From: Candidatus Mycalebacterium zealandia
GTDB lineage: Bacteria; Desulfobacterota_D; UBA1144; Nemesobacterales; Mycalebacteriaceae
NCBI GenBank assembly: GCA_014075295.1
Contig: CP046180.1
Span: forward strand, 434,001 to 498,000
Direction: 5' to 3'
DNA: 64,000 nucleotides
Shown here piece after piece: positions 1 to 64,000 of this stretch (positions are counted from its first letter, which is position 1; every line of letters starts with the position of its first letter). The notes beneath the pieces are model-generated. The model saw only the letters and a list, made by a program, of their open reading frames with translations. It searched no databases and was not told where the DNA came from. The translations under genes and the position numbers were made by a program.

Positions 1-3000
1 TTTCCAGCCGTTCCGGGTTTTGGAAAAGAGCGCTTTCGTGTCCGTGCCGTCTTTTGTCGCGTAAGCGCCCGCGTTTTCAGCGTCTATTTTCATAAAGCCG
101 ACCGAGTGTTTTTTAAGCACTGTTTTAAGCTCTGTAAGCGCGAGCAAGTTGGCGAGGCGGCATGGAACGGGACCGAAGCGGTCCGTGAGTTCATCTTTAA
201 TCTTTTTGACCTCACTCATTGTGGCCGCCGATGAAATTCTTTTGTAAAACACAAGTCTCTCACCGCTGTTTTTCACATAGTCTTCGGGAATGCGCGCTTC
301 AATTTTTGTTTTGATTTCCGGCTCAACCTTGCGGTGCGACTTGCCGGTTTTCAGTTTCTCCACCGCCTCGCGCAACATATCAAGATAGAACTCAACCCCG
401 ACAGCGGCGACATGCCCGGACTGCTCTACACCGAACAGGTTTCCCACTCCTCTCATTCGCATGTCAGAGAAAGCGAGTTCATATCCGGAGCCGAAATCCC
501 ACAGTTCGGCAAACCTTTCAAGTCGTTTCCACGCGGTTTCGGTGAGCAAGTGTTTGTCGCGCACCAGCAGGCAGGCGTATGCCTGTTCTCTACCTCTGCC
601 CACGCGCCCCTTGAGTTGGTAAAGGTCCGCGATGCCGAAGGTGTGCGCGTCATTTATGATTATTGTGTTGGCTCTTGTGATGTCCAGTCCGGACTCCACT
701 ATGGAGGTTGTTATCAACATGTCCACGTCTCCGCGCGCGAACTTTTCAATCTTCGTTTCAAGGTCTTTTTTGCCCATTCTTCCGTGAGTAACCTCGGTTG
801 AAACATGCGGAACTATCTCTTTGAGGCCCTTTGCCACCGTGGCGATGGTTTCAATCCTGTTATGAATAAAAAACACGCCGCCGCCGCGCTCAATTTCCCA
901 CTCAACAAGGTCGCGTATGAGGGGAGCGTCCCATTTCTGAATCTGTATTTTCACGGGGAGCCTCCCGTGCGGAGGGGAATGAATTGTGCTTATGTCCCTT
1001 ATTCCCGTGAGAGACAGTTGGAGCGTTCGCGGAATTGGAGTCGCTGACAGCGAAAGCACATCAAGGTTCGCTTTCAGCGTTTTGAGTTTTTCCTTGTGCC
1101 TGACACCGAATTTATGCTCTTCGTCTATTATTAGAAGACCGAGATTTTTGAATTTAATTTTGTTGCCGAGAAGTTTGTGTGTTCCAATTACGATGTCCGC
1201 AGTTCCGCGCTCCATGCCTTCAAGAACAGCTTTTCCCTCACTCGGAGAGTTGAATCTTGAAAGTGCGGCTGCGTTCACGGGAAACTTTTCAAGACGGCTC
1301 CGCGCGGTTTTAAGATGTTGCGCCACAAGCAGCGTGGTGGGTGCTATGAAGGCGACCTGAAAGCCGTCCATAACGGCTTTTACGGCCGCCCTTAAAGCCA
1401 CTTCGGTTTTGCCGAAACCGGTGTCGCCGCAAATCAGCCGATCCATCGGGCGCGGCGATTCCATATCTTCCATAACGTCTTCAATGGCTTTTTTCTGGTC
1501 GGGCGTTTCTTCAAACATAAAACCCATTTCAAACTCGCGAAACTCCGAGTCCGGCTTGGAAAAACCGTGTCCGTCATCGGACTTTCTGCTTGCGTAAAGT
1601 TCAAGCAACTCTCTGGCTACCGTTTCAGTCGCCTGTTTTGCGCCTCGCACGGTTTTTACCCAGACGGCGGAGCCCAGTTTGTCAATTTTGGGCGTTCCGT
1701 CTTCGTTCCCGACATATCTGTGCAGAAGTTTGAACTTTGACACGGGCACGTAAACGCTGTCGCCACCGTGATATTCGCACTCTATAAAATCGGCTTTTAC
1801 TCCTCTTATGGTCAGATTTTTCAGACCCCGGAATATCCCGATACCAAATTCGCGGTGGACTATGAGGTCGCCATCTTTTATATCTCCGAAATCCGCTTCA
1901 AACACGGACATCGGGGATTTCACCTTCGCGCCGTGGGGTTTTACGGCGGGGATTTTTTCAGCAAAATCGTGCTCGTCTATAAAAGCCGTTCCGATGTCGG
2001 GGAAAACAAACCCTCCGCCCGATGTTCCTTCAAGAAACTCCGCGGCATCCACGCCCTGTTCGGCGAATATCTCTCTCATTTTTTCAATTTCGCTTTCGCT
2101 CTCAAGAAAAAGTTTCAGTTTATAGACGCTTTCGCGCAGGCGTTTTGCCGCGCCGAGCATTTTGCCCGAAGTGGTTCTTTCTGTGTCCGCGAGCGCGGTT
2201 TTTGAGGTTTGAAAATCAATTTCGCCCGCGCCGAACGCCGGAATTTCCACAGTTTTGCGTTGTTCTATCTCCTCTGTGATTTCACGGACGCTCAAAGTGT
2301 TTCCCCCGTTTTCAGGAGCGAAGTCTTTGAGAGTCCGCTCAATGCCGCCCTGCGAAGTTTCAATAAAAACGACCGTATTTTTTCCACAGCAGTCAAAAAT
2401 TGATGACAAATCCGCGCCGCCGTCCGCGCTGTCGGCGGGCAGAATCCGCTCTTTTTCGGTTCGCGCTTCGGATATTTGCGTTTGCGGGTCAAAAGTCCTC
2501 ATTGACCTTATTTTGTCGCCCTCGAACTCAACGCGCAGAGGAGGCTGTTTTCCCGCGCGTGCTATGTCAACAATCGCTCCTCTGACGCTCATCTCACCTT
2601 CAAGGCGCGCGAACTCCTTTTTTTCATAGCCGGCTTCGGAAACCAGCCGTGTGAAACTGTCGCGCTCAATTTCATCTCCGGTTTTTACAGAAATTAACGC
2701 CGATTGCAGAAAAGACGGCGAGACGATTTTTTCAAAGATTGTTTCAATATCCGCGCACACAATCGAGGCCTCCTGCGCCCGCGCCGCGAAAGAGGTTTTG
2801 CTTGGGTTCGCGACCGGAGGTTCTTCGCCCGTGAAGATTTCCACAGTTTTGCTCGCACGGCGGAGATTTTCCTTTGAGCCGGCAATATAGAGAACACGGG
2901 TTTTCAGGTGTTTTTGTGTGAGAACGGCGGTAAGAAATGCCGCGCCTCCGGCGAGTCCGGAAACCGGTATCTTTGCGCGGTCAAGCCGCAAAAGGGCGAT

Positions 3001-3126
3001 GAGTTTTCCTATTCTGTTTCCGGTGTCGTACGCAAAGTGGCTGAATTCATCCGCGATGGTCTTGGCGGATGTTTGCGCTACGTGTTGCGCAGTTTGTCCG
3101 CTGTGATTTCTCCCATTTTGCGGCAT
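1..3126 (-). CDS. mfd: Mfd, transcription-repair coupling factor (C-terminus off left edge)
   Basis: ATP-dependent translocase that removes RNA polymerase stalled at DNA lesions and recruits the UvrABC excision system. The frame is open from an ATG at 3126 to base 1, giving 1042 codons; E. coli Mfd is 1148 aa, so about 100 C-terminal residues lie outside. Visible in order are an N-terminal UvrB-homology region with GEMSVRGAIVDI, a Walker A box GDTGFGKTE near residue 565, the DEEHKFG helicase box near residue 665, SLSATPIPRTL, and a helicase C region with QLKGRVGRG. The ATG lies inside the 3' end of leuB, 49 bases upstream of the leuB stop, after a purine-rich GGGAAAGAG. No other ATG or GTG start precedes the first conserved residues in this frame. 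Last visible gene of the minus-strand S41-truA-leuB-mfd operon. Confidence 0.95.
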   Translation of the reverse strand, partial: MPQNGRNHSGQTAQHVAQTSAKTIADEFSHFAYDTGNRIGKLIALLRLDRAKIPVSGLAGGAAFLTAVLTQKHLKTRVLYIAGSKENLRRASKTVEIFTGEEPPVANPSKTSFAARAQEASIVCADIETIFEKIVSPSFLQSALISVKTGDEIERDSFTRLVSEAGYEKKEFARLEGEMSVRGAIVDIARAGKQPPLRVEFEGDKIRSMRTFDPQTQISEARTEKERILPADSADGGADLSSIFDCCGKNTVVFIETSQGGIERTLKDFAPENGGNTLSVREITEEIEQRKTVEIPAFGAGEIDFQTSKTALADTERTTSGKMLGAAKRLRESVYKLKLFLESESEIEKMREIFAEQGVDAAEFLEGTSGGGFVFPDIGTAFIDEHDFAEKIPAVKPHGAKVKSPMSVFEADFGDIKDGDLIVHREFGIGIFRGLKNLTIRGVKADFIECEYHGGDSVYVPVSKFKLLHRYVGNEDGTPKIDKLGSAVWVKTVRGAKQATETVARELLELYASRKSDDGHGFSKPDSEFREFEMGFMFEETPDQKKAIEDVMEDMESPRPMDRLICGDTGFGKTEVALRAAVKAVMDGFQVAFIAPTTLLVAQHLKTARSRLEKFPVNAAALSRFNSPSEGKAVLEGMERGTADIVIGTHKLLGNKIKFKNLGLLIIDEEHKFGVRHKEKLKTLKANLDVLSLSATPIPRTLQLSLTGIRDISTIHSPPHGRLPVKIQIQKWDAPLIRDLVEWEIERGGGVFFIHNRIETIATVAKGLKEIVPHVSTEVTHGRMGKKDLETKIEKFARGDVDMLITTSIVESGLDITRANTIIINDAHTFGIADLYQLKGRVGRGREQAYACLLVRDKHLLTETAWKRLERFAELWDFGSGYELAFSDMRMRGVGNLFGVEQSGHVAAVGVEFYLDMLREAVEKLKTGKSHRKVEPEIKTKIEARIPEDYVKNSGERLVFYKRISSAATMSEVKKIKDELTDRFGPVPCRLANLLALTELKTVLKKHSVGFMKIDAENAGAYATKDGTDTKALFSKTRNGWK

Positions 3127-4157
3127 CCGATTTTCTCTTTCCCTTTTTCGTAAATGTCAGGCGTTCTGAAACCTTCATCAAGCGTGCTTTCCACCGCGCG
3201 GTCTATTTGTCCGGCGATTTCGTCCATCTCAAAAGAGTATTTGAGCATCATCGCGACTGAAAGTATGGCGGCCGTGGGGTTGGCGATATCTTTGCCCGCG
3301 ATGTCCGGCGCACTTCCGTGAACCGGTTCGTATATCGCCCCGCCATCTCCTATGCTCGCCGAAGGAAGCATTCCCAGCGAACCGGTCAATTGCGCGGCCT
3401 CATCGCTTATTATGTCCCCGAACAGATTGCCCGCGAGAATCACATCAAAACTCCCGGGCCTTCTTATGAGCTGCATTGCCGCGTTGTCCACATACAGGTG
3501 GTCAAGTTTCACATCGGGAAATTCGTCGCGCCCGATTTTTGAAACCGTTTCGCGCCACAAAACCATTGACTCAAGAACATTGGATTTATCAACGGAGGTC
3601 AAAATGCTTTTTCTCGCCCGCGCCGCCGAAAAAGCGCGTCGCGCCACCCGCTCTATTTCATCCGTCGAATAGCGCAGGGTGTTTATTCCCTCAAGTCCGC
3701 CGCCGGGCTTGTCATTAATTCCCCTTGGCTCGCCGAAATAGATGCCTCCCGTGAGTTCGCGCACGACGAGAATGTCCGTCCCGGTAACAACATCTTTTTT
3801 GAGCGTTGAGGCGTCCGTGAGCGCCGGATAAACCTTCGCGGGACGCAGATTGGCGTAAGTTTCAAGCTGTTTTCTGAGCGTTAAAAGCCCGGTTTCCGGC
3901 TTGATTGAGTGTTCAACATTTTCCCACTTTTCCCCTCCGACCGCTCCAAGAAGCACTGCGTGCGCCGCTTGCGCTTTGGCAAGGACCTCATCGGTTACGG
4001 GAACGCCGTTTTTGTCTATTGAGCAGCCGCCGAACAGTTCTATTTCTTTTTCAAACGAAACGCCGGATATTTTTTCGGCTTCGGCGAGAACACCGAGAGC
4101 CGCATCAATTACTTCGGGACCGATTCCGTCTCCGGGAATTACAAGAATTTTGGGCAT
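3078..4157 (-). CDS. leuB: 3-isopropylmalate dehydrogenase
   Basis: NAD-dependent oxidative decarboxylation of 3-isopropylmalate in leucine synthesis, cytoplasmic. The protein is 359 aa from ATG 4157, the usual family length, and begins MPKILVIPGDGIGPEV. The frame is open 18 codons further upstream, but that part has no family similarity. The metal- and substrate-binding segment LDHLYVDNAAMQLI and the NAD-binding loop EPVHGSAPDIAGKDIANP are intact, which favours LeuB over isocitrate dehydrogenase. It lies between truA and mfd; a 66-base gap upstream holds a promoter-like sequence, so it may have its own transcript as well as operon read-through. Confidence 0.95.
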   Translation of the reverse strand: MPKILVIPGDGIGPEVIDAALGVLAEAEKISGVSFEKEIELFGGCSIDKNGVPVTDEVLAKAQAAHAVLLGAVGGEKWENVEHSIKPETGLLTLRKQLETYANLRPAKVYPALTDASTLKKDVVTGTDILVVRELTGGIYFGEPRGINDKPGGGLEGINTLRYSTDEIERVARRAFSAARARKSILTSVDKSNVLESMVLWRETVSKIGRDEFPDVKLDHLYVDNAAMQLIRRPGSFDVILAGNLFGDIISDEAAQLTGSLGMLPSASIGDGGAIYEPVHGSAPDIAGKDIANPTAAILSVAMMLKYSFEMDEIAGQIDRAVESTLDEGFRTPDIYEKGKEKIGCRKMGEITADKLRNT

Positions 4158-4182
4158 AAGTTTACTCTTCGGAAAAGCGTGA

Positions 4183-4211
4183 ATATAACACTTTTCCCGC
4201 CGTCCGTCCAA
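4183..4211 (-). promoter_or_regulatory. Candidate internal promoter for leuB
   Basis: On the minus strand TTGGAC (4206-4211) is followed after 17 bases by TTATAT (4183-4188), 25 bases before the leuB ATG. The -35 box overlaps a stem CCGTCC/GGACGG just downstream of truA. Sequence match only. Confidence 0.4.
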
Positions 4212-4223
4212 AGCGGAGGACGG

Positions 4224-4961
4224 TTAATATTCAACATTTTCAAGAAACAAACCCTGCGGCGGCGCGGCGACAACATCGCGGGTTTTTTCACCGCTTTTCA
4301 GGATTTTTTCAAAACCTCTGACGGTCAATGTTTTCCTGCCCACGCGCACAAGCGTTCCGACAATAAGCCTCACCATGCGTTTGAGAAATCCATCCGAGGA
4401 AACCGTAAAAATTATAAAGTCTCCATCCCGTTTTATATTCGCGGAAAAAATCGTTCTCACGGTTGTTTTAACACTCGCGTCCGCATTCGCGAACACGGCA
4501 AAATCATGTTTTCCCGTAAGGCAGGCGCACGCCGCGTTCATTAAATCCACATCCAGCTGTTGCGGTATATACCAGCATGTTTTTCTGTCCAGAGCGGGCG
4601 GCGCGGCACGGTTGAGTATTTTGTAAAAATATGTTTTTTTCTTTGAGCAGACGCGCGGATGAAAACCTGCGGAGACTTCCTCAAGAGATTTTACCGTTAT
4701 GTCGCGCGGCAAAACCGAATTGAGCGCCTTGCAGAGTTTTTCCTCGCTCATTGTTGACGAAGTGAGAAAATTTGCGACCTGACCGATCGCGTGAACGCCC
4801 GCATCCGTTCTGCCCGAGCCCGCAACCGATGTTTTTTCATTCGTGATTTTCAGCAGGGCGTTTTCTATTTTTTCCTGAATTGTTTCGTAGGAGTTTTTCT
4901 GTCTTTGCCAGCCGCTGTAATTAGTGCCTTCGTATTCAACTATTATTTTTATATTTTTCAA
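4224..4961 (-). CDS. truA: tRNA pseudouridine(38-40) synthase TruA
   Basis: Isomerises uridines 38-40 in the anticodon arm of tRNAs. 245 aa. The catalytic motif GRTDAGVHA is present with the nucleophile Asp53, preceded by the N-terminal VEYEGTNYSGWQ strand typical of the family. The start is TTG at 4961, whose last two bases overlap the TGA of the upstream peptidase gene (TTGA), with AAAGAG just before it. Translational coupling with the peptidase gene is likely. Confidence 0.93.
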   Translation of the reverse strand: MKNIKIIVEYEGTNYSGWQRQKNSYETIQEKIENALLKITNEKTSVAGSGRTDAGVHAIGQVANFLTSSTMSEEKLCKALNSVLPRDITVKSLEEVSAGFHPRVCSKKKTYFYKILNRAAPPALDRKTCWYIPQQLDVDLMNAACACLTGKHDFAVFANADASVKTTVRTIFSANIKRDGDFIIFTVSSDGFLKRMVRLIVGTLVRVGRKTLTVRGFEKILKSGEKTRDVVAAPPQGLFLENVEY

Positions 4962-7876
4962 CTCTTTTTTCTTATGTAGAAGGTGCGGACGCTTTTGAGA
5001 TTGCCGGAGTCTTTCGCGGTTATTTTCAGTTCATTCACACCGTCTTCAAGGGGAAGTTTGAATTTAAAATTCTGATTTTTCCCCTCCAAATTTATGATGT
5101 GTATTTTGTCGCCATTGTTGAAAAAAGAGATGTTGACCACGGGTTCGGAGTCGCTCACCGAACCGCTTATTTCTATCTCTTTTTTGTCCGTCAACAACAC
5201 TTGCGAACCGAGCCGTATTGCCGGGGGACTTTCAAGTACGTAAGTGAAATCGGGTTGCGCATTGCCTTTTGAGGGGGAAGTTACGCCGGTTTTTATCCAA
5301 CCGCTTCTTTTTTCGTCAAGCCGCACCTTTGACCACTCGCCGACCCGACCCTCGGATTTGTAGGAAGACCCCTCCGCGGCAACCGAAATTTCCTGCGCGT
5401 CTTCAAAACTGCCGCCCAGAATAACGGTGTCTCCGGTTGTCCGGACAGTTTCCCTCATGGGGGAAAAATGCGCCGGTTCGTGCGCCGGAATGGTTATTTC
5501 GTATTTTGAGAAAAATCCGATTTGAAAGTCGTTGGCGATAAGATCAAATTCCGCCATGTCGGGGTGTTGCTCTTCTCTCCATTCATTTTTAACGCTGAAT
5601 TTCATCGCCACATCCTTTGATTCGCCGGGTTTTATTTCTCCCATTTGCTCTATGGCTTTTTCAAGAAAAAGTTTTTTGCCCGACCGGTTTTTCAAATAAA
5701 TTCCCAGTTCTCTGGCTTCGCTTTTGCCGGTGTTTTTTATTCTGAAAAGCAGGGCAATTGTTTCTTTTTTATCTATTCTTCCGTCACCGTTGCCTTTTGA
5801 GCCGAACCTTCCATCATCAACTATTTCGTAGTTGTAACTGATGGAGGGGCCGTCTTTTCCCTCAACCGCAACGGTAAAGGTTTGAGAAAATACCTCTTTT
5901 TTGGATGAGTCAAAAAATCTGATAACGCATTCATCATTGCGTGTTGAAGCGTTGTCGGGAATTTTTAATTCGGTTTTCCATGATGATTTTTTGCCGGGCC
6001 CGACTTTTCCGAAAATAAACTCTTTATTGTCAAAAAGAGGATTTTCCGAATCCGTAACGGCTGTGAGTCTGTAAATCGGTTTGCTTCCGAGATTTGTAAC
6101 TTCAAGATTTATTTCGGATTTTTCTCCGGCTTTGAATATTCCGTTGACCGGAGTGATTGTTGAGCGGATTCGCGGGTTTTGTTCGATTGTTTTCCCGTTA
6201 AACGACCAGTCCACTTTGAATTCCGCGAGTTTTTCCCTTATGCGATCATCTTCTTCTTCGCTTATTCCTTCAAGAACCGTTCCGGCCGTTTTGAGCATAT
6301 CGCTTCTGTAAACCCCATCAGCCGTTTTTATTATCCGGCGCGCCGCCGTAATTAGCGGATCTTTTTCCTTTTCTCTCATTTTCTCCTTTCTGGACATCTC
6401 CTTGCGTTCATTTTCATCTTCGTCATCGGAAAGGAGCGATTCGTTGAGAATTTTGAACGCATAGGAAGGCGGGTTGGGCTCATGCCAGTCTTTTTCGTCC
6501 TTGTTTTCCTCTCTGTATTTTTCAAGAAGGAAAGTGAATTCGGGAGTTTTGTAAATTGTTTTTTTCTCTGAAAAATCAACCTGTTCAATAAATATGTCGG
6601 GTGTTATGCCGACCTTGTGAATGGAGATATTTCCGGGGATAAGGTAGCCGCCTATCGTGAGTTTCAGCGCCGAGCCGTCTTCAAGTTCAAAAATGTCCTG
6701 AATTGAGCCTTTGCCGAAACTTTTTGTTCCCATCGTGAGAGCCCTGTCGTTCTCTTTCAGGGCTCCGGTTACAATTTCAGACGCGCTTGCCGTGCCGGAA
6801 TTAATTAAAACAACTGTTTTTTCCCGCAGTTCCAAAGCGTCTCTCGGGTTGGCGGGACGCTCTCTGATGTCGTTGCCGGTTTTGACGCTGAAGACGGTGC
6901 CGTATTTGAGAAAAAGGTCGGAAATAAGTCCCGCCTGAGATAAAAGTCCGCCGGGATTGTCTCTTAAATCAAGAATTATTCCCGTGATGCCGTGTTCTCT
7001 TCTTCTCTTTTTCAGGGCTTCAATCGCGCTTTCGGTCGTGTTTCTCTGAAAATTTTTGATTTTCATGTAGAGAATTCCGTCCGAAAAAACGTAATCCTCA
7101 ACGCTTTCTATTTTTATTATGTCTCTCACAATGGTGAGAGGTTCGGCCTTTTCCATTGAGTCTCTGAGTATTCTTATGTTGACGGGCTCACCCTTCGGCC
7201 CCCTGAGCCTGTGCACGGCCTCAACCAGAGACATATTCACGGTTGACTCATTTTCTATTTGGACGATTTTATCGCCGGCTTTAATTCCCGCCCTGTAAGC
7301 GGGAGTGTCTTCAATCGGGGAAATAACGGTTATCCACCCCTTGCGCGTGCTGATGACAATACCGAGCCCTGAAAAACTGCCTTCGGTCTCAATTATGAAA
7401 TCTTTATAGTCTCTCGGGGGAATAATGCGCGAATGACGGTCCACGGTTGAGAGCATTCCGTTGACCATCGTGTACTCTATTTCTGCGTCTTTTTTCCCCC
7501 ATTCATGCGCGTCTGAACTCACAAAAGAAAAAGCTTCGCTTGATATTTCTTCAAGATCGCTCCATGAGCGCGGTTTCGCGTTGCGGAAACTTTCCCTCTT
7601 TTCCCCCGCCACAAGTTCAAACGATTTTCCGTCTTTACTCCAATTAACAAGAACTTCGTCTATGCTGGTTTCAAGGTTGTTAAGCCCCTCTTTAAGCATT
7701 TCCTCAAAATCAATCTCGGATTTGCTCACAAACCTCTCGCTTACAATATCACAAACCTCGCCGATAATTTGAGGTGACCGTTCCTCCTGCGAGACGGCGG
7801 GTATGGAGAGGGTTAAAACGGCACAAGCACACAGGGCGCAAACGCCCGCCAAGATTTGTTTTTTCAATTTTCCCAA
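4958..7876 (-). CDS. S41 carboxyl-terminal processing protease with long C-terminal beta-domain extension
   Basis: Secreted or periplasmic serine protease of the CtpA/Prc class. From the TTG at 7876 it is 972 aa. A basic start and hydrophobic segment (LAGVCALCACAVLTLSIPA) form a signal peptide. A PDZ domain lies at about residues 170-245 (GSFSGLGIVIST). The S41 fold has ILDLRDNPGG, nucleophile Ser in SGTASASEIV near 366 and general-base Lys in SFGKGSIQ near 389. The remaining 500 residues include an acidic linker (SDDEDENERKE), CARDB-like strands (INLEVTNLGSKPIYRL, LLFRIKNTGKSEARELG) and a final Ig-like segment. This layout resembles the MXAN_5808-type proteases of deltaproteobacteria. The frame is open for 55 codons upstream, but these overlap thiI, and TTG 7876 directly precedes the signal peptide. 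Head of the minus-strand operon. Confidence 0.85.
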   Translation of the reverse strand: MGKLKKQILAGVCALCACAVLTLSIPAVSQEERSPQIIGEVCDIVSERFVSKSEIDFEEMLKEGLNNLETSIDEVLVNWSKDGKSFELVAGEKRESFRNAKPRSWSDLEEISSEAFSFVSSDAHEWGKKDAEIEYTMVNGMLSTVDRHSRIIPPRDYKDFIIETEGSFSGLGIVISTRKGWITVISPIEDTPAYRAGIKAGDKIVQIENESTVNMSLVEAVHRLRGPKGEPVNIRILRDSMEKAEPLTIVRDIIKIESVEDYVFSDGILYMKIKNFQRNTTESAIEALKKRRREHGITGIILDLRDNPGGLLSQAGLISDLFLKYGTVFSVKTGNDIRERPANPRDALELREKTVVLINSGTASASEIVTGALKENDRALTMGTKSFGKGSIQDIFELEDGSALKLTIGGYLIPGNISIHKVGITPDIFIEQVDFSEKKTIYKTPEFTFLLEKYREENKDEKDWHEPNPPSYAFKILNESLLSDDEDENERKEMSRKEKMREKEKDPLITAARRIIKTADGVYRSDMLKTAGTVLEGISEEEDDRIREKLAEFKVDWSFNGKTIEQNPRIRSTITPVNGIFKAGEKSEINLEVTNLGSKPIYRLTAVTDSENPLFDNKEFIFGKVGPGKKSSWKTELKIPDNASTRNDECVIRFFDSSKKEVFSQTFTVAVEGKDGPSISYNYEIVDDGRFGSKGNGDGRIDKKETIALLFRIKNTGKSEARELGIYLKNRSGKKLFLEKAIEQMGEIKPGESKDVAMKFSVKNEWREEQHPDMAEFDLIANDFQIGFFSKYEITIPAHEPAHFSPMRETVRTTGDTVILGGSFEDAQEISVAAEGSSYKSEGRVGEWSKVRLDEKRSGWIKTGVTSPSKGNAQPDFTYVLESPPAIRLGSQVLLTDKKEIEISGSVSDSEPVVNISFFNNGDKIHIINLEGKNQNFKFKLPLEDGVNELKITAKDSGNLKSVRTFYIRKKS

Positions 7877-7902
7877 GGTCGGTATCCCGCGCTCAGATAA
7901 GG

Positions 7903-7919
7903 TTGTGTATACTACACAA
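7903..7919. promoter_or_regulatory. Perfect palindrome in the divergent S41/thiI promoter region
   Basis: TTGTGTA-TAC-TACACAA, 7-base arms around a 3-base centre, fills the gap between two divergent genes. It contains a -10-like TATACT for thiI (7908-7913, 11 bases before its ATG) and TATACA on the opposite strand (7906-7911). A factor bound here could control both directions. No good -35 box was seen for either, which would fit an activator. Confidence 0.45.
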
Positions 7920-7924
7920 TCCGG

Positions 7925-9085
7925 ATGGAAGTTCTTGTTCACTACGGGGATTTGACGCTCAAGGGGAAGAACCGGAGCGATTTTACCGCCGCTCTTGTGC
8001 GTAACGCTGAAGCCATAGCCGGCGGGCGGTTTGAGACACACAGAGAGAGCATTGTCATGCGTGACGGCAATCCCGACAATCTCGGAAAAGTTTTCGGAAT
8101 TTCATGGTACGCGCGTTGCCACACATGCCCTAAAAATCTTGATGAAATTGTGAAACTCGCCCTGCGGCGCGTGAGGGAATCTCTTTCCTTATGCGGCGGG
8201 GAGAAAAAAACCTTTGCCGTTTTCGTAAAACGCTCTGACAAACGGTTTCCGATGAAATCGTCCGAAATAGCGTCCAAAGTCGGCGAGGAAATCCGCCTGC
8301 GCTTCGGGCTCAAAGTCAACATCTCCGCGCCCGACCTGCCGGTCTACATACGTATTGATTCTGACACCGCGCGCCTGCATTTTGAAAAAAAGCCCGGTCT
8401 CGGCGGGCTTCCGGTCGGCACTTCAGCCCCTCTTTTGTGCCTTCTTTCGGGCGGAATAGACTCTCCGGTCGCCGCTCTTTGCGCGATGAAGCGCGGTTGT
8501 GATGTTGATTTTCTCCATTTCCATGTTTTCCCCGATTCCTCCGGCGTGATTGACACCAAAATAACGGATATTTTCTCCGTTCTGCGCCGCTACTCTCCCG
8601 CTTCCGGACTGTTTTTTGCGCCTTACAAATTTTTTCAGAGCCGCGCGCTCACTGATTTCCCGGACACGGGCTCATTCAGGGGATACGAACTTGTTCTTTT
8701 CAGAAGATTTATGCTCAAAGTCGCGAGTGCGTTTGCCGCCGAGCACGGTTACGGGGGCATCATTACCGGGGATTGCATAGGGCAGGTCGCTTCTCAAACC
8801 ATTGAAAACATGGGTGGCGCCTACATAGGGCTTGACCATCTTGTGCTGAGTCCGCTTCTCGGCTGGGATAAAAACGAGATAGTTGAAAAAGCCCGTCGCG
8901 CCGGAACCTACGAACACAGCATCAAGCCGTATAACGAATGTTGCTCGCTTGTTTCGCCGTCTCCGAGAACTAAGTGCCGGATTTCTGTTCTCAGGCGTCT
9001 TGAAGAAAAAGTTTCAATGGACGAAATGGTCTCTTCCACGCTCGGTAGCGTTGAGAGTTACAGTCCCGCCGGAGGGAATGGATGA
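7925..9085 (+). CDS. thiI: tRNA 4-thiouridine synthase ThiI (no rhodanese domain)
   Basis: Adenylates U8 of tRNA for sulfur transfer and may also serve thiazole synthesis. 386 aa: ferredoxin-like and THUMP region, then an adenine nucleotide alpha-hydrolase domain with the PP-loop LLSGGIDSPVAAL near residue 175. Like B. subtilis ThiI, and unlike the 482-aa E. coli protein, it lacks the C-terminal rhodanese domain. Sulfur must therefore come from a partner such as a dedicated IscS-type enzyme (inference). There is no Shine-Dalgarno before the ATG and a TATACT box ends 11 bases upstream, so the message may be leaderless. Overlaps nadE by ATGA. Confidence 0.92.
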   Translation: MEVLVHYGDLTLKGKNRSDFTAALVRNAEAIAGGRFETHRESIVMRDGNPDNLGKVFGISWYARCHTCPKNLDEIVKLALRRVRESLSLCGGEKKTFAVFVKRSDKRFPMKSSEIASKVGEEIRLRFGLKVNISAPDLPVYIRIDSDTARLHFEKKPGLGGLPVGTSAPLLCLLSGGIDSPVAALCAMKRGCDVDFLHFHVFPDSSGVIDTKITDIFSVLRRYSPASGLFFAPYKFFQSRALTDFPDTGSFRGYELVLFRRFMLKVASAFAAEHGYGGIITGDCIGQVASQTIENMGGAYIGLDHLVLSPLLGWDKNEIVEKARRAGTYEHSIKPYNECCSLVSPSPRTKCRISVLRRLEEKVSMDEMVSSTLGSVESYSPAGGNG

Positions 9086-10782
9086 GCATTGCGCGCGTGG
9101 CTCTGTGCCAGATGAACTGCCGGGTGGGCGATATCAGCGGCAACGTTTCAAAGGTTAAACGCCAAACTGAAAAAGCGCTTGCCGCCGGCGCCGATGTCAT
9201 TTGCTTTCCCGAACTCACCGTTTGCGGATATCCGCCCGAAGACCTGCTTCTCAAACCCGGATTTACGGACAAAAATCTCAAAGGGCTTGAGCAAATCGTG
9301 AAGAGCGCCTATCCGCTCACAATTGTCGCGGGTTTTGTGGAGAGGCGCGGAACAAAAAAATCACCCGTTCTTTACAACTCCGCGGCGGTAATATCGGGCG
9401 GAAAAATCGCCGGAATTCACAGAAAAAACCTGCTCCCGAACTACGGTGTTTTTGATGAAAACCGCTATTTCGCACCCGGAGACAAAGCGCCGCTTTTTCA
9501 GAGCGGAGGGTTCGCGATGGGTGTGAGCATCTGCGAAGACATCTGGTTTGAAGGCGGACCCGTGCTTGAGCAGGCGCGGGGCGGCGCGGATTTGATAATC
9601 AACATATCAGCTTCGCCGTATTCAATCGGCAAACCCGCCGCGAGGGAGAAGATGCTTCGCGCGCGGGCGAAAAAAGCCGGCACGGCGCTCGCTTTCTGCA
9701 ACATGACGGGCGGACAGGACGAACTTGTTTTTGACGGACACAGCGCTTTTTTTGATAAAAAAGGAGCCGTAACAGTGAGGGGGGCGGGTTTTCGTGAAGA
9801 TATGATTTTTGCCGATTTTGAAGTTCCCGTGCGCGGGAGAAAACGCCGCGCCGGATACAAAATCAAATCTCCCGTTGTGAAAAAAGTGGCCGCCGTGCTT
9901 CCGCAAATAACGCCTTTTGCCGCTCAAAACGATGAGATTTTTTCCGCCCTTGTTCTCGGCACGCGCGACTATGTTGAAAAAAACGGCTTTGAGACTGTTG
10001 TAATAGGTCTTTCGGGAGGTATTGACTCCGCCCTTGTCGCCGCGGTTGCGGTTGAGGCTTTGGGTCCTGAAAGGGTGGTCGCGGTGAATATGCCGTCCAT
10101 TTTCAGTTCAAAATCCGGCATAAAAGACTCTCAAACCCTCGCCGCGAATCTGGGAGTTGGGTTTCGCTCCGTTCCAATTGACGGAATCGTTTCCTCCTAC
10201 GAAAAACACGCGCCGGAGCCGTTCAAACTCCGCGTGGGCGAAAAGTCAAGCACAGCGCTTGAAAACATACAGGCGCGCGCGCGCGGCAACATTCTCATGG
10301 CATTTTCAAACCGTTTCGGCTGGCTTGTTCTCACAACCGGAAACAAAAGCGAGGTAAGCGTCGGGTATTCCACTCTATATGGCGACACTGCGGGCGGCTT
10401 TGCCGTCATAAAGGATGTGAAGAAAACCCTTGTTTACGAACTGTCGCGCCACTACAACAAAAAGCGCGGTTTTGACGCGGTTCCGAAGACGGTTATTGAA
10501 AAACCCCCGTCCGCCGAACTCAAACCGAACCAGCTTGATTCGGACAGTCTGCCGCCGTATGACGTTCTGGACGAGATTTTGAAACACTATGTTGAGAATG
10601 ATAAAAGCGTTGCCGAAGTGATTTCCCTTTCCGGCGCGTCCGCGCGCGCAGTGCGCAAGATAGTTGACCTTGTTGACCGCAACGAATACAAAAGGCGGCA
10701 GACCCCTCCGGGCGTCAAACTGACCGACAAAGCGTTCGGCAAAGACCGGCGTATGCCCATCACGAACTTTTACCGAAACTAA
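9082..10782 (+). CDS. nadE: Glutamine-dependent NAD+ synthetase
   Basis: Converts nicotinic acid adenine dinucleotide to NAD+ with ammonia from glutamine. 566 aa, two domains. The N-terminal nitrilase/glutaminase domain has the triad Glu (CFPELTVCGYPPEDL), Lys (HRKNLLPNYGVFDE) and Cys (GVSICEDIWF, near residue 150). The C-terminal synthetase has the PP-loop VIGLSGGIDSALVA near 312 and TTGNKSEVSVGY. Start ATG overlaps the thiI stop. A terminator follows. Confidence 0.96.
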   Translation: MSIARVALCQMNCRVGDISGNVSKVKRQTEKALAAGADVICFPELTVCGYPPEDLLLKPGFTDKNLKGLEQIVKSAYPLTIVAGFVERRGTKKSPVLYNSAAVISGGKIAGIHRKNLLPNYGVFDENRYFAPGDKAPLFQSGGFAMGVSICEDIWFEGGPVLEQARGGADLIINISASPYSIGKPAAREKMLRARAKKAGTALAFCNMTGGQDELVFDGHSAFFDKKGAVTVRGAGFREDMIFADFEVPVRGRKRRAGYKIKSPVVKKVAAVLPQITPFAAQNDEIFSALVLGTRDYVEKNGFETVVIGLSGGIDSALVAAVAVEALGPERVVAVNMPSIFSSKSGIKDSQTLAANLGVGFRSVPIDGIVSSYEKHAPEPFKLRVGEKSSTALENIQARARGNILMAFSNRFGWLVLTTGNKSEVSVGYSTLYGDTAGGFAVIKDVKKTLVYELSRHYNKKRGFDAVPKTVIEKPPSAELKPNQLDSDSLPPYDVLDEILKHYVENDKSVAEVISLSGASARAVRKIVDLVDRNEYKRRQTPPGVKLTDKAFGKDRRMPITNFYRN

Positions 10783-10797
10783 TTTGTCCGCGCTCCG

Positions 10798-10820
10798 CGC
10801 CTTTGAAAAGGGCGTTTTTT
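10798..10820 (+). terminator. Rho-independent terminator after nadE
   Basis: CGCCTTT pairs with AAGGGCG across a GAA loop (one G-T pair) and is followed by six T, 16 bases after the nadE stop. Confidence 0.7.
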
Positions 10821-10911
10821 CTGTTACCCTTCAGGTCGGGGTTACCGTCGCGGCCTTTATCCGGTTAGTGGCGGAGCCGCGTTGGGTTTCCCCTCAAAAA
10901 AAGGGTGTCTG

Positions 10912-13900
10912 ATGGGTTTTTCTCTTGAAAAACAAGGTCTTTATGACCCCACTCTTGAGCACGACGCTTGCGGAGTGGGATTTGTTGTAAACATAAAAGG
11001 CGCAAAGTCGCATTCAATAGTGGCGGACGCGCTCACGGTTTTGCGCAATCTTGAACATCGGGGAGCGTGCGGATGCGAGCCCGAAACGGGAGACGGCGCG
11101 GGAATTCTGTTTCAGATTCCGCACGCGTTTTTCAGCGGGGTGTGCGCTGAGCAGGGCATTGAACTTCCGGCTCCGGGCGATTACGGAATCTGCATGATGT
11201 TTGCGCCCAAAGATGAAAAACAGCGCACGAAGGTTCTCAAAAAGTTTGAAAAAATTGTCAAAGACCGTGGGCGGAAGTTTCTCTGTTCGCGCGCCGTGCC
11301 GACGGACAACTCTTCGCTCGGCAATACTTCACGGGGTTGTGAGCCGTTTGTGTGTCAGGTGTTCATAGGGCGCGGCTCCGCGGAAAAGGGCGCGGATTTT
11401 GAAAGAGAGCTTTTTATCATAAGAAAAAAGGCGGAAAACCTTATTTCCGCGGACGGGTTTTACATCTCAAGCATTTCGTCAAAAACCATTGTTTACAAGG
11501 GAATGCTGACCACCGGGCAGATATCCTCATACTATCCGGACCTGAATGATGAGCGGGTTGAAAGCGCCATCGCGCTTGTTCATTCGCGTTTCAGCACAAA
11601 CACAACGCCAAGTTGGGACAGGGCGCACCCGTATAGATACGTAATCCACAACGGCGAGATTAACACTCTGCGCGGAAACACCAACTGGATGCTCTCCCGC
11701 CAGCCCATGCTCGGCGGTTCGGGCGGCGCTTTCAGCGAACAGCCCGACGAGATTTTTCCTTTCATTGAGGCCGACCAGAGCGACAGCGCAGCTTTTGACA
11801 ACTGCCTTGAACTTCTTGTGCTTTCGGGGTTCCCGATAGAGCGCGCCGTTATGATGATGGTGCCCGAGCCGTGGCTCAAACACAAAGACATGGATGTGGC
11901 GAAAAAGGCGTTTTACCGCTATCACGGCTGTCTGATGGAGCCGTGGGATGGTCCCGCGTCCATCTGTTTCACCGATGGTGAAAAGGTTGGCGCGGTGCTG
12001 GACAGAAACGGCTTGCGCCCCAGCAGATACTACGTTACAAGCGATGACACGGTTGTTCTTTCGTCCGAGGTTGGAGTTCTGCCGGTTGCGCCTGAAAAGG
12101 TTGTTTACAAAGGGCGTCTTGAACCCGGAAGGATGCTGCTTGTGGACACACGGCAGGCCGGAATTGTTGGCGATGAGGAGATTAAGTCCGCCCTCTCAAA
12201 CGCCGCCCCGTATCCGGACTGGACTGAGAAACACATGAAGAACCTGTCCGACTTCAAAGATGTTCCCCCGCACGGCGGTTTTTCCGGCGAGGAAATTACG
12301 GTTCAGCAGAAGATGTTCGGATACACGTTTGAGGAGATACGGATTTTACTTGAGCCGATGGCGGTAAGCGGCGTTGAAACGGTCGGCGCGATGGGGCGCG
12401 ACGTTCCGCTTGCGGTTCTTTCGCGCAAGCCCAAACTTCTCTACAACTACTTCAATCAGATGTTCGCGCAGGTAACCAACCCGCCAATAGATTCAATCAG
12501 AGAGGAGATAGTAACCGCCTCAAACATCAACCTCGGCGCGATGGGAAACATATTTTCTCCCGCGCCGGACAGCTGCAAAGTGATCCAGCTTGACACTCCC
12601 GTTATTTCAAACGGCGACATGGCGAAGATTAAAAAGATTAAAACCGGAGGGTTCAAGTCGGTCGTTCTTGAAAGTCTTTTTGACCCCGCAAGCGGCGGCA
12701 AAGGGCTTGAATCCGCGCTTGAAAAAATGTTTGCGAAAGCTGATGAAGCCATAAAGAAAGGCGCGAACATACTCGTTATTTCAGACCGCGGCGCGGGCGC
12801 GGGCAAGTGCCCCATACCGGCGCTTCTCGCGGTTGGAGGGCTTCATCACCATCTCATACGCAACGGCAACCGGATGAAGGCGAGCATCACGCTTGAATCG
12901 GGCGAGCCGCGCGAGATTCACCATTTTGCGCTTCTCATCGGCTACGGCGCGAGCGCGGTAAATCCGTATCTGGCTTTTGAGACCATAGAGACGATCATAC
13001 GCGAGGGCAGGATTGAAACCGATGCCGAAACCGCGTTCGCGAACTACATCACCGGGCTCACAAAGGGCGTTATCAAAATCATGTCCAAGATGGGCATATC
13101 CACTATTCAGAGCTATCACGGCGCGCAGATATTTGAAGCGCTGGGGCTTTCCGGGCCGTTTGTGGAAAAGTATTTCACGCGCACGCAGTCGCGCATTGGC
13201 GGAATAGGCATTGACGTTGTCGCCGAAGAGGCGGTGCGGCGTTACCGGGACGCGTTTCCTCAAAGAAGCGAACGAGACGCGCCTCTTGACGAGGGCGGCG
13301 TTTATCAGTGGCGTAGTGACGGCGAGGCGCACATGTATTCCCCGCAGACCGTTCACGCGCTCCAGAGCGCTTGCCGCACGGGCAGTTTTGAGCGTTTTGA
13401 GCGTTTTTCAGAAATGATCGCGGAGGAAGAGCGCAGTATGTTCACGCTCAGGGGAATGATTGACTTCAAATTCGCGAAAAAACCCGTTCCGCTTGACGAG
13501 GTTGAACCGGAGGAGGAAATTCTCAAAAGGTTCAAAACGGGCGCGATGTCATACGGCTCAATAAGTGCTGAAGCGCACGAAAGCCTCGCCGTGGCGATGA
13601 ACAGAATAGGCGGAAAAAGCAACACGGGCGAAGGCGGCGAGGACAAGCGCAGATGGATTCCCGATAAAAACGGCGATTTAAGAAGAAGCGCGATTAAGCA
13701 GGTTGCATCCGGCAGGTTCGGGGTAACGGGGGAGTATCTTGCCAACTCCGATGAGATTCAAATAAAAATGGCGCAGGGAGCGAAACCCGGAGAGGGCGGA
13801 CAGCTTCCGGGCAAAAAAGTTTATCCTTGGATAGCGAAAGTGCGCCTTTCCACCCCCGGAGTGGGGCTTATCTCGCCGCCGCCGCACCATGACATCTATT

Positions 13901-15486
13901 CAATTGAGGATCTTGCCGAATTGATATACGACCTCAAAAACTCAAATCCCGCCGCACGTATCAACGTCAAACTGGTTTCCGAAGCCGGGGTTGGCACAAT
14001 CGCTGCGGGCGTGGCGAAAGGGCACGCGGACGTAATTCTCATAAGCGGAAACGACGGCGGAACCGGCGCGTCTCCGCAGAACAGCATTCAGTACGCCGGT
14101 TTGCCGTGGGAACTCGGCATAAGTGAAACCCACCAGACTCTTCTGCTGAACAATCTCAGAAGCAGGGTCGTTCTTGAAACGGACGGGCAGATGAAAACCG
14201 GCAGAGACATTGTCATAGCCGCGCTTTTGGGCGCTGAGGAATACGGATTTTCAACCGCGCCGCTAATCGCGCTCGGCTGTGTGATGATGAGAGTCTGCCA
14301 TCTGGACACTTGTCCGGTCGGCGTGGCGACTCAAAACCCGGCCTTGCGCGAAAAGTTCACCGGCGACCCCGCACACGCGGTCAATTTTATGCGTTTTGTC
14401 GCGCGGCAGGCGCGGGAGATTATGGCGAAACTCGGTTTCCGCACCGTCAATGAAATGATAGGCAGAACGGACAAACTCCGGAGCGTCAAACTAAAAGGCC
14501 ACTGGAAGGCGGGCGGCGTGAATCTTGACGCCGTTCTGTATTCGCCCGATGTTCCCGACCACTACGGAACCTATCGCAGCATTGAGCAGGACCACGGCAT
14601 AGCGGACTCTCTGGACATGACAAAACTGCTCTCCATTTGCTCTCCGGCAATAGAAAACCGCGAAAAAGTTGAAGCGGACCTTGAAATCAAAAACACAGAC
14701 CGCACGGTCGGCACGATTGTCGGCAACAAAATTTCCGCCGCCTACGGTTCCATGACGCTTGAAGACGACACCGTTACTTTGCGTTTTCGCGGCTCGGCTG
14801 GGCAGAGTTTCGCGGCTTTTGTTCCGCGCGGAATGACGATGCTGCTTGAAGGCGATTCAAACGACTACATAGGCAAAGGGCTTTCAGGCGGAAAAATCGC
14901 GGTGTTTCCGCCGGGGGAATCACCCTTTGTCGCCGAAGACAACATTATAGTCGGCAATGTCGCCTTCTATGGCGCGACCGCGGGCGAGGCTTATATTCGC
15001 GGAATTGCCGGAGAGAGGTTCTGCGTTAGAAACAGCGGCGTGAATGCGGTTGTTGAGGGCGTGGGAGACCACGGTTGCGAATACATGACCGGAGGGCGCG
15101 TGGTGGTTCTGGGGCGCACGGGAAGAAACTTTGCGGCGGGCATGTCGGGCGGGGTTGCCTATGTGTTTGATGAACGGGGCGACTTTGAAAAGAAAAACTG
15201 CAACACTCAGGCGGTCAGCGTTGAGGGGCTTGATTCCGATGACGAGCGGGAGCTCAAAACAATGATTATGCGCCATTTTCAATACACTTCCAGTGCGGTC
15301 GCGGAAAGGATTTTGAACGACTGGGAGAGCGGACGCGCGAAATTCGTCAAGGTTATGCCCAATGATTACAAGCGTATGCTTGAGTCCATAAGCAGGATTG
15401 AGGAGCGCGGGCTCAGCGGAGACGAGGCGCTCATGATGGCGTTTGAGGAAAACATTAAAGACTCTGCACGCGTGGGCGGTAATTAG
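10912..15486 (+). CDS. gltB: Glutamate synthase (NADPH) large subunit
   Basis: Transfers the glutamine amide to 2-oxoglutarate, giving two glutamates. 1524 aa from ATG 10912, chosen because AAGGGTG precedes it; an ATG ten codons upstream has no ribosome site. The glutaminase nucleophile is Cys20 in HDACGVGF, so about 19 residues would be removed to free it, as in other GltB proteins. Downstream are the central domain, the FMN/2-oxoglutarate synthase domain ([22 protein letters not shown]), the [3Fe-4S] cysteines in [16 protein letters not shown] near residue 1122, and the C-terminal GXGXG helix domain ([20 protein letters not shown]). Followed by gltD after 9 bases. Confidence 0.97.
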
Positions 15487-15495
15487 GGAGATTAT

Positions 15496-16977
15496 ATGGG
15501 CAACCCGACCGGATTTATGCGCTACGACAGGCGGCTCGGCAAAGACCGCGACCCGTCAAAAAGAATTGCGGACTGGGGAGAGTTCCACGGGCATCTCTCC
15601 GAAAAAGATCTCGGCGTTCAGGGCTCAAGATGCATGGACTGCGGAGTTCCGTTCTGCCAAACGGGCGACATGCTTGCCGGAATGGCAACCGGATGTCCGA
15701 TTCACAACCTTATTCCCGAATGGAACGACCTGATTTACAGAGGGCGCTGGCGCGAAGCGCTTGACCGTCTGCACAAAACCAACAACTTTCCCGAATTCAC
15801 CGGAAGGGTTTGCCCCGCGCCGTGCGAGGGCTCATGCGTTCTGGGCATAAACGAGCCGCCCGTAACGATAAAATCCATAGAGTGCGCCATTGTGGACAGG
15901 GGGTTTGAAGAGGGCTGGATAGTTCCCGTTCCTCCCGCTTCCAGAACCGGCAAAAAAGTCGCCGTTGTGGGTTCGGGTCCCGCGGGGCTCGCGTGCGCGG
16001 CGCAACTGAACAAAGCCGGTCACACGGTTGTCGTCTATGAGAGGGACGACCGGGTTGGCGGACTTTTGATGTATGGCATTCCTAATCCGCATCTTGACAA
16101 AGCGGTTGTTGAGAGAAGGGTTGAGATTTTGAGACGCGAGGGCGTTGAGTTTCTCGTTAACACCGAGATTGGAAAGGACATCGCTCCCGATAAACTTTTG
16201 AAATCAAATGACGCGGTTGTTCTGTGTTGCGGAGCGACCCGCGCGCGAGACCTTGAAGTTCCCGGCAGGGATTCCGAAGGGGTTTATTTCGCGATGGAAT
16301 ACTTGCGGGAGAATACGAAAAAACTGCTTGATTCAAACTTCAAAAAAACGGGCGCGATATCGGCGAAAAATGCCGATGTAATTGTTCTCGGCGGCGGAGA
16401 CACGGGAACGGACTGCGTGGCGACCGCAATGAGGCACGGATGCAAAAGTCTTTTACAGTTTGAAATTCTTCCCCGTCCGCCCGAAGGCAGAGAGGCGGGC
16501 AATCCGTGGCCCCAGTGGCCCCGCGTTTACAACATTGACTACGGTCAGGAGGAGGCGATGGCGGTTTTCGGGGACGACCCGCGCAAATATCAGGTTCTTA
16601 CAAAAAGCATTGAGACTGACGATAACGGAAAAGTTAAGGGGCTAAGCACCGTGCGGATTGAGTGGAAAAACAAAGACGGGCGGATGTCCATTGAGGAACA
16701 GCCTGGCACGGAGCAGTTCTGGCCCGCGCAGATTGTTCTGCTGGCTCTGGGATTTCTGGGTCCCGAACAGGGAATTATTGATAAGATGGGTCTTGCCGGC
16801 GATGAGCGTTCAAACATAAAAGCCGAATACGGCGATTACCGCACAAATGTTGAAAAGGTTTTTGCCGCCGGAGACGCGAGAAGGGGGCAGAGTCTTGTGG
16901 TTTGGGCGATAAACGAAGGGCGCGAAGCCGCCAGAGAGTGTGACCGTTTTCTTATGGGTGAAACGGAACTTCCCTGA
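15496..16977 (+). CDS. gltD: Glutamate synthase (NADPH) small subunit
   Basis: Passes electrons from NADPH through FAD and two [4Fe-4S] clusters to GltB. 493 aa. The N-terminal cluster domain has [12 protein letters not shown] and GCPIHN, then [12 protein letters not shown]. The FAD site is [10 protein letters not shown] near residue 160 and the NADPH site [10 protein letters not shown] near 298. GGAG lies just before the ATG. The TGA overlaps the tyrS ATG by one base (TGATG). Confidence 0.96.
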
Positions 16978-18161
16978 TGAAAGACCCGAAACAGCAACTG
17001 GAGATTATCAAAAAGGGGGCGGACGGGCTTGTTTCGGATTCGGAACTTCTTGAAAAACTGAAGAAGGGAAAACCGCTTCGCGTTAAAGCCGGTTTTGACC
17101 CGACCGCGCCCGACCTGCATCTGGGGCACTGCGTTCTTTTGCGCAAACTGCGCGATTTTCAGGATTTGGGGCACACGGTTGTTTTTCTCATCGGCGATTT
17201 TACGGCGCAAATAGGCGATCCCAGCGGCAGAACCGATGAGCGTCCTCTGCTGTCGCCCGCGGATATAAAGAAAAACGCGAAAACATACGAAGGACAGGTT
17301 TTTCCAATTCTGGATAAAAAGCGCACCGAAGTGCGTTTTAATTCCCAATGGCACGCAAAAATGAACTCTGCGGAACTTTTGCGCCTCGCGGGTATGGCAA
17401 ATGTCGCCAATCTGCTTGAAAGGGACGATTTTAAAACCCGTTACAAGAGCGGCGCGCCGATTTCAGTGAAAGAGTTTCTCTATCCGCTTATTCAGGCATA
17501 CGATTCGGTCGCCTTGAAAGCCGATGTGGAGATAGGCGGAACCGACCAGACTTTCAACCTTCTGCTCGGCAGAGAGGTTCAGAAACGTTCGGGACAGCCC
17601 CAACAGGCGACTTTGTTTCTTCCAATTCTTGAAGGGCTTGACGGCGTGAACAAAATGTCAAAATCGCTCGGCAACTACATAGCCGTAAAAGACACGCCCG
17701 AAGATGTTTTTGCCAAGGTTATGTCGGTTTCCGATAAATTGATGTGGAGATATTACGAACTTTTGAGTGCGAAAACCCCGGCGGAGATTAAAAAACTCAA
17801 AAAATCTCATCCGATGGACGCGAAAAGGGCGCTCGCGTTTGAAATAACTGCGTGGCTGAACAATGAGAAAAAAGCGGAAAAAGCGCAAAATGCGTTTTCC
17901 GGAAAGTTTTCAAAAAGGGAATTCCCCTCTGATGCGAAGAAAAAAACCGTCCAAAAGGCGAAAGTAAAAACCGTTCTTAATTTTGTGTCCGAGGTTTCCA
18001 CATCGCTTAAAAGCAGAGCGGAAGCGAAACGGCTTATTGCACAGGGCGGACTTACAATAAACGGCGAGAAATACACGGACATTGCCGCAAAACTGCCGAA
18101 AGGCAACGATTTTGAAGTGAAGATAGGGAAGAAGGAGTTTGTGAGGGTTAGGGTGGGGTGA
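16977..18161 (+). CDS. tyrS: Tyrosyl-tRNA synthetase
   Basis: Class I aminoacyl-tRNA synthetase charging tRNA-Tyr. 394 aa. The HIGH box is HLGH near residue 47, the KMSKS box is NKMSKSLGN near 225, and a C-terminal S4 RNA-binding domain begins near 335 ([18 protein letters not shown]). The spacing and length fit the shorter TyrZ-like bacterial type. Co-transcribed with gltBD. Its TGA overlaps the GTG of the first gene of a foreign-looking module. Confidence 0.95.
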
Positions 18162-19147
18162 AGACATTAAATCACAATTTGCATCAAGCCAAAAGGAATA
18201 AAAAAGATGAGTTTTATACCCAGATTGAGGATATTGAAAGAGAGCTGAAACATTATAAGAAGCACTTGAAGGGCAAGGTGGTTTATTGCAATTGCGATGA
18301 CCCAAGAGTGAGCAATTTTTTTCATTATTTTTCTTACAACTTTGAAAAATTAGGGTTGAAAAAACTGATAGCAACCTGCTACAAAAATCAGGATATGGAT
18401 TTGTTTAGCCGTCATGACTCTGACCGAGCGATTTATTTGGAGTATGAAGGGGATAAGAACAACAACAAAATCCCCGATACTGAAGAAATTGAAGTTAAGC
18501 ACCTAAAGGGTGATGGGGATTTTCGCAGTGAAGAGTGTATTGACCTCCTAAAGCAAGCCGATATTGTCGTTACTAATCCGCCCTTTTCTCTCTTTAGGAA
18601 ATACATTGCCCAATTGATTGAATACGACAAGAAATTTTTGATTGTCGGTGACCAAAACGCTATCACTTACAAGGAAATTTTCCCACTTATCAACCAAAAT
18701 AAATTGTGGTTAGGGTGTGATAATGGGGGTACAAAATGGTTTCAAGTACCTGATGATTACGATATTAAAACGGAGTCACGCAAAAAAATAGAGAATGGCA
18801 TTAAGTATTTTAGCAAAGGGAGCATAAATTGGTTTACCAATTTCGACCATGAAAAACGTCACGAAGAGTTAATCCTTTACAAAACTTATAACCCCGAAGA
18901 GTATCCACACTACGACAACTATGACGCTATCAATGTGGATAAAGTCCAAGAGATTCCGAAAGATTATGACGGAGCAATGGGGGTACCCATCACATTTTTG
19001 GATAAACACAACCCCAACCAGTTTGAAATATTGGGAATTGATAGAGTTCTGGTGAAAGAAAGAACAGGAAGAGTCAGCCGTTTTATGATTGGAAACAAAG
19101 AGATTTATGCTCGTATTGTTATCAAAAACAAAAAACCAAAGGCTTAA
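18158..19147 (+). CDS. EcoRI-type adenine-specific DNA methyltransferase
   Basis: Predicted N6-adenine methyltransferase of the M.EcoRI family. 329 aa. It has the family N-terminal DEFYTQIEDIERELKHY, a SAM-site region VVYCNCDDPRVSNFF and the catalytic motif TNPPFSLF near residue 139, followed by FLIVGDQNAITYKE. The start is GTG at 18158, overlapping the tyrS TGA (GTGA); the family N-terminus fits this start. Its base composition is visibly A+T-richer than the genes to the left, indicating transfer. No promoter is visible, so it probably relies on the gltB-gltD-tyrS transcript. The partner is the DUF262-HNH gene two bases downstream. The recognition site cannot be read from sequence. Confidence 0.88.
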   Translation: MKTLNHNLHQAKRNKKDEFYTQIEDIERELKHYKKHLKGKVVYCNCDDPRVSNFFHYFSYNFEKLGLKKLIATCYKNQDMDLFSRHDSDRAIYLEYEGDKNNNKIPDTEEIEVKHLKGDGDFRSEECIDLLKQADIVVTNPPFSLFRKYIAQLIEYDKKFLIVGDQNAITYKEIFPLINQNKLWLGCDNGGTKWFQVPDDYDIKTESRKKIENGIKYFSKGSINWFTNFDHEKRHEELILYKTYNPEEYPHYDNYDAINVDKVQEIPKDYDGAMGVPITFLDKHNPNQFEILGIDRVLVKERTGRVSRFMIGNKEIYARIVIKNKKPKA

Positions 19148-19149
19148 TT

Positions 19150-20235
19150 ATGGATATAGAACTCAAAGAAATAACAGTCCGCGATTTGGTGGCAGGCTAC
19201 GAAGACGATGGAGAAGGCGGTGTTCGTGGTTATGGTGGCAAGTTAGATATCCGTCCCCCTTATCAAAGGGAATTTGTTTATAAGGATGAACAAAGAGAGG
19301 CGGTGATTGATACACTGACTCAAGGTTTTCCGCTCAATGTAATGTATTGGTCGGTCAGAGATAATGACAATTTTGAGATTATTGACGGACAACAACGCAC
19401 AATTTCAATTTGTCAGTATGTTGAGGGTGATTTTTCTTATAAGGGAAGATTCTTCCATAATCTACAAGATGACGAAAAAGAAAAAATCTTAGATTATGAA
19501 CTGATGGTTTATCAGTGTACTGGCACGGATAGTGAAAGGCTTGCGTGGTTCAAAACCATCAATATCGCCGGTATAAAACTGACGGATCAAGAACTCAGAA
19601 ATGCGGTTTATGCTGGCTCTTGGGTTTCTGATGCCAAACGCTATTTTAGCAAGGTGAGTGGTCCCGCCCATGGCAAAGGCAGTAAGTATTTAAGTGGCGA
19701 AGCAAATCGGCAAGAGTATTTAGAAACTGTCATCAAATGGATGAAAGATGAAGAATCCATAGAAGAATATATGGCGAAATGCCAACACAATGAAAGTGCC
19801 GAACCACTATGGGAATATTTTGAACAGGTCATTGATTGGACGGAAGGTACATTCACGAAATACCGCAGGGAAATGAAAGGGCTAGGGTGGGGATTGCTCT
19901 ATAATGAGCATAAAGACAAAAAACTCAATTCCGAAGAACTAGAAAAAGAAATTGCCAACCTCATGGAAGACGAAGAGATACAGAGAAAGAAAGGCATTTA
20001 TGAGTATTTGCTAACAGGAAAAGAAAAACACCTTAATCTGCGTAGCTTTGACGATAAGCAAAAACGCATCGCTTACGAAAGGCAAAAGGGCAAATGCGGA
20101 GAATGCGGAGAGGCGTTTGATATCAGCAATATGCACGCCGACCATATCGACCCTTGGAGCAAAGGGGGCAAGACGGAACAAAAAAATTGCCAGATGCTTT
20201 GTCGTGATTGTAATTTGGCAAAGTCCGACAAGTAG
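19150..20235 (+). CDS. DUF262 (ParB/GmrS-like) - HNH nuclease fusion
   Basis: Probable restriction component. 361 aa. The N-terminal DUF262 domain has RPPYQREFVYKDEQREAVID, IDGQQRTISI near residue 77 (the nucleotide-binding DGQQR signature) and INIAGIKLTDQELRNAVYAG. A helical middle leads to a C-terminal HNH nuclease from about 313, with CGECG, the catalytic HADHIDPWSKGG, then CQMLCRDCNLAKSD: paired zinc cysteines and H-H-N residues all intact. It starts two bases after the methyltransferase stop, so the two are a unit. Known DUF262/HNH proteins include the GmrSD/BrxU type IV enzymes that cut modified DNA. Pairing with an EcoRI-type methyltransferase suggests instead, or in addition, a type II-like system (inference). 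Confidence 0.85.
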   Translation: MDIELKEITVRDLVAGYEDDGEGGVRGYGGKLDIRPPYQREFVYKDEQREAVIDTLTQGFPLNVMYWSVRDNDNFEIIDGQQRTISICQYVEGDFSYKGRFFHNLQDDEKEKILDYELMVYQCTGTDSERLAWFKTINIAGIKLTDQELRNAVYAGSWVSDAKRYFSKVSGPAHGKGSKYLSGEANRQEYLETVIKWMKDEESIEEYMAKCQHNESAEPLWEYFEQVIDWTEGTFTKYRREMKGLGWGLLYNEHKDKKLNSEELEKEIANLMEDEEIQRKKGIYEYLLTGKEKHLNLRSFDDKQKRIAYERQKGKCGECGEAFDISNMHADHIDPWSKGGKTEQKNCQMLCRDCNLAKSDK

Positions 20236-20286
20236 GGGCTAGACTTTAATCTCTTTGGTTTTGAGGGCAGTTTCTAGTTTTTCAAC

Positions 20287-20709
20287 ATGATACCTCTTAA
20301 CGCAATCGGTTTGCTTTTAGATATTTTTGGAGTGTTCTTTATTGGTTGGTCTTTCTTTTATGAGTTTGATTGGAAAACCCTAACGAGAAAGAGGCGTAAA
20401 ACACAATCGACGGGATCTACTGCGAGCATTTCTCAATATGAAAACATTCCCTCATACCTTGATGGAATTCTTGGCACAGTCATTTTGTTATTGGGTCTTA
20501 TAATTCAGATTGTCGGAGTTTGGAATAACAAGGAAGTTTCGTTGCTTTGGTTACTATCTTTCCTTCCGCTTATCGTTTTCTCGGTTTTCTACTTCTACAC
20601 ATTAAGGAGAGAATTTGCGGATAGGTGGATTAAAAGGACTCTGCGCAAGAATCAAGAAGCAATGGCAGAGTATTGTAAAAAAGAGCAAGAACGAAACAGT
20701 AAGAAGTAA
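20287..20709 (+). CDS. Small membrane protein of unknown function
   Basis: 140 aa, not recognised. Three hydrophobic helices are visible (about 5-23, 60-77 and 85-103), with a basic loop after the first (KTLTRKRRKTQ) and a charged C-terminal tail rich in Lys, Arg and Glu. It follows the DUF262-HNH gene by 51 bases, shares its A+T-rich composition and is probably part of the same acquired block. No clear ribosome site precedes the ATG. A link to the restriction module is possible but not shown. Confidence 0.6.
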   Translation: MIPLNAIGLLLDIFGVFFIGWSFFYEFDWKTLTRKRRKTQSTGSTASISQYENIPSYLDGILGTVILLLGLIIQIVGVWNNKEVSLLWLLSFLPLIVFSVFYFYTLRREFADRWIKRTLRKNQEAMAEYCKKEQERNSKK

Positions 20710-20739
20710 TGGGTTGCACAGATACTTGAGAGAGCAGTC

Positions 20740-21261
20740 TTATTTTTGAGGTCTATTTTTAATCGCATCAATTAAATCTCCTAAACAAAAACCCAAAAGT
20801 TGATTGTACAGTACCCTCTTCCAATTTTTACGAAACCAAACTTGAATTTCCATCCAAATCATTTGACTTGTTGACACACCTTTCATGTCATATTCAAATT
20901 CAAAAGAATCCTCGTCATCTCCCCTTTGTTTATCTTTTATTCTTATAGGTTTTACAAATAAGAATTCGCCTTTTGTATTTTGAAATACAGCAACATCTTT
21001 TAGGCCTAAAGTCCTAGATCCGGATGAATAATTTAACTCTGCCAAATTCAACTTGGAAACATTTTGTTTGAAATCGCCATCATTAAGATTTTCTGCTAAT
21101 GCAATACCTTTTATATCTCCCGGGTGATCATAAAAATGTATTGATTTGTTAGATGCTCTGCTCCACTCTGTTGTAAATTTGTAATCGCCGTTACCGACAA
21201 TCACCTTTCCATTATTATCTGAATAATTAAATTTCTTTTTCATAATCTTATTTTTATCCAT
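20740..21261 (-). CDS. Hypothetical soluble protein in accessory block
   Basis: 173 aa, no family assigned. The N-terminal half looks like a beta-rich domain (FNYSDNNGKVIVGNGDYKF, HFYDHPGDIKGIAL), the middle is acidic (RGDDEDSFEFEYDM) and the last 45 residues look helical. It is convergent with the small membrane gene and A+T-rich like it. AGAGGA abuts the ATG used here; an internal ATG at codon 7 (MKKKFNY) is an equally good start. Probably cargo of the acquired block. Confidence 0.6.
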   Translation of the reverse strand: MDKNKIMKKKFNYSDNNGKVIVGNGDYKFTTEWSRASNKSIHFYDHPGDIKGIALAENLNDGDFKQNVSKLNLAELNYSSGSRTLGLKDVAVFQNTKGEFLFVKPIRIKDKQRGDDEDSFEFEYDMKGVSTSQMIWMEIQVWFRKNWKRVLYNQLLGFCLGDLIDAIKNRPQK

Positions 21262-21271
21262 TCCTCTAATT

Positions 21272-21403
21272 CTAAATCAAAACCTCCGCTTTGTTTGCTT
21301 TCACAATCTCCAAATACGGGTTTTCCGTTTCTCCGCAATCAATAAAGATTAAATCCGCCGAGCAGTCCCTCAACCTTTTTTGGTAGTTTATATCTCTCAT
21401 CAT
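21272..21403 (-). pseudogene. Chimeric 43-codon frame carrying the duplicated amidohydrolase C-terminus
   Basis: The frame begins MMRDINYQKRLRDCSADL and continues IFIDCGETENPYLEIVKA, NKAEVL, which is the C-terminus of the intact amidohydrolase at 22791-23966 with one Glu-to-Asp change. It is a fragment of that gene, not a complete protein. A purine-rich AAAGGTG lies 5' of the first ATGs, so the small peptide could still be translated, but nothing supports a function. See the matching repeat entries. Confidence 0.7.
21278..21355. repeat. Direct repeat copy B (duplicated 3' end of amidohydrolase gene)
   Basis: 78 bases matching 22794-22871 at 76 positions (differences at 21320 and 21337), same orientation. 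Beyond 21355 the sequence continues for about 13 bases like the inside of crcB (near 22573-22589, one difference), with a shared TAAATC at the junction. Confidence 0.9.
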
Positions 21404-21435
21404 TCATGAAAACACACCTTTAATAATTCTGTTCA

Positions 21436-22314
21436 TTATTGTTCCTCCCCAATTTTCCAAACCCCCTTTTCGCGGAAAGCCGGAATAGTCTGTCTGCGGG
21501 CGGCGTTTGTGAATGAGGACGCAGAAAGTTTATGCGCTTTTATGTAGTCCGACAGGCGGATGATTTTTTCACCTCTCAGGTAGGTTGTTCTTTTATGCAG
21601 GGATTCAAGCAGGGCAAGCGACATAACTTTCTCCATGCCTTTTGTTTTTTCTTTTTCCCTGTATTCGTCAAACGCCCGGTAATAAATCTGTTTTTCATTA
21701 TTGCGTATTATTACGCGCGGAAAACCCAGAGCCAGCAGTTGGAAGTTTATAATAACCCGCCCGATACGTCCGTTGCCGTCGCAAAATGGATGAATGGTTT
21801 CAAAATCCAAATGGAATTTTGCTATTTTGTCCAGAAAATAACCTTCCATATCGTTTGAGTGGAAAATCAGGATTTCATTTATCATTTGCTCAACGTGCTC
21901 CGGTCCCGGCGCTATGTGAAATCCGACTTTTACAAATTCGCCTTTTTGCCGGAACCGCCCCGCTATGGAGTCGTCAATTCCGCTCATGAGCATATTATGG
22001 AGAAAAAGAATCAATTCCCCGGTCAGCGGAGTGGTTGCCGCTTTTTCGCGTTTGTATGCAATTACCCGTGCCAGATTTTTTGCCTCAAATATTTCCCGTA
22101 CGGACACATTGCGGGAAATTTCCATTTTCAGCAGAATTTTCTCCGTTTCTTTGAGCGTCAGAGTGGAATTTTCTATCGCGTTTGAGTTGTAGATGTTCTC
22201 CGGAGTTTCCGCATCGTCAATCAGGGTTAAAAGTGATTCCTTGCCGGCTTTCAGAAAGGCGTATTCTTCACGTAAAGACTGAATTCTTTTTCTGACAGAT
22301 TGAGAAACTGGCAT
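21436..22314 (-). CDS. Fic-domain protein, class II (self-inhibited AMP transferase)
   Basis: Transfers AMP or another nucleotide moiety to a target protein. 292 aa. The N-terminal inhibitory motif SNAIEN (residues 44-49, form [ST]xxxE[GN]) places it in class II. The Fic active site HPFCDGNGRIGR lies at 175-186 with the catalytic His, the acidic Asp and the GNGR loop complete. A C-terminal basic helical tail (about 240-292, KRTTYLRGEKIIRLSDYIKA) may be a winged-helix DNA-binding region. Upstream is a strong promoter set between two identical inverted repeats, suggesting that the protein or a partner represses it. No separate antitoxin gene is adjacent. Confidence 0.92.
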   Translation of the reverse strand: MPVSQSVRKRIQSLREEYAFLKAGKESLLTLIDDAETPENIYNSNAIENSTLTLKETEKILLKMEISRNVSVREIFEAKNLARVIAYKREKAATTPLTGELILFLHNMLMSGIDDSIAGRFRQKGEFVKVGFHIAPGPEHVEQMINEILIFHSNDMEGYFLDKIAKFHLDFETIHPFCDGNGRIGRVIINFQLLALGFPRVIIRNNEKQIYYRAFDEYREKEKTKGMEKVMSLALLESLHKRTTYLRGEKIIRLSDYIKAHKLSASSFTNAARRQTIPAFREKGVWKIGEEQ

Positions 22315-22322
22315 CCGTTACA

Positions 22323-22361
22323 AGTATACAAATTCACGCCAAAATGTCAAAAAAGCGTGAA
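22323..22361 (-). promoter_or_regulatory. fic promoter embedded in operator 1
   Basis: On the minus strand TTGACA (22345-22350), a 16-base spacer and TATACT (22323-22328) form a near-consensus promoter; the ATG follows only 8 bases after the -10 box, so the message should be leaderless. The inverted repeat TTCACGC-N15-GCGTGAA (22333-22361) encloses the -35 box and puts one half-site in the spacer, a repressor layout. Confidence 0.75.
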
Positions 22362-22384
22362 TAGAGGGTGGAAAACAGGGTTCG

Positions 22385-22413
22385 TTCACGCTAAAACAGC
22401 AAAAAGGCGTGAA
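22385..22413. promoter_or_regulatory. Operator 2, second copy of TTCACGC-N15-GCGTGAA
   Basis: Same arms and same 15-base spacer as operator 1, with start-to-start distance 52 bases, about five helical turns, so both sites lie on one face of the DNA. It sits between the fic promoter and the crcB stop. Confidence 0.7.
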
Positions 22414-22425
22414 TAGAAAACCGCA

Positions 22426-22791
22426 TTAAACCCGGTTTCCCGTCCACATTCCTGCAAAACACGCAATCAGGCAGAGGGAAACGGACAAAACAATGTTTAG
22501 CCCCGCTTTGGTTAAATTGCCGTTTTGTATGAGGTTCAGAGTTTCAAGCGAAAACGCGGAAAAGGTTGTAAATCCGCCGAGTAGTCCCGTCATTAAGAGC
22601 AAACGCATGGATTCGTCCGCGATGCGGTTTTGAAAATGGATATACGCAAGCCCTATGAGAAACGAGCCGATTATGTTCACTCCGAGAGTTCCGACCGGAA
22701 AACTCGCGGACGGAACGGCGCGGAAAAATATGTAGCGCAGTCCCGACCCCGCCGCGCCGCCCGCCATCACGCATATTAAATTCCATACCAT
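22426..22791 (-). CDS. crcB: Fluoride channel CrcB/FluC
   Basis: Small dual-topology membrane protein that exports fluoride. 121 aa from ATG 22791, whose A is shared with the TAA of the upstream amidohydrolase gene (TAATG). Four hydrophobic helices, GSGLRYIFF, the GTLGVNIIGSF pore-helix segment and GLLGGFTTFSAFSLETL, the family's phenylalanine-box region, are present. A longer frame starting inside the amidohydrolase gene is unlikely because the family begins here. No fluoride riboswitch was seen. Confidence 0.93.
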   Translation of the reverse strand: MVWNLICVMAGGAAGSGLRYIFFRAVPSASFPVGTLGVNIIGSFLIGLAYIHFQNRIADESMRLLLMTGLLGGFTTFSAFSLETLNLIQNGNLTKAGLNIVLSVSLCLIACFAGMWTGNRV

Positions 22792-23966
22792 TACAAAACC
22801 TCCGCTTTGTTTGCTTTCACAATCTCCAAATACGGATTTTCCGTTTCTCCGCACTCAATAAAGATTAAATCTGAGTCTTTTCCGGTTTCAATGCTTCCGA
22901 TTTTGTCTTCCATGAAAAGCGCTTCGGCTCCGCCGAGCGTGGCAATGCGGACGGCTTTTTCAGCCGCCGTGTTTTCTCCGAGCGGGAGCAGGAGTTTATA
23001 AAGTGCTTTTATTTCGTCAAAAAAATTGAGCGTTGTATTGCTTGAAAGCCCGTCCGTGCCGAGGCCGATTCTTTCCATTTCCGCATACTCCGGAACCGGA
23101 GCCGTTCCCGTGCCGAGAAACTCGTTGCTCCTCGGACACAGAACAACGCCCATGCCCGTTTTTTGTATCTGTTTTATTTCGCTTTTTTTAATGTGCGCCA
23201 TGTGCACCCCCGTAATCTTCGCGCCGCCGCTTTCAATTGCACGCAGGTATTGAAAAGGCGTCTCCGCTTTGTGCCGCTTCATCGGCGGTTTTCCGATAAG
23301 GGGATATATTGTTTCCTCAAACCCGTTTTTTTCGCCTTTTACAAAAGCGGTTTCTTCGGGGCTTTCCGCGAGATGAATTCCGGTCGGAATGTTGCCGCGC
23401 GCCGAAATTTTGAAAACTTTTTCAATAAGTTCGGGACCGCACGAATACGGCGCGTGGGCAAAAAGCCGCTCCTCAAATCTCTCTGAGGGTTCGGTCTGCG
23501 TATCCGTGTCCGGTCTGTTGTCCATTATTTCACGAAAAAGAACCGTCCTCAGCGGGCTGTTTTTTAATATGTCTGCGTCATTTCCGTAGGATGATATTTC
23601 ACCGACCGTTGTTACGCCGCTTTGAATCAGGGATTTAATGCCGTCAGTTACGGAACGCTCTATTTTTCCGGTGTTCGCCCCGGACGATTTTCCGTCAATT
23701 ATGTGTTTAAGCCACGAGGTGAAACTTTTGAATTTTTTTTCGGGCTTGAGCCAGCCCAGTTCAAGATGCGTGTGGCAGTTTATAAATCCGGGGGCGACAA
23801 CGCCGCGCCCGAGATCGCGGACTGTGAAATCCGGAAAACTTTTTTTTATTTCCTCCGCGCCGCCCACCGCGGTTATTTTCCCGCCGCTTGCCGCGACCGC
23901 GCCGTTTTTTACCGGCTCGCACGAAACGGGAACAATATCTGAGCAGACGAAAATTGTGCCGTTCAT
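22791..23966 (-). CDS. Amidohydrolase, probable aminofutalosine deaminase (MqnX-like)
   Basis: Metal-dependent deaminase of the amidohydrolase superfamily. 391 aa. The metal site NCHTHLELG (near 68-76), HLAESPEE, GVHMAHIKKSE and the Asp in GLGTDGLSSNTTLNFFDE are complete. The HTHLEL and GTD-SN-LN-DE patterns resemble aminofutalosine deaminases, which turn aminofutalosine into futalosine in menaquinone synthesis. mqnA and mqnD elsewhere in the window make that role likely (inference). Other deamination substrates, such as other 6-aminopurine nucleosides, cannot be excluded. Start overlaps the dapF stop (ATGA). Its last 78 bases have a second copy at 21278-21355. Confidence 0.82.
   Translation of the reverse strand: MNGTIFVCSDIVPVSCEPVKNGAVAASGGKITAVGGAEEIKKSFPDFTVRDLGRGVVAPGFINCHTHLELGWLKPEKKFKSFTSWLKHIIDGKSSGANTGKIERSVTDGIKSLIQSGVTTVGEISSYGNDADILKNSPLRTVLFREIMDNRPDTDTQTEPSERFEERLFAHAPYSCGPELIEKVFKISARGNIPTGIHLAESPEETAFVKGEKNGFEETIYPLIGKPPMKRHKAETPFQYLRAIESGGAKITGVHMAHIKKSEIKQIQKTGMGVVLCPRSNEFLGTGTAPVPEYAEMERIGLGTDGLSSNTTLNFFDEIKALYKLLLPLGENTAAEKAVRIATLGGAEALFMEDKIGSIETGKDSDLIFIECGETENPYLEIVKANKAEVL
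22794..22871. repeat. Direct repeat copy A (3' end of intact amidohydrolase gene)
   Basis: Parent copy of the 78-base repeat at 21278-21355. The two copies flank fic and crcB. Confidence 0.9.
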
Positions 23967-24835
23967 TCTGTCTGTTGCGCGGAGAGTTTGCGCAAAATGC
24001 CGGCGCTTAAACTGCCGGACGCCACCTCTTCGGCGGGTCCGGTCATCCGTATTTCAAAATCCGTCCCGACCTCAATATCAAGCGTTCCGCCGGGCATTGA
24101 AACCGTGAGACGGTTTTCGCACAGACCGTTTTTTACCGCCGCCGCCGCCGCGGCGCATGAACTTGAGCCGGACGCGAGCGTGTATCCCGCTCCGCGCTCC
24201 CAGATAAAAATCTCCAGCAGGTTTTCCGCCGCCGCACGCGCGAACTGCACGTTTGTTCTGTTCGGAAAAAATTCGTGGTTCTCAAGCGCGGGACCGAACT
24301 GTCTGGTTTGTGTTTCCGAGGGTTTTTCAGTGAAAATAACGCAGTGCGGATTTCCGATTGACACGGCGGTAAATTCAAACCGTTTTCCGTCCGCTTCTAT
24401 TTTTTCACCGACAACATCTCCCGAAAAACCACCCGACACGGGAATTTCTGCGGCGTCAAAAACGGCTTTTCCCATCTCCACCTTGATAAATGAAACAGGG
24501 CCGTTTTCCGATTGAATTTCCGCCCTGACAATTCCGCCCGGGGTTTCCACGGAAAAACTGTCCGAATTTGTGTGTTTGTAATCGCGGAGGAATTTGGCGA
24601 ATATGCGCAAACCGTTTCCGCTTTTTTCGGCTTCGCTGCCGTCCGGGTTGAAAATTTTTAATCCGAAATCGGATTTTCCGGATTCAACAAGAAGCAGAAT
24701 TCCGTCCGAGCCGATTCCGAGATTCCGGTCGCATAAAAGCCGCGCGGCTTCGGGCGTGAGTTTGAAGGAAAGGGATTTTTCCTCAAGAACTATGTAGTCG
24801 TTTCCGAGGCCGTGAGATTTTACAAAAAAATCCAT
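23963..24835 (-). CDS. dapF: Diaminopimelate epimerase family protein with both catalytic Cys replaced by Ser
   Basis: Family role: interconverts LL- and meso-diaminopimelate for lysine and peptidoglycan. 290 aa, normal length, with GLGNDYIVL, GIGSDGILL and NPDGSEAEKSGNGLRIF. In the standard enzyme the two catalytic cysteines lie in CGNG and in ACGTGAC. Here the same positions are Ser72 (codon AGC) and Ser222 (codon TCC, in LASGSSSC), with Cys227 five residues on. The two-base, proton-transfer chemistry is normally thiol-based, so activity may be altered, or this may be a Ser-type subfamily. It is upstream of and overlapping the amidohydrolase gene. Confidence 0.88.
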   Translation of the reverse strand: MDFFVKSHGLGNDYIVLEEKSLSFKLTPEAARLLCDRNLGIGSDGILLLVESGKSDFGLKIFNPDGSEAEKSGNGLRIFAKFLRDYKHTNSDSFSVETPGGIVRAEIQSENGPVSFIKVEMGKAVFDAAEIPVSGGFSGDVVGEKIEADGKRFEFTAVSIGNPHCVIFTEKPSETQTRQFGPALENHEFFPNRTNVQFARAAAENLLEIFIWERGAGYTLASGSSSCAAAAAAVKNGLCENRLTVSMPGGTLDIEVGTDFEIRMTGPAEEVASGSLSAGILRKLSAQQTE

Positions 24836-24894
24836 TTGCCGATTTCAATCGGCGCCGGAGCCGGAGAAACAGTTTGTTTCCGCGGCTTGAGGCG

Positions 24895-25098
24895 TCAGCC
24901 TTCAAGAATGAAGGTTATTTTTACATGCGCTCTGTATTCGGCAATTTTGCCATTTTTTATATGAGCGTTCATTTTTGTAACTTCAATACCCGTGAGTCCT
25001 CTCAAGGTTTTATTCGCCCTTTTAAGAGCTTCCTTGACGGCGTCGTCCCACGATTTTGTTGAAGAACCTATAACCTCTGTTACGCGTGCTACAGCCAT
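24895..25098 (-). CDS. Dodecin family flavin-storage protein
   Basis: 67 aa. Dodecins assemble as hollow dodecamers that bind flavin. The family pattern is complete: VTEVIGSSTKSWDDAVKEAL, then ANKTLRGLTGIEVT and a final strand HIKNGKIAEYRAHVKITF. GGGAGGCG precedes the ATG by a good distance. It has its own promoter and diverges from fabG. Confidence 0.9.
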   Translation of the reverse strand: MAVARVTEVIGSSTKSWDDAVKEALKRANKTLRGLTGIEVTKMNAHIKNGKIAEYRAHVKITFILEG

Positions 25099-25133
25099 GA
25101 TAATCGCCTCCCTGAACTTAAAGTTTGAAAAAT

Positions 25134-25161
25134 ATAGTAATCAATGAAAATCTTTTTTCAA
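25134..25161 (-). promoter_or_regulatory. Dodecin promoter
   Basis: Minus-strand TTGAAA (25156-25161), 16 bases, TACTAT (25134-25139), 35 bases before the ATG. Confidence 0.55.
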
Positions 25162-25172
25162 TTGTCCGCCAT

Positions 25173-25200
25173 TTGACAAAACCGTATCCGTAAATAAATT
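25173..25200 (+). promoter_or_regulatory. fabG promoter
   Basis: TTGACA (25173-25178), 16-base spacer, TAAATT (25195-25200), about 40 bases before the fabG ATG. The start has a strong ribosome site, GAGGAGG. Confidence 0.65.
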
Positions 25201-25241
25201 ATTGTCTTCGCCAACTAAAAAGGTGAGGAGGGTTAAAAAAT

Positions 25242-26003
25242 ATGCTTGAAAAAATGCACGACCTTAAAGGTCAGGTTGCCGTTGTTACGGGCGGCTCAAG
25301 AGGAATAGGAAAAGCGATATCGCTTGCTCTTGCCGAAGCCGGAGCGGACATACTGCTTAACTACGCAAGAAACGACAAAGCTGCGGACGCGGTTAAAAAA
25401 GAAATTGAATCGCTCGGAAGAAAATGCGTAACCGTGCGCGCCGACGTGGGCAATTACGATCAGGCTCAGATGGTCGGAAAGGCGGCCGTCAACCATTTCG
25501 GCAAGGTTAACATTCTGATTAACAACGCCGGAGTGAACAGAGACAGAATGCTCAAAAGAATGACGGTTGAGCAGTGGAACGAGGTTATTCAGACAAACCT
25601 GTCAAGTGTTTTCAACTGCACAAAAGCCGTGCTTGACCCGCTTTCCGCGAATGAGGACGGCGGCTCAATAGTTTCCATCTCTTCAATAATCGGGGAAATG
25701 GGAAATATCGGGCAGGCAAACTACGCTTCAACAAAAGCCGGAATAACCGGTTTTACAAAAAGCATGGCGCGCGAACTTTCCAGAAGCAAAATCAGAGTGA
25801 ACGCCGTGGCTCCCGGTTTTATTGAAACCGACATGCTCATGAGCGTTCCCGAAGACATAAGAAAGACAATTCTCAAAGACATACCGCTTGGCAGATTCGG
25901 TTCCGCCGAGGAAGTGGCTCTTTCGGTTGTCTATCTGTGTGCGGAATCCGGAAGTTGGATTACGGGAACCACCCTGCGTCTCAACGGCGGACACTACATA
26001 TAG
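25242..26003 (+). CDS. fabG: 3-oxoacyl-ACP reductase FabG (short-chain dehydrogenase)
   Basis: NADPH-dependent ketoacyl reduction in fatty acid elongation. 253 aa. The cofactor site VVTGGSRGIGKAI, NNAGVNRD, and the catalytic Ser in VSISSIIGEMGN with YASTK are intact, as is the family end GTTLRLNGGHYI. It stands alone here, not in a fab cluster, so a related role such as acetoacetyl-CoA reduction is possible. Ends in a strong terminator. Confidence 0.88.
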   Translation: MLEKMHDLKGQVAVVTGGSRGIGKAISLALAEAGADILLNYARNDKAADAVKKEIESLGRKCVTVRADVGNYDQAQMVGKAAVNHFGKVNILINNAGVNRDRMLKRMTVEQWNEVIQTNLSSVFNCTKAVLDPLSANEDGGSIVSISSIIGEMGNIGQANYASTKAGITGFTKSMARELSRSKIRVNAVAPGFIETDMLMSVPEDIRKTILKDIPLGRFGSAEEVALSVVYLCAESGSWITGTTLRLNGGHYI

Positions 26004-26025
26004 AGGGAATTTTCCCGAAAAAACT

Positions 26026-26061
26026 AAAAAGGCGCGGATATTTTCCCGCGCCTTTTTTTTT
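26026..26061. terminator. Bidirectional terminator between fabG and the CcsA-like gene
   Basis: GGCGCGG (26031-26037) pairs with CCGCGCC (26046-26052), extended by five A-T pairs and ending in a T run. It is A-rich on the other side, so it can serve both converging genes. Confidence 0.92.
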
Positions 26062-26084
26062 GAGCCGTTTGTTTTTTCTGTTTT

Positions 26085-26900
26085 TCAGCCGAAGGTATGC
26101 CAGCCGGGGATAATGTAATAACTCGCGAAAAACACCGCGATGACCGCGATAAATCCCGCTATCGCGCCGAAAGACGATTTTCTTCCCTTCCATCCGTAGG
26201 CGAATCTTCCGTTTATAAGAAAGGCGTATATGAGCCATGTTACGACCGAAAGAGTTTCTTTTTTGCTCCATGACCAGTCCGCATTCATCTGACTTGCCGA
26301 GAAAAACCCCATTGCGAGACCGAGTGTCGCGAGCGGAAAGCCGTAAATCAGACTTATGTGCTGAACCCTGTCCAGCCCCGTTATGGGCAGAAATGAGCCG
26401 TTGCTATTCGTGGAGAGGGTGCCTTTTTTTATGCGTCTTTCCCTGAACAGATACAGAACCGCCGCGACAAACGCGACAAAGAAAAACGCCTGTCCGAGAA
26501 AAATAAGCGCGATGTGGGTTTGAATAACCGGCTGAGTAACAAGCGGGCTCGGCGCGTCCAGTCCGGCGGGCGGAAGAACCGATGGGGCGGTTGTTATGAA
26601 AGCGAGCGTGAAAACAAACGCTCCGAGCGCCGAAGCGCGTATTTTGGACTCAAATGACAGGAACAAAAATGCCATCACCGCGAACCATGAAAACAGAAAC
26701 AGGGATTTTCCAAGTCCTCCCGCGAGCGGCGAGCCCGAAAAAAACAGGTGGACGACCAGAGCGGTTTGCGCGGCAAAGCCCGCGATTCCCGCGACGAAAC
26801 CCGCTTTGCGTGTCCGCACGCCCGCGATAAACGCGATAAGAAGCGCGGACGAGACGAGATAAAGCGCGGTGATTATAATTCTGAGAGCGGCGTCTTCCAT
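26085..26900 (-). CDS. CcsA/HemX-like cytochrome c assembly membrane protein
   Basis: 271 aa, about eight transmembrane helices. It belongs to the CcmC/CcsA superfamily, which handles heme for cytochrome c maturation; the short HemX branch influences heme synthesis. The conserved late motif normally reads WSWDPKE; here it is DWSWSKKETLSVVTWLIY, with Asp-Pro changed to Ser-Lys. Periplasmic His residues occur in QPVIQTHIALIF and DRVQHISLIYGFP. It is two bases downstream of prfA and probably co-transcribed. No hemA or ccsB is in the window, so HemX versus CcsA cannot be decided. Confidence 0.8.
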   Translation of the reverse strand: MEDAALRIIITALYLVSSALLIAFIAGVRTRKAGFVAGIAGFAAQTALVVHLFFSGSPLAGGLGKSLFLFSWFAVMAFLFLSFESKIRASALGAFVFTLAFITTAPSVLPPAGLDAPSPLVTQPVIQTHIALIFLGQAFFFVAFVAAVLYLFRERRIKKGTLSTNSNGSFLPITGLDRVQHISLIYGFPLATLGLAMGFFSASQMNADWSWSKKETLSVVTWLIYAFLINGRFAYGWKGRKSSFGAIAGFIAVIAVFFASYYIIPGWHTFG

Positions 26901-26902
26901 TT

Positions 26903-27967
26903 TCAGTGTCCGATTTTTCCCGCCGCGGCATCGCTGTTTTTCAACATGGAAATAATTTTTTCAATGCCTCCGTTCATAACCGTGTCTATGTTTGAAAGCG
27001 TGAAGCCAATTCTGTGGTCGGTTACCCTTGACTGCGGAAAGTTGTAGGTTCTGATTTTTTCGCTTCTTTCACCGCCGCCGACCTGTTTCTTTCTTTCGCC
27101 CGCTCTCTTGATTTCCTGTTTTTCCGTTTCCAGTTCATACAGTTTCGCCCTCATCATCCTCATGGTTTGCGCGCGGTTTTTGTGTTGAGATCTTTCGCTC
27201 TGGCACTGAACCACTATGCCGCTCGGCGTGTGAGTTATGCGCACCGCGGAATCAGTTTTGTTCACGTGCTGCCCTCCGGGACCGGACGCTTTGTAGGTGT
27301 CAATTTTGAGATCCTTTTCATCAATTTCCACGTCCACGTCTTCCGGCTCGGCGAGAACCGCGACAGTCGCCGTTGAGGTGTGAATTCTCCCGCCCGTTTC
27401 GGTGGTTGGCACGCGCTGAACCCTGTGAACACCGCTCTCGTGTTTTAGATTTTCAAAAACATTTTTCCCTTCAACGGTTGCGACGACTTCCCTTATTCCC
27501 CCTCTTTCCATTTCGTTTAACGATATTAAGGTGAGAGTCCAGCCGTTTTTTTCGCAGAATTTTGAATACATTCCCAGCAGGTCGGACGCGAAAAGCGCCG
27601 CTTCCTCCCCGCCGGTTCCCGGTCGGATTTCAAGAATGATGTTTTTTTCGTCATTGGGGTCTTTAGGGGTGAGCAACTCCATTATCCTGCCTTCGCACTT
27701 GCCGCTTTCGCGTTCAAGTTGTTCTATTTCCGTCTGCGCGAGTTCGGCGAGTTCGGTGTTTTCAAGCAGCGGCGTGTTTTCCTCAATCTGTGTTCGGATG
27801 TCCTTGTATCTCCTGTAAAGTTCCACCGTTTCCGAAATTTCCGATATCTCTTTTGAGAGTTTTACAATGTCTTCGGACGTTATTTCGGGCTCGGAAAGCC
27901 GTTTTTCGTTCCGTTCGTGCCTCTTTTCCGTTTCATCAAGTGTTTCAAGGGCTTCCGGGCTGAGCAT
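26903..27967 (-). CDS. prfA: Peptide chain release factor 1
   Basis: Terminates translation at UAA and UAG. 354 aa. It has the catalytic loop GPGGQHVNKTDSAVRITH with GGQ, the codon-reading region around GVHRVQRVPTTETGGRIHTS (PxT type), and the long N-terminal helices. The start ATG lies in a small divergent gap opposite the zapB-like gene. Confidence 0.96.
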   Translation of the reverse strand: MLSPEALETLDETEKRHERNEKRLSEPEITSEDIVKLSKEISEISETVELYRRYKDIRTQIEENTPLLENTELAELAQTEIEQLERESGKCEGRIMELLTPKDPNDEKNIILEIRPGTGGEEAALFASDLLGMYSKFCEKNGWTLTLISLNEMERGGIREVVATVEGKNVFENLKHESGVHRVQRVPTTETGGRIHTSTATVAVLAEPEDVDVEIDEKDLKIDTYKASGPGGQHVNKTDSAVRITHTPSGIVVQCQSERSQHKNRAQTMRMMRAKLYELETEKQEIKRAGERKKQVGGGERSEKIRTYNFPQSRVTDHRIGFTLSNIDTVMNGGIEKIISMLKNSDAAAGKIGH

Positions 27968-27990
27968 TGCACAGTTAGGTTCCCATTAAC

Positions 27991-28019
27991 TTGAACAAAT
28001 TTCAAGAAAACATTACAAT
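27991..28019 (+). promoter_or_regulatory. Promoter of the zapB-zapA-5FCL-rny operon
   Basis: TTGAAC (27991-27996), 17 bases, TACAAT (28014-28019). The -35 box lies in an inverted repeat CTTGAA-N5-TTCAAG (27990-28006) that may be an operator shared with prfA. Only 14 bases separate the -10 box and the ATG, so the leader is very short. Confidence 0.6.
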
Positions 28020-28033
28020 AGCCGTGTTGGCTT

Positions 28034-28234
28034 ATGATTTCAGACCTTGAAAAGAAAATTCAGAAGTGTGTGAATCTTGCTGATGAGTTTTTGGATGACT
28101 ACGAGAGTCTTATTTTCAGGGTCAGGGAATTGGAAAATACGGTGGAGAGGCTTGAAAAAGAAAGACGGGAATTACGACGCAGGGTAGAAGGCGTTGTTGA
28201 GCGCGTTGAAGCGCATATGAGTGTCAGGAGTTAG
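28034..28234 (+). CDS. Small coiled-coil protein, ZapB-like
   Basis: 66 aa, nearly all one helix with heptads (LIFRVRELENTVERLEKERRELRRRV). Placed directly upstream of zapA, as are other small coiled-coil division proteins. It probably works with ZapA at the Z-ring (inference from position and shape). No Shine-Dalgarno precedes the ATG. Confidence 0.7.
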   Translation: MISDLEKKIQKCVNLADEFLDDYESLIFRVRELENTVERLEKERRELRRRVEGVVERVEAHMSVRS

Positions 28235-28573
28235 TTGTTGGACGGTTCGAGCAAGCAGATTGAGGTTAAAATCACGGCTTTTGGCACGGTATATGTTGTC
28301 CAAACCGCTCCCGAAAATGAGGAGCGGATTAAAAGAGCCGCAATTCTTCTGGAAAGCAAATCGGAAGAGTTCTCAGATATTCTGAAGAAAAAATCCGCAA
28401 CCACTGTGCCGCCCCCGCAGTTTTTTTACGCAGCTCTCCACATAGCCGACGAAATGCTTATGTTGAGGGAAAACAGTGAACAGAAACTTGCCGGTATTGA
28501 GAAAGTTGTGGACGACTCTCTTATCGCCAAATTCATTAAGCTCAAAATGGCTTATGGAGCCGAGAGACGATGA
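28235..28573 (+). CDS. zapA: Cell division protein ZapA
   Basis: Cross-links FtsZ protofilaments. 112 aa: a beta-strand N-terminus (QIEVKITAFGTVYVVQ), a RAAILLESKSEEF helix and a long C-terminal helix. Start TTG directly follows the stop of the upstream gene. The fit to the family is good in length and pattern, but the sequence is divergent. Confidence 0.75.
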   Translation: MLDGSSKQIEVKITAFGTVYVVQTAPENEERIKRAAILLESKSEEFSDILKKKSATTVPPPQFFYAALHIADEMLMLRENSEQKLAGIEKVVDDSLIAKFIKLKMAYGAERR

Positions 28574-29186
28574 GATATTTGAAAAGTTTAGCGACACGCG
28601 ACTTTCAAAGACTGAAATAAGAGAACGCTTTGAGCGTTTGAGAGTGGCAAGGTCCGCTTCGGAACTTGCCGGACTCAGTTCCGCCATATCTTCGGAGATT
28701 GTCAATAGCGACATTTTCCGGTCCGCGCAAACGGTCGCGCTTTACAGCGCGGTACGTGGTGAAGTGGATGTTTCCCCCGTTCTGCCGGTTCTGCGTGAGA
28801 GCGGGAAGAAGGTGTTTTTCCCCAGAGTTTGCGGACGGGATTTGCGGTTTTTTGAAGTGTCGGACGCGGGCGAACTGTCCGCCGGCAGTTTTTCAATTCC
28901 CGAACCCCCAGAAGACCCCGCGCGCGAAGCCGCGCCGTCCGATATTGACCTTATCGTGGTTCCGGGTCTGTGTTTTGACCGTTCCGGTTCAAGGATTGGA
29001 TACGGCAAGGGTTTTTACGATCGCACCACGCGCGGTTTGAATACCGAAAAGGTTTGCGCGGCGGCGTATTCCTTTCAGTTTGTTGATTTTGAAATACCGT
29101 CCGAGCCGCATGACGCGCGGGTCGGATTTGTAATAACCGAGCGCGGCGTGTTCCGCGCCCGGAAGGAAGGTTTGAAAAATGTTTGA
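28554..29186 (+). CDS. 5-formyltetrahydrofolate cyclo-ligase
   Basis: ATP-dependent conversion of 5-formyl-THF to 5,10-methenyl-THF. 210 aa from ATG 28554, which overlaps the zapA end by 20 bases; the frame upstream of it is zapA shadow. It has LYSAVRGEVDVSPVL, the signature DLIVVPGLCFDRSGSRIGYGKGFYDR with the ATP/substrate Gly-rich turn, and the closing HDARVGFVITERGV. The zapA-5FCL order is kept in many bacteria. Confidence 0.92.
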   Translation: MEPRDDEIFEKFSDTRLSKTEIRERFERLRVARSASELAGLSSAISSEIVNSDIFRSAQTVALYSAVRGEVDVSPVLPVLRESGKKVFFPRVCGRDLRFFEVSDAGELSAGSFSIPEPPEDPAREAAPSDIDLIVVPGLCFDRSGSRIGYGKGFYDRTTRGLNTEKVCAAAYSFQFVDFEIPSEPHDARVGFVITERGVFRARKEGLKNV

Positions 29187-30747
29187 TTCTATTTATATCA
29201 CGGTTCTTATGAGCGGAGTTGTTTTCTTCGTTGCGGGGTTTGCCATACACCATTTGATTATCTCCGCGAAGGAAAAAAACAATCTTTCAAAAAAGTCGTC
29301 TCTCGCCAAACAGATTGTTGACAGGGCGAAAAGGGACGCGGACAAGATTATTGAAAGCGCCAAGTCAAGGTCTTCCGAAGTAACGCGCAAGAACAAGCAC
29401 AGTTTTGAGAAGATGGAAAAAGACAAACGCAGGGAGTTTTCGTCTCTTGAACAGGATGTTCGCAAAAAAAGCGAGTCCGTCAACAAAAAACTGCAGGAAG
29501 TCGCCGACAGGGAAACCGAAATGGGACGCCGGCAACAGAGTCTGAACTCCCTTGAGCAGTCGCTCAAAGAAAGGCACTCGGAGATTGACCAAATTAAGTC
29601 GGACATGACGAAACGCCTTGAAGAGATTTCAGGCTTGTCAGCCGAGGAGATAAAGCGCGAGATGCTTGAGACACTTGAGGCCGAGGCGAAAAAGGAGGCT
29701 TCCTTGAGGGTTAGAGAAATTCAGGAGGACGCCGAGCAGGGAGCAAAAGAGGCCGCCACGAAGGCAATCGCGCTTGCGGTTCACAGGTATGCCGGCAAAT
29801 ACACGGCTGAGAACACGTCCTCAACCGTTACCCTTCCCGACCCGAACATAAAGGGGAAAATCATCGGGCGCGAAGGCAGAAACATCAGGGCTCTGGAAGT
29901 GCGCACGGGGGTTGATTTTGTCATAGACGACTCACCCGACACGGTTGTTCTCACGAGCCTGAACTCTTTGAGGCGTGAGATTGCCGTGGTGTCGCTCAAA
30001 CGGCTTATTGATGACGGCAGGGTGCATCCGGGGAGAATAGAAGAGGTTGTTTCCGACGTTGAGCAGGAGATAAACGAGGAGATTAAAAAAGCCGGCGAGG
30101 GCGCGGTTTTAGACCTTGGAATTCACGACATGGACCCCGAACTTGTGCGCCATGTGGGAATGCTGAAATACAGAAGAAGCTACGCGCAGAATATGCTTAA
30201 CCACTCAATAGAGGTGGCTTTCATCTGCGGCATGCTCGCCGCCGAAATCGGCTACGACCAGAACCGCGCCAAGCGCGCCGCGCTTCTTCACGATGTCGGA
30301 AAGGCGGTTGACCATGAGGTTGAGGGCTCGCATGTGGAGATAGGGGCGGAACTTGCGCGTAAATACAAGGAAGCCCCGGAAGTGGTAAAAGCCGTTGAGC
30401 AAAGTCACGATTCGCGGGTTACCGATGTTCTTTCAATTCTTGTTCAGGCGGCGGACACAATTTCCGCTTCACGCCCCGGAGCGAGAAAGGAGAGTTTCGA
30501 GAAATACATCAAGCGCGTTGAGGAGATTGAGGAAATCGGCAATTCGTTCACGGGCGTGAGCAAATGTTTCGCGATACAGGCGGGCAGGGAACTGCGCGTT
30601 ATTGTTGAGAACAGCGCTCTGGGTGAGGATGAGAGCGAATCGCTTTCAAGGGACATTGCCAAGAAGATACAGGACGAAGTTACCTATCCCGGAAAAATCA
30701 AAGTAACGGTGATAAGGGAAACCCGCGCGGTCGCGTTTGCGTCTTAG
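29179..30747 (+). CDS. rny: Ribonuclease Y
   Basis: Membrane-anchored endoribonuclease that starts mRNA decay. 522 aa: an N-terminal transmembrane helix (2-25), a long charged coiled coil (30-190), a KH domain with GKIIGREGRNIRALE (about 210-275), and an HD domain with LLHDVGKAVDHE near residue 369. The ATG overlaps the cyclo-ligase stop by 8 bases. Confidence 0.96.
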   Translation: MFDSIYITVLMSGVVFFVAGFAIHHLIISAKEKNNLSKKSSLAKQIVDRAKRDADKIIESAKSRSSEVTRKNKHSFEKMEKDKRREFSSLEQDVRKKSESVNKKLQEVADRETEMGRRQQSLNSLEQSLKERHSEIDQIKSDMTKRLEEISGLSAEEIKREMLETLEAEAKKEASLRVREIQEDAEQGAKEAATKAIALAVHRYAGKYTAENTSSTVTLPDPNIKGKIIGREGRNIRALEVRTGVDFVIDDSPDTVVLTSLNSLRREIAVVSLKRLIDDGRVHPGRIEEVVSDVEQEINEEIKKAGEGAVLDLGIHDMDPELVRHVGMLKYRRSYAQNMLNHSIEVAFICGMLAAEIGYDQNRAKRAALLHDVGKAVDHEVEGSHVEIGAELARKYKEAPEVVKAVEQSHDSRVTDVLSILVQAADTISASRPGARKESFEKYIKRVEEIEEIGNSFTGVSKCFAIQAGRELRVIVENSALGEDESESLSRDIAKKIQDEVTYPGKIKVTVIRETRAVAFAS

Positions 30748-30763
30748 GATCAGGGGGGCGCGG

Positions 30764-32842
30764 TCAGTCTTTTGACGAGTCCAGTTTTGACAAGTCGCCG
30801 ACTTTGAAAAACAGGTCTTTTATGTGTCCGAGCAGGGCGATGCGGTTTTTCCGTATGCGTTTGTTGGAGTGCATTACCATCACGCCTTCAAAGAACGCAT
30901 CAACGGGTTTGCTCAAAGACCCTATCAGTTTCAGGTGTGCTTCGTAACCGCTCTTGACGGGGGTTTTTTCAATCTTTTCAACCGCTTTCCAGAGCGTTTT
31001 TTCCTCGTCATTTTCAAACAGTTTCGGATTGACTTTCCCGTCCGTGCCATCTTTGAGAATGTTCACGACCCTTTTGAAAGACGCCACGAGTGTCATAAAT
31101 GATTTTGACTTTCTTGCGCCTTCAAGCGCGGCAAGCCGCCGCCCGCAGTCCGTTACGCCGTCAAAGCCCGCGGAGATAACCGCTTCAAGGGAGTCCGCTT
31201 TCGCTTCATGTGCCATAACGCTTCTGAACCTTTCGGCGATAAAATCCCGCGCTTCGGCGCCAACCTGTTTTATGTCCGTTACGGGAGCGGCTGAATAGGA
31301 CGCTTTTTTCAACAAATTGAGCGTGAAGTCAATGAGTCCGGCGAGGCTGAAATCAAGATTCTTATCAAGCGCCGTCCGTATAAGCCCGATTGCCTGCCTT
31401 CTGAGCGCGAGCGGGTCGGACGAACCGCTCGGTTTCATTCCCAGATAGAAACAGCCGCAGATATTGTCAATTTTGTCCGCTATTGCCAGCAGCGCGCCCG
31501 CGTCCGTTGCGGGAATCTCCGAGTCCCTTGCGGTCGGCATATAGTGTTCCTCAATCGCGGCGACAACGTCTTTGTCTTCGCCCTGTTTTGAGGCATAGTG
31601 TCCGCCCATAACGCCTTGCAGTTCGGGGATTTCAAAAACCATCTGTGTTGCGAGATCGGCTTTTGAAAGGCGTGCGGATTTTTTCAGTTTGTTCACAAGC
31701 GTCTTTTTACCGGTCTTGAGCGCGAGTTCGGCGGCGATTTTTTCAAGTCTGGCGGTTTTGTCGCCGTAGGTTCCAAGCCCTGAGAGAAAAATCATTGATT
31801 CAAGTTCGCCGGTTCTGTCCCGGAGAGGTTTCTTTAAATCTTCTGTGTGGAAAAACTCCGCGTCCACGAACCGCGCGCGCAACACCCTTTCGTTTCCCTT
31901 GATTACCGCGCTTGCGTCTTTGACGGGAGTTCCGCACACAAACACAAAATGCGGCATGAGTCCGCCCGATGTTGAAAATACGGGGAAGTATTTCTGGTGG
32001 TTTTTCATCACGCTTGTAAGAACCTCTTGCGGCAGTTCAAGAAACTTTTTCTCAAAATTTCCAGAGAGAACAAGCGGGTGTTCCACAAGTCCGCAGACGG
32101 TATCAAGCAATTCGTCGTCCCGTCTGAAAACGCCGCCGAGTTTTTTACATTCGCGCGCGACCTCTTTTTCAATCAGCGTGCGCCGCTCTTCGGGGTCGGC
32201 GATGACAAAGTTTTTTCTCAAAAATTGAAGATACGGCTTCCAGCCGGCGGGTTTGAAGGGTTTGCCTCCCGCGAATCTGTGCCCTGAAACAGTGTTTGAA
32301 AAGGGTATTCCGGGCGCTTCAATTTTGAGCGGTTTGCCGCCGTAAAAGCACGATATTTTCCTTATGGGCCTTGCAAATACCGCGCTTTGCCCGTTCCATC
32401 TCATTGATTTTGCGCAGCGAACCGCCGCTATAATCGCGGGCGTTTCCCGTGCGATTATACGCCCCGAATCTTCGCCCTTTGTTTTCCGCCGGAACACAAG
32501 AAACCTGCCGCGCTCGCGCTGGGCTGTTTCAAGGTCTTCCACTTTCACGCCCTTGCTTCGGGCAAATCCAATCGCGGCTTTGGTGGGCGAGCCGTCCGGA
32601 TTGAAAGCCGCGGCTTCCGCAGGTCCAAAACTCTCAACCAGCGTGTCTTTTCCGCGCGGCTCCAGTCCCTCTATCATCAGCGAGAAGCGTCGGGGCGTGT
32701 GAAGGCATACGGTTTTTTTTAAACCCACGTTCAACTCCCGCAGGCGGTTTTCAAAACCTTCCGACAGACCGCGTGCGATTTCCGGCGCCATCGCGGACGG
32801 AATTTCCTCCACCGCGAGTTCAATGAAAAGATCTTTCTTCAT
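30764..32842 (-). CDS. glyS: Glycyl-tRNA synthetase beta subunit
   Basis: 692 aa from ATG 32842 ([20 protein letters not shown]). It has the family segments [24 protein letters not shown]-like middle and [29 protein letters not shown], and a C-terminal tRNA-binding domain. The ATG overlaps the glyQ TGA (ATGA). Converges with rny with only 16 bases between and no terminator. Confidence 0.95.
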
Positions 32843-33723
32843 CGTTTCGTTTTTCCGGCGGCGAGCAGGGGAAATCCCAACTCTTCGCGTTTTCTGAGCC
32901 ACGCCTGAGAGCAAGCCGCCGCCAGAGTGCGCACCTTCGCGATGTAGTTCTCCCGCTCGGCAATTCCCACCGCGCCGCGCGCGTCAAGCAGATTAAAAAC
33001 ATGCGAACACTTCATGCAGTATTCATAGGCGGGAAGAGGCAGACCGGCGTTCGCGAGTTTTTCGCATTCTCCTCCGAACTGCTTGAATAAATCCGTTAGC
33101 ATTTTGCGGTCTGACATCTCAAAGTTATAGGTTGAAAACTCAAACTCGCTTTCCTTGTGTATTTCACCGTAGGAAATTCCGCCGTCCCATTCCAGATCAA
33201 AAACGTTGTCAACTTCCTGCAAATACATCGCGATTCTTTCCGTTCCGTAAGTTATTTCAGCCGATACCGGGTCAAGGTCAACGCCGCCCGCCTGCTGAAA
33301 ATAGGTGAACTGTGTAATTTCCATTCCGTCCAGCCAGACTTCCCAGCCCAGCCCCCACGCGCCAAGTGTCGGTGATTCCCAGTCGTCTTCAACAAACCGT
33401 ATGTCGTGCTTCATCGGGTCTATGCCGAATGATTTAAGCGATTTGAGATACATCTCCAGAATGTTTTCGGGAGACGGCTTTATCAGCACTTGAAACTGGT
33501 AGTAGTGCTGAAGCCGGTTGGGGTTGTCGCCGTATCTGCCGTCCGTAGGCCTTCTGCACGGCTCCACATAAGCCGCTTTCCACGGCTCGGGCCCGAGGCA
33601 GCGCAGAAAAGTGTGCGGGTTAAAGGTTCCCGCGCCTTTTTCCGTGTCGCCCGGCTGCACAATCATACAACCCTGTTTTGCCCAGAAATCTTGAAGTGAA
33701 AGTATGAGTTTTTGAAAGGTCAT
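32839..33723 (-). CDS. glyQ: Glycyl-tRNA synthetase alpha subunit
   Basis: Catalytic subunit of the alpha2beta2 enzyme. 294 aa. It contains [42 protein letters not shown] and LGLGWEVW-type [20 protein letters not shown], all diagnostic. Start ATG at 33723. Divergent from pilB across a 136-base gap, in which only a short TAACAC repeat and a weak TATATT box were seen. Confidence 0.97.
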
Positions 33724-33859
33724 TTTCGAGCCGGAAGCGGAAAATCAATTCTAACACTAACACTAAACGGGCGGAATTGAAAAGCGATATTGATTTCCCG
33801 CCGCCGCTTGGAGTTTTTTGGTATATTGTTCCCTCAAACCAACTTTTTCAGACGACCGG

Positions 33860-35443
33860 ATGATGAGTAAACAGTTTTCCGCAGGCGGTTTCCGCGGGGC
33901 AGAAAATAGCCCGGTGAGAATGGACACGAGGATAGATTCTGATTTACTTGCGGCGTTTCCGGAGAACTTTGTCCGTGAGCACGGAGCGATTCCCGTTTAC
34001 AGAAAAAACGGCAAAGTGATTGTGGCGGTCGCGCCCGGCGCGGCTCCCGAAGTGCTGGACTATGTAAAGTTCCGCTACGGAAGCAGTGCGGATTTTGTGC
34101 CCGTTTCTTCCGACACCGTTCAAAACCTCATAGAAAAAAACTACGGAGCCGGGGACGAGTCGGGTGTTTTTAGCAAAGATTCCATACGCGGTGTGATTGA
34201 GGAAGTGGCGCGCGTTTCGAGTGGCGCATATGCGCTTCGCGCGGACGCCGATTTTTCAATCTCCTCCCCGGTTGTCCGGCTTGCCGGTTCCATTATTGAG
34301 GAGGCGTTTTCCAAAAGAGCAAGTGATGTGCATCTTGAGCCGTATGAAGAGGGACTCAGGGTCAGATACAGAATTGACGGCGTGCTCTACGTTTTTCACC
34401 GTCTTCCCATTGAAATCGCCCCAATTCTAACCTCCAGAATCAAGGTTATGTGCGAACTGGATATCGCTGAGAAAAGGCGCGCTCAGCAGGGACAGATGAA
34501 TTTCCGGACTTCGCGCGGAGACGATTTTGAATGCAGGGTTTCGGTTGTGCCCGTAACTTTTGGCGAGAAAATAGCCATACGTATTCTTGACAAAGGCCCT
34601 CTCAATTTCAGTCTCAAACAGCTGGGATTTGAAGATTCGCAACTCGCCGATTTTGAAAAAGCTGTCAGAGCCGAAAACGGAATGGTGCTTATTGCGGGTC
34701 CCACGGGGAGTGGAAAAACCACGACCCTTTACTCCGTTCTTGAGGAGATAAAAAGCGAGCAGATTAACATCGTTACCGCAGAGGACCCGATTGAATACAA
34801 CTTGAGTGGAATAAATCAGGTGCAGATACGCGAGAACATCGGGCTTACTTTCTCCGAATGCCTGCGGAATTTTCTGCGGCAGGATCCCGATGTGATTCTG
34901 GTTGGCGAAATCAGGGATTCCAAAACCGCCGACATCGCCGTCAAAGCGTCTCTCACGGGGCATCTGATGTTTTCCACAATCCACACCTCGGACGCGCTTT
35001 CGTCTGTCGTCCGCCTGCTTGACATGGGCATTGAGCCGTTTCTTGTCGCGTCTTCTCTTCACGCCGTTGTCGCGCAACGGCTTGTGCGGGTCATTTGCCC
35101 CTCCTGCAAAAAGCCCGCCGCCGTAAACTCCGCCGCCCTTAAGTCTGCCGGCATATCCGAAAAGCAATGTCCCGCAGACGCGGTGTATGAGAGCGCGGGT
35201 TGCGACAACTGCTCCTCAACCGGATACAGGGGGAGGGAGGCGGTTTATGAAGTCGCCGTTGTTGATTCAGAACTCAAAGAGATGATAGCCCGCCGGGCGT
35301 CTCTGAGCGAGATGCGGCGGTGGGCGGCGGACAAGGGGATAAACACGATGAGGCGGAACGCGATTCGCAAACTCGCGCTCGGAATAACAACACTTGAAGA
35401 GGTGGTGAAGAACACTCCGCCCGATTCAAACAAGGAGGCATAG
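33860..35443 (+). CDS. pilB: Type IV pilus / type II secretion assembly ATPase (PilB/GspE)
   Basis: Hexameric cytoplasmic motor that drives pilus or pseudopilus polymerisation. 527 aa from ATG 33860; a TTG 14 codons upstream is less likely. It has an N-terminal GspE-type domain, the core with RASDVHLEPYEEGLRVRYRIDG, Walker A IAGPTGSGKTTTLY near 280, the Asp box and Walker B VILVGEIRDSKTA, His box HLMFSTIHTSDAL, and two CxxC pairs of a zinc module (CPSC, CDNC). Next to a pilC-like gene but without the other pil/gsp genes. Confidence 0.93.
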   Translation: MMSKQFSAGGFRGAENSPVRMDTRIDSDLLAAFPENFVREHGAIPVYRKNGKVIVAVAPGAAPEVLDYVKFRYGSSADFVPVSSDTVQNLIEKNYGAGDESGVFSKDSIRGVIEEVARVSSGAYALRADADFSISSPVVRLAGSIIEEAFSKRASDVHLEPYEEGLRVRYRIDGVLYVFHRLPIEIAPILTSRIKVMCELDIAEKRRAQQGQMNFRTSRGDDFECRVSVVPVTFGEKIAIRILDKGPLNFSLKQLGFEDSQLADFEKAVRAENGMVLIAGPTGSGKTTTLYSVLEEIKSEQINIVTAEDPIEYNLSGINQVQIRENIGLTFSECLRNFLRQDPDVILVGEIRDSKTADIAVKASLTGHLMFSTIHTSDALSSVVRLLDMGIEPFLVASSLHAVVAQRLVRVICPSCKKPAAVNSAALKSAGISEKQCPADAVYESAGCDNCSSTGYRGREAVYEVAVVDSELKEMIARRASLSEMRRWAADKGINTMRRNAIRKLALGITTLEEVVKNTPPDSNKEA

Positions 35444-35446
35444 GGC

Positions 35447-36574
35447 GTGGCCGGTTTTATGAGAAATCACGCAACCGTTGCGGGTTTTTTGAAGCGCGCG
35501 GTGAAACTTCTCAAAATGGAAATCCACACAGGTGCGGTTTCGCGTTCCGCGGTTTACGCATTTACGAGAAAGTTTTCCGTTATGACGGGCGCGGGAATTG
35601 ACATATCGTACGCGCTTGATGTTCTCGCGACTCAGGAGACGGACGCGCGGTTTAAGAAAATCATCGAGAAGGTTGCTCTTTCAGTGCGGCGCGGAGAAAG
35701 TTTTTCCTCCGCTCTTGAGAAGTGTCCCGAAGCGTTTTCGCCTCTTTACACGGGGCTTGTGCGCGCAGCGGAAAGCGGCGGTGATATGGGCGAAATTATG
35801 GCGGATTTTGCCGACAGTCTTCAGAAATCGGAAGTGTTTATAAAAAAGATGAAGGCGGCGATGGTTTATCCCCTAACGATTGTGGTTACCTCCGTGATTG
35901 TTCTTTTTCTCGCAATGTCGTTTCTTGTGCCCGTGTTCGCGCAAGTGTTCAGCGATATGCAGGCGCCTCTTCCCGCCTTAACCCGCGCGGTTGTGGGCTC
36001 GGCGGTTTTTTTGAAATCAAACCTCGCGTATATCGCCGTTTTCACCGCGCTTTCGGTAATTGTTCCAATCGCGCTTTACCGGCGCGGCGGACACGCGGCG
36101 ATGTTTTTTGACCGCATGCTTTTCTTCATGCCGGTTTTTGGCGCGATGGTGCACAGGTCAATTCTGGCGCGGTTCTGCCGGACGCTTGCGTCCCTCTTGC
36201 GGGGAGGAGTTCCGCTTGTCTCCGCTCTTGAAGTTGTTTCTTCCTCGTCTAACAACCGCTTTTTCTCAAGCGCGGTGATTGCCGCGGCGCGCAAGATGGT
36301 CAGGGGAGGGGGAGTGGCGGAATCGTTCGGCTCAGAGCGGCTGTTTCCCGCCGTGTTTGTTTCAATGGTTGATGCGGGAGAGCGTAGCGGGAAACTTCCG
36401 CGCGTGCTTGAAGGGCTCGCTGACAATTATCAGCAGGAGGCGGACCTGCTGTCTTTGTCGGTTCAGTCCTCGGTTGAAAGTGCGGCAACCCTTATTGTCG
36501 GCGTTGCGGTCTCGGTTATAGTGATTTCCATGTATCTGCCAATATTCAGCCTTGTGTCGCTTTTTTCGGGTTAG
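35447..36574 (+). CDS. pilC: Inner membrane platform protein (PilC/GspF)
   Basis: 375 aa, GTG start three bases after the pilB stop. Two repeated GspF domains are visible, each with FxRxLAxLLxxGVPL-type helices (FTRKFSVMTGAGIDISYALD; FCRTLASLLRGGVPLVSALE) and three transmembrane segments overall. It couples the ATPase to (pseudo)pilin assembly. PilC versus GspF cannot be settled here; a lone pseudopilin gene lies at 53253. Confidence 0.92.
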   Translation: MAGFMRNHATVAGFLKRAVKLLKMEIHTGAVSRSAVYAFTRKFSVMTGAGIDISYALDVLATQETDARFKKIIEKVALSVRRGESFSSALEKCPEAFSPLYTGLVRAAESGGDMGEIMADFADSLQKSEVFIKKMKAAMVYPLTIVVTSVIVLFLAMSFLVPVFAQVFSDMQAPLPALTRAVVGSAVFLKSNLAYIAVFTALSVIVPIALYRRGGHAAMFFDRMLFFMPVFGAMVHRSILARFCRTLASLLRGGVPLVSALEVVSSSSNNRFFSSAVIAAARKMVRGGGVAESFGSERLFPAVFVSMVDAGERSGKLPRVLEGLADNYQQEADLLSLSVQSSVESAATLIVGVAVSVIVISMYLPIFSLVSLFSG

Positions 36575-36593
36575 CACCGGAGCCGGGAATTCA

Positions 36594-38705
36594 ATGTCTG
36601 AAGATTCAAAAAAACTGAAAAAAGAACTTGGCGTGAAAGACATTTTCGCTCTCGCGGCGGGCACGAGTTTGAGCGCGGGATTCTTCCTTCTCCCCGGATT
36701 TGCGGCGAGTGAATACGGGCTTGGTTCATCGGTTGTTATTGCGTATCTGGTTGCGGTTTTTGCGCTCATTCCGGTCGTTTTCAGCATAGCCGAACTCTCA
36801 ACCGCCATGCCCAGGGCGGGCGGCGCCTATTACTTTATTGACCGCTCTCTGGGTCCTCTTTTCGGCACTGTCGGCGGCATTGGAAGCTGGCTTGCGCTTG
36901 TTCTTAAATCCGGTTTTGCGCTCATAGGAATGGGCTTTTATATTGCGCTCTTTTTCCCCCAATACAGTGAACACATTGTGCCTATTTCAATTTTGGCGTC
37001 AATCGCTCTGGGCTTGATTAACTGGATCAGCGCGAAGTCAAGCGGCGAGTTTCAAAAATGGCTTGTCGGTGTGCTTGTTCTAATTCTCGCGGTCTTCGTT
37101 TCGGGCGGCGTTACAAAGATTGAGCCTTCAAATCTTTCAACATTTTTTGATTTTCCCGCGCAGGCGCTTTTGTCCACCTCGGCAATGGTTTACATCAGTT
37201 ACGCGGGGATAACGAAGGTTACAAGTCTGTCCGAAGAGGTGAAAGATCCCGAAAGAACAATTCCGCTCGGAATGTTCTACGCGCTTGGCGTTTCGGTTCT
37301 CGTTTACGGACTTGGAACTCTGGTGATGGTCGGTGTAATTCCGCTCGGAGGGCTTCTTGGAAACCCGACTCTTGCCGCCGATGCCGCGCAGGCGATTTTT
37401 GGCGAAACGGGTCTCTACCTGATTTCGCTCGCGGCAATTGCGGCGTTTATTTCAGTCGCCAACGCGGGAATTCTCACCGCGTCACGCTATCCCCTCGCAA
37501 TGAGTCGCGATGACATTATACCGCGCGTTTTCGCGAAAATTTCGCACAACGGCACTCCCATTTACAGCCTGATTCTCACGGTCGTGTTCATATCTCTCAT
37601 TCTCGTGTTTCTTGACCCCGCGAAGATTGTAAAACTCGCCAGCGCGTTCCAGCTTTTTGTTTTCGCCATTCTGTGTTTTTCGGTCATCGTGATGCGGGAA
37701 AGCAGGATTGAGGGTTACGACCCCGGATACAGGTCGCCGTTTTATCCCTGGATGCAAATTGCGGGGGTTGTGTCATCGCTATGGCTGTTTTCAAGCGTGG
37801 GAATTTCCTCAAAACTGTTCACTGCCGTGGTCGTGGTCGTGTGCATGCTGTGGTACCGGCTTTACATTCGCAAAAAACTCAAAAGGGACGGCGCGATATT
37901 CCATATGTTTGAGAATCTGGGACGCTCAAGATACGGGGGGCTGGACACCGAACTCAGGGGAATACTCAAAGAGAAGGGGTTGAGAAAAGACGACCCGTTT
38001 GACCGCCTTATGGCCGGAAGCGCGGTGATTGATTTGGAGAATAAGGACGGAGTTGATTTTGAGACGGTCGTGAACATGGCGTCCGAGGAATTCGGAAGGC
38101 GAATAAAGAGGTTCGGTTCGCGCGAACTTGAGCGGCGTTTTATACATGGCGCCGGTGTCGGCATAACGCCCGTTACCGAAGAAGGAGTCGCGCTTCCGCA
38201 TTTACGGCTTGACGGGATTGACAAAATGGAAATTGTGATGGTCCGTTCGTGCGCCGGAGTTCAAATGCCTCCCGACCCGGAGTCGCCCGGCCTGCAAGTG
38301 CCGAAAGCCAGAGCGCTGTTTTTCCTCATCAGTCCGTCCGATGACACGAATCTGCACTTAAGAATACTCGCGAGAATGGCCAGTATTGTTGAAGCGCAGG
38401 GCTTTTTTACTGACTGGCTGTCCGCCGCCGGAGAGGATGACCTGCGGGCGATATTCACTCGCAGCGAGCAGATAATCACCGTTAATATCGGAAAGTGGGA
38501 CAGCGCGGCGCATTCGCTCACGGGTAAGCCGCTTAAAGATTCGCGGCTTCCGCAAGGATGTCTGGTCGCCCTTGTGAGGCGCGGCGGACAGACCGTTGTT
38601 CCGGGTCCGCTCACAATTCTTGAAGAAGGCGATTCGGTAACTTTTGTCGGCGAGCCCGAAGCGATTGAAGAGTTGAAAACAAAATACTTGAGAGGGGCGG
38701 ACTGA
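36594..38705 (+). CDS. APC-family permease fused to PTS EIIA-like and RCK_C domains
   Basis: 703 aa from ATG 36594. Residues 1-430 form a twelve-helix amino acid/polyamine permease (FALAAGTSLSAGFFLLPGF, PRAGGAYYFIDRSLGP, SLSEEVKDPERTIPLG). About 455-600 resemble a PTS EIIA type 2 domain with GVALPHLRLDGI at the position of the phosphorylatable His, and LFFLISPSDDTNLHLRILARM. Residues 615-703 are an RCK_C/TrkA-C domain (LPQGCLVALVRRGGQTVVPGP, EEGDSVTFVGEPEAIEEL), which binds nucleotide or other small ligands. Transport is therefore probably gated by phosphorylation or ligand (inference). Substrate unknown. The start is 19 bases after the pilC stop. Confidence 0.85.
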   Translation: MSEDSKKLKKELGVKDIFALAAGTSLSAGFFLLPGFAASEYGLGSSVVIAYLVAVFALIPVVFSIAELSTAMPRAGGAYYFIDRSLGPLFGTVGGIGSWLALVLKSGFALIGMGFYIALFFPQYSEHIVPISILASIALGLINWISAKSSGEFQKWLVGVLVLILAVFVSGGVTKIEPSNLSTFFDFPAQALLSTSAMVYISYAGITKVTSLSEEVKDPERTIPLGMFYALGVSVLVYGLGTLVMVGVIPLGGLLGNPTLAADAAQAIFGETGLYLISLAAIAAFISVANAGILTASRYPLAMSRDDIIPRVFAKISHNGTPIYSLILTVVFISLILVFLDPAKIVKLASAFQLFVFAILCFSVIVMRESRIEGYDPGYRSPFYPWMQIAGVVSSLWLFSSVGISSKLFTAVVVVVCMLWYRLYIRKKLKRDGAIFHMFENLGRSRYGGLDTELRGILKEKGLRKDDPFDRLMAGSAVIDLENKDGVDFETVVNMASEEFGRRIKRFGSRELERRFIHGAGVGITPVTEEGVALPHLRLDGIDKMEIVMVRSCAGVQMPPDPESPGLQVPKARALFFLISPSDDTNLHLRILARMASIVEAQGFFTDWLSAAGEDDLRAIFTRSEQIITVNIGKWDSAAHSLTGKPLKDSRLPQGCLVALVRRGGQTVVPGPLTILEEGDSVTFVGEPEAIEELKTKYLRGAD

Positions 38706-38714
38706 AAAAGCGTT

Positions 38715-39365
38715 TTGAGATACGAAGTCGTAATTTTTGACCTTGACGGAACGCTTATAGATTCCGTTGCCGACATTGCGCACGCCGCCAACATGTCTTT
38801 AAGCGCGAACGGGTTTGCCGAACGCGGGCTTGACGAATACAGGTTTTTTATCGGCGAAGGCGCGGCGGCGATGATGAAAAAAGCGCTTCCTGACGGCGCG
38901 TCCGCGGAGCAGGTGAACAAGTGCGTTGAGAGTTTTATGATTTTTTACCGGCGCGCTTTTGACATCCACACGAAACTTTATGACGGAATTGCCGAGGCGC
39001 TTTCCGTCCTTTGCTCAAAAAGTGTGAAGGTTGCCGTTCTTTCCAACAAACCGCAGGAAATGACTTCAAAAATCGCGCAGACACTTCTTTCGCGGTGGGA
39101 ATTTTCCGAAGTCGTCGGGCACGGAGAGGGCACTCCCAGAAAGCCCGACCCCGCAGGCGCGCTGGGCGTTTGCGGACGCATAGGGGTTGAGGTGGAAAAA
39201 GCCGCACTTGTTGGAGATTCCGCGATAGACATGGAAACGGCGGTGTCTGCGGGGATGCTTCCGGTGGGTGTGCTGTGGGGATTCAGAGGCAGGGATGAAC
39301 TTGAATCCGCGGGCGCGCGGCATCTCATTGAAAGCCCCGCCGAACTTGAAGCCATATTAGGATAG
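38715..39365 (+). CDS. gph: HAD phosphatase, phosphoglycolate phosphatase-like
   Basis: 216 aa. It has the HAD motifs FDLDGTLIDS (nucleophile Asp), VAVLSNKP, RKPDPAGAL (Lys) and LVGDSAIDMETAVSAGM. The small helical cap fits phosphoglycolate phosphatase, though related sugar phosphatases share these motifs. The likely start is TTG at 38715, nine bases after the permease stop; there is no ATG before the first motif. Confidence 0.82.
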   Translation: MRYEVVIFDLDGTLIDSVADIAHAANMSLSANGFAERGLDEYRFFIGEGAAAMMKKALPDGASAEQVNKCVESFMIFYRRAFDIHTKLYDGIAEALSVLCSKSVKVAVLSNKPQEMTSKIAQTLLSRWEFSEVVGHGEGTPRKPDPAGALGVCGRIGVEVEKAALVGDSAIDMETAVSAGMLPVGVLWGFRGRDELESAGARHLIESPAELEAILG

Positions 39366-39374
39366 AATTTAACA

Positions 39375-40538
39375 ATGAACCGAACCGGCACAGGCGGCAT
39401 AAAAACACGGCTCGGAATTCTCGGCGGCGGACAGCTTGGCAAGATGCTGTGCCTCGCGGCGGGCAGATGGAATCTGCCGACTCTTGTTCTTGACCCTTCC
39501 CCCGACTGTCCGGCGGCGGGCGTGTGTTCGGAGTTTATTCAAGGGGATTTCAGAAATTCTGAAGACGTTCTGCGCTTCGGGCGCTCCGCAGACGCGCTCA
39601 CCATAGAAATAGAACATGTGAACACGGAAGCGTTGAAGCAACTCGCGGCGGAGGGAGTGCAGACAAATCCTTCGCCGGAAATTATCTCTCTCATACAGGA
39701 CAAAGGGATTCAGAAACAGTTTTACCGGAAAAATGGAATCGCTTCGCCGGAATTTGCGCTTTTTGACTCCGCACGCGAAATAAGGGAAGCCGTCTCCGGT
39801 GGCGGGGCTGAAATCCCGTTTGTGCAGAAACTCCGCACAAGTGGTTATGACGGGCGCGGCATATTTATCGTGCGCTCCGAATCAGACCTTGAGAACCTGC
39901 TTGACGGACCTTCGGTTGTTGAGGAATTGATTGACGTGGAAAAGGAGCTGTCCGTTATTGTGGCGCGGAGCGCAAGCGGCGAAACGGTCTGTTTCCCGCC
40001 CGTTGAGATGATGTTCAATTCCGAGGCGAATCTTGTGGAATTTCTCGCGTGTCCGGTTTCAGATGTTGACCCCGGGGCACTCAACAAAGCGGAAAAAGTC
40101 GCGGTTGAAATCGCGCAAGCGCTTGATTTACGAGGAATAATTGCGGTTGAGATTTTTCTTTCGTCCGGCGGCGAAATTCTGGTGAATGAGTCCGCGCCGC
40201 GCCCGCACAACAGCGGTCATCACACAATAGAGTCGTGCGTCACTTCACAATATGAGCAGTGCCTGCGGGCGGTTCTTGGGCTTCCGCTTGGAGACACAAA
40301 CCTCAAAAACCCATCCGTTATGGTGAACCTTCTCGGAGAGCCGGGGCATGAGGGAGATGCGGTTTACGAGGGGTTGGAGGAATGTATGAAAGTGAACGGG
40401 GCGAATTTTCACATCTACGGCAAAAAGCACACAAAGCCGTTCAGGAAGATGGGGCACGTTACGGTTGTTGACAAAAATCTTGAGAGCGCCTTTGAAAAAG
40501 CGCGTTTTATTAAACAAAATCTACGTGTGGTGTCATGA
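39375..40538 (+). CDS. purK: N5-carboxyaminoimidazole ribonucleotide synthase
   Basis: ATP- and bicarbonate-dependent carboxylation of AIR in purine synthesis. 387 aa, ATP-grasp fold: LGILGGGQLGKMLCLAAG, TIEIEHVNTEAL, FVQKLRTSGYDGRG and the family end VNESAPRPHNSGHHTIESC. The ATG overlaps nothing upstream; the 3' end overlaps purE by ATGA. Confidence 0.96.
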   Translation: MNRTGTGGIKTRLGILGGGQLGKMLCLAAGRWNLPTLVLDPSPDCPAAGVCSEFIQGDFRNSEDVLRFGRSADALTIEIEHVNTEALKQLAAEGVQTNPSPEIISLIQDKGIQKQFYRKNGIASPEFALFDSAREIREAVSGGGAEIPFVQKLRTSGYDGRGIFIVRSESDLENLLDGPSVVEELIDVEKELSVIVARSASGETVCFPPVEMMFNSEANLVEFLACPVSDVDPGALNKAEKVAVEIAQALDLRGIIAVEIFLSSGGEILVNESAPRPHNSGHHTIESCVTSQYEQCLRAVLGLPLGDTNLKNPSVMVNLLGEPGHEGDAVYEGLEECMKVNGANFHIYGKKHTKPFRKMGHVTVVDKNLESAFEKARFIKQNLRVVS

Positions 40539-41056
40539 GTAAACCGGTTGCAAGCATTGTTATGGGGTCGGATTCCGACCTTGAAGTTATGAAAGAGGCG
40601 GCGGCGTTTCTGGAAGAGACGGGCGTTGCGACCGAAGTTACAATCGTGAGCGCCCACAGGACTCCCGAACGGCTTTTTGATTTCGCGAAAAAAGCGCATG
40701 AGCGCGGAATTGAGGTCATAATCGCCGGAGCGGGCGGCGCGGCGCATCTGCCGGGAATGATAGCGTCCATTTCGCCGCTTCCGGTAATCGGTGTGCCGAT
40801 TAACTCGTCAAACTCAATTGACGGCGTGGATTCGGTTTTGTCCATTCTTCAAATGCCTTCGGGCGTGCCGGTTGCCACAGTTGCGGTTGACGGCGGAAAA
40901 AACGCCGGAATTCTCGCGGCGGAAATTCTCGCGGTCAAAGACGGCAAACTCAGAAAAAAACTGATTGAGTTCAAAAAATCCCTCGCGGACGGAGTTAAAA
41001 AGAAGTTTGAGAAGTTGGAAAAAGAGGGCTATGTGGAGTATTTGAAGGGGAAATGA
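40535..41056 (+). CDS. purE: N5-carboxyaminoimidazole ribonucleotide mutase
   Basis: 173 aa. It has MGSDSDLEVMKEA, SAHRTPERL (catalytic His), AGAGGAAHLPGM and GVPINSSNSIDGVDSVLSI, all class I PurE signatures. Coupled to purK. After its stop the sequence turns A+T-rich at the boundary of the second restriction module; the AGGAATATCCT hairpin before a T run there is too short to call a terminator. Confidence 0.96.
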   Translation: MSKPVASIVMGSDSDLEVMKEAAAFLEETGVATEVTIVSAHRTPERLFDFAKKAHERGIEVIIAGAGGAAHLPGMIASISPLPVIGVPINSSNSIDGVDSVLSILQMPSGVPVATVAVDGGKNAGILAAEILAVKDGKLRKKLIEFKKSLADGVKKKFEKLEKEGYVEYLKGK

Positions 41057-41082
41057 TTAGAGGAATATCCTTGTTTTTTTCT

Positions 41083-41622
41083 CTACTGTTTTTCCGGCAA
41101 TCCCAACCACGCTAACGGCAACTCGTTAAATTTATAATGGCAGTTAACGCTGTTTATGTAGTCTAAAACATCTTTATACTCCGGTTTTCTGAACCAATCG
41201 TTAAGCACATACACATATTCGACTTTTAATCCTATTGGGTTAACCAGTTTTAGATATTGTTTGCGTTTGAAGTCACAAGTTTGCAGTTTTTCGTCAACTG
41301 AACCGGCAACCTGTTGATACTTTACTTCTATAATAAACAAGGTCTCTCGGACAATCACAAGCAAAGCGTTATCCGGTAATAAGCGTTTGGAAATCAGTTT
41401 TGTCCAATCAATCTTGTGTTCATTTAAGAATTTATAGAAATCGTGTTTTTTGAAGCATCTGGCGACAAGTTCACCTGAATAGCGAACTTCATGCCCCGCA
41501 TTTTTTGAGGATTTGACAACTTTATAGTTTGGAATCTTTTCAAGAAGATTTAGGAAATCAACTTTTTTTTCAAAGTTTAATCCTGTAATTGTATTTCCTC
41601 CATATTTCCCTCCGGTTTTCAT
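41083..41622 (-). CDS. Predicted PD-(D/E)XK restriction endonuclease
   Basis: 179 aa, partner of the upstream methyltransferase. A nuclease core is suggested by LLPDNALLVIVRETLFIIEVKYQ, i.e. an acidic residue, a strand, then EVK, followed by VAGSVDEKLQTCDFKRKQY. The rest is helical, with no other domain. AAGGAC precedes the ATG, which lies 10 bases after the methyltransferase stop. A+T-rich, unlike purE and ctaB. Function is inferred from position and motif; the cut site is unknown. Confidence 0.75.
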   Translation of the reverse strand: MKTGGKYGGNTITGLNFEKKVDFLNLLEKIPNYKVVKSSKNAGHEVRYSGELVARCFKKHDFYKFLNEHKIDWTKLISKRLLPDNALLVIVRETLFIIEVKYQQVAGSVDEKLQTCDFKRKQYLKLVNPIGLKVEYVYVLNDWFRKPEYKDVLDYINSVNCHYKFNELPLAWLGLPEKQ

Positions 41623-41632
41623 TCAATAGTCC

Positions 41633-42694
41633 TTAAAAATTCAGTTTTTCGTTGTTTTCTTTTATTGCATTTTTCAGGCGTTTTGTCGATGTTTTTATGT
41701 AGTTTGTTTCCAGTTCGCAACCGACAAATTTTCTTTTGTTAGTAACGGCGGCTACTCCGGTTGTTGAACTTCCGGCAAAAGGGTCAAAGATTAAATCATT
41801 CGGGTTTGTGCTTGCCAGAATAATTCGTTCGAGCAATGAAGATGGTTTCTGGGTTGGGTGTTTTCCAAACTTTTTTTCTTCCTTGCCAGGCGCTTTCATG
41901 TTCCATACGGTTTTCATTTGCTTTCCGCAGTTTTCCTGACGCATTTCTTTATAATGAAAATTATGCTTGGATTTTTCATTTTTTGCCGCCCAGATCACGG
42001 TTTCTGTTGAGTGAGTGAAATATCTGCAAGACAGATTAGGAGGAGGGTTCGGTTTTTCCCACGTAATATCATTTAATACCTTCATTCGTAACTGTTGCAT
42101 TGCGTAACCAATGGAATGGATAACATGGTGTGTTCCCGACACCCAGATTGTGCCGTTTGGGTTAAGAAGTTTCTGACATCTTGATAACCACGCCAGATTG
42201 AACTCGTGATTCAATTTCGCTCCTTTAGATTTATCCCAACTTCCCTTGTCCACTTTAACCATTTTCCCAGCGTGACAACTTATACCTCCATTGGATAAAA
42301 AGTATGGGGGATCGGCAAAAACCATATCAAATTTGCCCGTTGGGTATTGTTCAATCAATTTGTCCATGAATTCCAGGCAGTTTGTTTGGTAGAGCCACAC
42401 ACCGGCATCATCATTACGGAAAACACATTTGTTGGTGGCATATTGAGACTTTTCCATCAGTACCAGAGGCACTGATTTCTTTTCTTCAGCGGTTTTGTAT
42501 TTCAGACTTTTTTTCTTTTTAAGTAACGGTTTTCTGGCGATTGGTATGTTTTTATAAGGACCATCAGATTTTTTACTGGAAACAATTACGCCGAGAGTTC
42601 TGTCAATTTTTATGTAGTGTCCGCTTCTTGGATTTTTCACCTGAACAATATCATTTTTTCTTTTTTCTACCCGGACTTTCTTTTCCTTTGCCAT
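41633..42694 (-). CDS. Site-specific DNA methyltransferase (beta-class, DPPY)
   Basis: 353 aa. It has the permuted beta-class order: catalytic DMVFADPPYFLSNGG near residue 145 first, then the SAM-binding FDPFAGSSTTGVAA near 310, with HPTQKPSSLLERII between. This type methylates adenine N6 or cytosine N4; the DPPY and order are commonest in adenine enzymes. A basic N-terminal extension (KKVRVEKRKNDIVQVKNPRSGHYIKI) precedes it and may bind DNA. ATG 42694 is preferred; a GTG two codons upstream abuts the -10 box. A+T-rich and transferred with the nuclease gene. Confidence 0.88.
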   Translation of the reverse strand: MAKEKKVRVEKRKNDIVQVKNPRSGHYIKIDRTLGVIVSSKKSDGPYKNIPIARKPLLKKKKSLKYKTAEEKKSVPLVLMEKSQYATNKCVFRNDDAGVWLYQTNCLEFMDKLIEQYPTGKFDMVFADPPYFLSNGGISCHAGKMVKVDKGSWDKSKGAKLNHEFNLAWLSRCQKLLNPNGTIWVSGTHHVIHSIGYAMQQLRMKVLNDITWEKPNPPPNLSCRYFTHSTETVIWAAKNEKSKHNFHYKEMRQENCGKQMKTVWNMKAPGKEEKKFGKHPTQKPSSLLERIILASTNPNDLIFDPFAGSSTTGVAAVTNKRKFVGCELETNYIKTSTKRLKNAIKENNEKLNF

Positions 42695-42700
42695 AATCAC

Positions 42701-42728
42701 ATTTTACCTGTCACATTCTCAATCCCAA
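42701..42728 (-). promoter_or_regulatory. Promoter of the second restriction-modification pair
   Basis: Minus-strand TTGGGA (42723-42728), 16 bases, TAAAAT (42701-42706). The ATG is 6 bases after the -10 box, so transcription would start at about the ATG itself: leaderless. Confidence 0.55.
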
Positions 42729-42736
42729 AAACCCCC

Positions 42737-43639
42737 TCACACAAACTCCATCAACCTATCAATCTCTCTTTGTCTCATTGCGATATCCACAATAAGCGCG
42801 GTCATTATCAGCAACATATAGACGATTGACGCGCCGAACGCGCCTTCGTATCCCTTGTTTGCTATCGCGCATTTTACGACCGTTATGTTGAAATAAACGC
42901 CCAGCGCGAGCGCGACTGCGGCGAAGTAGCCCGAAGTTATGCCCATGAGTGACATAATCAGAGTCAGCGGAATGAGGGAGATTGAATAAAGGATAATCAA
43001 AATGTTTGTGTATTTTTCGCCGAACGCGACCGGCAGAACGGCGATGCCCGCTTTTTCATATTCACCGCTGTATTTCTGCGCGAGCGCCCAGAAGTGGGGC
43101 GGCTGCCAGAGCATCATAAAAGTGAAAAGAATAATTGCCTCGGTTTCTATCACGGGGCGTATTGCCGTGTATCCGATTAAAACCGGCAACGCTCCCGGAA
43201 TTCCGCCCAGAACTGTGCCGAACGGCGAATTGCGCTTCAAAAACATTGTGTATAAAACCGTGTAACTCACCGCGGCAAGCACGATAAGAAAAGCGTTGAG
43301 GGCGTTTATCCAAATTGCGGAAGCAACTGTCGCGCCCGCTATCATAGTCCACGAAACAATGACGGAGTTTTCCTCTCCGAGCCGTTCAAGCGCGCTTACT
43401 CTCGCGCTCAGCCGATTCATCAGTTTGTCGGATTTTCTGTCAAGAAAGTTGTTGAAAATCGCCGCGCCCGCCGCGCTTGCCATGAGGGTCAAACAGCCCA
43501 GCAGTGCGATACCCGGCGCCGGAATGCCTTTTTGAGACAAAACCATTCCGGCAAATCCCGTGAACACCACGCTCAGGATAATTCCCGGTTTTGAGAGGAT
43601 TACCGTTGAAACAACTATTTCGCGGATGGGATTTTTCAT
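42737..43639 (-). CDS. ctaB: Protoheme IX farnesyltransferase (heme O synthase)
   Basis: Adds the farnesyl tail to heme B. 300 aa, nine membrane helices. It has the UbiA-type Mg-diphosphate motifs NNFLDRKSDKLMNRLSAR and WQPPHFWALAQKYSGEYEKAGIAVLPV. Last gene of the oxidase operon, 6 bases after ctaA. Confidence 0.96.
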   Translation of the reverse strand: MKNPIREIVVSTVILSKPGIILSVVFTGFAGMVLSQKGIPAPGIALLGCLTLMASAAGAAIFNNFLDRKSDKLMNRLSARVSALERLGEENSVIVSWTMIAGATVASAIWINALNAFLIVLAAVSYTVLYTMFLKRNSPFGTVLGGIPGALPVLIGYTAIRPVIETEAIILFTFMMLWQPPHFWALAQKYSGEYEKAGIAVLPVAFGEKYTNILIILYSISLIPLTLIMSLMGITSGYFAAVALALGVYFNITVVKCAIANKGYEGAFGASIVYMLLIMTALIVDIAMRQREIDRLMEFV

Positions 43640-43645
43640 TGCCTT

Positions 43646-44479
43646 TTAAGTGGAGGTTTCACTGTCAAACCATCTCGTAAGCCCGTATGAAAGAATATGC
43701 AAGCCGACAAGAAGATGAAGGGCTGTGCCGACAAACTGCAATCCGGAATGAATCATTCCGACCCCGATGATAATTTGAATAAAAACCGAACCGAGAATTA
43801 CATAGGCGGCTTTTCTTGATTTTCCGTCACCGAAAACCGCTATTCCAATCGCGAACAGAGTTATCAAATACGCAAGAATTCTATGCGAAAAATGATACAG
43901 AACCGTGCCCGAAAGTTCGGGTGGAAACCACGCGCCGAGGCATTTCGGAAAATCAAGCCCGCAAGCGAGACCGGCGTGCGAATGGCGCACAAGCGCCCCA
44001 AGAACCGCTTGAATGAAAACAATCGCGGCGAAAACAAACCATACTCCTCCGATTCCCGAAAGCGCGAGCCCGCCGCGCGAGTCGTTTTCAAACCGGCTCA
44101 TGTAAAGCACGAGACAGAATATCAACACGCCGTTTGCGAAATGAAGCGTGGTTAAATCGGTCGGGATTTTGAGCAGAACAACAAGCCCGCCGAGAACAAT
44201 CTGAAAAAGCAGCAGAACAACCGCGCCCGCCGGAATCGCTTTTTTCGCTCCCTCGTAGGATTTGAAGCGGCGAGCCGAAAGCCAGATTATCAAAACCGCC
44301 GTGAACGCTCCGATGACGCGGTGCAGAAACTCCGCGTATATGTCCCAATGCAGGGGCGGAATGACTTTGCCGTGACAAAGCGGCCAGTCAGGGCACGCGA
44401 GCCCGACCTTCAAGCCCGCGACAACGTTTCCCCAGACCAGAAGAACAACAAGCGAAATGATCGAAAGACGTGCGAGCAT
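43646..44479 (-). CDS. ctaA: Heme A synthase
   Basis: Oxidises heme O to heme A. 277 aa, eight helices in two four-helix halves. It has the conserved His sites EFLHRVIGAF, TTLHFANGV, YHFSHRILAY and TALHLLVG, with a Cys pair in each periplasmic loop (CPDWPLCHG; CGLDFPKC). Directly abuts the subunit IV gene. Confidence 0.95.
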   Translation of the reverse strand: MLARLSIISLVVLLVWGNVVAGLKVGLACPDWPLCHGKVIPPLHWDIYAEFLHRVIGAFTAVLIIWLSARRFKSYEGAKKAIPAGAVVLLLFQIVLGGLVVLLKIPTDLTTLHFANGVLIFCLVLYMSRFENDSRGGLALSGIGGVWFVFAAIVFIQAVLGALVRHSHAGLACGLDFPKCLGAWFPPELSGTVLYHFSHRILAYLITLFAIGIAVFGDGKSRKAAYVILGSVFIQIIIGVGMIHSGLQFVGTALHLLVGLHILSYGLTRWFDSETST

Positions 44480-44797
44480 TTAATCCACCGCGGGAATGCG
44501 CGTAAAGGTTTCAAACATTGTGAATCCTATGAGGAGGAAAAGCAGAAAAAGCGGATAGATGGCGTAAACCCAGGTGAGTTTGTCCTCAAATTTCAAATGC
44601 ATAAAATAGAGTGCGACTATGCCCGCTTTGACCGAAGCGATTACCATCGCGACTGTTATGTTCAGGTAGCCGCCCAGATCTTTGCCCGCGCTCCAGACCG
44701 TTAGCACGGTTAGCGCCATAAGCGTAATCCACACAACCACATACTGCCGTATTCCGTGCGAGTGGTCGTCGTGTTGTGTGTTTTCTTGCGTTGACAT
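44480..44797 (-). CDS. Cytochrome c oxidase subunit IV (caa3 type)
   Basis: 105 aa, three transmembrane helices with a His-rich N-terminus. The segment VWITLMALTVLTVWSAG, then ASVKAGIVALYFMHLKFEDK, fits the prokaryotic COX4 family. Small structural subunit of the oxidase; 12 bases after ctaE. Confidence 0.9.
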   Translation of the reverse strand: MSTQENTQHDDHSHGIRQYVVVWITLMALTVLTVWSAGKDLGGYLNITVAMVIASVKAGIVALYFMHLKFEDKLTWVYAIYPLFLLFLLIGFTMFETFTRIPAVD

Positions 44798-44809
44798 TTT
44801 TTCCTCCGG

Positions 44810-45406
44810 TCAGCCAATGAGATAGAGCAACGGAAAAAGGTATATCCAAATCAGGTCCACAAGGTGCCAGTAAAGCCCCACAAGCTCAACCGGCGTGTTG
44901 TATTTCGCGCTAAAAACTCTCCTGCGCGCGAGAACAAAAATCCCGACCAGTAGAACAATTCCCACAAAAACGTGAATCATATGCAACCCGGTCATCATGA
45001 AGTAAAGGGCGAAAAATATGTTCGTGTCCGGGTAGATGTGGTGGTCGAACTTCGCGCCGTATTCAAAGTATTTGTTTACTCCGAACGCCAGAGCGCACAC
45101 TATCGTTATTGCGATGTAGATGAGGACTTTGCGCGTGTCTCCGGCTTTTGAAGCCACAACCGCGAGAGCCATCGTCAAACTGCTGAAAATAAGAATAATC
45201 GTGTTCGTTGCGCCGAGCGTTACGTTAAGTTCCAGACTGCTTTCATGAAAAAGTTCGGGAAACTTTGCTCTGAAAAGCACGTAGGCGGCAAAGAGCCCGC
45301 CGAAAAGCAGAATCTCGGTTCCGAGAAAAAGCCACATTCCAAGTTTGGAAGACTGGTATTCGGTTACCGGGTCAAGGTCGTGGCTTTCGTGTGTCGCGTC
45401 AGACAT
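44810..45406 (-). CDS. ctaE: Cytochrome c oxidase subunit III
   Basis: 198 aa, five helices, the short bacterial form. It has LGMWLFLGTEILLFGGLFAAY with the conserved Glu, MTGLHMIHVFVGI and the end LVGLYWHLVDLIWIYLFPLLYL. Two bases after ctaD. Confidence 0.95.
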   Translation of the reverse strand: MSDATHESHDLDPVTEYQSSKLGMWLFLGTEILLFGGLFAAYVLFRAKFPELFHESSLELNVTLGATNTIILIFSSLTMALAVVASKAGDTRKVLIYIAITIVCALAFGVNKYFEYGAKFDHHIYPDTNIFFALYFMMTGLHMIHVFVGIVLLVGIFVLARRRVFSAKYNTPVELVGLYWHLVDLIWIYLFPLLYLIG

Positions 45407-45408
45407 GT

Positions 45409-47013
45409 TTATTTTTCACCGTACCCGTAAGTCCAGTCCGTAAAGGTCGGGATTTTTTCAAAGTTTTCGTGAGGCGGCGGCGATTTGGTCTGCCATTCGG
45501 GAGAAACTGAATCGTAAGGGTTGTCTCCCGCTTTTTCGCCCTTGAACACTCCGTGCAACAGATTCGCGAACATCAGGATTATTCCAAGCCCCAGAATCCA
45601 CGAGCCGTAGGTTGAAATCAGGTGGCTTGTGGTGAACTCATCGGGATAACTCGCATATCTGCGCGGCATTCCCTGAGTGCCCATTGTGTGCTGAATGAAA
45701 AAGGTCAGGTTGAAACCGATAAAGACCAGAAACCACGCCAGTTTCGCAACCCGCTCATTGAAGTTTCTGCCGAACATTTTCGGAAACCAGTAGTGCAATG
45801 CGCCGAAGAACGCCATAACGGTTCCGCCGAACATAACGTAGTGCATATGCCCCACAACGAAGTATGTGTCATGCAGGTGGACATCCGCGGCGAGCGCGCC
45901 GAGGAAAACGCCCGTCAGTCCGCCGACCGTAAACAGAAAAATAAACGACAGCGCGTAAAGCATCGGTGAGGCGAGCAATATGGAGCCTTTGTAAAGCGTG
46001 GCGATCCAGTTGAACACTTTCACGGCTGTCGGTATGGCGACAAGCATTGTTATGAATGAAAACACCTGCGCCGCGAGCACCGAAATTCCGCTCACAAACA
46101 TGTGGTGCATCCACACAAGGAAACTGATTATCGCTATTCCGAAACTGGAAAACGCGATGGCTTTATAGCCGAAAATGGGCTTTCTTGAAAACACCGGAAT
46201 AATCTCCGATATGACGCCCATCCCCGGAATGATCATTATGTAAACGGCGGGGTGGGAGTAAAACCAGAAGAAGTTTTGCAGCAAAATCGGGTCGCCGCCC
46301 TTGGCGGGGTCAAAGAAACCGATGTCGAGAGTTCTCTCCGCGATTAGCAAAAGTAACGTGATTCCCACAACGGGAGTTGCGAGCAACTGCAGAATGGAGG
46401 TCGCGTATGACGCCCATATAAACAGCGGCAACCGTCCCCAGTTCATTCCGGGCGCGCGGAGTTTGTGTATCGTAACTATGAAATTCATCCCCGTCAGAAT
46501 TGACGAAAATCCCAGAACAAAAATCCCGAAAGTTATCAAAATGACGTTCGTTCCGCTCTTTACACTGTATGGCGCGTAGAATGTCCAGCCGGTGTCAACG
46601 GTGTCGCCGAGAAGGGCGTAGAGGAGAATCGCGGCTCCGGCAAGGTATATCCAGTAGCTTGCTATGTTCAACTTCGGAAACGCCACATCTCTCGCGCCTA
46701 TCATAAGAGGTATGAGGAAGTTGCCGAAAGACGCCGCGAGCCCCGGAACAATGAAGAAAAACACCATTATTGAGCCGTGGAGGGTGAACAGAACGTTGTA
46801 TGTGTGAGGCGAAAAAACATCGGCTTCGGGCGTGGCGAGTTCATAGCGCATAAGAAGCGCGGTTACTCCCGCAAGCGCGAAGAAAAAAAGCAGACTTCCA
46901 AGATACATCAGCCCGATGCGTTTATGATCGGTGGATGTCAACCATGTCCACAGCCCTGTTCCGCCGTGAGCGAAATAAGGAGTGTGAGCGGCTTGTGTGT
47001 TGTTTTCCGGCAT
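45409..47013 (-). CDS. ctaD: Cytochrome c oxidase subunit I
   Basis: Catalytic subunit with heme a and the heme a3-CuB centre. 534 aa, twelve helices. The ligands are present: His in TLHGSIMVFF, the cross-linked His-Tyr in FWFYSHPAVYIMIIPG, CuB His pair in WMHHMFVSG, and heme His in VVGHMHYVMFGG. A proton-coupled A-family oxidase. Confidence 0.97.
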   Translation of the reverse strand: MPENNTQAAHTPYFAHGGTGLWTWLTSTDHKRIGLMYLGSLLFFFALAGVTALLMRYELATPEADVFSPHTYNVLFTLHGSIMVFFFIVPGLAASFGNFLIPLMIGARDVAFPKLNIASYWIYLAGAAILLYALLGDTVDTGWTFYAPYSVKSGTNVILITFGIFVLGFSSILTGMNFIVTIHKLRAPGMNWGRLPLFIWASYATSILQLLATPVVGITLLLLIAERTLDIGFFDPAKGGDPILLQNFFWFYSHPAVYIMIIPGMGVISEIIPVFSRKPIFGYKAIAFSSFGIAIISFLVWMHHMFVSGISVLAAQVFSFITMLVAIPTAVKVFNWIATLYKGSILLASPMLYALSFIFLFTVGGLTGVFLGALAADVHLHDTYFVVGHMHYVMFGGTVMAFFGALHYWFPKMFGRNFNERVAKLAWFLVFIGFNLTFFIQHTMGTQGMPRRYASYPDEFTTSHLISTYGSWILGLGIILMFANLLHGVFKGEKAGDNPYDSVSPEWQTKSPPPHENFEKIPTFTDWTYGYGEK

Positions 47014-47026
47014 TGTATTCTCCTCT

Positions 47027-47974
47027 CTACTTCAATGTTTTCACATACTCTATGATATCCGAAACATCACTTTCGGAGAGTATTCCCTTGAATGACGGCA
47101 TCACCGGCTCGTAGCCGGCGACCATCTTTGCCTGCGGTTCGTAAATGGACTCTATAAGGTAATTCTCATCGGCGCGCACACTGCTTCCGTCTTTAAGTTC
47201 CTCAATTCTGCCAAACACACCTTTGAAAGTAGGCGCGATTCCGGGGCTTCCGTCTATGCTGTGGCAGGCGTTGCAACCCCTGTTTTTGTAGAGTTTTTCG
47301 CCCCTTTGGTGCGCCGGAAGAGATGAAAAACTTCCGGTTGAAGCCGTGTCCGTGCCACCTTTACCCTCCCAGCGGGCGAACGCTTCCGGGCTCATGACGT
47401 TCACACGCGCAAGCATCTGCGAATGCCCCGTCCCGCAGTATTCAGCGCAGAAGATGATGAATGAGCCCACCTTGGTCGGGGTGAACCAGAGCTGTGTGAA
47501 CCTTCCGGGCAGGATGTCCTGTTTGACCCTGAAAGCCGGAATGAAAAGACTGTGCAGAACGTCATCAGACCTCATTATCATTTTTACGGGCAGGTTCTGC
47601 TGAACATTGAGTTCGTTTATGGTTTTTTTGCCGTTGGGGTATTCAAACTGCCAAAGCCACTGCTTGCTGACTACCGTAACTTCAACCGCTTCGTTCGGAG
47701 GAGTTCTAAGTTCATTGAACACAACAAGGCCGTGTATAAAAATAGCCACAAGAATTATGGACGGCACAACCGTCCATGCTATTTCAAGCGGCTCATTTCC
47801 CGTGATGCTCGGCGTTCTGTCGTTTGCCGTTTTCCTTCTGTATTTCACCGCGAAGACGACAAGAACCACCGAAATGATTATGAAAAATATGAATGAAATA
47901 ACGGTTACGGCAATCAGAACATTGTCAACTCTGGGCGCAATTTCCGATGCTGCTTCCGGCAACCAACTGTTCAT
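47027..47974 (-). CDS. ctaC: Cytochrome c oxidase subunit II with fused cytochrome c (caa3)
   Basis: 315 aa. Two membrane helices, then a cupredoxin domain with the CuA ligands (LHSLFIPAFRVKQD; CAEYCGTGHSQM). Near residue 235 a class I cytochrome c domain follows with CNACH and the axial Met in EPVMPSFKGIL. The fusion defines a caa3-type oxidase that accepts electrons directly on its own c-heme. Stop 13 bases before ctaD. Confidence 0.97.
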   Translation of the reverse strand: MNSWLPEAASEIAPRVDNVLIAVTVISFIFFIIISVVLVVFAVKYRRKTANDRTPSITGNEPLEIAWTVVPSIILVAIFIHGLVVFNELRTPPNEAVEVTVVSKQWLWQFEYPNGKKTINELNVQQNLPVKMIMRSDDVLHSLFIPAFRVKQDILPGRFTQLWFTPTKVGSFIIFCAEYCGTGHSQMLARVNVMSPEAFARWEGKGGTDTASTGSFSSLPAHQRGEKLYKNRGCNACHSIDGSPGIAPTFKGVFGRIEELKDGSSVRADENYLIESIYEPQAKMVAGYEPVMPSFKGILSESDVSDIIEYVKTLK

Positions 47975-47999
47975 TTAAGGACTAACAACCTCCGACCTT

Positions 48000-48800
48000 T
48001 TATGCTTTGCGTCTCCACATTCTGTAAAGGAAAACCGTGAGAACCAAGAGTGTAACTACTCCGGAGAGTTTTACTATATTTATTGCTCGAAGCGCGTATT
48101 TTTTGCCAACGGGGTCAAATTTATAACAGAAAAGAAGCACTTTGTTAATTATGCCGCCTCCGCCGATTTTCCCGTCTGACGCTTCAATCAATGCGAGTTT
48201 GACGTCTGAGGGGGAATGCTGAATGCCGTAAAGATAGCGGGCGATTTTGCCTTCCGGAGTCAAAACAATTAGCGCGGACTGATGGTCAAACATCTCTCCC
48301 TCTTTTCTGAATTCGAATCCCGCGGTTTCGGTAATCCGTTTGATTTCACTGCGTCCGGCGGTGAAGAAAAGCAAATTTTCCCTGCCTTCTTTGTAAGTGA
48401 GAATGGTGCGGTTTTCCTCCGCCTTGCGCGCCGCGATTTCGCTTGTGTCCGTCTCATCAAAACTTACGGTCAGAACTCTGTAATCATCGCCGATTTTCAG
48501 GGAGTCAACCCTGTCCGCGAGCGCGTTCGCGGTTTCCGTGAGAAACTGCATCGCGAAACGGCAGTTATGAGGGCAAGTGTAAAACACAAGGTTCAAAAGA
48601 ACGGGTCTTTGCCCGTCAAAGAACTGTCCGATATTCCGTTTTTCTCCAAGATGATTCACAAGGGATATGTCGCCGGGGATTTGCTCTCCGAGTTTTTCCG
48701 TTATCCCCACCTGTTTGAGTTGCGCGGTGTCCGTTATGGAAAAAGCCGCCGCGCAGTGTAGCAAAACAACAAAAAATACAACTGTCTTTTTTAGCGGCAT
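48000..48800 (-). CDS. Sco1/SenC-type copper chaperone for cytochrome oxidase
   Basis: 266 aa from ATG 48800 (MPLKKTVVFFVVLL); the frame is open further upstream, but the signal-like helix begins here. Thioredoxin fold with the copper motif FYTCPHNC (CxxxC) and the distant His in FDHQSALIVLTP, plus an extra C-terminal membrane helix (VVTLLVLTVFLYRMW). It delivers copper to the CuA site of subunit II. First gene of the oxidase operon. Confidence 0.92.
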   Translation of the reverse strand: MPLKKTVVFFVVLLHCAAAFSITDTAQLKQVGITEKLGEQIPGDISLVNHLGEKRNIGQFFDGQRPVLLNLVFYTCPHNCRFAMQFLTETANALADRVDSLKIGDDYRVLTVSFDETDTSEIAARKAEENRTILTYKEGRENLLFFTAGRSEIKRITETAGFEFRKEGEMFDHQSALIVLTPEGKIARYLYGIQHSPSDVKLALIEASDGKIGGGGIINKVLLFCYKFDPVGKKYALRAINIVKLSGVVTLLVLTVFLYRMWRRKA

Positions 48801-48874
48801 ATTCTGTTTCAATATCCTGTTCGGCTTATGGCGTTTCGGCATACGGGAGGAACCCCGACGCGCGAACGCGCAAG

Positions 48875-48902
48875 ATTCTATACACGGCGGGGGATGTGTC
48901 AA
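48875..48902 (-). promoter_or_regulatory. Promoter of the cytochrome oxidase operon
   Basis: Minus-strand TTGACA (48897-48902), 16 bases, TAGAAT (48875-48880), about 75 bases before the sco ATG. The leader holds a small GCGCG/CGCGC stem-loop near 48859-48870. Confidence 0.75.
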
Positions 48903-48921
48903 GAACTACTGAACGGAGGTT

Positions 48922-49245
48922 TTACAGATGCGGGTCTTCGAACACGGGACCCTCGGGTCTGCCGCGCAAAAGATGCTCCGCGCTTGCAAATTCAGCGCCA
49001 AAATTCCCTTTCTCAATCAGGCGCGCGCTTCCGCCACGCCGTAAACATCAACACTCAGTCCACACTCGCGGTAGAGCGGAAGTTTTTCCCGCAGTTTCCG
49101 GTCGGTTTTTTCACCGTGAAGCCGGTAATGGCGGGACTGTTTATGAGACGGTATCGGCTATCGGCTCGTAAAACCGTATTGAGCGCGCGCAAGCCGAGCG
49201 CATAATGCCCGCGCCGATTATCAGGAAATCGCAATGTTTTTCCAT
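48922..49245 (-). pseudogene. Decayed FAD-dependent oxidoreductase gene
   Basis: An ATG at 49245 opens MEKHCDFLIIGAGI, a Rossmann FAD-binding start, but the frame soon loses similarity and meets a stop. Protein-like pieces continue in the other two frames (RYRLINSPAITGFTVKK; LREKLPLYRECGLSVDVYGV) and return to the first for the end ARLIEKGNFGAEFASAEHLL down to TAA 48922. Total span is about 108 codons versus 300 or more for an intact enzyme, so a large deletion plus frameshifts is likely. Follows the glycosylase gene by 6 bases. Confidence 0.6.
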
Positions 49246-49251
49246 TGCGTC

Positions 49252-49791
49252 TTAAATTGTAACGGAATCCGCAAGCGCGAACCGCGTCAGCGATTTTTTC
49301 CAAAACTCGGTTTTTCGCTTTTTTGTGACACCCGCATTTGCGGGGCTTGTTGACGGCAGTGTTTCAAAGTGAAGGCGGCCGCTCACGCGTCCGTCCATTT
49401 GCGACGCGATACGGGATTTGAAAACCTGTTCGGGTTTGCGTCCGTTGAAAAACACCGCCCGCACGGACGGGTTTTGCTCCAACAAGGCGGCTACATCGTT
49501 GACTTTTTCGCTCGCGGGGTTGATGTTTGAGTCCAAACTTCCACGCCTTTCGCAGAATTTGAGTGTGTCCCAAAGCGCGACCGAGTTTTTTTCAAGCGCG
49601 GCGACGCGCTTGCCGTATGGGTCTGACGGCGGAAACGACAGAATCTCGCCCATTATGTTCCAGAACAGATTTTGAGGGTGCGCGTAATATTCGCCCGCCT
49701 GAAGTGAGCGGGTGCCGGGCATTGAGCCGAGTATGAGAATTCGCGGATTTTCAGGCAGAACGGGCGGGAAACTTCTCGCGGCAACGGTCAA
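49252..49791 (-). CDS. DNA-deoxyinosine glycosylase / mismatch UDG family
   Basis: Base-excision enzyme of the uracil-DNA glycosylase superfamily. 179 aa. It has RILILGSMPGTRSLQAGEYYAHPQN, the family's motif I, NLFWNIMGEIL, and the late LPSTSPAN segment. The GSMPG/HPQN pattern fits the deoxyinosine-type branch. Three bases downstream of argG. Confidence 0.87.
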   Translation of the reverse strand: MTVAARSFPPVLPENPRILILGSMPGTRSLQAGEYYAHPQNLFWNIMGEILSFPPSDPYGKRVAALEKNSVALWDTLKFCERRGSLDSNINPASEKVNDVAALLEQNPSVRAVFFNGRKPEQVFKSRIASQMDGRVSGRLHFETLPSTSPANAGVTKKRKTEFWKKSLTRFALADSVTI

Positions 49792-49794
49792 TTC

Positions 49795-50991
49795 TTATCC
49801 GCCGCGCTTTCCTTTAAGCCGCAACGCATTGAGGGTTATAAACCCGCCTGCGTCCGCCTGATTATAGATGTCATCTTTTTCAAAAGTGGCGAGCGCGGGG
49901 CTGTAAAGAGACTTCGGCGACTTCCTTCCCACAACCGAAACCGCGCCTTTGAACAGTTTTACGCGCGCCGTGCCGGTTACGTTTTTCTGCGATTGCTCAA
50001 CCGTTTTCATGAGCGCTTCCATTTCCGGCGAATACCAGAACCCGTAGTAAATAATTTCTGCGATTTTCAGCGCAAGAGAGTCCTTAACCCTCATTACCTC
50101 GCGGTCAACGGTGATAGACTCAACACTCCTGTGAGCGGCGTGGAGAACGGTTCCCGCGGGCGTTTCGTAAACTCCGCGCGATTTCATCCCGACAAAGCGG
50201 TTTTCAACAATGTCCGTGCGTCCGATTCCGTGCCTGCCCGCGATTTTATTCAGGCGCATAATCAGGTTCGCCGGCGAAAGTTTTTTGCCGTTCAAGCGCG
50301 TGGGCGCGCCCTTTACGAAATCTATTTCGACATATTCGGGTTTGCCGGGGGCTTTTTGCGCGGACGCGGTCATTTCAAACATCGCCTCGTCCGGCTCAAC
50401 CCACGGGTCTTCCAAAATGCCGCCTTCATAACTTGTGTGAAACAGATTTCTGTCGCAACTGTATGGCTTGCTTTTTGTTAATGGGATTTTGATTCCATGC
50501 TTTTTTGCAAAACCGAGCAGGTCCGCGCGCGATGAAAAATCCCACTCGCGCCAAGGCGCAATGATGCGCATATTAGGCGCGAAAGCGTGATAAACAAGTT
50601 CAAAACGCACCTGATCGTTTCCCTTTCCGGTTGCTCCGTGGGAAACGGCGAACGCTTTTTCTTTGAGCGCGACCTCTATCTGCCTGCGCGCGATAAGAGG
50701 GCGGGCGAGCGAGGTTCCAAGCAGATAAGAGTCTTCATAAACCGCCCCCGCTTTGAGCGCGGGGAAAACGAAATCCCGCGCAAACTCCTCTTTGAGGTTT
50801 GCAACAATTACCTTGCTCGCGCCTGTGGCAAGAGCTTTTTCGCGCGCGGCTTTTATGTTTTCGTTTTGCCCGACATCGGCAATAAATGCGATTACATCGG
50901 CGTTATATTCGGCGATAAGCCACTTGACGATGATTGAAGTGTCAAGCCCGCCGGAGTAGGCAAGCACGATCTTTTTTCGTGATTGTTTCAT
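49795..50991 (-). CDS. argG: Argininosuccinate synthase
   Basis: Joins citrulline and aspartate in arginine synthesis. 398 aa. The PP-loop VLAYSGGLDTSIIVKWL, GATGKGNDQVRFE and YSCDRNLFHTSYEGGILEDP are typical. GGAGAGACA lies before the ATG. Other arg genes are not in the window. Confidence 0.97.
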   Translation of the reverse strand: MKQSRKKIVLAYSGGLDTSIIVKWLIAEYNADVIAFIADVGQNENIKAAREKALATGASKVIVANLKEEFARDFVFPALKAGAVYEDSYLLGTSLARPLIARRQIEVALKEKAFAVSHGATGKGNDQVRFELVYHAFAPNMRIIAPWREWDFSSRADLLGFAKKHGIKIPLTKSKPYSCDRNLFHTSYEGGILEDPWVEPDEAMFEMTASAQKAPGKPEYVEIDFVKGAPTRLNGKKLSPANLIMRLNKIAGRHGIGRTDIVENRFVGMKSRGVYETPAGTVLHAAHRSVESITVDREVMRVKDSLALKIAEIIYYGFWYSPEMEALMKTVEQSQKNVTGTARVKLFKGAVSVVGRKSPKSLYSPALATFEKDDIYNQADAGGFITLNALRLKGKRGG

Positions 50992-51014
50992 TGTCTCTCC
51001 GCGAAATGACGCGC

Positions 51015-51416
51015 TTATCCCCTCAAATCAAGAAGATAGAATTTCGCGCCCCTGTTTTCGTAAAATTTTTCAAGGGAAAGCCCAACATACTCAATTCTCT
51101 GTAACTCGTTGCCCTCATACTGAACCTTTTTGACCTCGTCCGAGATTGTCGTTTTGATGGGAATCTGCTTGTCGGGAGCCTGCTGGCAGATGTAGCCGAG
51201 AATCAGTTCCTTTTCAGTGAAATCGTCTTTGACTATGAACCCGACCGAGAAAGTCGCGTTGGCGAGCTCAATCACCACTATGGTAACGGGCGGCGCGGAG
51301 CCTGAAGGGTCTCCGGCTACAAACCTGTATCCGTAGGAATCAACTTCCTTGCCCGAACTCACTATTGAATTAAGGTTCCAATAGTCTTCGTTTTCAATCA
51401 TACAAACAACTTGCAT
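51015..51416 (-). CDS. Hypothetical protein
   Basis: 133 aa, not recognised. Predicted soluble alpha/beta; contains VTIVVIELANATFSVGFIV and ELILGYICQQAPDKQIPIK, with an aromatic-rich N-terminus (IENEDYWNLNSIV). GAGG lies 7 bases before the ATG and the frame has the host's base composition, so it is a real gene. Probably shares a transcript with argG, 23 bases on. Confidence 0.7.
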   Translation of the reverse strand: MQVVCMIENEDYWNLNSIVSSGKEVDSYGYRFVAGDPSGSAPPVTIVVIELANATFSVGFIVKDDFTEKELILGYICQQAPDKQIPIKTTISDEVKKVQYEGNELQRIEYVGLSLEKFYENRGAKFYLLDLRG

Positions 51417-51465
51417 ACGAACCTCGCTAAAACAATTACATTAACACAAAAGCCGCTTTCCCGCT

Positions 51466-51484
51466 AAAAACCTCAGAGCCTGAG
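51466..51484 (-). terminator. Weak terminator after rluD
   Basis: On the minus strand CTCAG-GCT-CTGAG then GTTTTT, about 40 bases after the rluD stop. Short stem. Confidence 0.4.
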
Positions 51485-51521
51485 CACATTAAAGTTTTTC
51501 CGGAATGTGGATTTCCGTTTC

Positions 51522-52469
51522 TCACTTTCTCTCTTCCGCCTTCAAAAACTCCACCGCGGCAGCCATGTCTTCGGGAAGCGGGACGGAAAAACTCACTTCT
51601 TCGCCCGATGCCGGATGAACAAAGGATATGCTCGCCGCGTGCAACGCCTGCCTGCGCAAAACCTTTGACAGCCCGGACGCACCCGGAGATTTTTTTCCGC
51701 CGTAAAGCGGGTCGCACGCGACCGGATGCCCCGCTTCGGCAAAGTGAACTCTTATCTGATGAGTTCTGCCGGTTTTCGGTTTAATTTTCATAAAAGTCCA
51801 TCCGTGCAATCTTTCAACCGTCTTCCATTCCGTAACTGAATCGCGCGCTTTTACGGGATTTTTGCCCGACATTTTTTTTCTGTTGGACGGGCTTCTTCCT
51901 ATCTTTGAGGAGAAAACGCCGGAGTTTTCTTTTATCTCTCCGAGCACAATCGCCAAGTATTCCTTGCGCACCGAGCGACCGGCAAACTGAGCCGCAATAG
52001 CGGCATGGCACACGTCATTTTTGGCGACCACAATCACGCCCGAAGTGTCTTTGTCCAGACGGTGGACTATGCCGGGTCTTTGCGCGCCGCCGATTTTTGA
52101 GAGGTTTGAGTATCTGTGAGCGAGAGCATTCGCGATTGTGGCGCTTTTGCGTCCCGCTCCGGGATGAATCGCCATGCCCGCCGGTTTGTTTATAACGGCA
52201 ATGTCATTGTCCTCAAAGATGACATCAAGCGGAATGTTCTCCGGCAGCGCAATATCCGGCTCGGGCGGGGCGGGGCGGAACTCCACTTTTTCTCCGCCCT
52301 CAAATATCATCGAAGGTTTGAACTTCACGCCGTTCAGAAGGATTTCGCCCAATTTGATAAGGGCCGCGATGCGTGAGCGGCTCTGCGGCAAAATGAGCGC
52401 GAGCGCGGAATCCGCTCTTTTTCCGGCAAATTCAGGCGGCACGGTTACGGTTGTTGCTTCAATTTTCAT
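51522..52469 (-). CDS. rluD: 23S rRNA pseudouridine synthase, RluD-like
   Basis: 315 aa. N-terminal S4 domain (ADSALALILPQSRSRIAALI), then the catalytic domain with GIVHRLDKDTSGVIVVAKN, whose Asp is the nucleophile, and KTGRTHQIRVHFAEAGHPV. RluA/C/D members are alike; the S4 domain and length favour RluD. Three bases after the upstream gene. Confidence 0.88.
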   Translation of the reverse strand: MKIEATTVTVPPEFAGKRADSALALILPQSRSRIAALIKLGEILLNGVKFKPSMIFEGGEKVEFRPAPPEPDIALPENIPLDVIFEDNDIAVINKPAGMAIHPGAGRKSATIANALAHRYSNLSKIGGAQRPGIVHRLDKDTSGVIVVAKNDVCHAAIAAQFAGRSVRKEYLAIVLGEIKENSGVFSSKIGRSPSNRKKMSGKNPVKARDSVTEWKTVERLHGWTFMKIKPKTGRTHQIRVHFAEAGHPVACDPLYGGKKSPGASGLSKVLRRQALHAASISFVHPASGEEVSFSVPLPEDMAAAVEFLKAEERK

Positions 52470-52472
52470 TTT

Positions 52473-53249
52473 TCAAGTTCTCTTTCTTACGATGATTTTT
52501 GTTCCCTCGCCTCCGAAACGCTCAAGCGCGCTTCCCCGGTTGACCGCGATTTCCAAAAAGCCCGAACTTCCCCTGACTGCCACCGCCGCCCCTCGCGCGC
52601 GACTTGAATAAGAGTCCGAAACGCCGTCTATGAACGCGCCCGCGATTTCAATTTTAACCGGATTTTCAATGCCGTCCGCCGCGATGTTTGATATGAGATT
52701 TCCAAACGCGTCCGCGTAAACGGCAACTCCTTCAGCAGTTTCCGCACTCAGGATGACCGTTTCTGAGACTTCAAGCATGACGGGTTTTTCAACCGCACGT
52801 CCGAGTTCCGCAGGTTTTACGCCCAAAGACAAATGCGCTGCGGCGGGAGCAAAAATATCCCTGCCGTGAAATGTGGAACCGGTCGCTTTGAGCGTGTATG
52901 CGGGGTTTTCTATTTCATAAGCGGAAAATGAGGGAAAATCCTTGAAAACATAAGTGAATATTCCGTTGTCCGGACCGACAAAAAGATTTTCGCCCGCCTG
53001 AACGGCGATGGGTCTTCTGCCGCTTCCAACTCCGGGGTCAACAACGGCGAGGTGAACGGTTTGAGGCGGGAAAAACAGGTATGAGTTTTTTATCACAAAC
53101 GCGGCGCGCCGGACATCAAAACTGTCCAACTCACGGGCTGAATCCACAAGGTGCGCATCGGGATTTGTTGAGAGGATAACCCCTTTCATAACGCCCGCGA
53201 AATAGTCCCGTGAACCGAAATCCGAATATATTGCTATCAACCCTGACAT
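52473..53249 (-). CDS. SAM hydroxide adenosyltransferase (DUF62)
   Basis: Family enzymes hydrolyse S-adenosylmethionine to adenosine and methionine. 258 aa. It has IYSDFGSRDYFAGVMKGVI, VHLAVVDPGVGSGRRPIAV and VGPDNGIFTYVF, the family's DFG, DPGVG and PDNG motifs. Sits between a pseudopilin gene and rluD with 3-base gaps. Confidence 0.9.
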   Translation of the reverse strand: MSGLIAIYSDFGSRDYFAGVMKGVILSTNPDAHLVDSARELDSFDVRRAAFVIKNSYLFFPPQTVHLAVVDPGVGSGRRPIAVQAGENLFVGPDNGIFTYVFKDFPSFSAYEIENPAYTLKATGSTFHGRDIFAPAAAHLSLGVKPAELGRAVEKPVMLEVSETVILSAETAEGVAVYADAFGNLISNIAADGIENPVKIEIAGAFIDGVSDSYSSRARGAAVAVRGSSGFLEIAVNRGSALERFGGEGTKIIVRKRT

Positions 53250-53252
53250 TTT

Positions 53253-53867
53253 CTACGGGCAGGGTTCTGAATCCCTGTTCGCCGTGAAAGACCCCGCCGC
53301 GCCCCTGTCGCTTTCATAGTTAATGATTTCACACCTGATTACCCCGTCTTCGTAAATGGCGAAGTCTTTTTTACCCGTAACCCCGATGCTTATGGGAGAC
53401 GCCTGCCACCCGAAGCCCGCGACATAAAGCCCGTCCGCCGAGCCGCTACCGCTTTGAGAGTCAAAATCTGTTTTTATGCAGTATCCGGATTTGGCTTTTT
53501 CGCACACCGCCGAAGACCCCGAGCCCGAATCCGCGCCTTCAAAGGATTCATCAACGAGGGCGTCAAAAGAGCCGCAACTCCGTCCCGAACTTTTGGGGCA
53601 ACGCAGTGAAGGCGCCTGCGTCAGGTCGCCGATTTTGTCAACATAGTTTTGAATGCCGTCTCCGTCCGAATCCTGAATGGCGAATTGCAGTTCCGCCGAG
53701 CCGAGCACTTGAAGCATTTTTTTCGCGCTCAACTCATTCGCCGCGCTTTTTGTGCCGATGAAGTTTGGAATTGCGAGCGCCGCAAGAACGCCGATGATTA
53801 TGAGAACTATTAGAAGCTCAACAAGCGTGAACGCGGCACGACCGTTTCTTTCGCTATGGTTTTTCAC
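53253..53867 (-). CDS. Type IV pilin-like / pseudopilin precursor
   Basis: 204 aa from GTG 53867. The start is MKNHSERNGRAA then FTLVELLIVLIIIGVLAALA, a prepilin peptidase site with Ala instead of Gly at -1, and Glu5. The mature part has a calcium-loop-like DSDGDGIQNYVD and six cysteines, then a Ser/Gly-rich stretch (SQSGSGSADG). It may be an extracellular (pseudo)pilin assembled by PilB/PilC at 33.9-36.6 kb (inference). A TTG 12 codons upstream was rejected because it overlaps the -35 box. Confidence 0.85.
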   Translation of the reverse strand: MKNHSERNGRAAFTLVELLIVLIIIGVLAALAIPNFIGTKSAANELSAKKMLQVLGSAELQFAIQDSDGDGIQNYVDKIGDLTQAPSLRCPKSSGRSCGSFDALVDESFEGADSGSGSSAVCEKAKSGYCIKTDFDSQSGSGSADGLYVAGFGWQASPISIGVTGKKDFAIYEDGVIRCEIINYESDRGAAGSFTANRDSEPCP

Positions 53868-53874
53868 GCACCGA

Positions 53875-53903
53875 ATACTACAACACAATAAAATAGGCGA
53901 CAA
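53875..53903 (-). promoter_or_regulatory. Pilin promoter, leaderless layout
   Basis: Minus-strand TTGTCG (53898-53903), 17 bases, TAGTAT (53875-53880), then 7 bases to the GTG start. Confidence 0.6.
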
Positions 53904-53909
53904 TATTTT

Positions 53910-54698
53910 TCACTCAGCATCTCCCGACACGATTTTTACAAGGTTTCCGTCTTGCGTTTCAAGATGAAGAAAGCCGTGAGCGTCAACCTTTCTCGCCACC
54001 CCTTCAATCTCCGTGCCGTCATCGTTTATTTTCACGGTTTCGTTTAGTTTCCCCCATCGTGCCGCCCACCGCGCGACCGTCCAGTTGTGTCCTTTTGATA
54101 CGAGATCGGTGTTTTGCACGAAAAGGTTTTTGATAAGCGCCGATGTAAATTCGCCTCTGTCAACATCGTGTCCGAGGATTTCCGACATTGAAGTCGCGCG
54201 GTCTGAAAAATCTTTCATAAGGTTGTCAATGTTCTCGCGCGAGAGATTGATGTTGACACCGATGCCGATGACTATGAAGTCGCACAAGTCTCCTGCGGGC
54301 TCAACTTCCGACAGGACGCCCGCGATTTTTCCGCCGTCTGCGAGTATGTCGTTGGGCCACTTGATTTCAGACTTCATTCCGAAGCCGTCAAAAGTATCTG
54401 ACAGCGCGAGAGACGCCATAAATGTTGTCGCGGGGCACACTGCGAGGCTCAAATCCGGGCGGAAAAGCATTGACATAAAAAGGTTGCCGCCCGTGGGTGA
54501 AACCCAACGTCTTTCCTTGCGTCCGCGTCCGCCCGTCTGGGTGTCTGCGATAACGGTTGTGCCATCACGCACGCCGTTCCGCCCCATTTCACGTAAGACC
54601 GAATTTGTGGAAACGGTCCGGTCAAAAAAGTGCGCTTCCCCGCCGCAGGATGTGACAGCTGAGGTTATTTTCAATTTTTCGCTTTCGGAAAATCCCAT
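53910..54698 (-). CDS. birA: Biotin-[acetyl-CoA carboxylase] ligase
   Basis: Attaches biotin to the carboxylase carrier. 262 aa. It has TQTGGRGRKERRWVSPTGGN (the GRGRxxRxW loop), IKWPNDILADGGKIAGVL and a C-terminal SH3-like domain. The N-terminal helix-turn-helix of E. coli BirA is absent, so it is a ligase without the repressor part. Confidence 0.93.
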   Translation of the reverse strand: MGFSESEKLKITSAVTSCGGEAHFFDRTVSTNSVLREMGRNGVRDGTTVIADTQTGGRGRKERRWVSPTGGNLFMSMLFRPDLSLAVCPATTFMASLALSDTFDGFGMKSEIKWPNDILADGGKIAGVLSEVEPAGDLCDFIVIGIGVNINLSRENIDNLMKDFSDRATSMSEILGHDVDRGEFTSALIKNLFVQNTDLVSKGHNWTVARWAARWGKLNETVKINDDGTEIEGVARKVDAHGFLHLETQDGNLVKIVSGDAE

Positions 54699-54781
54699 CT
54701 TTCAACGCCTTGGGAGGCCCACCGGAATTATGATGTGAAAATCGCGGAAAACACAAGGGAAAAGCCACCGCTCCCGTTTTG

Positions 54782-54810
54782 TTGACAAACACAAACCCTT
54801 TTTCTATAAT
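54782..54810 (+). promoter_or_regulatory. Consensus promoter of the tRNA gene
   Basis: TTGACA (54782-54787), 17 bases, TATAAT (54805-54810): a perfect sigma-70 match, 30 bases before the mature tRNA 5' end. Confidence 0.85.
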
Positions 54811-54840
54811 ACAAAGTTTACGGCTGGAGGCTCATCGCCA

Positions 54841-54914
54841 GGGCCCATAGCTCAGTTGGTCAGAGCAGCGGACTCATAATCCGTTGGTCCCAGGTTCGAG
54901 TCCTGGTGGGCCCA
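54841..54914 (+). tRNA. tRNA with CAT anticodon (elongator Met or lysidine-type Ile)
   Basis: Full cloverleaf of 74 bases: acceptor GGGCCCA/TGGGCCC, D arm TAGCTCAGTTGG, anticodon arm GCGGA-CTCATAA-TCCGT, T arm with GGTTCGAGTCC, discriminator A. The CCA is not encoded (next bases CAA). CAT with this CTCATAA loop occurs in both elongator tRNA-Met and tRNA-Ile2, whose C34 becomes lysidine, so the identity is left open. Initiator is excluded because position 1-72 is a G-C pair. Confidence 0.93.
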
Positions 54915-54936
54915 CAACCGGTGGAAAAACAACCCA

Positions 54937-55671
54937 ATGAGGGAAACACAAGGTTCAACAAATAACGGTATCAAAGAGCAGATAGGCTCGCTTAAAAAAC
55001 TCCAATCCGTTGATATTGAGCTTCGGGAAATAGAAAAAGACCTGCAACAATACCCCAAAGAGGTCTCGGTTTTTCAAGACGAACTCCAGTCCATCAGCGA
55101 ATCTCTGGTTGAAAAGAAACTCCAGATAGAGGAGTCGGACAAGTCAAAATTGCTTTTGGAAAAGCAGTTGTCCGACAGAAAAAACTACATTGACGAAACC
55201 GAAGGGCGCCTGCTCAAAATTAAAACCCACAGAGAGTACGAGGCTCTTCAGAAGGAACTTACAGACGCGAAAAGGGAGTGCCTTGAGATTGAGAGCAACA
55301 TTCTGGAACTGATGGAAAAAGCCGAAAGTTTCAGTTCCGAAACCGAGAATCTGGACAAGTCGCTCAAAGAGAAAAAAGAGGAATACCAGCCCAAAATCGA
55401 CGAGTTTGAGAAAATCATTAAGGAACTTGAGAGCAAACACATGCCGCGCCGTGAAGAGAAAGAGCAAATCACGAGCCATCTCAGCCCCGAAGTGCTCCCC
55501 GTGTATACCAAGGTTTCGCAGAAAAATCCGAATTTTCTTGCGGTCGCGCGCAACGAGATGTGCACAAACTGCAACATGAACATTCCGCCGCAGATGTTCA
55601 ATGAGGTTCTGACGCAAGTCAAAATAGTTCAGTGTCCGAACTGCAACAGAATCCTTTACTGTGAAGACTGA
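54937..55671 (+). CDS. Coiled-coil protein with C-terminal C4 zinc ribbon
   Basis: 244 aa. Residues 20-180 are a long antiparallel-type coiled coil (LQSVDIELREIEKDLQQYP, HREYEALQKELTDAKRE). The C-terminal ribbon has CTNCNMNIPPQMF and CPNCNRILYC. It is often found beside an RNase H-like gene and rnpB, as here. Proposed to bind RNA or nucleic acids; the cellular role is not established. Confidence 0.88.
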   Translation: MRETQGSTNNGIKEQIGSLKKLQSVDIELREIEKDLQQYPKEVSVFQDELQSISESLVEKKLQIEESDKSKLLLEKQLSDRKNYIDETEGRLLKIKTHREYEALQKELTDAKRECLEIESNILELMEKAESFSSETENLDKSLKEKKEEYQPKIDEFEKIIKELESKHMPRREEKEQITSHLSPEVLPVYTKVSQKNPNFLAVARNEMCTNCNMNIPPQMFNEVLTQVKIVQCPNCNRILYCED

Positions 55672-56086
55672 ACGCGCAGATGACTTCGCCGTTGCCAACA
55701 TAGACGGCGCTTCAAAAGGCAATCCGGGCAAGTCTGCGATAGGGGTCGTAATCACCGGCGCGGACGGAAAAGTAATTTCAAGAATCAAAAAATTTATCGG
55801 CACAAAGACCAACAATCAGGCGGAATACACAGCGCTTATAACCGCTTTGCGCGCCGCCGCCAATTTGGGAAAAACGCGCCTGAGCGTTAAAACCGATTCC
55901 CTTCTGCTCGCGAATCAGATGAACGGGCTGTGGAAGGTCAAACATCCGGACATCGCCGTGCTTTTCAAAGAGGCAAAAGAGGCGGAAAAACTTCTCAAAG
56001 AGGTTTCCATTTCCCATGTCCGCAGGGAGAAAAATACAATCGCGGACGGTCTTGCCAATGAGGCAATCATAAAATATTCTTGGTGA
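55661..56086 (+). CDS. RNase H-like protein (RNase HI family)
   Basis: 141 aa, GTG start overlapping the zinc-ribbon gene by 11 bases. The acidic active-site residues are present: Asp in NIDGASKGNPG, Glu in NNQAEYTAL, Asp in VKTDSLLL and Asp in NTIADGLAN. This ribonuclease-H-like type cleaves RNA in RNA-DNA hybrids. Its stop codon overlaps the first helix of RNase P RNA. Confidence 0.9.
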   Translation: MKTERADDFAVANIDGASKGNPGKSAIGVVITGADGKVISRIKKFIGTKTNNQAEYTALITALRAAANLGKTRLSVKTDSLLLANQMNGLWKVKHPDIAVLFKEAKEAEKLLKEVSISHVRREKNTIADGLANEAIIKYSW

Positions 56087-56450
56087 GCGAGTCGGCTGGG
56101 CAGCCGCCCGTGCGGTTTTCCGTTCGGGAGGAAAGTCCGGGCTTCGCAGGACGAAGCGCCGGCTAACAGCCGGGCGCCGTGAGGCGACGGAAAGTGCCGC
56201 AGAAAACAGACCGCCCGCTCATGAGCGGGTAAGGGTGAAAAGGTGGCGTAAGAGACCACCGCGGGAAACGGTAACGATTCCCGGCATGGTAAACCCCGCT
56301 TGAAGCAAGACAAATATGGAAACGCCGCGTTATTCGCGGGGAGGTGGTCCGCCTCATAGTTTCCGGGTTGTTGCTACAGACGTTCCGGCAACGGACGCCG
56401 CAGATGAATGGTTGCCCTTGACAGAACCCGGCTTACAGGCTGACTCGCTG
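56085..56450 (+). ncRNA. rnpB: RNase P RNA, bacterial class A
   Basis: Ribozyme that matures tRNA 5' ends. Conserved cores GAGGAAAGTCCGGGCTTC (about 56130) and ACAGAACCCGGCTTACAGGC (56421-56440), plus GGTAAACCCCGC. Ends pair as helix P1: AGCGAGTC (56086-56093) with GACTCGCT (56442-56449). About 365 bases, normal for class A. No separate promoter was seen; the transcript probably comes from the preceding genes or the tRNA promoter and is processed. Confidence 0.97.
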
Positions 56451-56566
56451 AACCGTTTGATTTTTTTTGGTTTGCGGAGCCCGCAGCTTCCCCGCTGACT
56501 TACTGAACCAGAGAGAACAGTTTTAGTGCTTAACAAAACGTCTAATCAAGTACGCAGGAATTCCCA

Positions 56567-58759
56567 TTGTTTCCTGTAAGTGACAGATGGCGTCTTTTTT
56601 CACTTGGGTTCCTAACCCTTTTTCTTGAACTTATTTTCATCCGCTTCATGGCGGGTAACATCTGGAATCTGGGCTTTTTCCCCAACCTTGTTTTGATATC
56701 GGTTTTCATCGGGCTTGGCGCGGGGTTTATTTCCCATTCACTTTTCAGTAAAAAAACAAGCGATGTTCTTTTTGATCTCACCGCTCCCGCGGTCTGCCTG
56801 TTTGTTTTTCTTATTTATATTGTAAGCCCCGGGGTTCCGGGATTCGGCCAGGAAGCCGCATCTTTCGGGGGAGTTGGGCATGAAGAGGTTTTCTTCTCGG
56901 CGGGTATAGGAAAGGAATCGGTCAGAGAGAGCATTTTTCTTTTCCCGTTCTGGTTTCTTTTCCCTGCGGCTGTTTTCTTTTTAATTGCCCAGAGGACGGC
57001 GAAGGTTTTTATGAAAATGAAACCTCTTGCGGCCTACTCTTTTGACATTCTCGGCTCATGTTTCGGAATCGCGGCGTTTATTTGCATAAGTTTTTTTGAA
57101 ATCAACGCGGGCGTCTGGTTTTTAATATGTATTCCGATTTTCCTTATGGCAAAATCGCCTGATTCGTCCGCAAGAAAAACGGCAACCGCGATTATAGCGG
57201 TCTCTATGTTAGTCGCTTCTTTTCAGGTTTTTTACGAAGACAGACAATACGATGACAAGGTAATGGCTTCGGTATGGTCTCCGTATCAGAAGGTTGATAT
57301 GGATGTAAACCTGAAAGTTTATGTCAACAAGATTGATCATCAGGAAATTCGGGACAATGCGCCGGATATTTCCCTTTACGGGCTTGTTCACGTTGTCCGC
57401 AGGGAAAAGTCTCTGCCGCATTATAAAAGAGTTTTAGTCATAGGGGCGGGAACCGGAAATGATGTCTCATCCGCGTTGTATTTTGGAGCGGAGGAAGTAA
57501 CGGCGGTTGAGATAGACCCCGTAATAGCACGGCTCGTAAAGCACCACCCTACGGTTCCCTATTATCCCTATTCTTCGCAGAAAGTTGACCTTGTTATTGA
57601 CGATGGCAGGCACTTTATGACTGCGACTGATAAAAAATATGACCTTATAGTCTTCGCGCTGACCGATTCGCTGGTAAAACAGAGTTCACTGTCTCAAATT
57701 CGTTTGGAAAGTTACCTTTTCACACAGCAGTCTTTCAGTCATGCGTGGTCTCTTTTAGAGGAAGGCGGAACTCTCATGGCGGTCAACTTTTACAGAGAGC
57801 CGTGGATTCCGTGGAAAATAGGCGAGATGATGAAAAAGGTGTCCGGCACGGTTCCGGTTTTGCACTTTCCCATCAGGTCGGTGAAACACCATGACCTTGT
57901 CACTGAAACGATTGTTCTTGCGGGGAAAACCTCCGAAGGTACTTCGTGTATTGAAATTAGCTCGAAAATGACGTGCCTTGATTTGGTTTCGTTTGAGAAG
58001 TTTCTCGGCAAGTCGAAGGATCTTCCGCTACCGAGTGATGATTGGCCGTTTCTTTACATTGCGGAAAAGCATCTGCCGTCTATCTACATATACGCTATGC
58101 TGTTCATACTCGCGTTTGTCGGTTTACTGCTCGGTCTGCTCAGAGCGGTTCAGGCATGGGCGCCTCGTGCGCAAGGTATGAGTTTGCCGATGCCGCGCGC
58201 TTCTGTCTGTGTGGCGTTTCTTTTGATGGGAGCCGCGTTTCTGCTTCTTGAAACAAAGAGCATCATTCAGTTCAGTCTGCTTTTCGGAAACACATGGCTG
58301 AATAGTTCCCTTGTGTTTCTCGCCGTGCTTGTTCTTGTTCTGGCGGCAAACTGGGTGGCGGCAATCATCAAATCCGACAAACTTGTTCCGGCGGCGTTCT
58401 TTCTGTTGCTTTTATCATGTCTGCCCGCCCTTGTTATACCAACTGACACACTTCTTGCGGTGGACAATGTCCCAATGAGATTTGTGTTTGCCTCCATTGT
58501 GACATTTCTTCCAATCTTTTTCGCCAATATGGTTTTCAGTTCAATATTCCGCAAACAAAAATTTCATGAAATCTATTTCGGATGGAATCTTGTGGGCGCG
58601 GTTGGCGGCGGCATGCTTGAATACACAAGCATTCTTGTCGGCTACCAGTTTCTCGCGCTGATAGTTCTTTCCATTTATGCCGTAGTGTTCGCGCTTTACT
58701 ATCTGAGAATCGCTCCGGGTTTTGCTTCCGAAACGCCTACTCCCGAAGCGGGTCAATAA
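56567..58759 (+). CDS. Membrane protein with internal spermidine-synthase-like domain
   Basis: 730 aa, TTG start with AGGA upstream. N-terminal six or so membrane helices (LFSLGFLTLFLELIFIRF), then a SAM-binding/polyamine synthase fold at about 265-450 (RVLVIGAGTGNDVSSALYFG, AVEIDPVIARL, VIDDGRHFMTATDKKYDLIV), then further helices to the end. Membrane-fused relatives of SpeE are widespread. The Asp and Tyr that define polyamine synthases are not all identifiable, so true aminopropyl transfer is uncertain. Its end overlaps mqnD by 23 bases, converging. Confidence 0.85.
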   Translation: MFPVSDRWRLFSLGFLTLFLELIFIRFMAGNIWNLGFFPNLVLISVFIGLGAGFISHSLFSKKTSDVLFDLTAPAVCLFVFLIYIVSPGVPGFGQEAASFGGVGHEEVFFSAGIGKESVRESIFLFPFWFLFPAAVFFLIAQRTAKVFMKMKPLAAYSFDILGSCFGIAAFICISFFEINAGVWFLICIPIFLMAKSPDSSARKTATAIIAVSMLVASFQVFYEDRQYDDKVMASVWSPYQKVDMDVNLKVYVNKIDHQEIRDNAPDISLYGLVHVVRREKSLPHYKRVLVIGAGTGNDVSSALYFGAEEVTAVEIDPVIARLVKHHPTVPYYPYSSQKVDLVIDDGRHFMTATDKKYDLIVFALTDSLVKQSSLSQIRLESYLFTQQSFSHAWSLLEEGGTLMAVNFYREPWIPWKIGEMMKKVSGTVPVLHFPIRSVKHHDLVTETIVLAGKTSEGTSCIEISSKMTCLDLVSFEKFLGKSKDLPLPSDDWPFLYIAEKHLPSIYIYAMLFILAFVGLLLGLLRAVQAWAPRAQGMSLPMPRASVCVAFLLMGAAFLLLETKSIIQFSLLFGNTWLNSSLVFLAVLVLVLAANWVAAIIKSDKLVPAAFFLLLLSCLPALVIPTDTLLAVDNVPMRFVFASIVTFLPIFFANMVFSSIFRKQKFHEIYFGWNLVGAVGGGMLEYTSILVGYQFLALIVLSIYAVVFALYYLRIAPGFASETPTPEAGQ

Positions 58760-59570
58760 CGATTTTTTCTTCCGCAAGTTCTTTCTCAAACGCCTTTTCA
58801 TAAAGCAGTTCAATCGCCGCGAGCCCCTCATTGCCCATGTCAACCGTGTATTTGTTGACATACATAAGCACAAATTTTTCAGCAAAGGCGCGGTCTATTC
58901 CGCGCGAGAATTTCATTGCGTAATCAAGCGCCTCATCTTTGTTTGAAAGGGCAAATTCTATACTTTCGCGGTGAAGCCGCAGGGCTTCCATGGCGATGTC
59001 GGGCGGAACATCTCTGCGTATAACATTCAAGCCCAGAGGAAGTGGAAGGGAAGTCTCTTTCTTCCACAAAACACCTATGTCAAAAACAAGGCTCAAGCCC
59101 TCGTCCGCATATGTAATCTGTCCTTCGTGTATGAGAAGCGCGCAGTCGGTTTCGCCGGATTTAACCGCGTTTGTAACGGCGTCAAACGGCATTTCAACCG
59201 GTGTGAATCCATCCGCGTAGAGGCGCAACAGAAGGTACGCGGTTGTCAGTTTCCCTGGCACCGCCACCGTTTTGCCCTCCACCGAATCCATGGGCTCGCG
59301 CGAAACAACAACGGGCCCGAAGCCCATTCCCATGCTTGCTCCGCACGACATCACGCGGTAGCGGTCTTTGACGTTCAGGTAGTTACGCGCCGAGATAGCC
59401 GTCAGTTCAAGTTCACTGTTGAGAGCCCTGTTGTTGAGCGATTGTATGTCTTCAATCACATGCTCAAATTCGGCGATTTCCGACCGCGCGATTCCGGCCG
59501 ACATTGCGTAAAACATAAACGCGTCATCGGCATCGGGGCTGTGCCCCAGTTTCATTATCCGTTTTTTCAT
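58737..59570 (-). CDS. mqnD: 1,4-dihydroxy-6-naphthoate synthase (MqnD)
   Basis: Cleaves cyclic dehypoxanthine futalosine to dihydroxynaphthoate in menaquinone synthesis. 277 aa, type 2 periplasmic-binding fold without a signal peptide: LGHSPDADDAFMFYAM is diagnostic, and MGMGFGPVVVSREPM is the conserved loop. The ATG overlaps the mqnA stop (ATGA). Confidence 0.94.
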   Translation of the reverse strand: MKKRIMKLGHSPDADDAFMFYAMSAGIARSEIAEFEHVIEDIQSLNNRALNSELELTAISARNYLNVKDRYRVMSCGASMGMGFGPVVVSREPMDSVEGKTVAVPGKLTTAYLLLRLYADGFTPVEMPFDAVTNAVKSGETDCALLIHEGQITYADEGLSLVFDIGVLWKKETSLPLPLGLNVIRRDVPPDIAMEALRLHRESIEFALSNKDEALDYAMKFSRGIDRAFAEKFVLMYVNKYTVDMGNEGLAAIELLYEKAFEKELAEEKIVIDPLRE

Positions 59571-60391
59571 TCCGTTCGCGTCCTTTCGTAAAAATTGATA
59601 CTCACCTCGGCGGGGCTTTGTTTCAGCCGTGCCGCGAGTTCGCCGAATTTGAGCATTCCTTCAATCTCGGCGCCGCCCAAATCGTATTTTATCTTGTTGG
59701 TTATGTAGTCAAGGCATATGTCCGCCCCGATGTTCAGTTCCCCGGCTCCCCTGCGCGCGATTTCGTTCGCCATTTCAAGCCCGCGTTTTTTCGCGGCAAT
59801 TAGCGCTTCGGGCGCGTCAAACGGGTCAAATCCACTGCGTGCGGCGAAAACCGCATAAACAAACGGCAGACCGGTTTTTTTCGTCCATACCTCTCCCAAA
59901 TCAAAAACAAAAGGGAAACCTTCGGGCGGGGCGCTTGAGAGCGTGAGCCCCGTGTTTCCTATTACCAGACCGGCGTCAACGCCTGAAAAGAAATCTTTTC
60001 CGTATTCGCGTTTTTTATACTCCGGAGACGTGCCATGGAAAATTTCAAGCGCGATTCTCAGCATCATCGCCGAACTGCTTGAACCTGAATCCACCGCGAC
60101 CGTTTGTATTTCCGCGATTGGTTTTTTTGAAAACACAGCCACACTTCCGACCTTGCCGAATGACGATATGCACACGCCTTTGAGAATCCGCAACCCCGGA
60201 CGTTCAAAGATGTCCGCGGCGGGCAGAAGAGAAATGTCAATATCTCCGCTTTCCATAAGCGGGCAAAGGGCGGACGGAGGGCTTTGCAGAATCTCAAAGA
60301 CACTCAAATCCGTTTCGTACTCAAGCGCGGTGATGAGCGGCAGAGTGTTCAAAAAAGGCGGAACGCCCAGTCTGATGACGGTTTTCGGCAA
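59567..60391 (-). CDS. mqnA: Chorismate dehydratase (MqnA)
   Basis: First step of the futalosine pathway: chorismate to 3-[(1-carboxyvinyl)oxy]benzoate. 274 aa. Family segments include IRLGVPPFLNTLPLI, DISLLPAADIF and VAVDSGSSSSAMMLRI. The start is TTG at 60391 with a strong GGAGGAGA site upstream. Follows dgt by 30 bases. Confidence 0.92.
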   Translation of the reverse strand: MPKTVIRLGVPPFLNTLPLITALEYETDLSVFEILQSPPSALCPLMESGDIDISLLPAADIFERPGLRILKGVCISSFGKVGSVAVFSKKPIAEIQTVAVDSGSSSSAMMLRIALEIFHGTSPEYKKREYGKDFFSGVDAGLVIGNTGLTLSSAPPEGFPFVFDLGEVWTKKTGLPFVYAVFAARSGFDPFDAPEALIAAKKRGLEMANEIARRGAGELNIGADICLDYITNKIKYDLGGAEIEGMLKFGELAARLKQSPAEVSINFYERTRTE

Positions 60392-60421
60392 GGGGTCTCC
60401 TCCGTGTCGCGTGGCGAACTG

Positions 60422-61480
60422 TTAAGCGTCTCTCCCGTCCCGCCATTTTGAGGGGACGAAAATCTCTCTGAAAATTTGCACGGCGTAGGAGTCTGTCATG
60501 CTGGCAACAAAATCGCACACGGCTCTTTCGTGCGAGTCTTCGGGGCTGTGCGGACACACTCCGCGCTTTTCCGCCTCGCTTTTGTTATCGCAGAAATACC
60601 TGTAAAGCAACTTCACCATTTTAACGGCTCTTTCCGCTTCAAAATTGACCGCACCCGCAAGATAAACATGGTTGAACAGGTATTCCCTTATTCCCGCTAT
60701 TGCCTCTTCAATCTCCGGGCTGATTGAGATTTTTTCGTAGTTTTTGAGGGTTGTCTGTGAAACTATGTCGCGCACCATTCTGTCCAGCCGTTCAGAGCAG
60801 TTTTTGCCGATAATCTTGATGTGTTTGTGCGGCAAATCTTTTTCCTTAATAATCTCGGACCGTAAGGCGTCATCTATGTCGTGGTTGGCGTAGGCAATTA
60901 AATCGGAAATCCGCACCACCTGCCCCTCAAGCGTTTCGGGAGCATTTCCCCCTCCATCTATGGGACCGCGGCCTTTTGAGTGTTTTGTTATTCCGTCAAT
61001 AACCTCGTATGTCAAATTGAGTCCCTTGCCGTTGTTTTCAAGACACTCAACGACCCGAACACTCTGCTTCACATGGAAAAAGCCGTCCGGAACAACCTCA
61101 TTCAGAGCCCTCTCTCCCGCATGCCCGAAAGGGGTGTGCCCGAGGTCGTGCCCGAGCGCGATGGCTTCGGTCAGGTCTTCATTGAGAAAGAGCGCCCGCG
61201 CTATCGTGCGTGCTATCTGCGAAACCTCTATGACGTGGGTCAGCCGTGTTCTGTAATGGTCGTTTGTCGGCGAAAGAAACACCTGTGTTTTATGTTTCAT
61301 TCTGCGGAATGATTTTGAATGAACAATGCGGTCTCTGTCGCGCTGGAAAGGGTTTCTGATTGAGCATTCGTCTTCGGGCCGGGCTCTGCCTTTTGATTCC
61401 GAACTCAAAGTCGCGTGAGGTGAAAGAACAAGTTTTTCCGTTTTCTGAAACTGCTCCCTGATTGTTTTGTTTTTTGTCAT
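60422..61480 (-). CDS. dgt: Deoxyguanosinetriphosphate triphosphohydrolase-like protein
   Basis: HD-domain enzyme releasing triphosphate from dNTPs. 352 aa. It has [19 protein letters not shown], then the metal motif H..HD..D in [32 protein letters not shown] and [17 protein letters not shown]. Substrate preference (dGTP or all dNTPs) is unknown. Overlaps hisF by ATGA. Confidence 0.93.
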
Positions 61481-62235
61481 GTTCTTACCTCCACCCCTTT
61501 TAAAGCGAGATGGCGTTTTGTTTCCATTATGCCCAAATCCCCGTAATGGAAAACCGAAGCGGCGAGAAGCGCGTCCGCGCCGCCGTCCCGCGCGCCCTCA
61601 ACAAAATGTTCAAGCGTTCCCACTCCGCCCGAAGCAATAACGGGAATTGAAACGGTTTCGCAAACGGCTTTTGTGAGCGCGATGTCGTAGCCCTCGCGCG
61701 TGCCGTCTCTGTCCATGCTGGTGAGCAAAATCTCTCCCGCGCCCGTTTTTTCCATTTCCCGCGCCCATTTTACGGCGTCTTTTCCGGTCGCTTTTCTTCC
61801 TCCGTGCGTAAAAACCTCCCACGAATCCCCATCGCCGTGCCGCGCGTCAATGGCGACCACAACGCACTGACTTCCGAATTTTCCCGCGGCGTCTTCAACG
61901 ATTTCCGGGTTCTCAACCGCGGCGGTGTTGATGACGACCTTGTCCGCTCCGGCGAGAAGCAGAGCGCGGACATCTTGCGATGTTGAAATTCCGCCTCCCA
62001 CCGAAAGCGGAACAAAAATATTCGCGGCGGTTTTTTCAACAATTTCAATAATGGTTTTTCTGCGCTCGTGTGAGGCGGTTATGTCAAGGAAAGCTATTTC
62101 GTCCGCCCCTTCCTCTGAATACCGCACCGCGCACTCGGCGGGGTCTCCGGCGTCTTTCAACTCCACAAACTGAACACCTTTCACAACCCTGCCGTCTTTG
62201 ACGTCAAGACACGGAATTATGCGTTTGGCGACCAA
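61477..62235 (-). CDS. hisF: Imidazole glycerol phosphate synthase subunit HisF
   Basis: Cyclase of histidine synthesis using ammonia from HisH. 252 aa, beta-barrel with the two catalytic Asp: [16 protein letters not shown] and [15 protein letters not shown]. The start is TTG directly after the hisA TGA (TGATTG), with GGAGG twelve bases upstream. No hisH in the window. Confidence 0.95.
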
Positions 62236-62958
62236 TCAGGAAAACCTCCGTATCGCACTTTTAATGTCAACTCCGCCCGAATAAGCCGCTCTGCCGACAA
62301 TGACGCCGCGCAATCCTGATTTCTGAAAAGGCAACAGTTTTTCTATGTCTTCGGGGCGCGACACTCCGCCCGAAGCCACAACCGGAATGTTGCACGCCGT
62401 GAGAAAACTCTCCAGCCGTCCGAGGTCAAGTCCGCTCAGCGTGCCGTCCCGGTCAATATCGGTTTTAATCACCATACTAACGCCCGAATCCTTGAGCGCC
62501 GCCGCCGCGCTCGCGGCTGTCATTCCCGAATCTTCAGTCCATCCTTTTACCGCGACCATCTCTCCGCGCGTGTCCAGAGCGACTGCGATTTGCCTCGGAA
62601 ATTCCGAGCACGCGCTTTTGAGAAAATCGGTTTTTTCAAGTGCGGCGGTGCCAAGTATGACCGTTTGTATGCCGCACGAAAGATACATTCTTACCGTCTC
62701 AAGCGTGCGTATCCCGCCTCCCGCCTGAACCCCGCACGATACGGCTCCGGTGATTTCCTCTATCAGTTTGTGATTTACCGGGGCTCCGGTAAACGCGCCG
62801 TCCAAGTCCACAACATGTATGACCTCCGCGCCGCAATCCTCCCAGCGCCGGGCAACTGAAACGGGGTCGTCCGAGAAAACCGTTTCGGAATCCGCTTCTC
62901 CCTTCACAAGGCGAACACACTTACCTTCTTTGATGTCTATGGCGGGAATTACAACCAT
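62236..62958 (-). CDS. hisA: ProFAR isomerase HisA
   Basis: Amadori rearrangement in histidine synthesis. 240 aa beta-barrel: VIPAIDIKEGKCVRLVKG, DLDGAFTGAPVN and IKTDIDRDGTLSG carry the catalytic Asp pair. A TATATT box (62970-62975) lies 11 bases before the ATG with no Shine-Dalgarno; the -35 match (TTGGGA, 62995-63000) is at a long 19-base spacing. Confidence 0.95.
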   Translation of the reverse strand: MVVIPAIDIKEGKCVRLVKGEADSETVFSDDPVSVARRWEDCGAEVIHVVDLDGAFTGAPVNHKLIEEITGAVSCGVQAGGGIRTLETVRMYLSCGIQTVILGTAALEKTDFLKSACSEFPRQIAVALDTRGEMVAVKGWTEDSGMTAASAAAALKDSGVSMVIKTDIDRDGTLSGLDLGRLESFLTACNIPVVASGGVSRPEDIEKLLPFQKSGLRGVIVGRAAYSGGVDIKSAIRRFS

Positions 62959-63045
62959 CTTAAACGGCTAATATACACTCAAACGGCTCGGCAGTCCCAA
63001 CATTGTGCGCGCAGTTTAATGTTTTCAACCGCTCATTCAAGCGGA

Positions 63046-63051
63046 TATATT
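63046..63051 (+). promoter_or_regulatory. Extended -10 region of the EVE gene
   Basis: TATATT, 7 bases before the ATG, preceded by a stem CCGCT-N6-AGCGG (63029-63044). No convincing -35 box. Confidence 0.4.
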
Positions 63052-63058
63052 TCGGCGG

Positions 63059-63475
63059 ATGAATTATTGGCTCGTCAAGTCCGAACCTTTCAAATATTCA
63101 TGGGAAGATTTTGTGAGGGACGGGCGCACGTATTGGGACGGGGTGCGCAACTATCAGGCACGCAACAACCTTGCGGCGATGAAGGCGGGAGACCTCGCGC
63201 TTTTTTATCACAGCAACAAGGGGCTTGAAATTGTCGGGGTCGCGAAGGTGGTCAAAGAGAGTTGTCAGGACCCCACAACCGATGATGAAAGATGGGTTGT
63301 GGTTGACATGGAGCCGGACTCCGTTCTTGAACATCCGGTCGGGCTCAAGGATATTAAGACAGACCCCGCGCTCAAAGAGATGCATATTGTAAAACAGAGC
63401 AGGCTTTCGGTAACGCCGGTTTTGAAAAAGCATTTTGATATACTGATAAAAAAGGGGAAGAACAGACCTTTGTAA
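63059..63475 (+). CDS. EVE domain protein (Thy28-like)
   Basis: 138 aa. PUA-like EVE fold that binds modified bases or RNA: NYWLVKSEPFKYSWEDFVRDG, WDGVRNYQARNNL, GDLALFYHSNKGLEIVGVAKV. Divergent from hisA; its TAA overlaps the meaB ATG. EVE proteins recur in modification-dependent defence, but the meaB coupling suggests a housekeeping context here. Confidence 0.92.
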   Translation: MNYWLVKSEPFKYSWEDFVRDGRTYWDGVRNYQARNNLAAMKAGDLALFYHSNKGLEIVGVAKVVKESCQDPTTDDERWVVVDMEPDSVLEHPVGLKDIKTDPALKEMHIVKQSRLSVTPVLKKHFDILIKKGKNRPL

Positions 63476-64000
63476 TGGCCCTTTCAACAAATCCCGAAGA
63501 ACTTGTAAAAGAGATGCTTGGCGGCGGCAGAGGCGCTCTCGCCCGCCTGATAAGCCTTGCCGAAGGCGGCAGAATAAACACGATTGAACTTCTCTCGGGA
63601 AGCAAAGCCCTGAAAGCCACCCCGTCGGTTATTGGAATAACGGGCCCCCCCGGAGCGGGGAAAAGCACGTTAGCGGACAAACTTGTGGAAAAATTCCGCG
63701 CGCGTGGAACAAAGGTCGGCGTTATCGCGATAGATCCCTCCAGCCCGTTCACGGGCGGCGCGCTTCTTGGAGACAGGGTGCGCATGGGCAGCCATTCCAA
63801 TGACGAAGGGGTTTTTATCAGAAGCCTCGGTTCGCGCGGCTCTCTGGGCGGGCTTTCGCGCGCTACCGGAGACATCATACGGCTTATGAGCGCTTTCGGT
63901 GCGGGATGCGTGCTGGTTGAAACCGTTGGTGTGGGGCAGAGTGAGCTTGACATTGCGGGCGTAGCGGACACTGTGGTTGTAGTTCTGGTTCCGGAATCAG
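63475..64000 (+). CDS. meaB: MeaB, methylmalonyl-CoA mutase chaperone GTPase (cut by right edge)
   Basis: Protects and reloads the B12 enzyme methylmalonyl-CoA mutase. 175 codons are visible. Translated from ATG 63475 it begins MALSTNPEELVKEMLGGG, then GITGPPGAGKSTLADKLVEK (Walker A near 57), IAIDPSSPFTGGALLGDRVR and VETVGVGQSELD. The family is about 320 aa, so half is missing. Confidence 0.94.
   Translation, partial: MALSTNPEELVKEMLGGGRGALARLISLAEGGRINTIELLSGSKALKATPSVIGITGPPGAGKSTLADKLVEKFRARGTKVGVIAIDPSSPFTGGALLGDRVRMGSHSNDEGVFIRSLGSRGSLGGLSRATGDIIRLMSAFGAGCVLVETVGVGQSELDIAGVADTVVVVLVPES

Follow-up and report, generated by a model that had tools for sequence, protein, structure and literature searches.

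Expression of a toxin-type enzyme can be controlled via operator sites at its own promoter, as in Phd-Doc and FicTA, type II toxin-antitoxin systems with Fic-fold toxins. Two class II Fic proteins in which the enzyme itself carries a DNA-binding domain are also known. CccR of Yersinia pseudotuberculosis, a T6SS effector of 380 amino acids with a C-terminal helix-turn-helix (HTH) domain at residues 295 to 346, represses its own promoter by binding a single site, AGATAATCAT-N26-ATGATAATCT, near the -35 and -10 boxes, and this autorepression was documented by reporter, gel shift, footprint, and calorimetry assays (PMC9755527). CbFic2 of Coxiella burnetii (378 amino acids, with DUF4172 and a C-terminal tri-helical DeoR-type winged HTH) targets a host histone and binds DNA, and it has been proposed to switch between AMPylation as a monomer and de-AMPylation as a DNA-bound dimer; its binding was assayed with random DNA only, not with a sequence-specific operator, and DNA binding by SoFic had not been shown as of the same report (PMC10628234).

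The fic gene described here lies in a 64,000-nt stretch (the window) of CP046180.1 (GCA_014075295.1; positions 434,001 to 498,000, forward strand) from Candidatus Mycalebacterium zealandia. Its product resembles CccR in that a class II Fic domain is fused to a C-terminal HTH, here a predicted one, and in that inverted repeats lie over the -35 and -10 boxes of its own promoter. Unlike CccR, it has 292 amino acids and a predicted compact MerR-like domain, and its promoter is near-leaderless and carries a chain of other half-sites with a 52-bp period. As judged by description rather than by alignment, the two proteins differ in length, HTH position, and operator, and the present Fic family does not appear to be orthologous to CccR. 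With CbFic2 it shares a class II Fic domain and a C-terminal winged HTH (again predicted here), but a MerR-like fold is predicted for 292 residues in place of the 378 residues, DUF4172, and DeoR-type domain of CbFic2. The proteins of the SoFic/BT_2513 type (PDB 3eqx and 3cuc) share the Fic fold, and SoFic also extends beyond the Fic domain, while their sequence similarity to the window's Fic is confined to the Fic domain and the N-terminal helices. For its part, the predicted fold of Fic residues 249 to 290 resembles in topology that of the MerR superfamily (BldC, RacA, TnrA, HiNmlR), from which this domain differs in lacking a Pfam match or a significant structure E-value and in being fused to an enzyme. 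In Phd-Doc it is the antitoxin that binds DNA, whereas the present fic has no antitoxin gene beside it and Fic itself bears the predicted DNA-binding domain.

Operators and promoter of fic

crcB ends at 22426 and fic starts at 22314, and the DNA separating them contains the following elements:

22333..22361, no strand assigned: proximal operator TTCACGC-N15-GCGTGAA, enclosing the -35 box; spacer CAAAATGTCAAAAAA on the + strand
22385..22413, no strand assigned: distal operator TTCACGC-N15-GCGTGAA, 52 bp (5 turns) upstream of the proximal one; spacer TAAAACAGCAAAAAG on the + strand
22323..22350, minus strand: fic promoter, TTGACA at 22350-22345, a 16-bp spacer, and TATACT at 22328-22323

The initial annotation had described twin identical operators 52 bases, or five helical turns, apart. 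This observation is real and correctly placed: both copies are exact, and their start-to-start distance is 52 bp. The word identical holds for the arms only, since the spacers CAAAATGTCAAAAAA and TAAAACAGCAAAAAG differ; the copies are 85% identical over 33 nt. The window has two exact occurrences of the motif, compared with none in 100 shuffles that preserved its dinucleotides, and the whole 1.16-Mb genome contains the same two copies alone, both upstream of fic. When the pattern was relaxed to TTCAC-N19-GTGAA, three matches were obtained in the genome, namely both fic sites and one within an open reading frame (ORF). A genome-wide repeat or regulon was rejected, the sole further site being the one within the ORF.

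A promoter scan of the fic strand identified TTGACA-N16-TATACT, with 11 of the 12 consensus bases. The proximal operator had been said to enclose the -35 box of a near-consensus promoter, and TTGACA indeed falls inside it, the right half-site of this operator being situated between the -35 and -10 boxes. The -10 box ends at 22323, 8 nt ahead of the ATG at 22314, so that a leaderless fic mRNA, or one with a 1- to 2-nt leader, is plausible.

The Fic protein and its predicted C-terminal domain

The gene and the relevant parts of its product are as follows:

21436..22314, minus strand: fic, encoding a 292-amino-acid class II Fic protein (Pfam PF02661, 69.2 bits)
22168..22185, minus strand: N-terminal inhibitory motif S44-NAIE-N49 ([ST]xxxE[GN]), invariant in a 46-sequence alignment
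21757..21792, minus strand: FIC active-site motif HPFCDGNGRIGR, residues 175 to 186, with catalytic residues invariant in 46 sequences
21445..21570, minus strand: C-terminal MerR-like winged HTH, residues about 249 to 290, predicted by AlphaFold2
21496..21522, minus strand: predicted recognition helix (AlphaFold2), residues 265 to 273 (ASSFTNAAR), of which 265 and 266 covary with the half-site

fic is the sole Fic gene in the 1.16-Mb genome. Its product has two sequence features of class II, a FIC motif, HPFCDGNGRIGR, of the form HPFx[DE]GNGRxxR and an inhibitory motif, SNAIEN, upstream of the active site. The suggestion that fic would operate without a separate antitoxin fits, since the protein bears this inhibitory motif.

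In the AlphaFold2 prediction obtained with the family alignment, residues 251 to 289 adopt a strand-helix-helix-strand-strand arrangement (block pLDDT of about 84 to 96), which is the topology of a MerR/excisionase-like winged HTH, and the domain modelled alone reached a pLDDT of 91. Its top Foldseek matches included DNA-bound BldC, RacA, HiNmlR, and TnrA, all of them MerR-like, with an rmsd of about 1.9 over 44 residues and, for so short a domain, a best E-value of 0.5, which is not significant. No HTH family or domain name was obtained for the C terminus in Pfam, NCBIfam, or PHROGs. Fic had tentatively been proposed to bind the operators through a basic C-terminal tail. Binding by Fic is favored by the predicted winged HTH and by the operator-helix covariation described below, but, on the predicted topology and the pLDDT of the isolated domain, the tail is probably a folded DNA-reading domain rather than a mere basic extension.

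Conservation of the operator in the Fic family

The family set comprised 120 Fic sequences, that of the window and 119 relatives with 46 to 78% identity, and up to 130 bp of upstream DNA was considered per locus. A dozen phyla or more are represented in the family. Scanning genome contigs gave 80 relatives at 62 to 71% identity, whose record titles name Nitrospirales, many kinds of Patescibacteria, Elusimicrobia, Latescibacterota, Gemmatimonadota, Gamma- and Deltaproteobacteria, Rhodothermales, Acidimicrobiaceae, Omnitrophota, Spirochaetaceae, and Lentisphaerae; single taxon assignments may be wrong, since most of these are metagenome-assembled genomes (MAGs). Whole-genome searches added a copy from the same genus (78%), one from the same order (56%), and more from other phyla.

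The initial annotation had made its reading depend on the repeats recurring upstream of fic homologues, and they were present (as either pair) in 114 of the 120 loci, compared with about 0.1 expected from mono-nucleotide shuffles. In the shared grammar, TT[C/A]AC and GT[G/T]AA half-sites alternate and recur every 52 bp; three half-sites are near-universal and a fourth is optional. Counting pairs only where both half-sites matched each other, the outward pair GT[GT]AA-N22/23-TT[AC]AC was found in 112 loci and the inward pair TT[AC]AC-N18/19-GT[GT]AA in 86. When spacings from 5 to 59 were scanned, the inward pair stood out only at 18 to 19 and the outward pair only at 22 to 23.

Two promoter layouts were distinguished. 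In 67 loci the proximal site is near the ATG, at exactly -46 in 41 of them and at -47 in 12, so that a proximal operator reaching from -46/-47 to about -18, as in the window, is common to 53 family loci. In the other 49 it lies further away, mostly at -63 to -67. Within the near-ATG class, which is the leaderless one, the distal right, proximal left, and proximal right half-sites were conserved in 65, 65, and 64 of the 67 loci, respectively; the distal operator is thus better conserved in its fic-proximal half-site than in its left one (65 versus 26 loci). The corresponding values for the far class were 43, 48, and 31 of 49. The near-ATG class has a fourth half-site in 26 of its 67 loci, placed, like that of the window, 52 bp upstream of the proximal left half-site; in 24 of the 49 far loci the fourth half-site lies within the leader, 52 bp downstream of the proximal left half-site. 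On the basis of these counts in both layouts, a chain with a 52-bp period, made up of three to four half-sites (four in the window), describes the operator better than two stand-alone palindromes do. The -10 hexamer ends 6 to 8 nt before the ATG in 39 family loci; the leaderless start that had been claimed for fic is therefore a family trait, though not a universal one.

Some members of the family depart from the common pattern. A clade at about 50% identity (L113, L114, L138 to L154, and similar sequences) has the helix SHSNLINKA and half-sites extended to TTTTCACG / CGTGAAAA, and its inward pair is spaced one base more closely. Two distant members, L156 and L157, do not have the usual operator and carry TATAGGTGAA ... 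TTCACCTATA across the promoter and start.

The operator was absent from 24 loci of other Fic families (77.5 kb) and from 78 coding-region controls. A scan of 33 whole genomes for the TTCACG or TTAACG forms placed most exact matches at the fic gene of the family; an extra operator pair in one genome (G078, C109) was in front of a second fic copy, a paralogue, and a few other matches occurred in some genomes, such as G070 and G072. An all-against-all comparison of flanking ORFs at 78 loci revealed no conserved neighbor gene. The most frequent neighbor, type I restriction-modification-like, was near 9 of the 78 fic genes; other than such minority genes, no neighbor recurred, and an adjacent, co-transcribed antitoxin gene, the mark of a type II toxin-antitoxin system, was not found at these loci. 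A search of viral contigs found no relative, and the Fic proteins of phages and plasmids were all distant, with identities not above about 35% among the matches listed.

Read by eye, HsdM- and HsdR-like genes of type I restriction-modification-like character lie near fic in about 13 of the 78 loci (restriction-modification-like neighbors at L025, L031, L034, L035, L037, L038, L050, L052, L055, L068, L073, L075, and L098). In the genome of the same genus (L005), fic directly follows the amidohydrolase gene and both operators are kept; the absence of crcB between the two genes there suggests that an insertion or duplication event took place at crcB-fic in the window.

Covariation between half-sites and recognition helix

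Half-sites of the TTAACG type were accompanied by helices such as S[VI][NH]xLLNAARRQ, and TTCAC half-sites by SA[PS]xx[TFI]NAARRQ and other helices. Fitting relatives beyond the first 80 included L006 (56% identity, TTAACG, SFNSLLNSARRQ), L130, and L147, while L128 and L137 break a simple helix-base rule, having nearly the same helix and different bases. When mutual information was calculated for base 3 of the half-site over 116 loci, residues 265 and 266 ranked first and second among the 292 columns (0.56 and 0.48 bits, respectively, with 0.36 for the best other column). When base 6 (G or T) was analyzed over 101 loci, the top column was residue 276, located just past the helix.

Kinship was controlled for with a tree built from residues 1 to 245 only, which leaves out the domain, on which neutral two-state characters with similar change counts were simulated. 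The HTH columns were taken as residues 263 to 277, a range chosen after the data were viewed. For base 3, none of 300 simulations matched their lead over all other columns; for base 6, 9 of 300 did. Base 3 changes 4 times on the best tree, with only 1 change forced by well-supported branches, and an independent-pairs sign test, with 1 to 4 independent pairs, consequently had no power. A blind test on new genomes was correct in 14 of 14 cases for base 3 and 13 of 14 for base 6; it adds little, because 13 of the 14 cases belonged to the majority class.

In L167 the half-site, as read by eye, is an entirely different one, TTAATCAT..ATGATTAA, in the same 29-bp frame, and residue 276 is changed to A (RRQA), which makes this locus a candidate for a natural specificity switch.

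Proposed control of fic and alternative explanations

Taken as a whole, the interval 22315-22425 is very probably the operator-promoter of a self-repressing fic gene. We infer that Fic dimers or oligomers would bind the alternating TTCAC and GTGAA half-sites, cooperatively, via the C-terminal MerR-like winged HTH, and that occupation of half-sites recurring every 52 bp would cover the -35 box and keep RNA polymerase from transcribing fic. A drop in free Fic would be made good from the near-leaderless promoter, and the enzyme, with any AMPylation activity that it may have, would meanwhile be kept in check by its own inhibitory helix. With a built-in inhibitory helix and self-repression, fic would depend on neither an antitoxin gene nor a repressor gene of its own.

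Many repressors typically bind palindromes that overlap a -35 box, and the contact between Fic and the DNA is a putative one; a separate host transcription factor might bind the sites and control fic, with Fic itself not binding DNA. We regard this as improbable: the operator accompanies fic across many phyla without any conserved neighbor, further sites of the kind that would make up a regulon are absent from the genome, and the operator bases covary with the recognition helix of Fic above any other column of the protein. Still less credit can be given to the idea that the repeats function at the RNA level, whether as a hairpin, a terminator, or a riboswitch, or that they arose by chance or belong to a mobile repeat. 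The region does fold better than shuffled sequences (z of -2.5 and -3.3), as any long inverted repeat would, but transcription is predicted to start downstream of both sites and the scan gave nothing resembling a terminator, for which reasons an RNA hairpin or terminator was rejected. A chance or mobile repeat would also have to be reconciled with the presence of only two copies in the genome and with a position that is fixed relative to the -35 box in relatives with differing neighbor genes.

A rather unlikely explanation, though one of more weight than these, is that Fic binds the sites mainly in order to activate transcription or to switch its enzyme activity in response to DNA, repression being secondary. 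It overlaps with self-repression, Fic binding its own operator in both. MerR-like domains can activate transcription, and the inhibitory glutamate is invariant. CbFic2 provides a precedent for an enzyme switch (PMC10628234). Against it stands the arrangement of the promoter, where a near-consensus -35 box inside the site and a proximal right half-site between the -35 and -10 boxes form the layout of a repressor.

Self-repression by Fic is of a kind already known, CccR being the experimental precedent, and the present family appears to be a widespread new variant of it. Among the Fic proteins with a DNA-binding domain found in the literature, CccR is the only one for which an operator is known. 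The present family, from Patescibacteria, Latescibacterota, Nitrospirales, deltaproteobacterial, and other MAGs, has a matched operator throughout, with bases that track the recognition helix. Matched operators give specific and cheap predictions of the half-site that each helix would read, and they open the control of solitary class II Fic enzymes to direct tests. A toxin-like enzyme needing neither an antitoxin nor a regulator gene would also help to explain spread by horizontal transfer. More tentatively, it is conceivable that in this widespread, solitary family Fic acts as its own sequence-specific repressor oligomer on the half-site chain, and that its binding to DNA, besides silencing fic, determines how the enzyme oligomerizes and which reaction it catalyzes (AMPylation versus de-AMPylation), in the manner of a one-gene toxin-antitoxin-like switch.

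Other features of the region

A type II restriction-modification pair occupies window positions 18158 to 20235, with an EcoRI-type adenine methyltransferase gene (18158-19147), which begins before the preceding gene has ended, and next to it a GmrSD_N/HNH endonuclease gene (19150-20235). Two ORFs between this pair and fic, 20287-20709 and 20740-21261, gave no match in Pfam or PADLOC. crcB and fic are bracketed by a 78-nt direct repeat, 97% identical, at window positions 21278-21355 and 22794-22871, which encodes the 3' end of the amidohydrolase gene.
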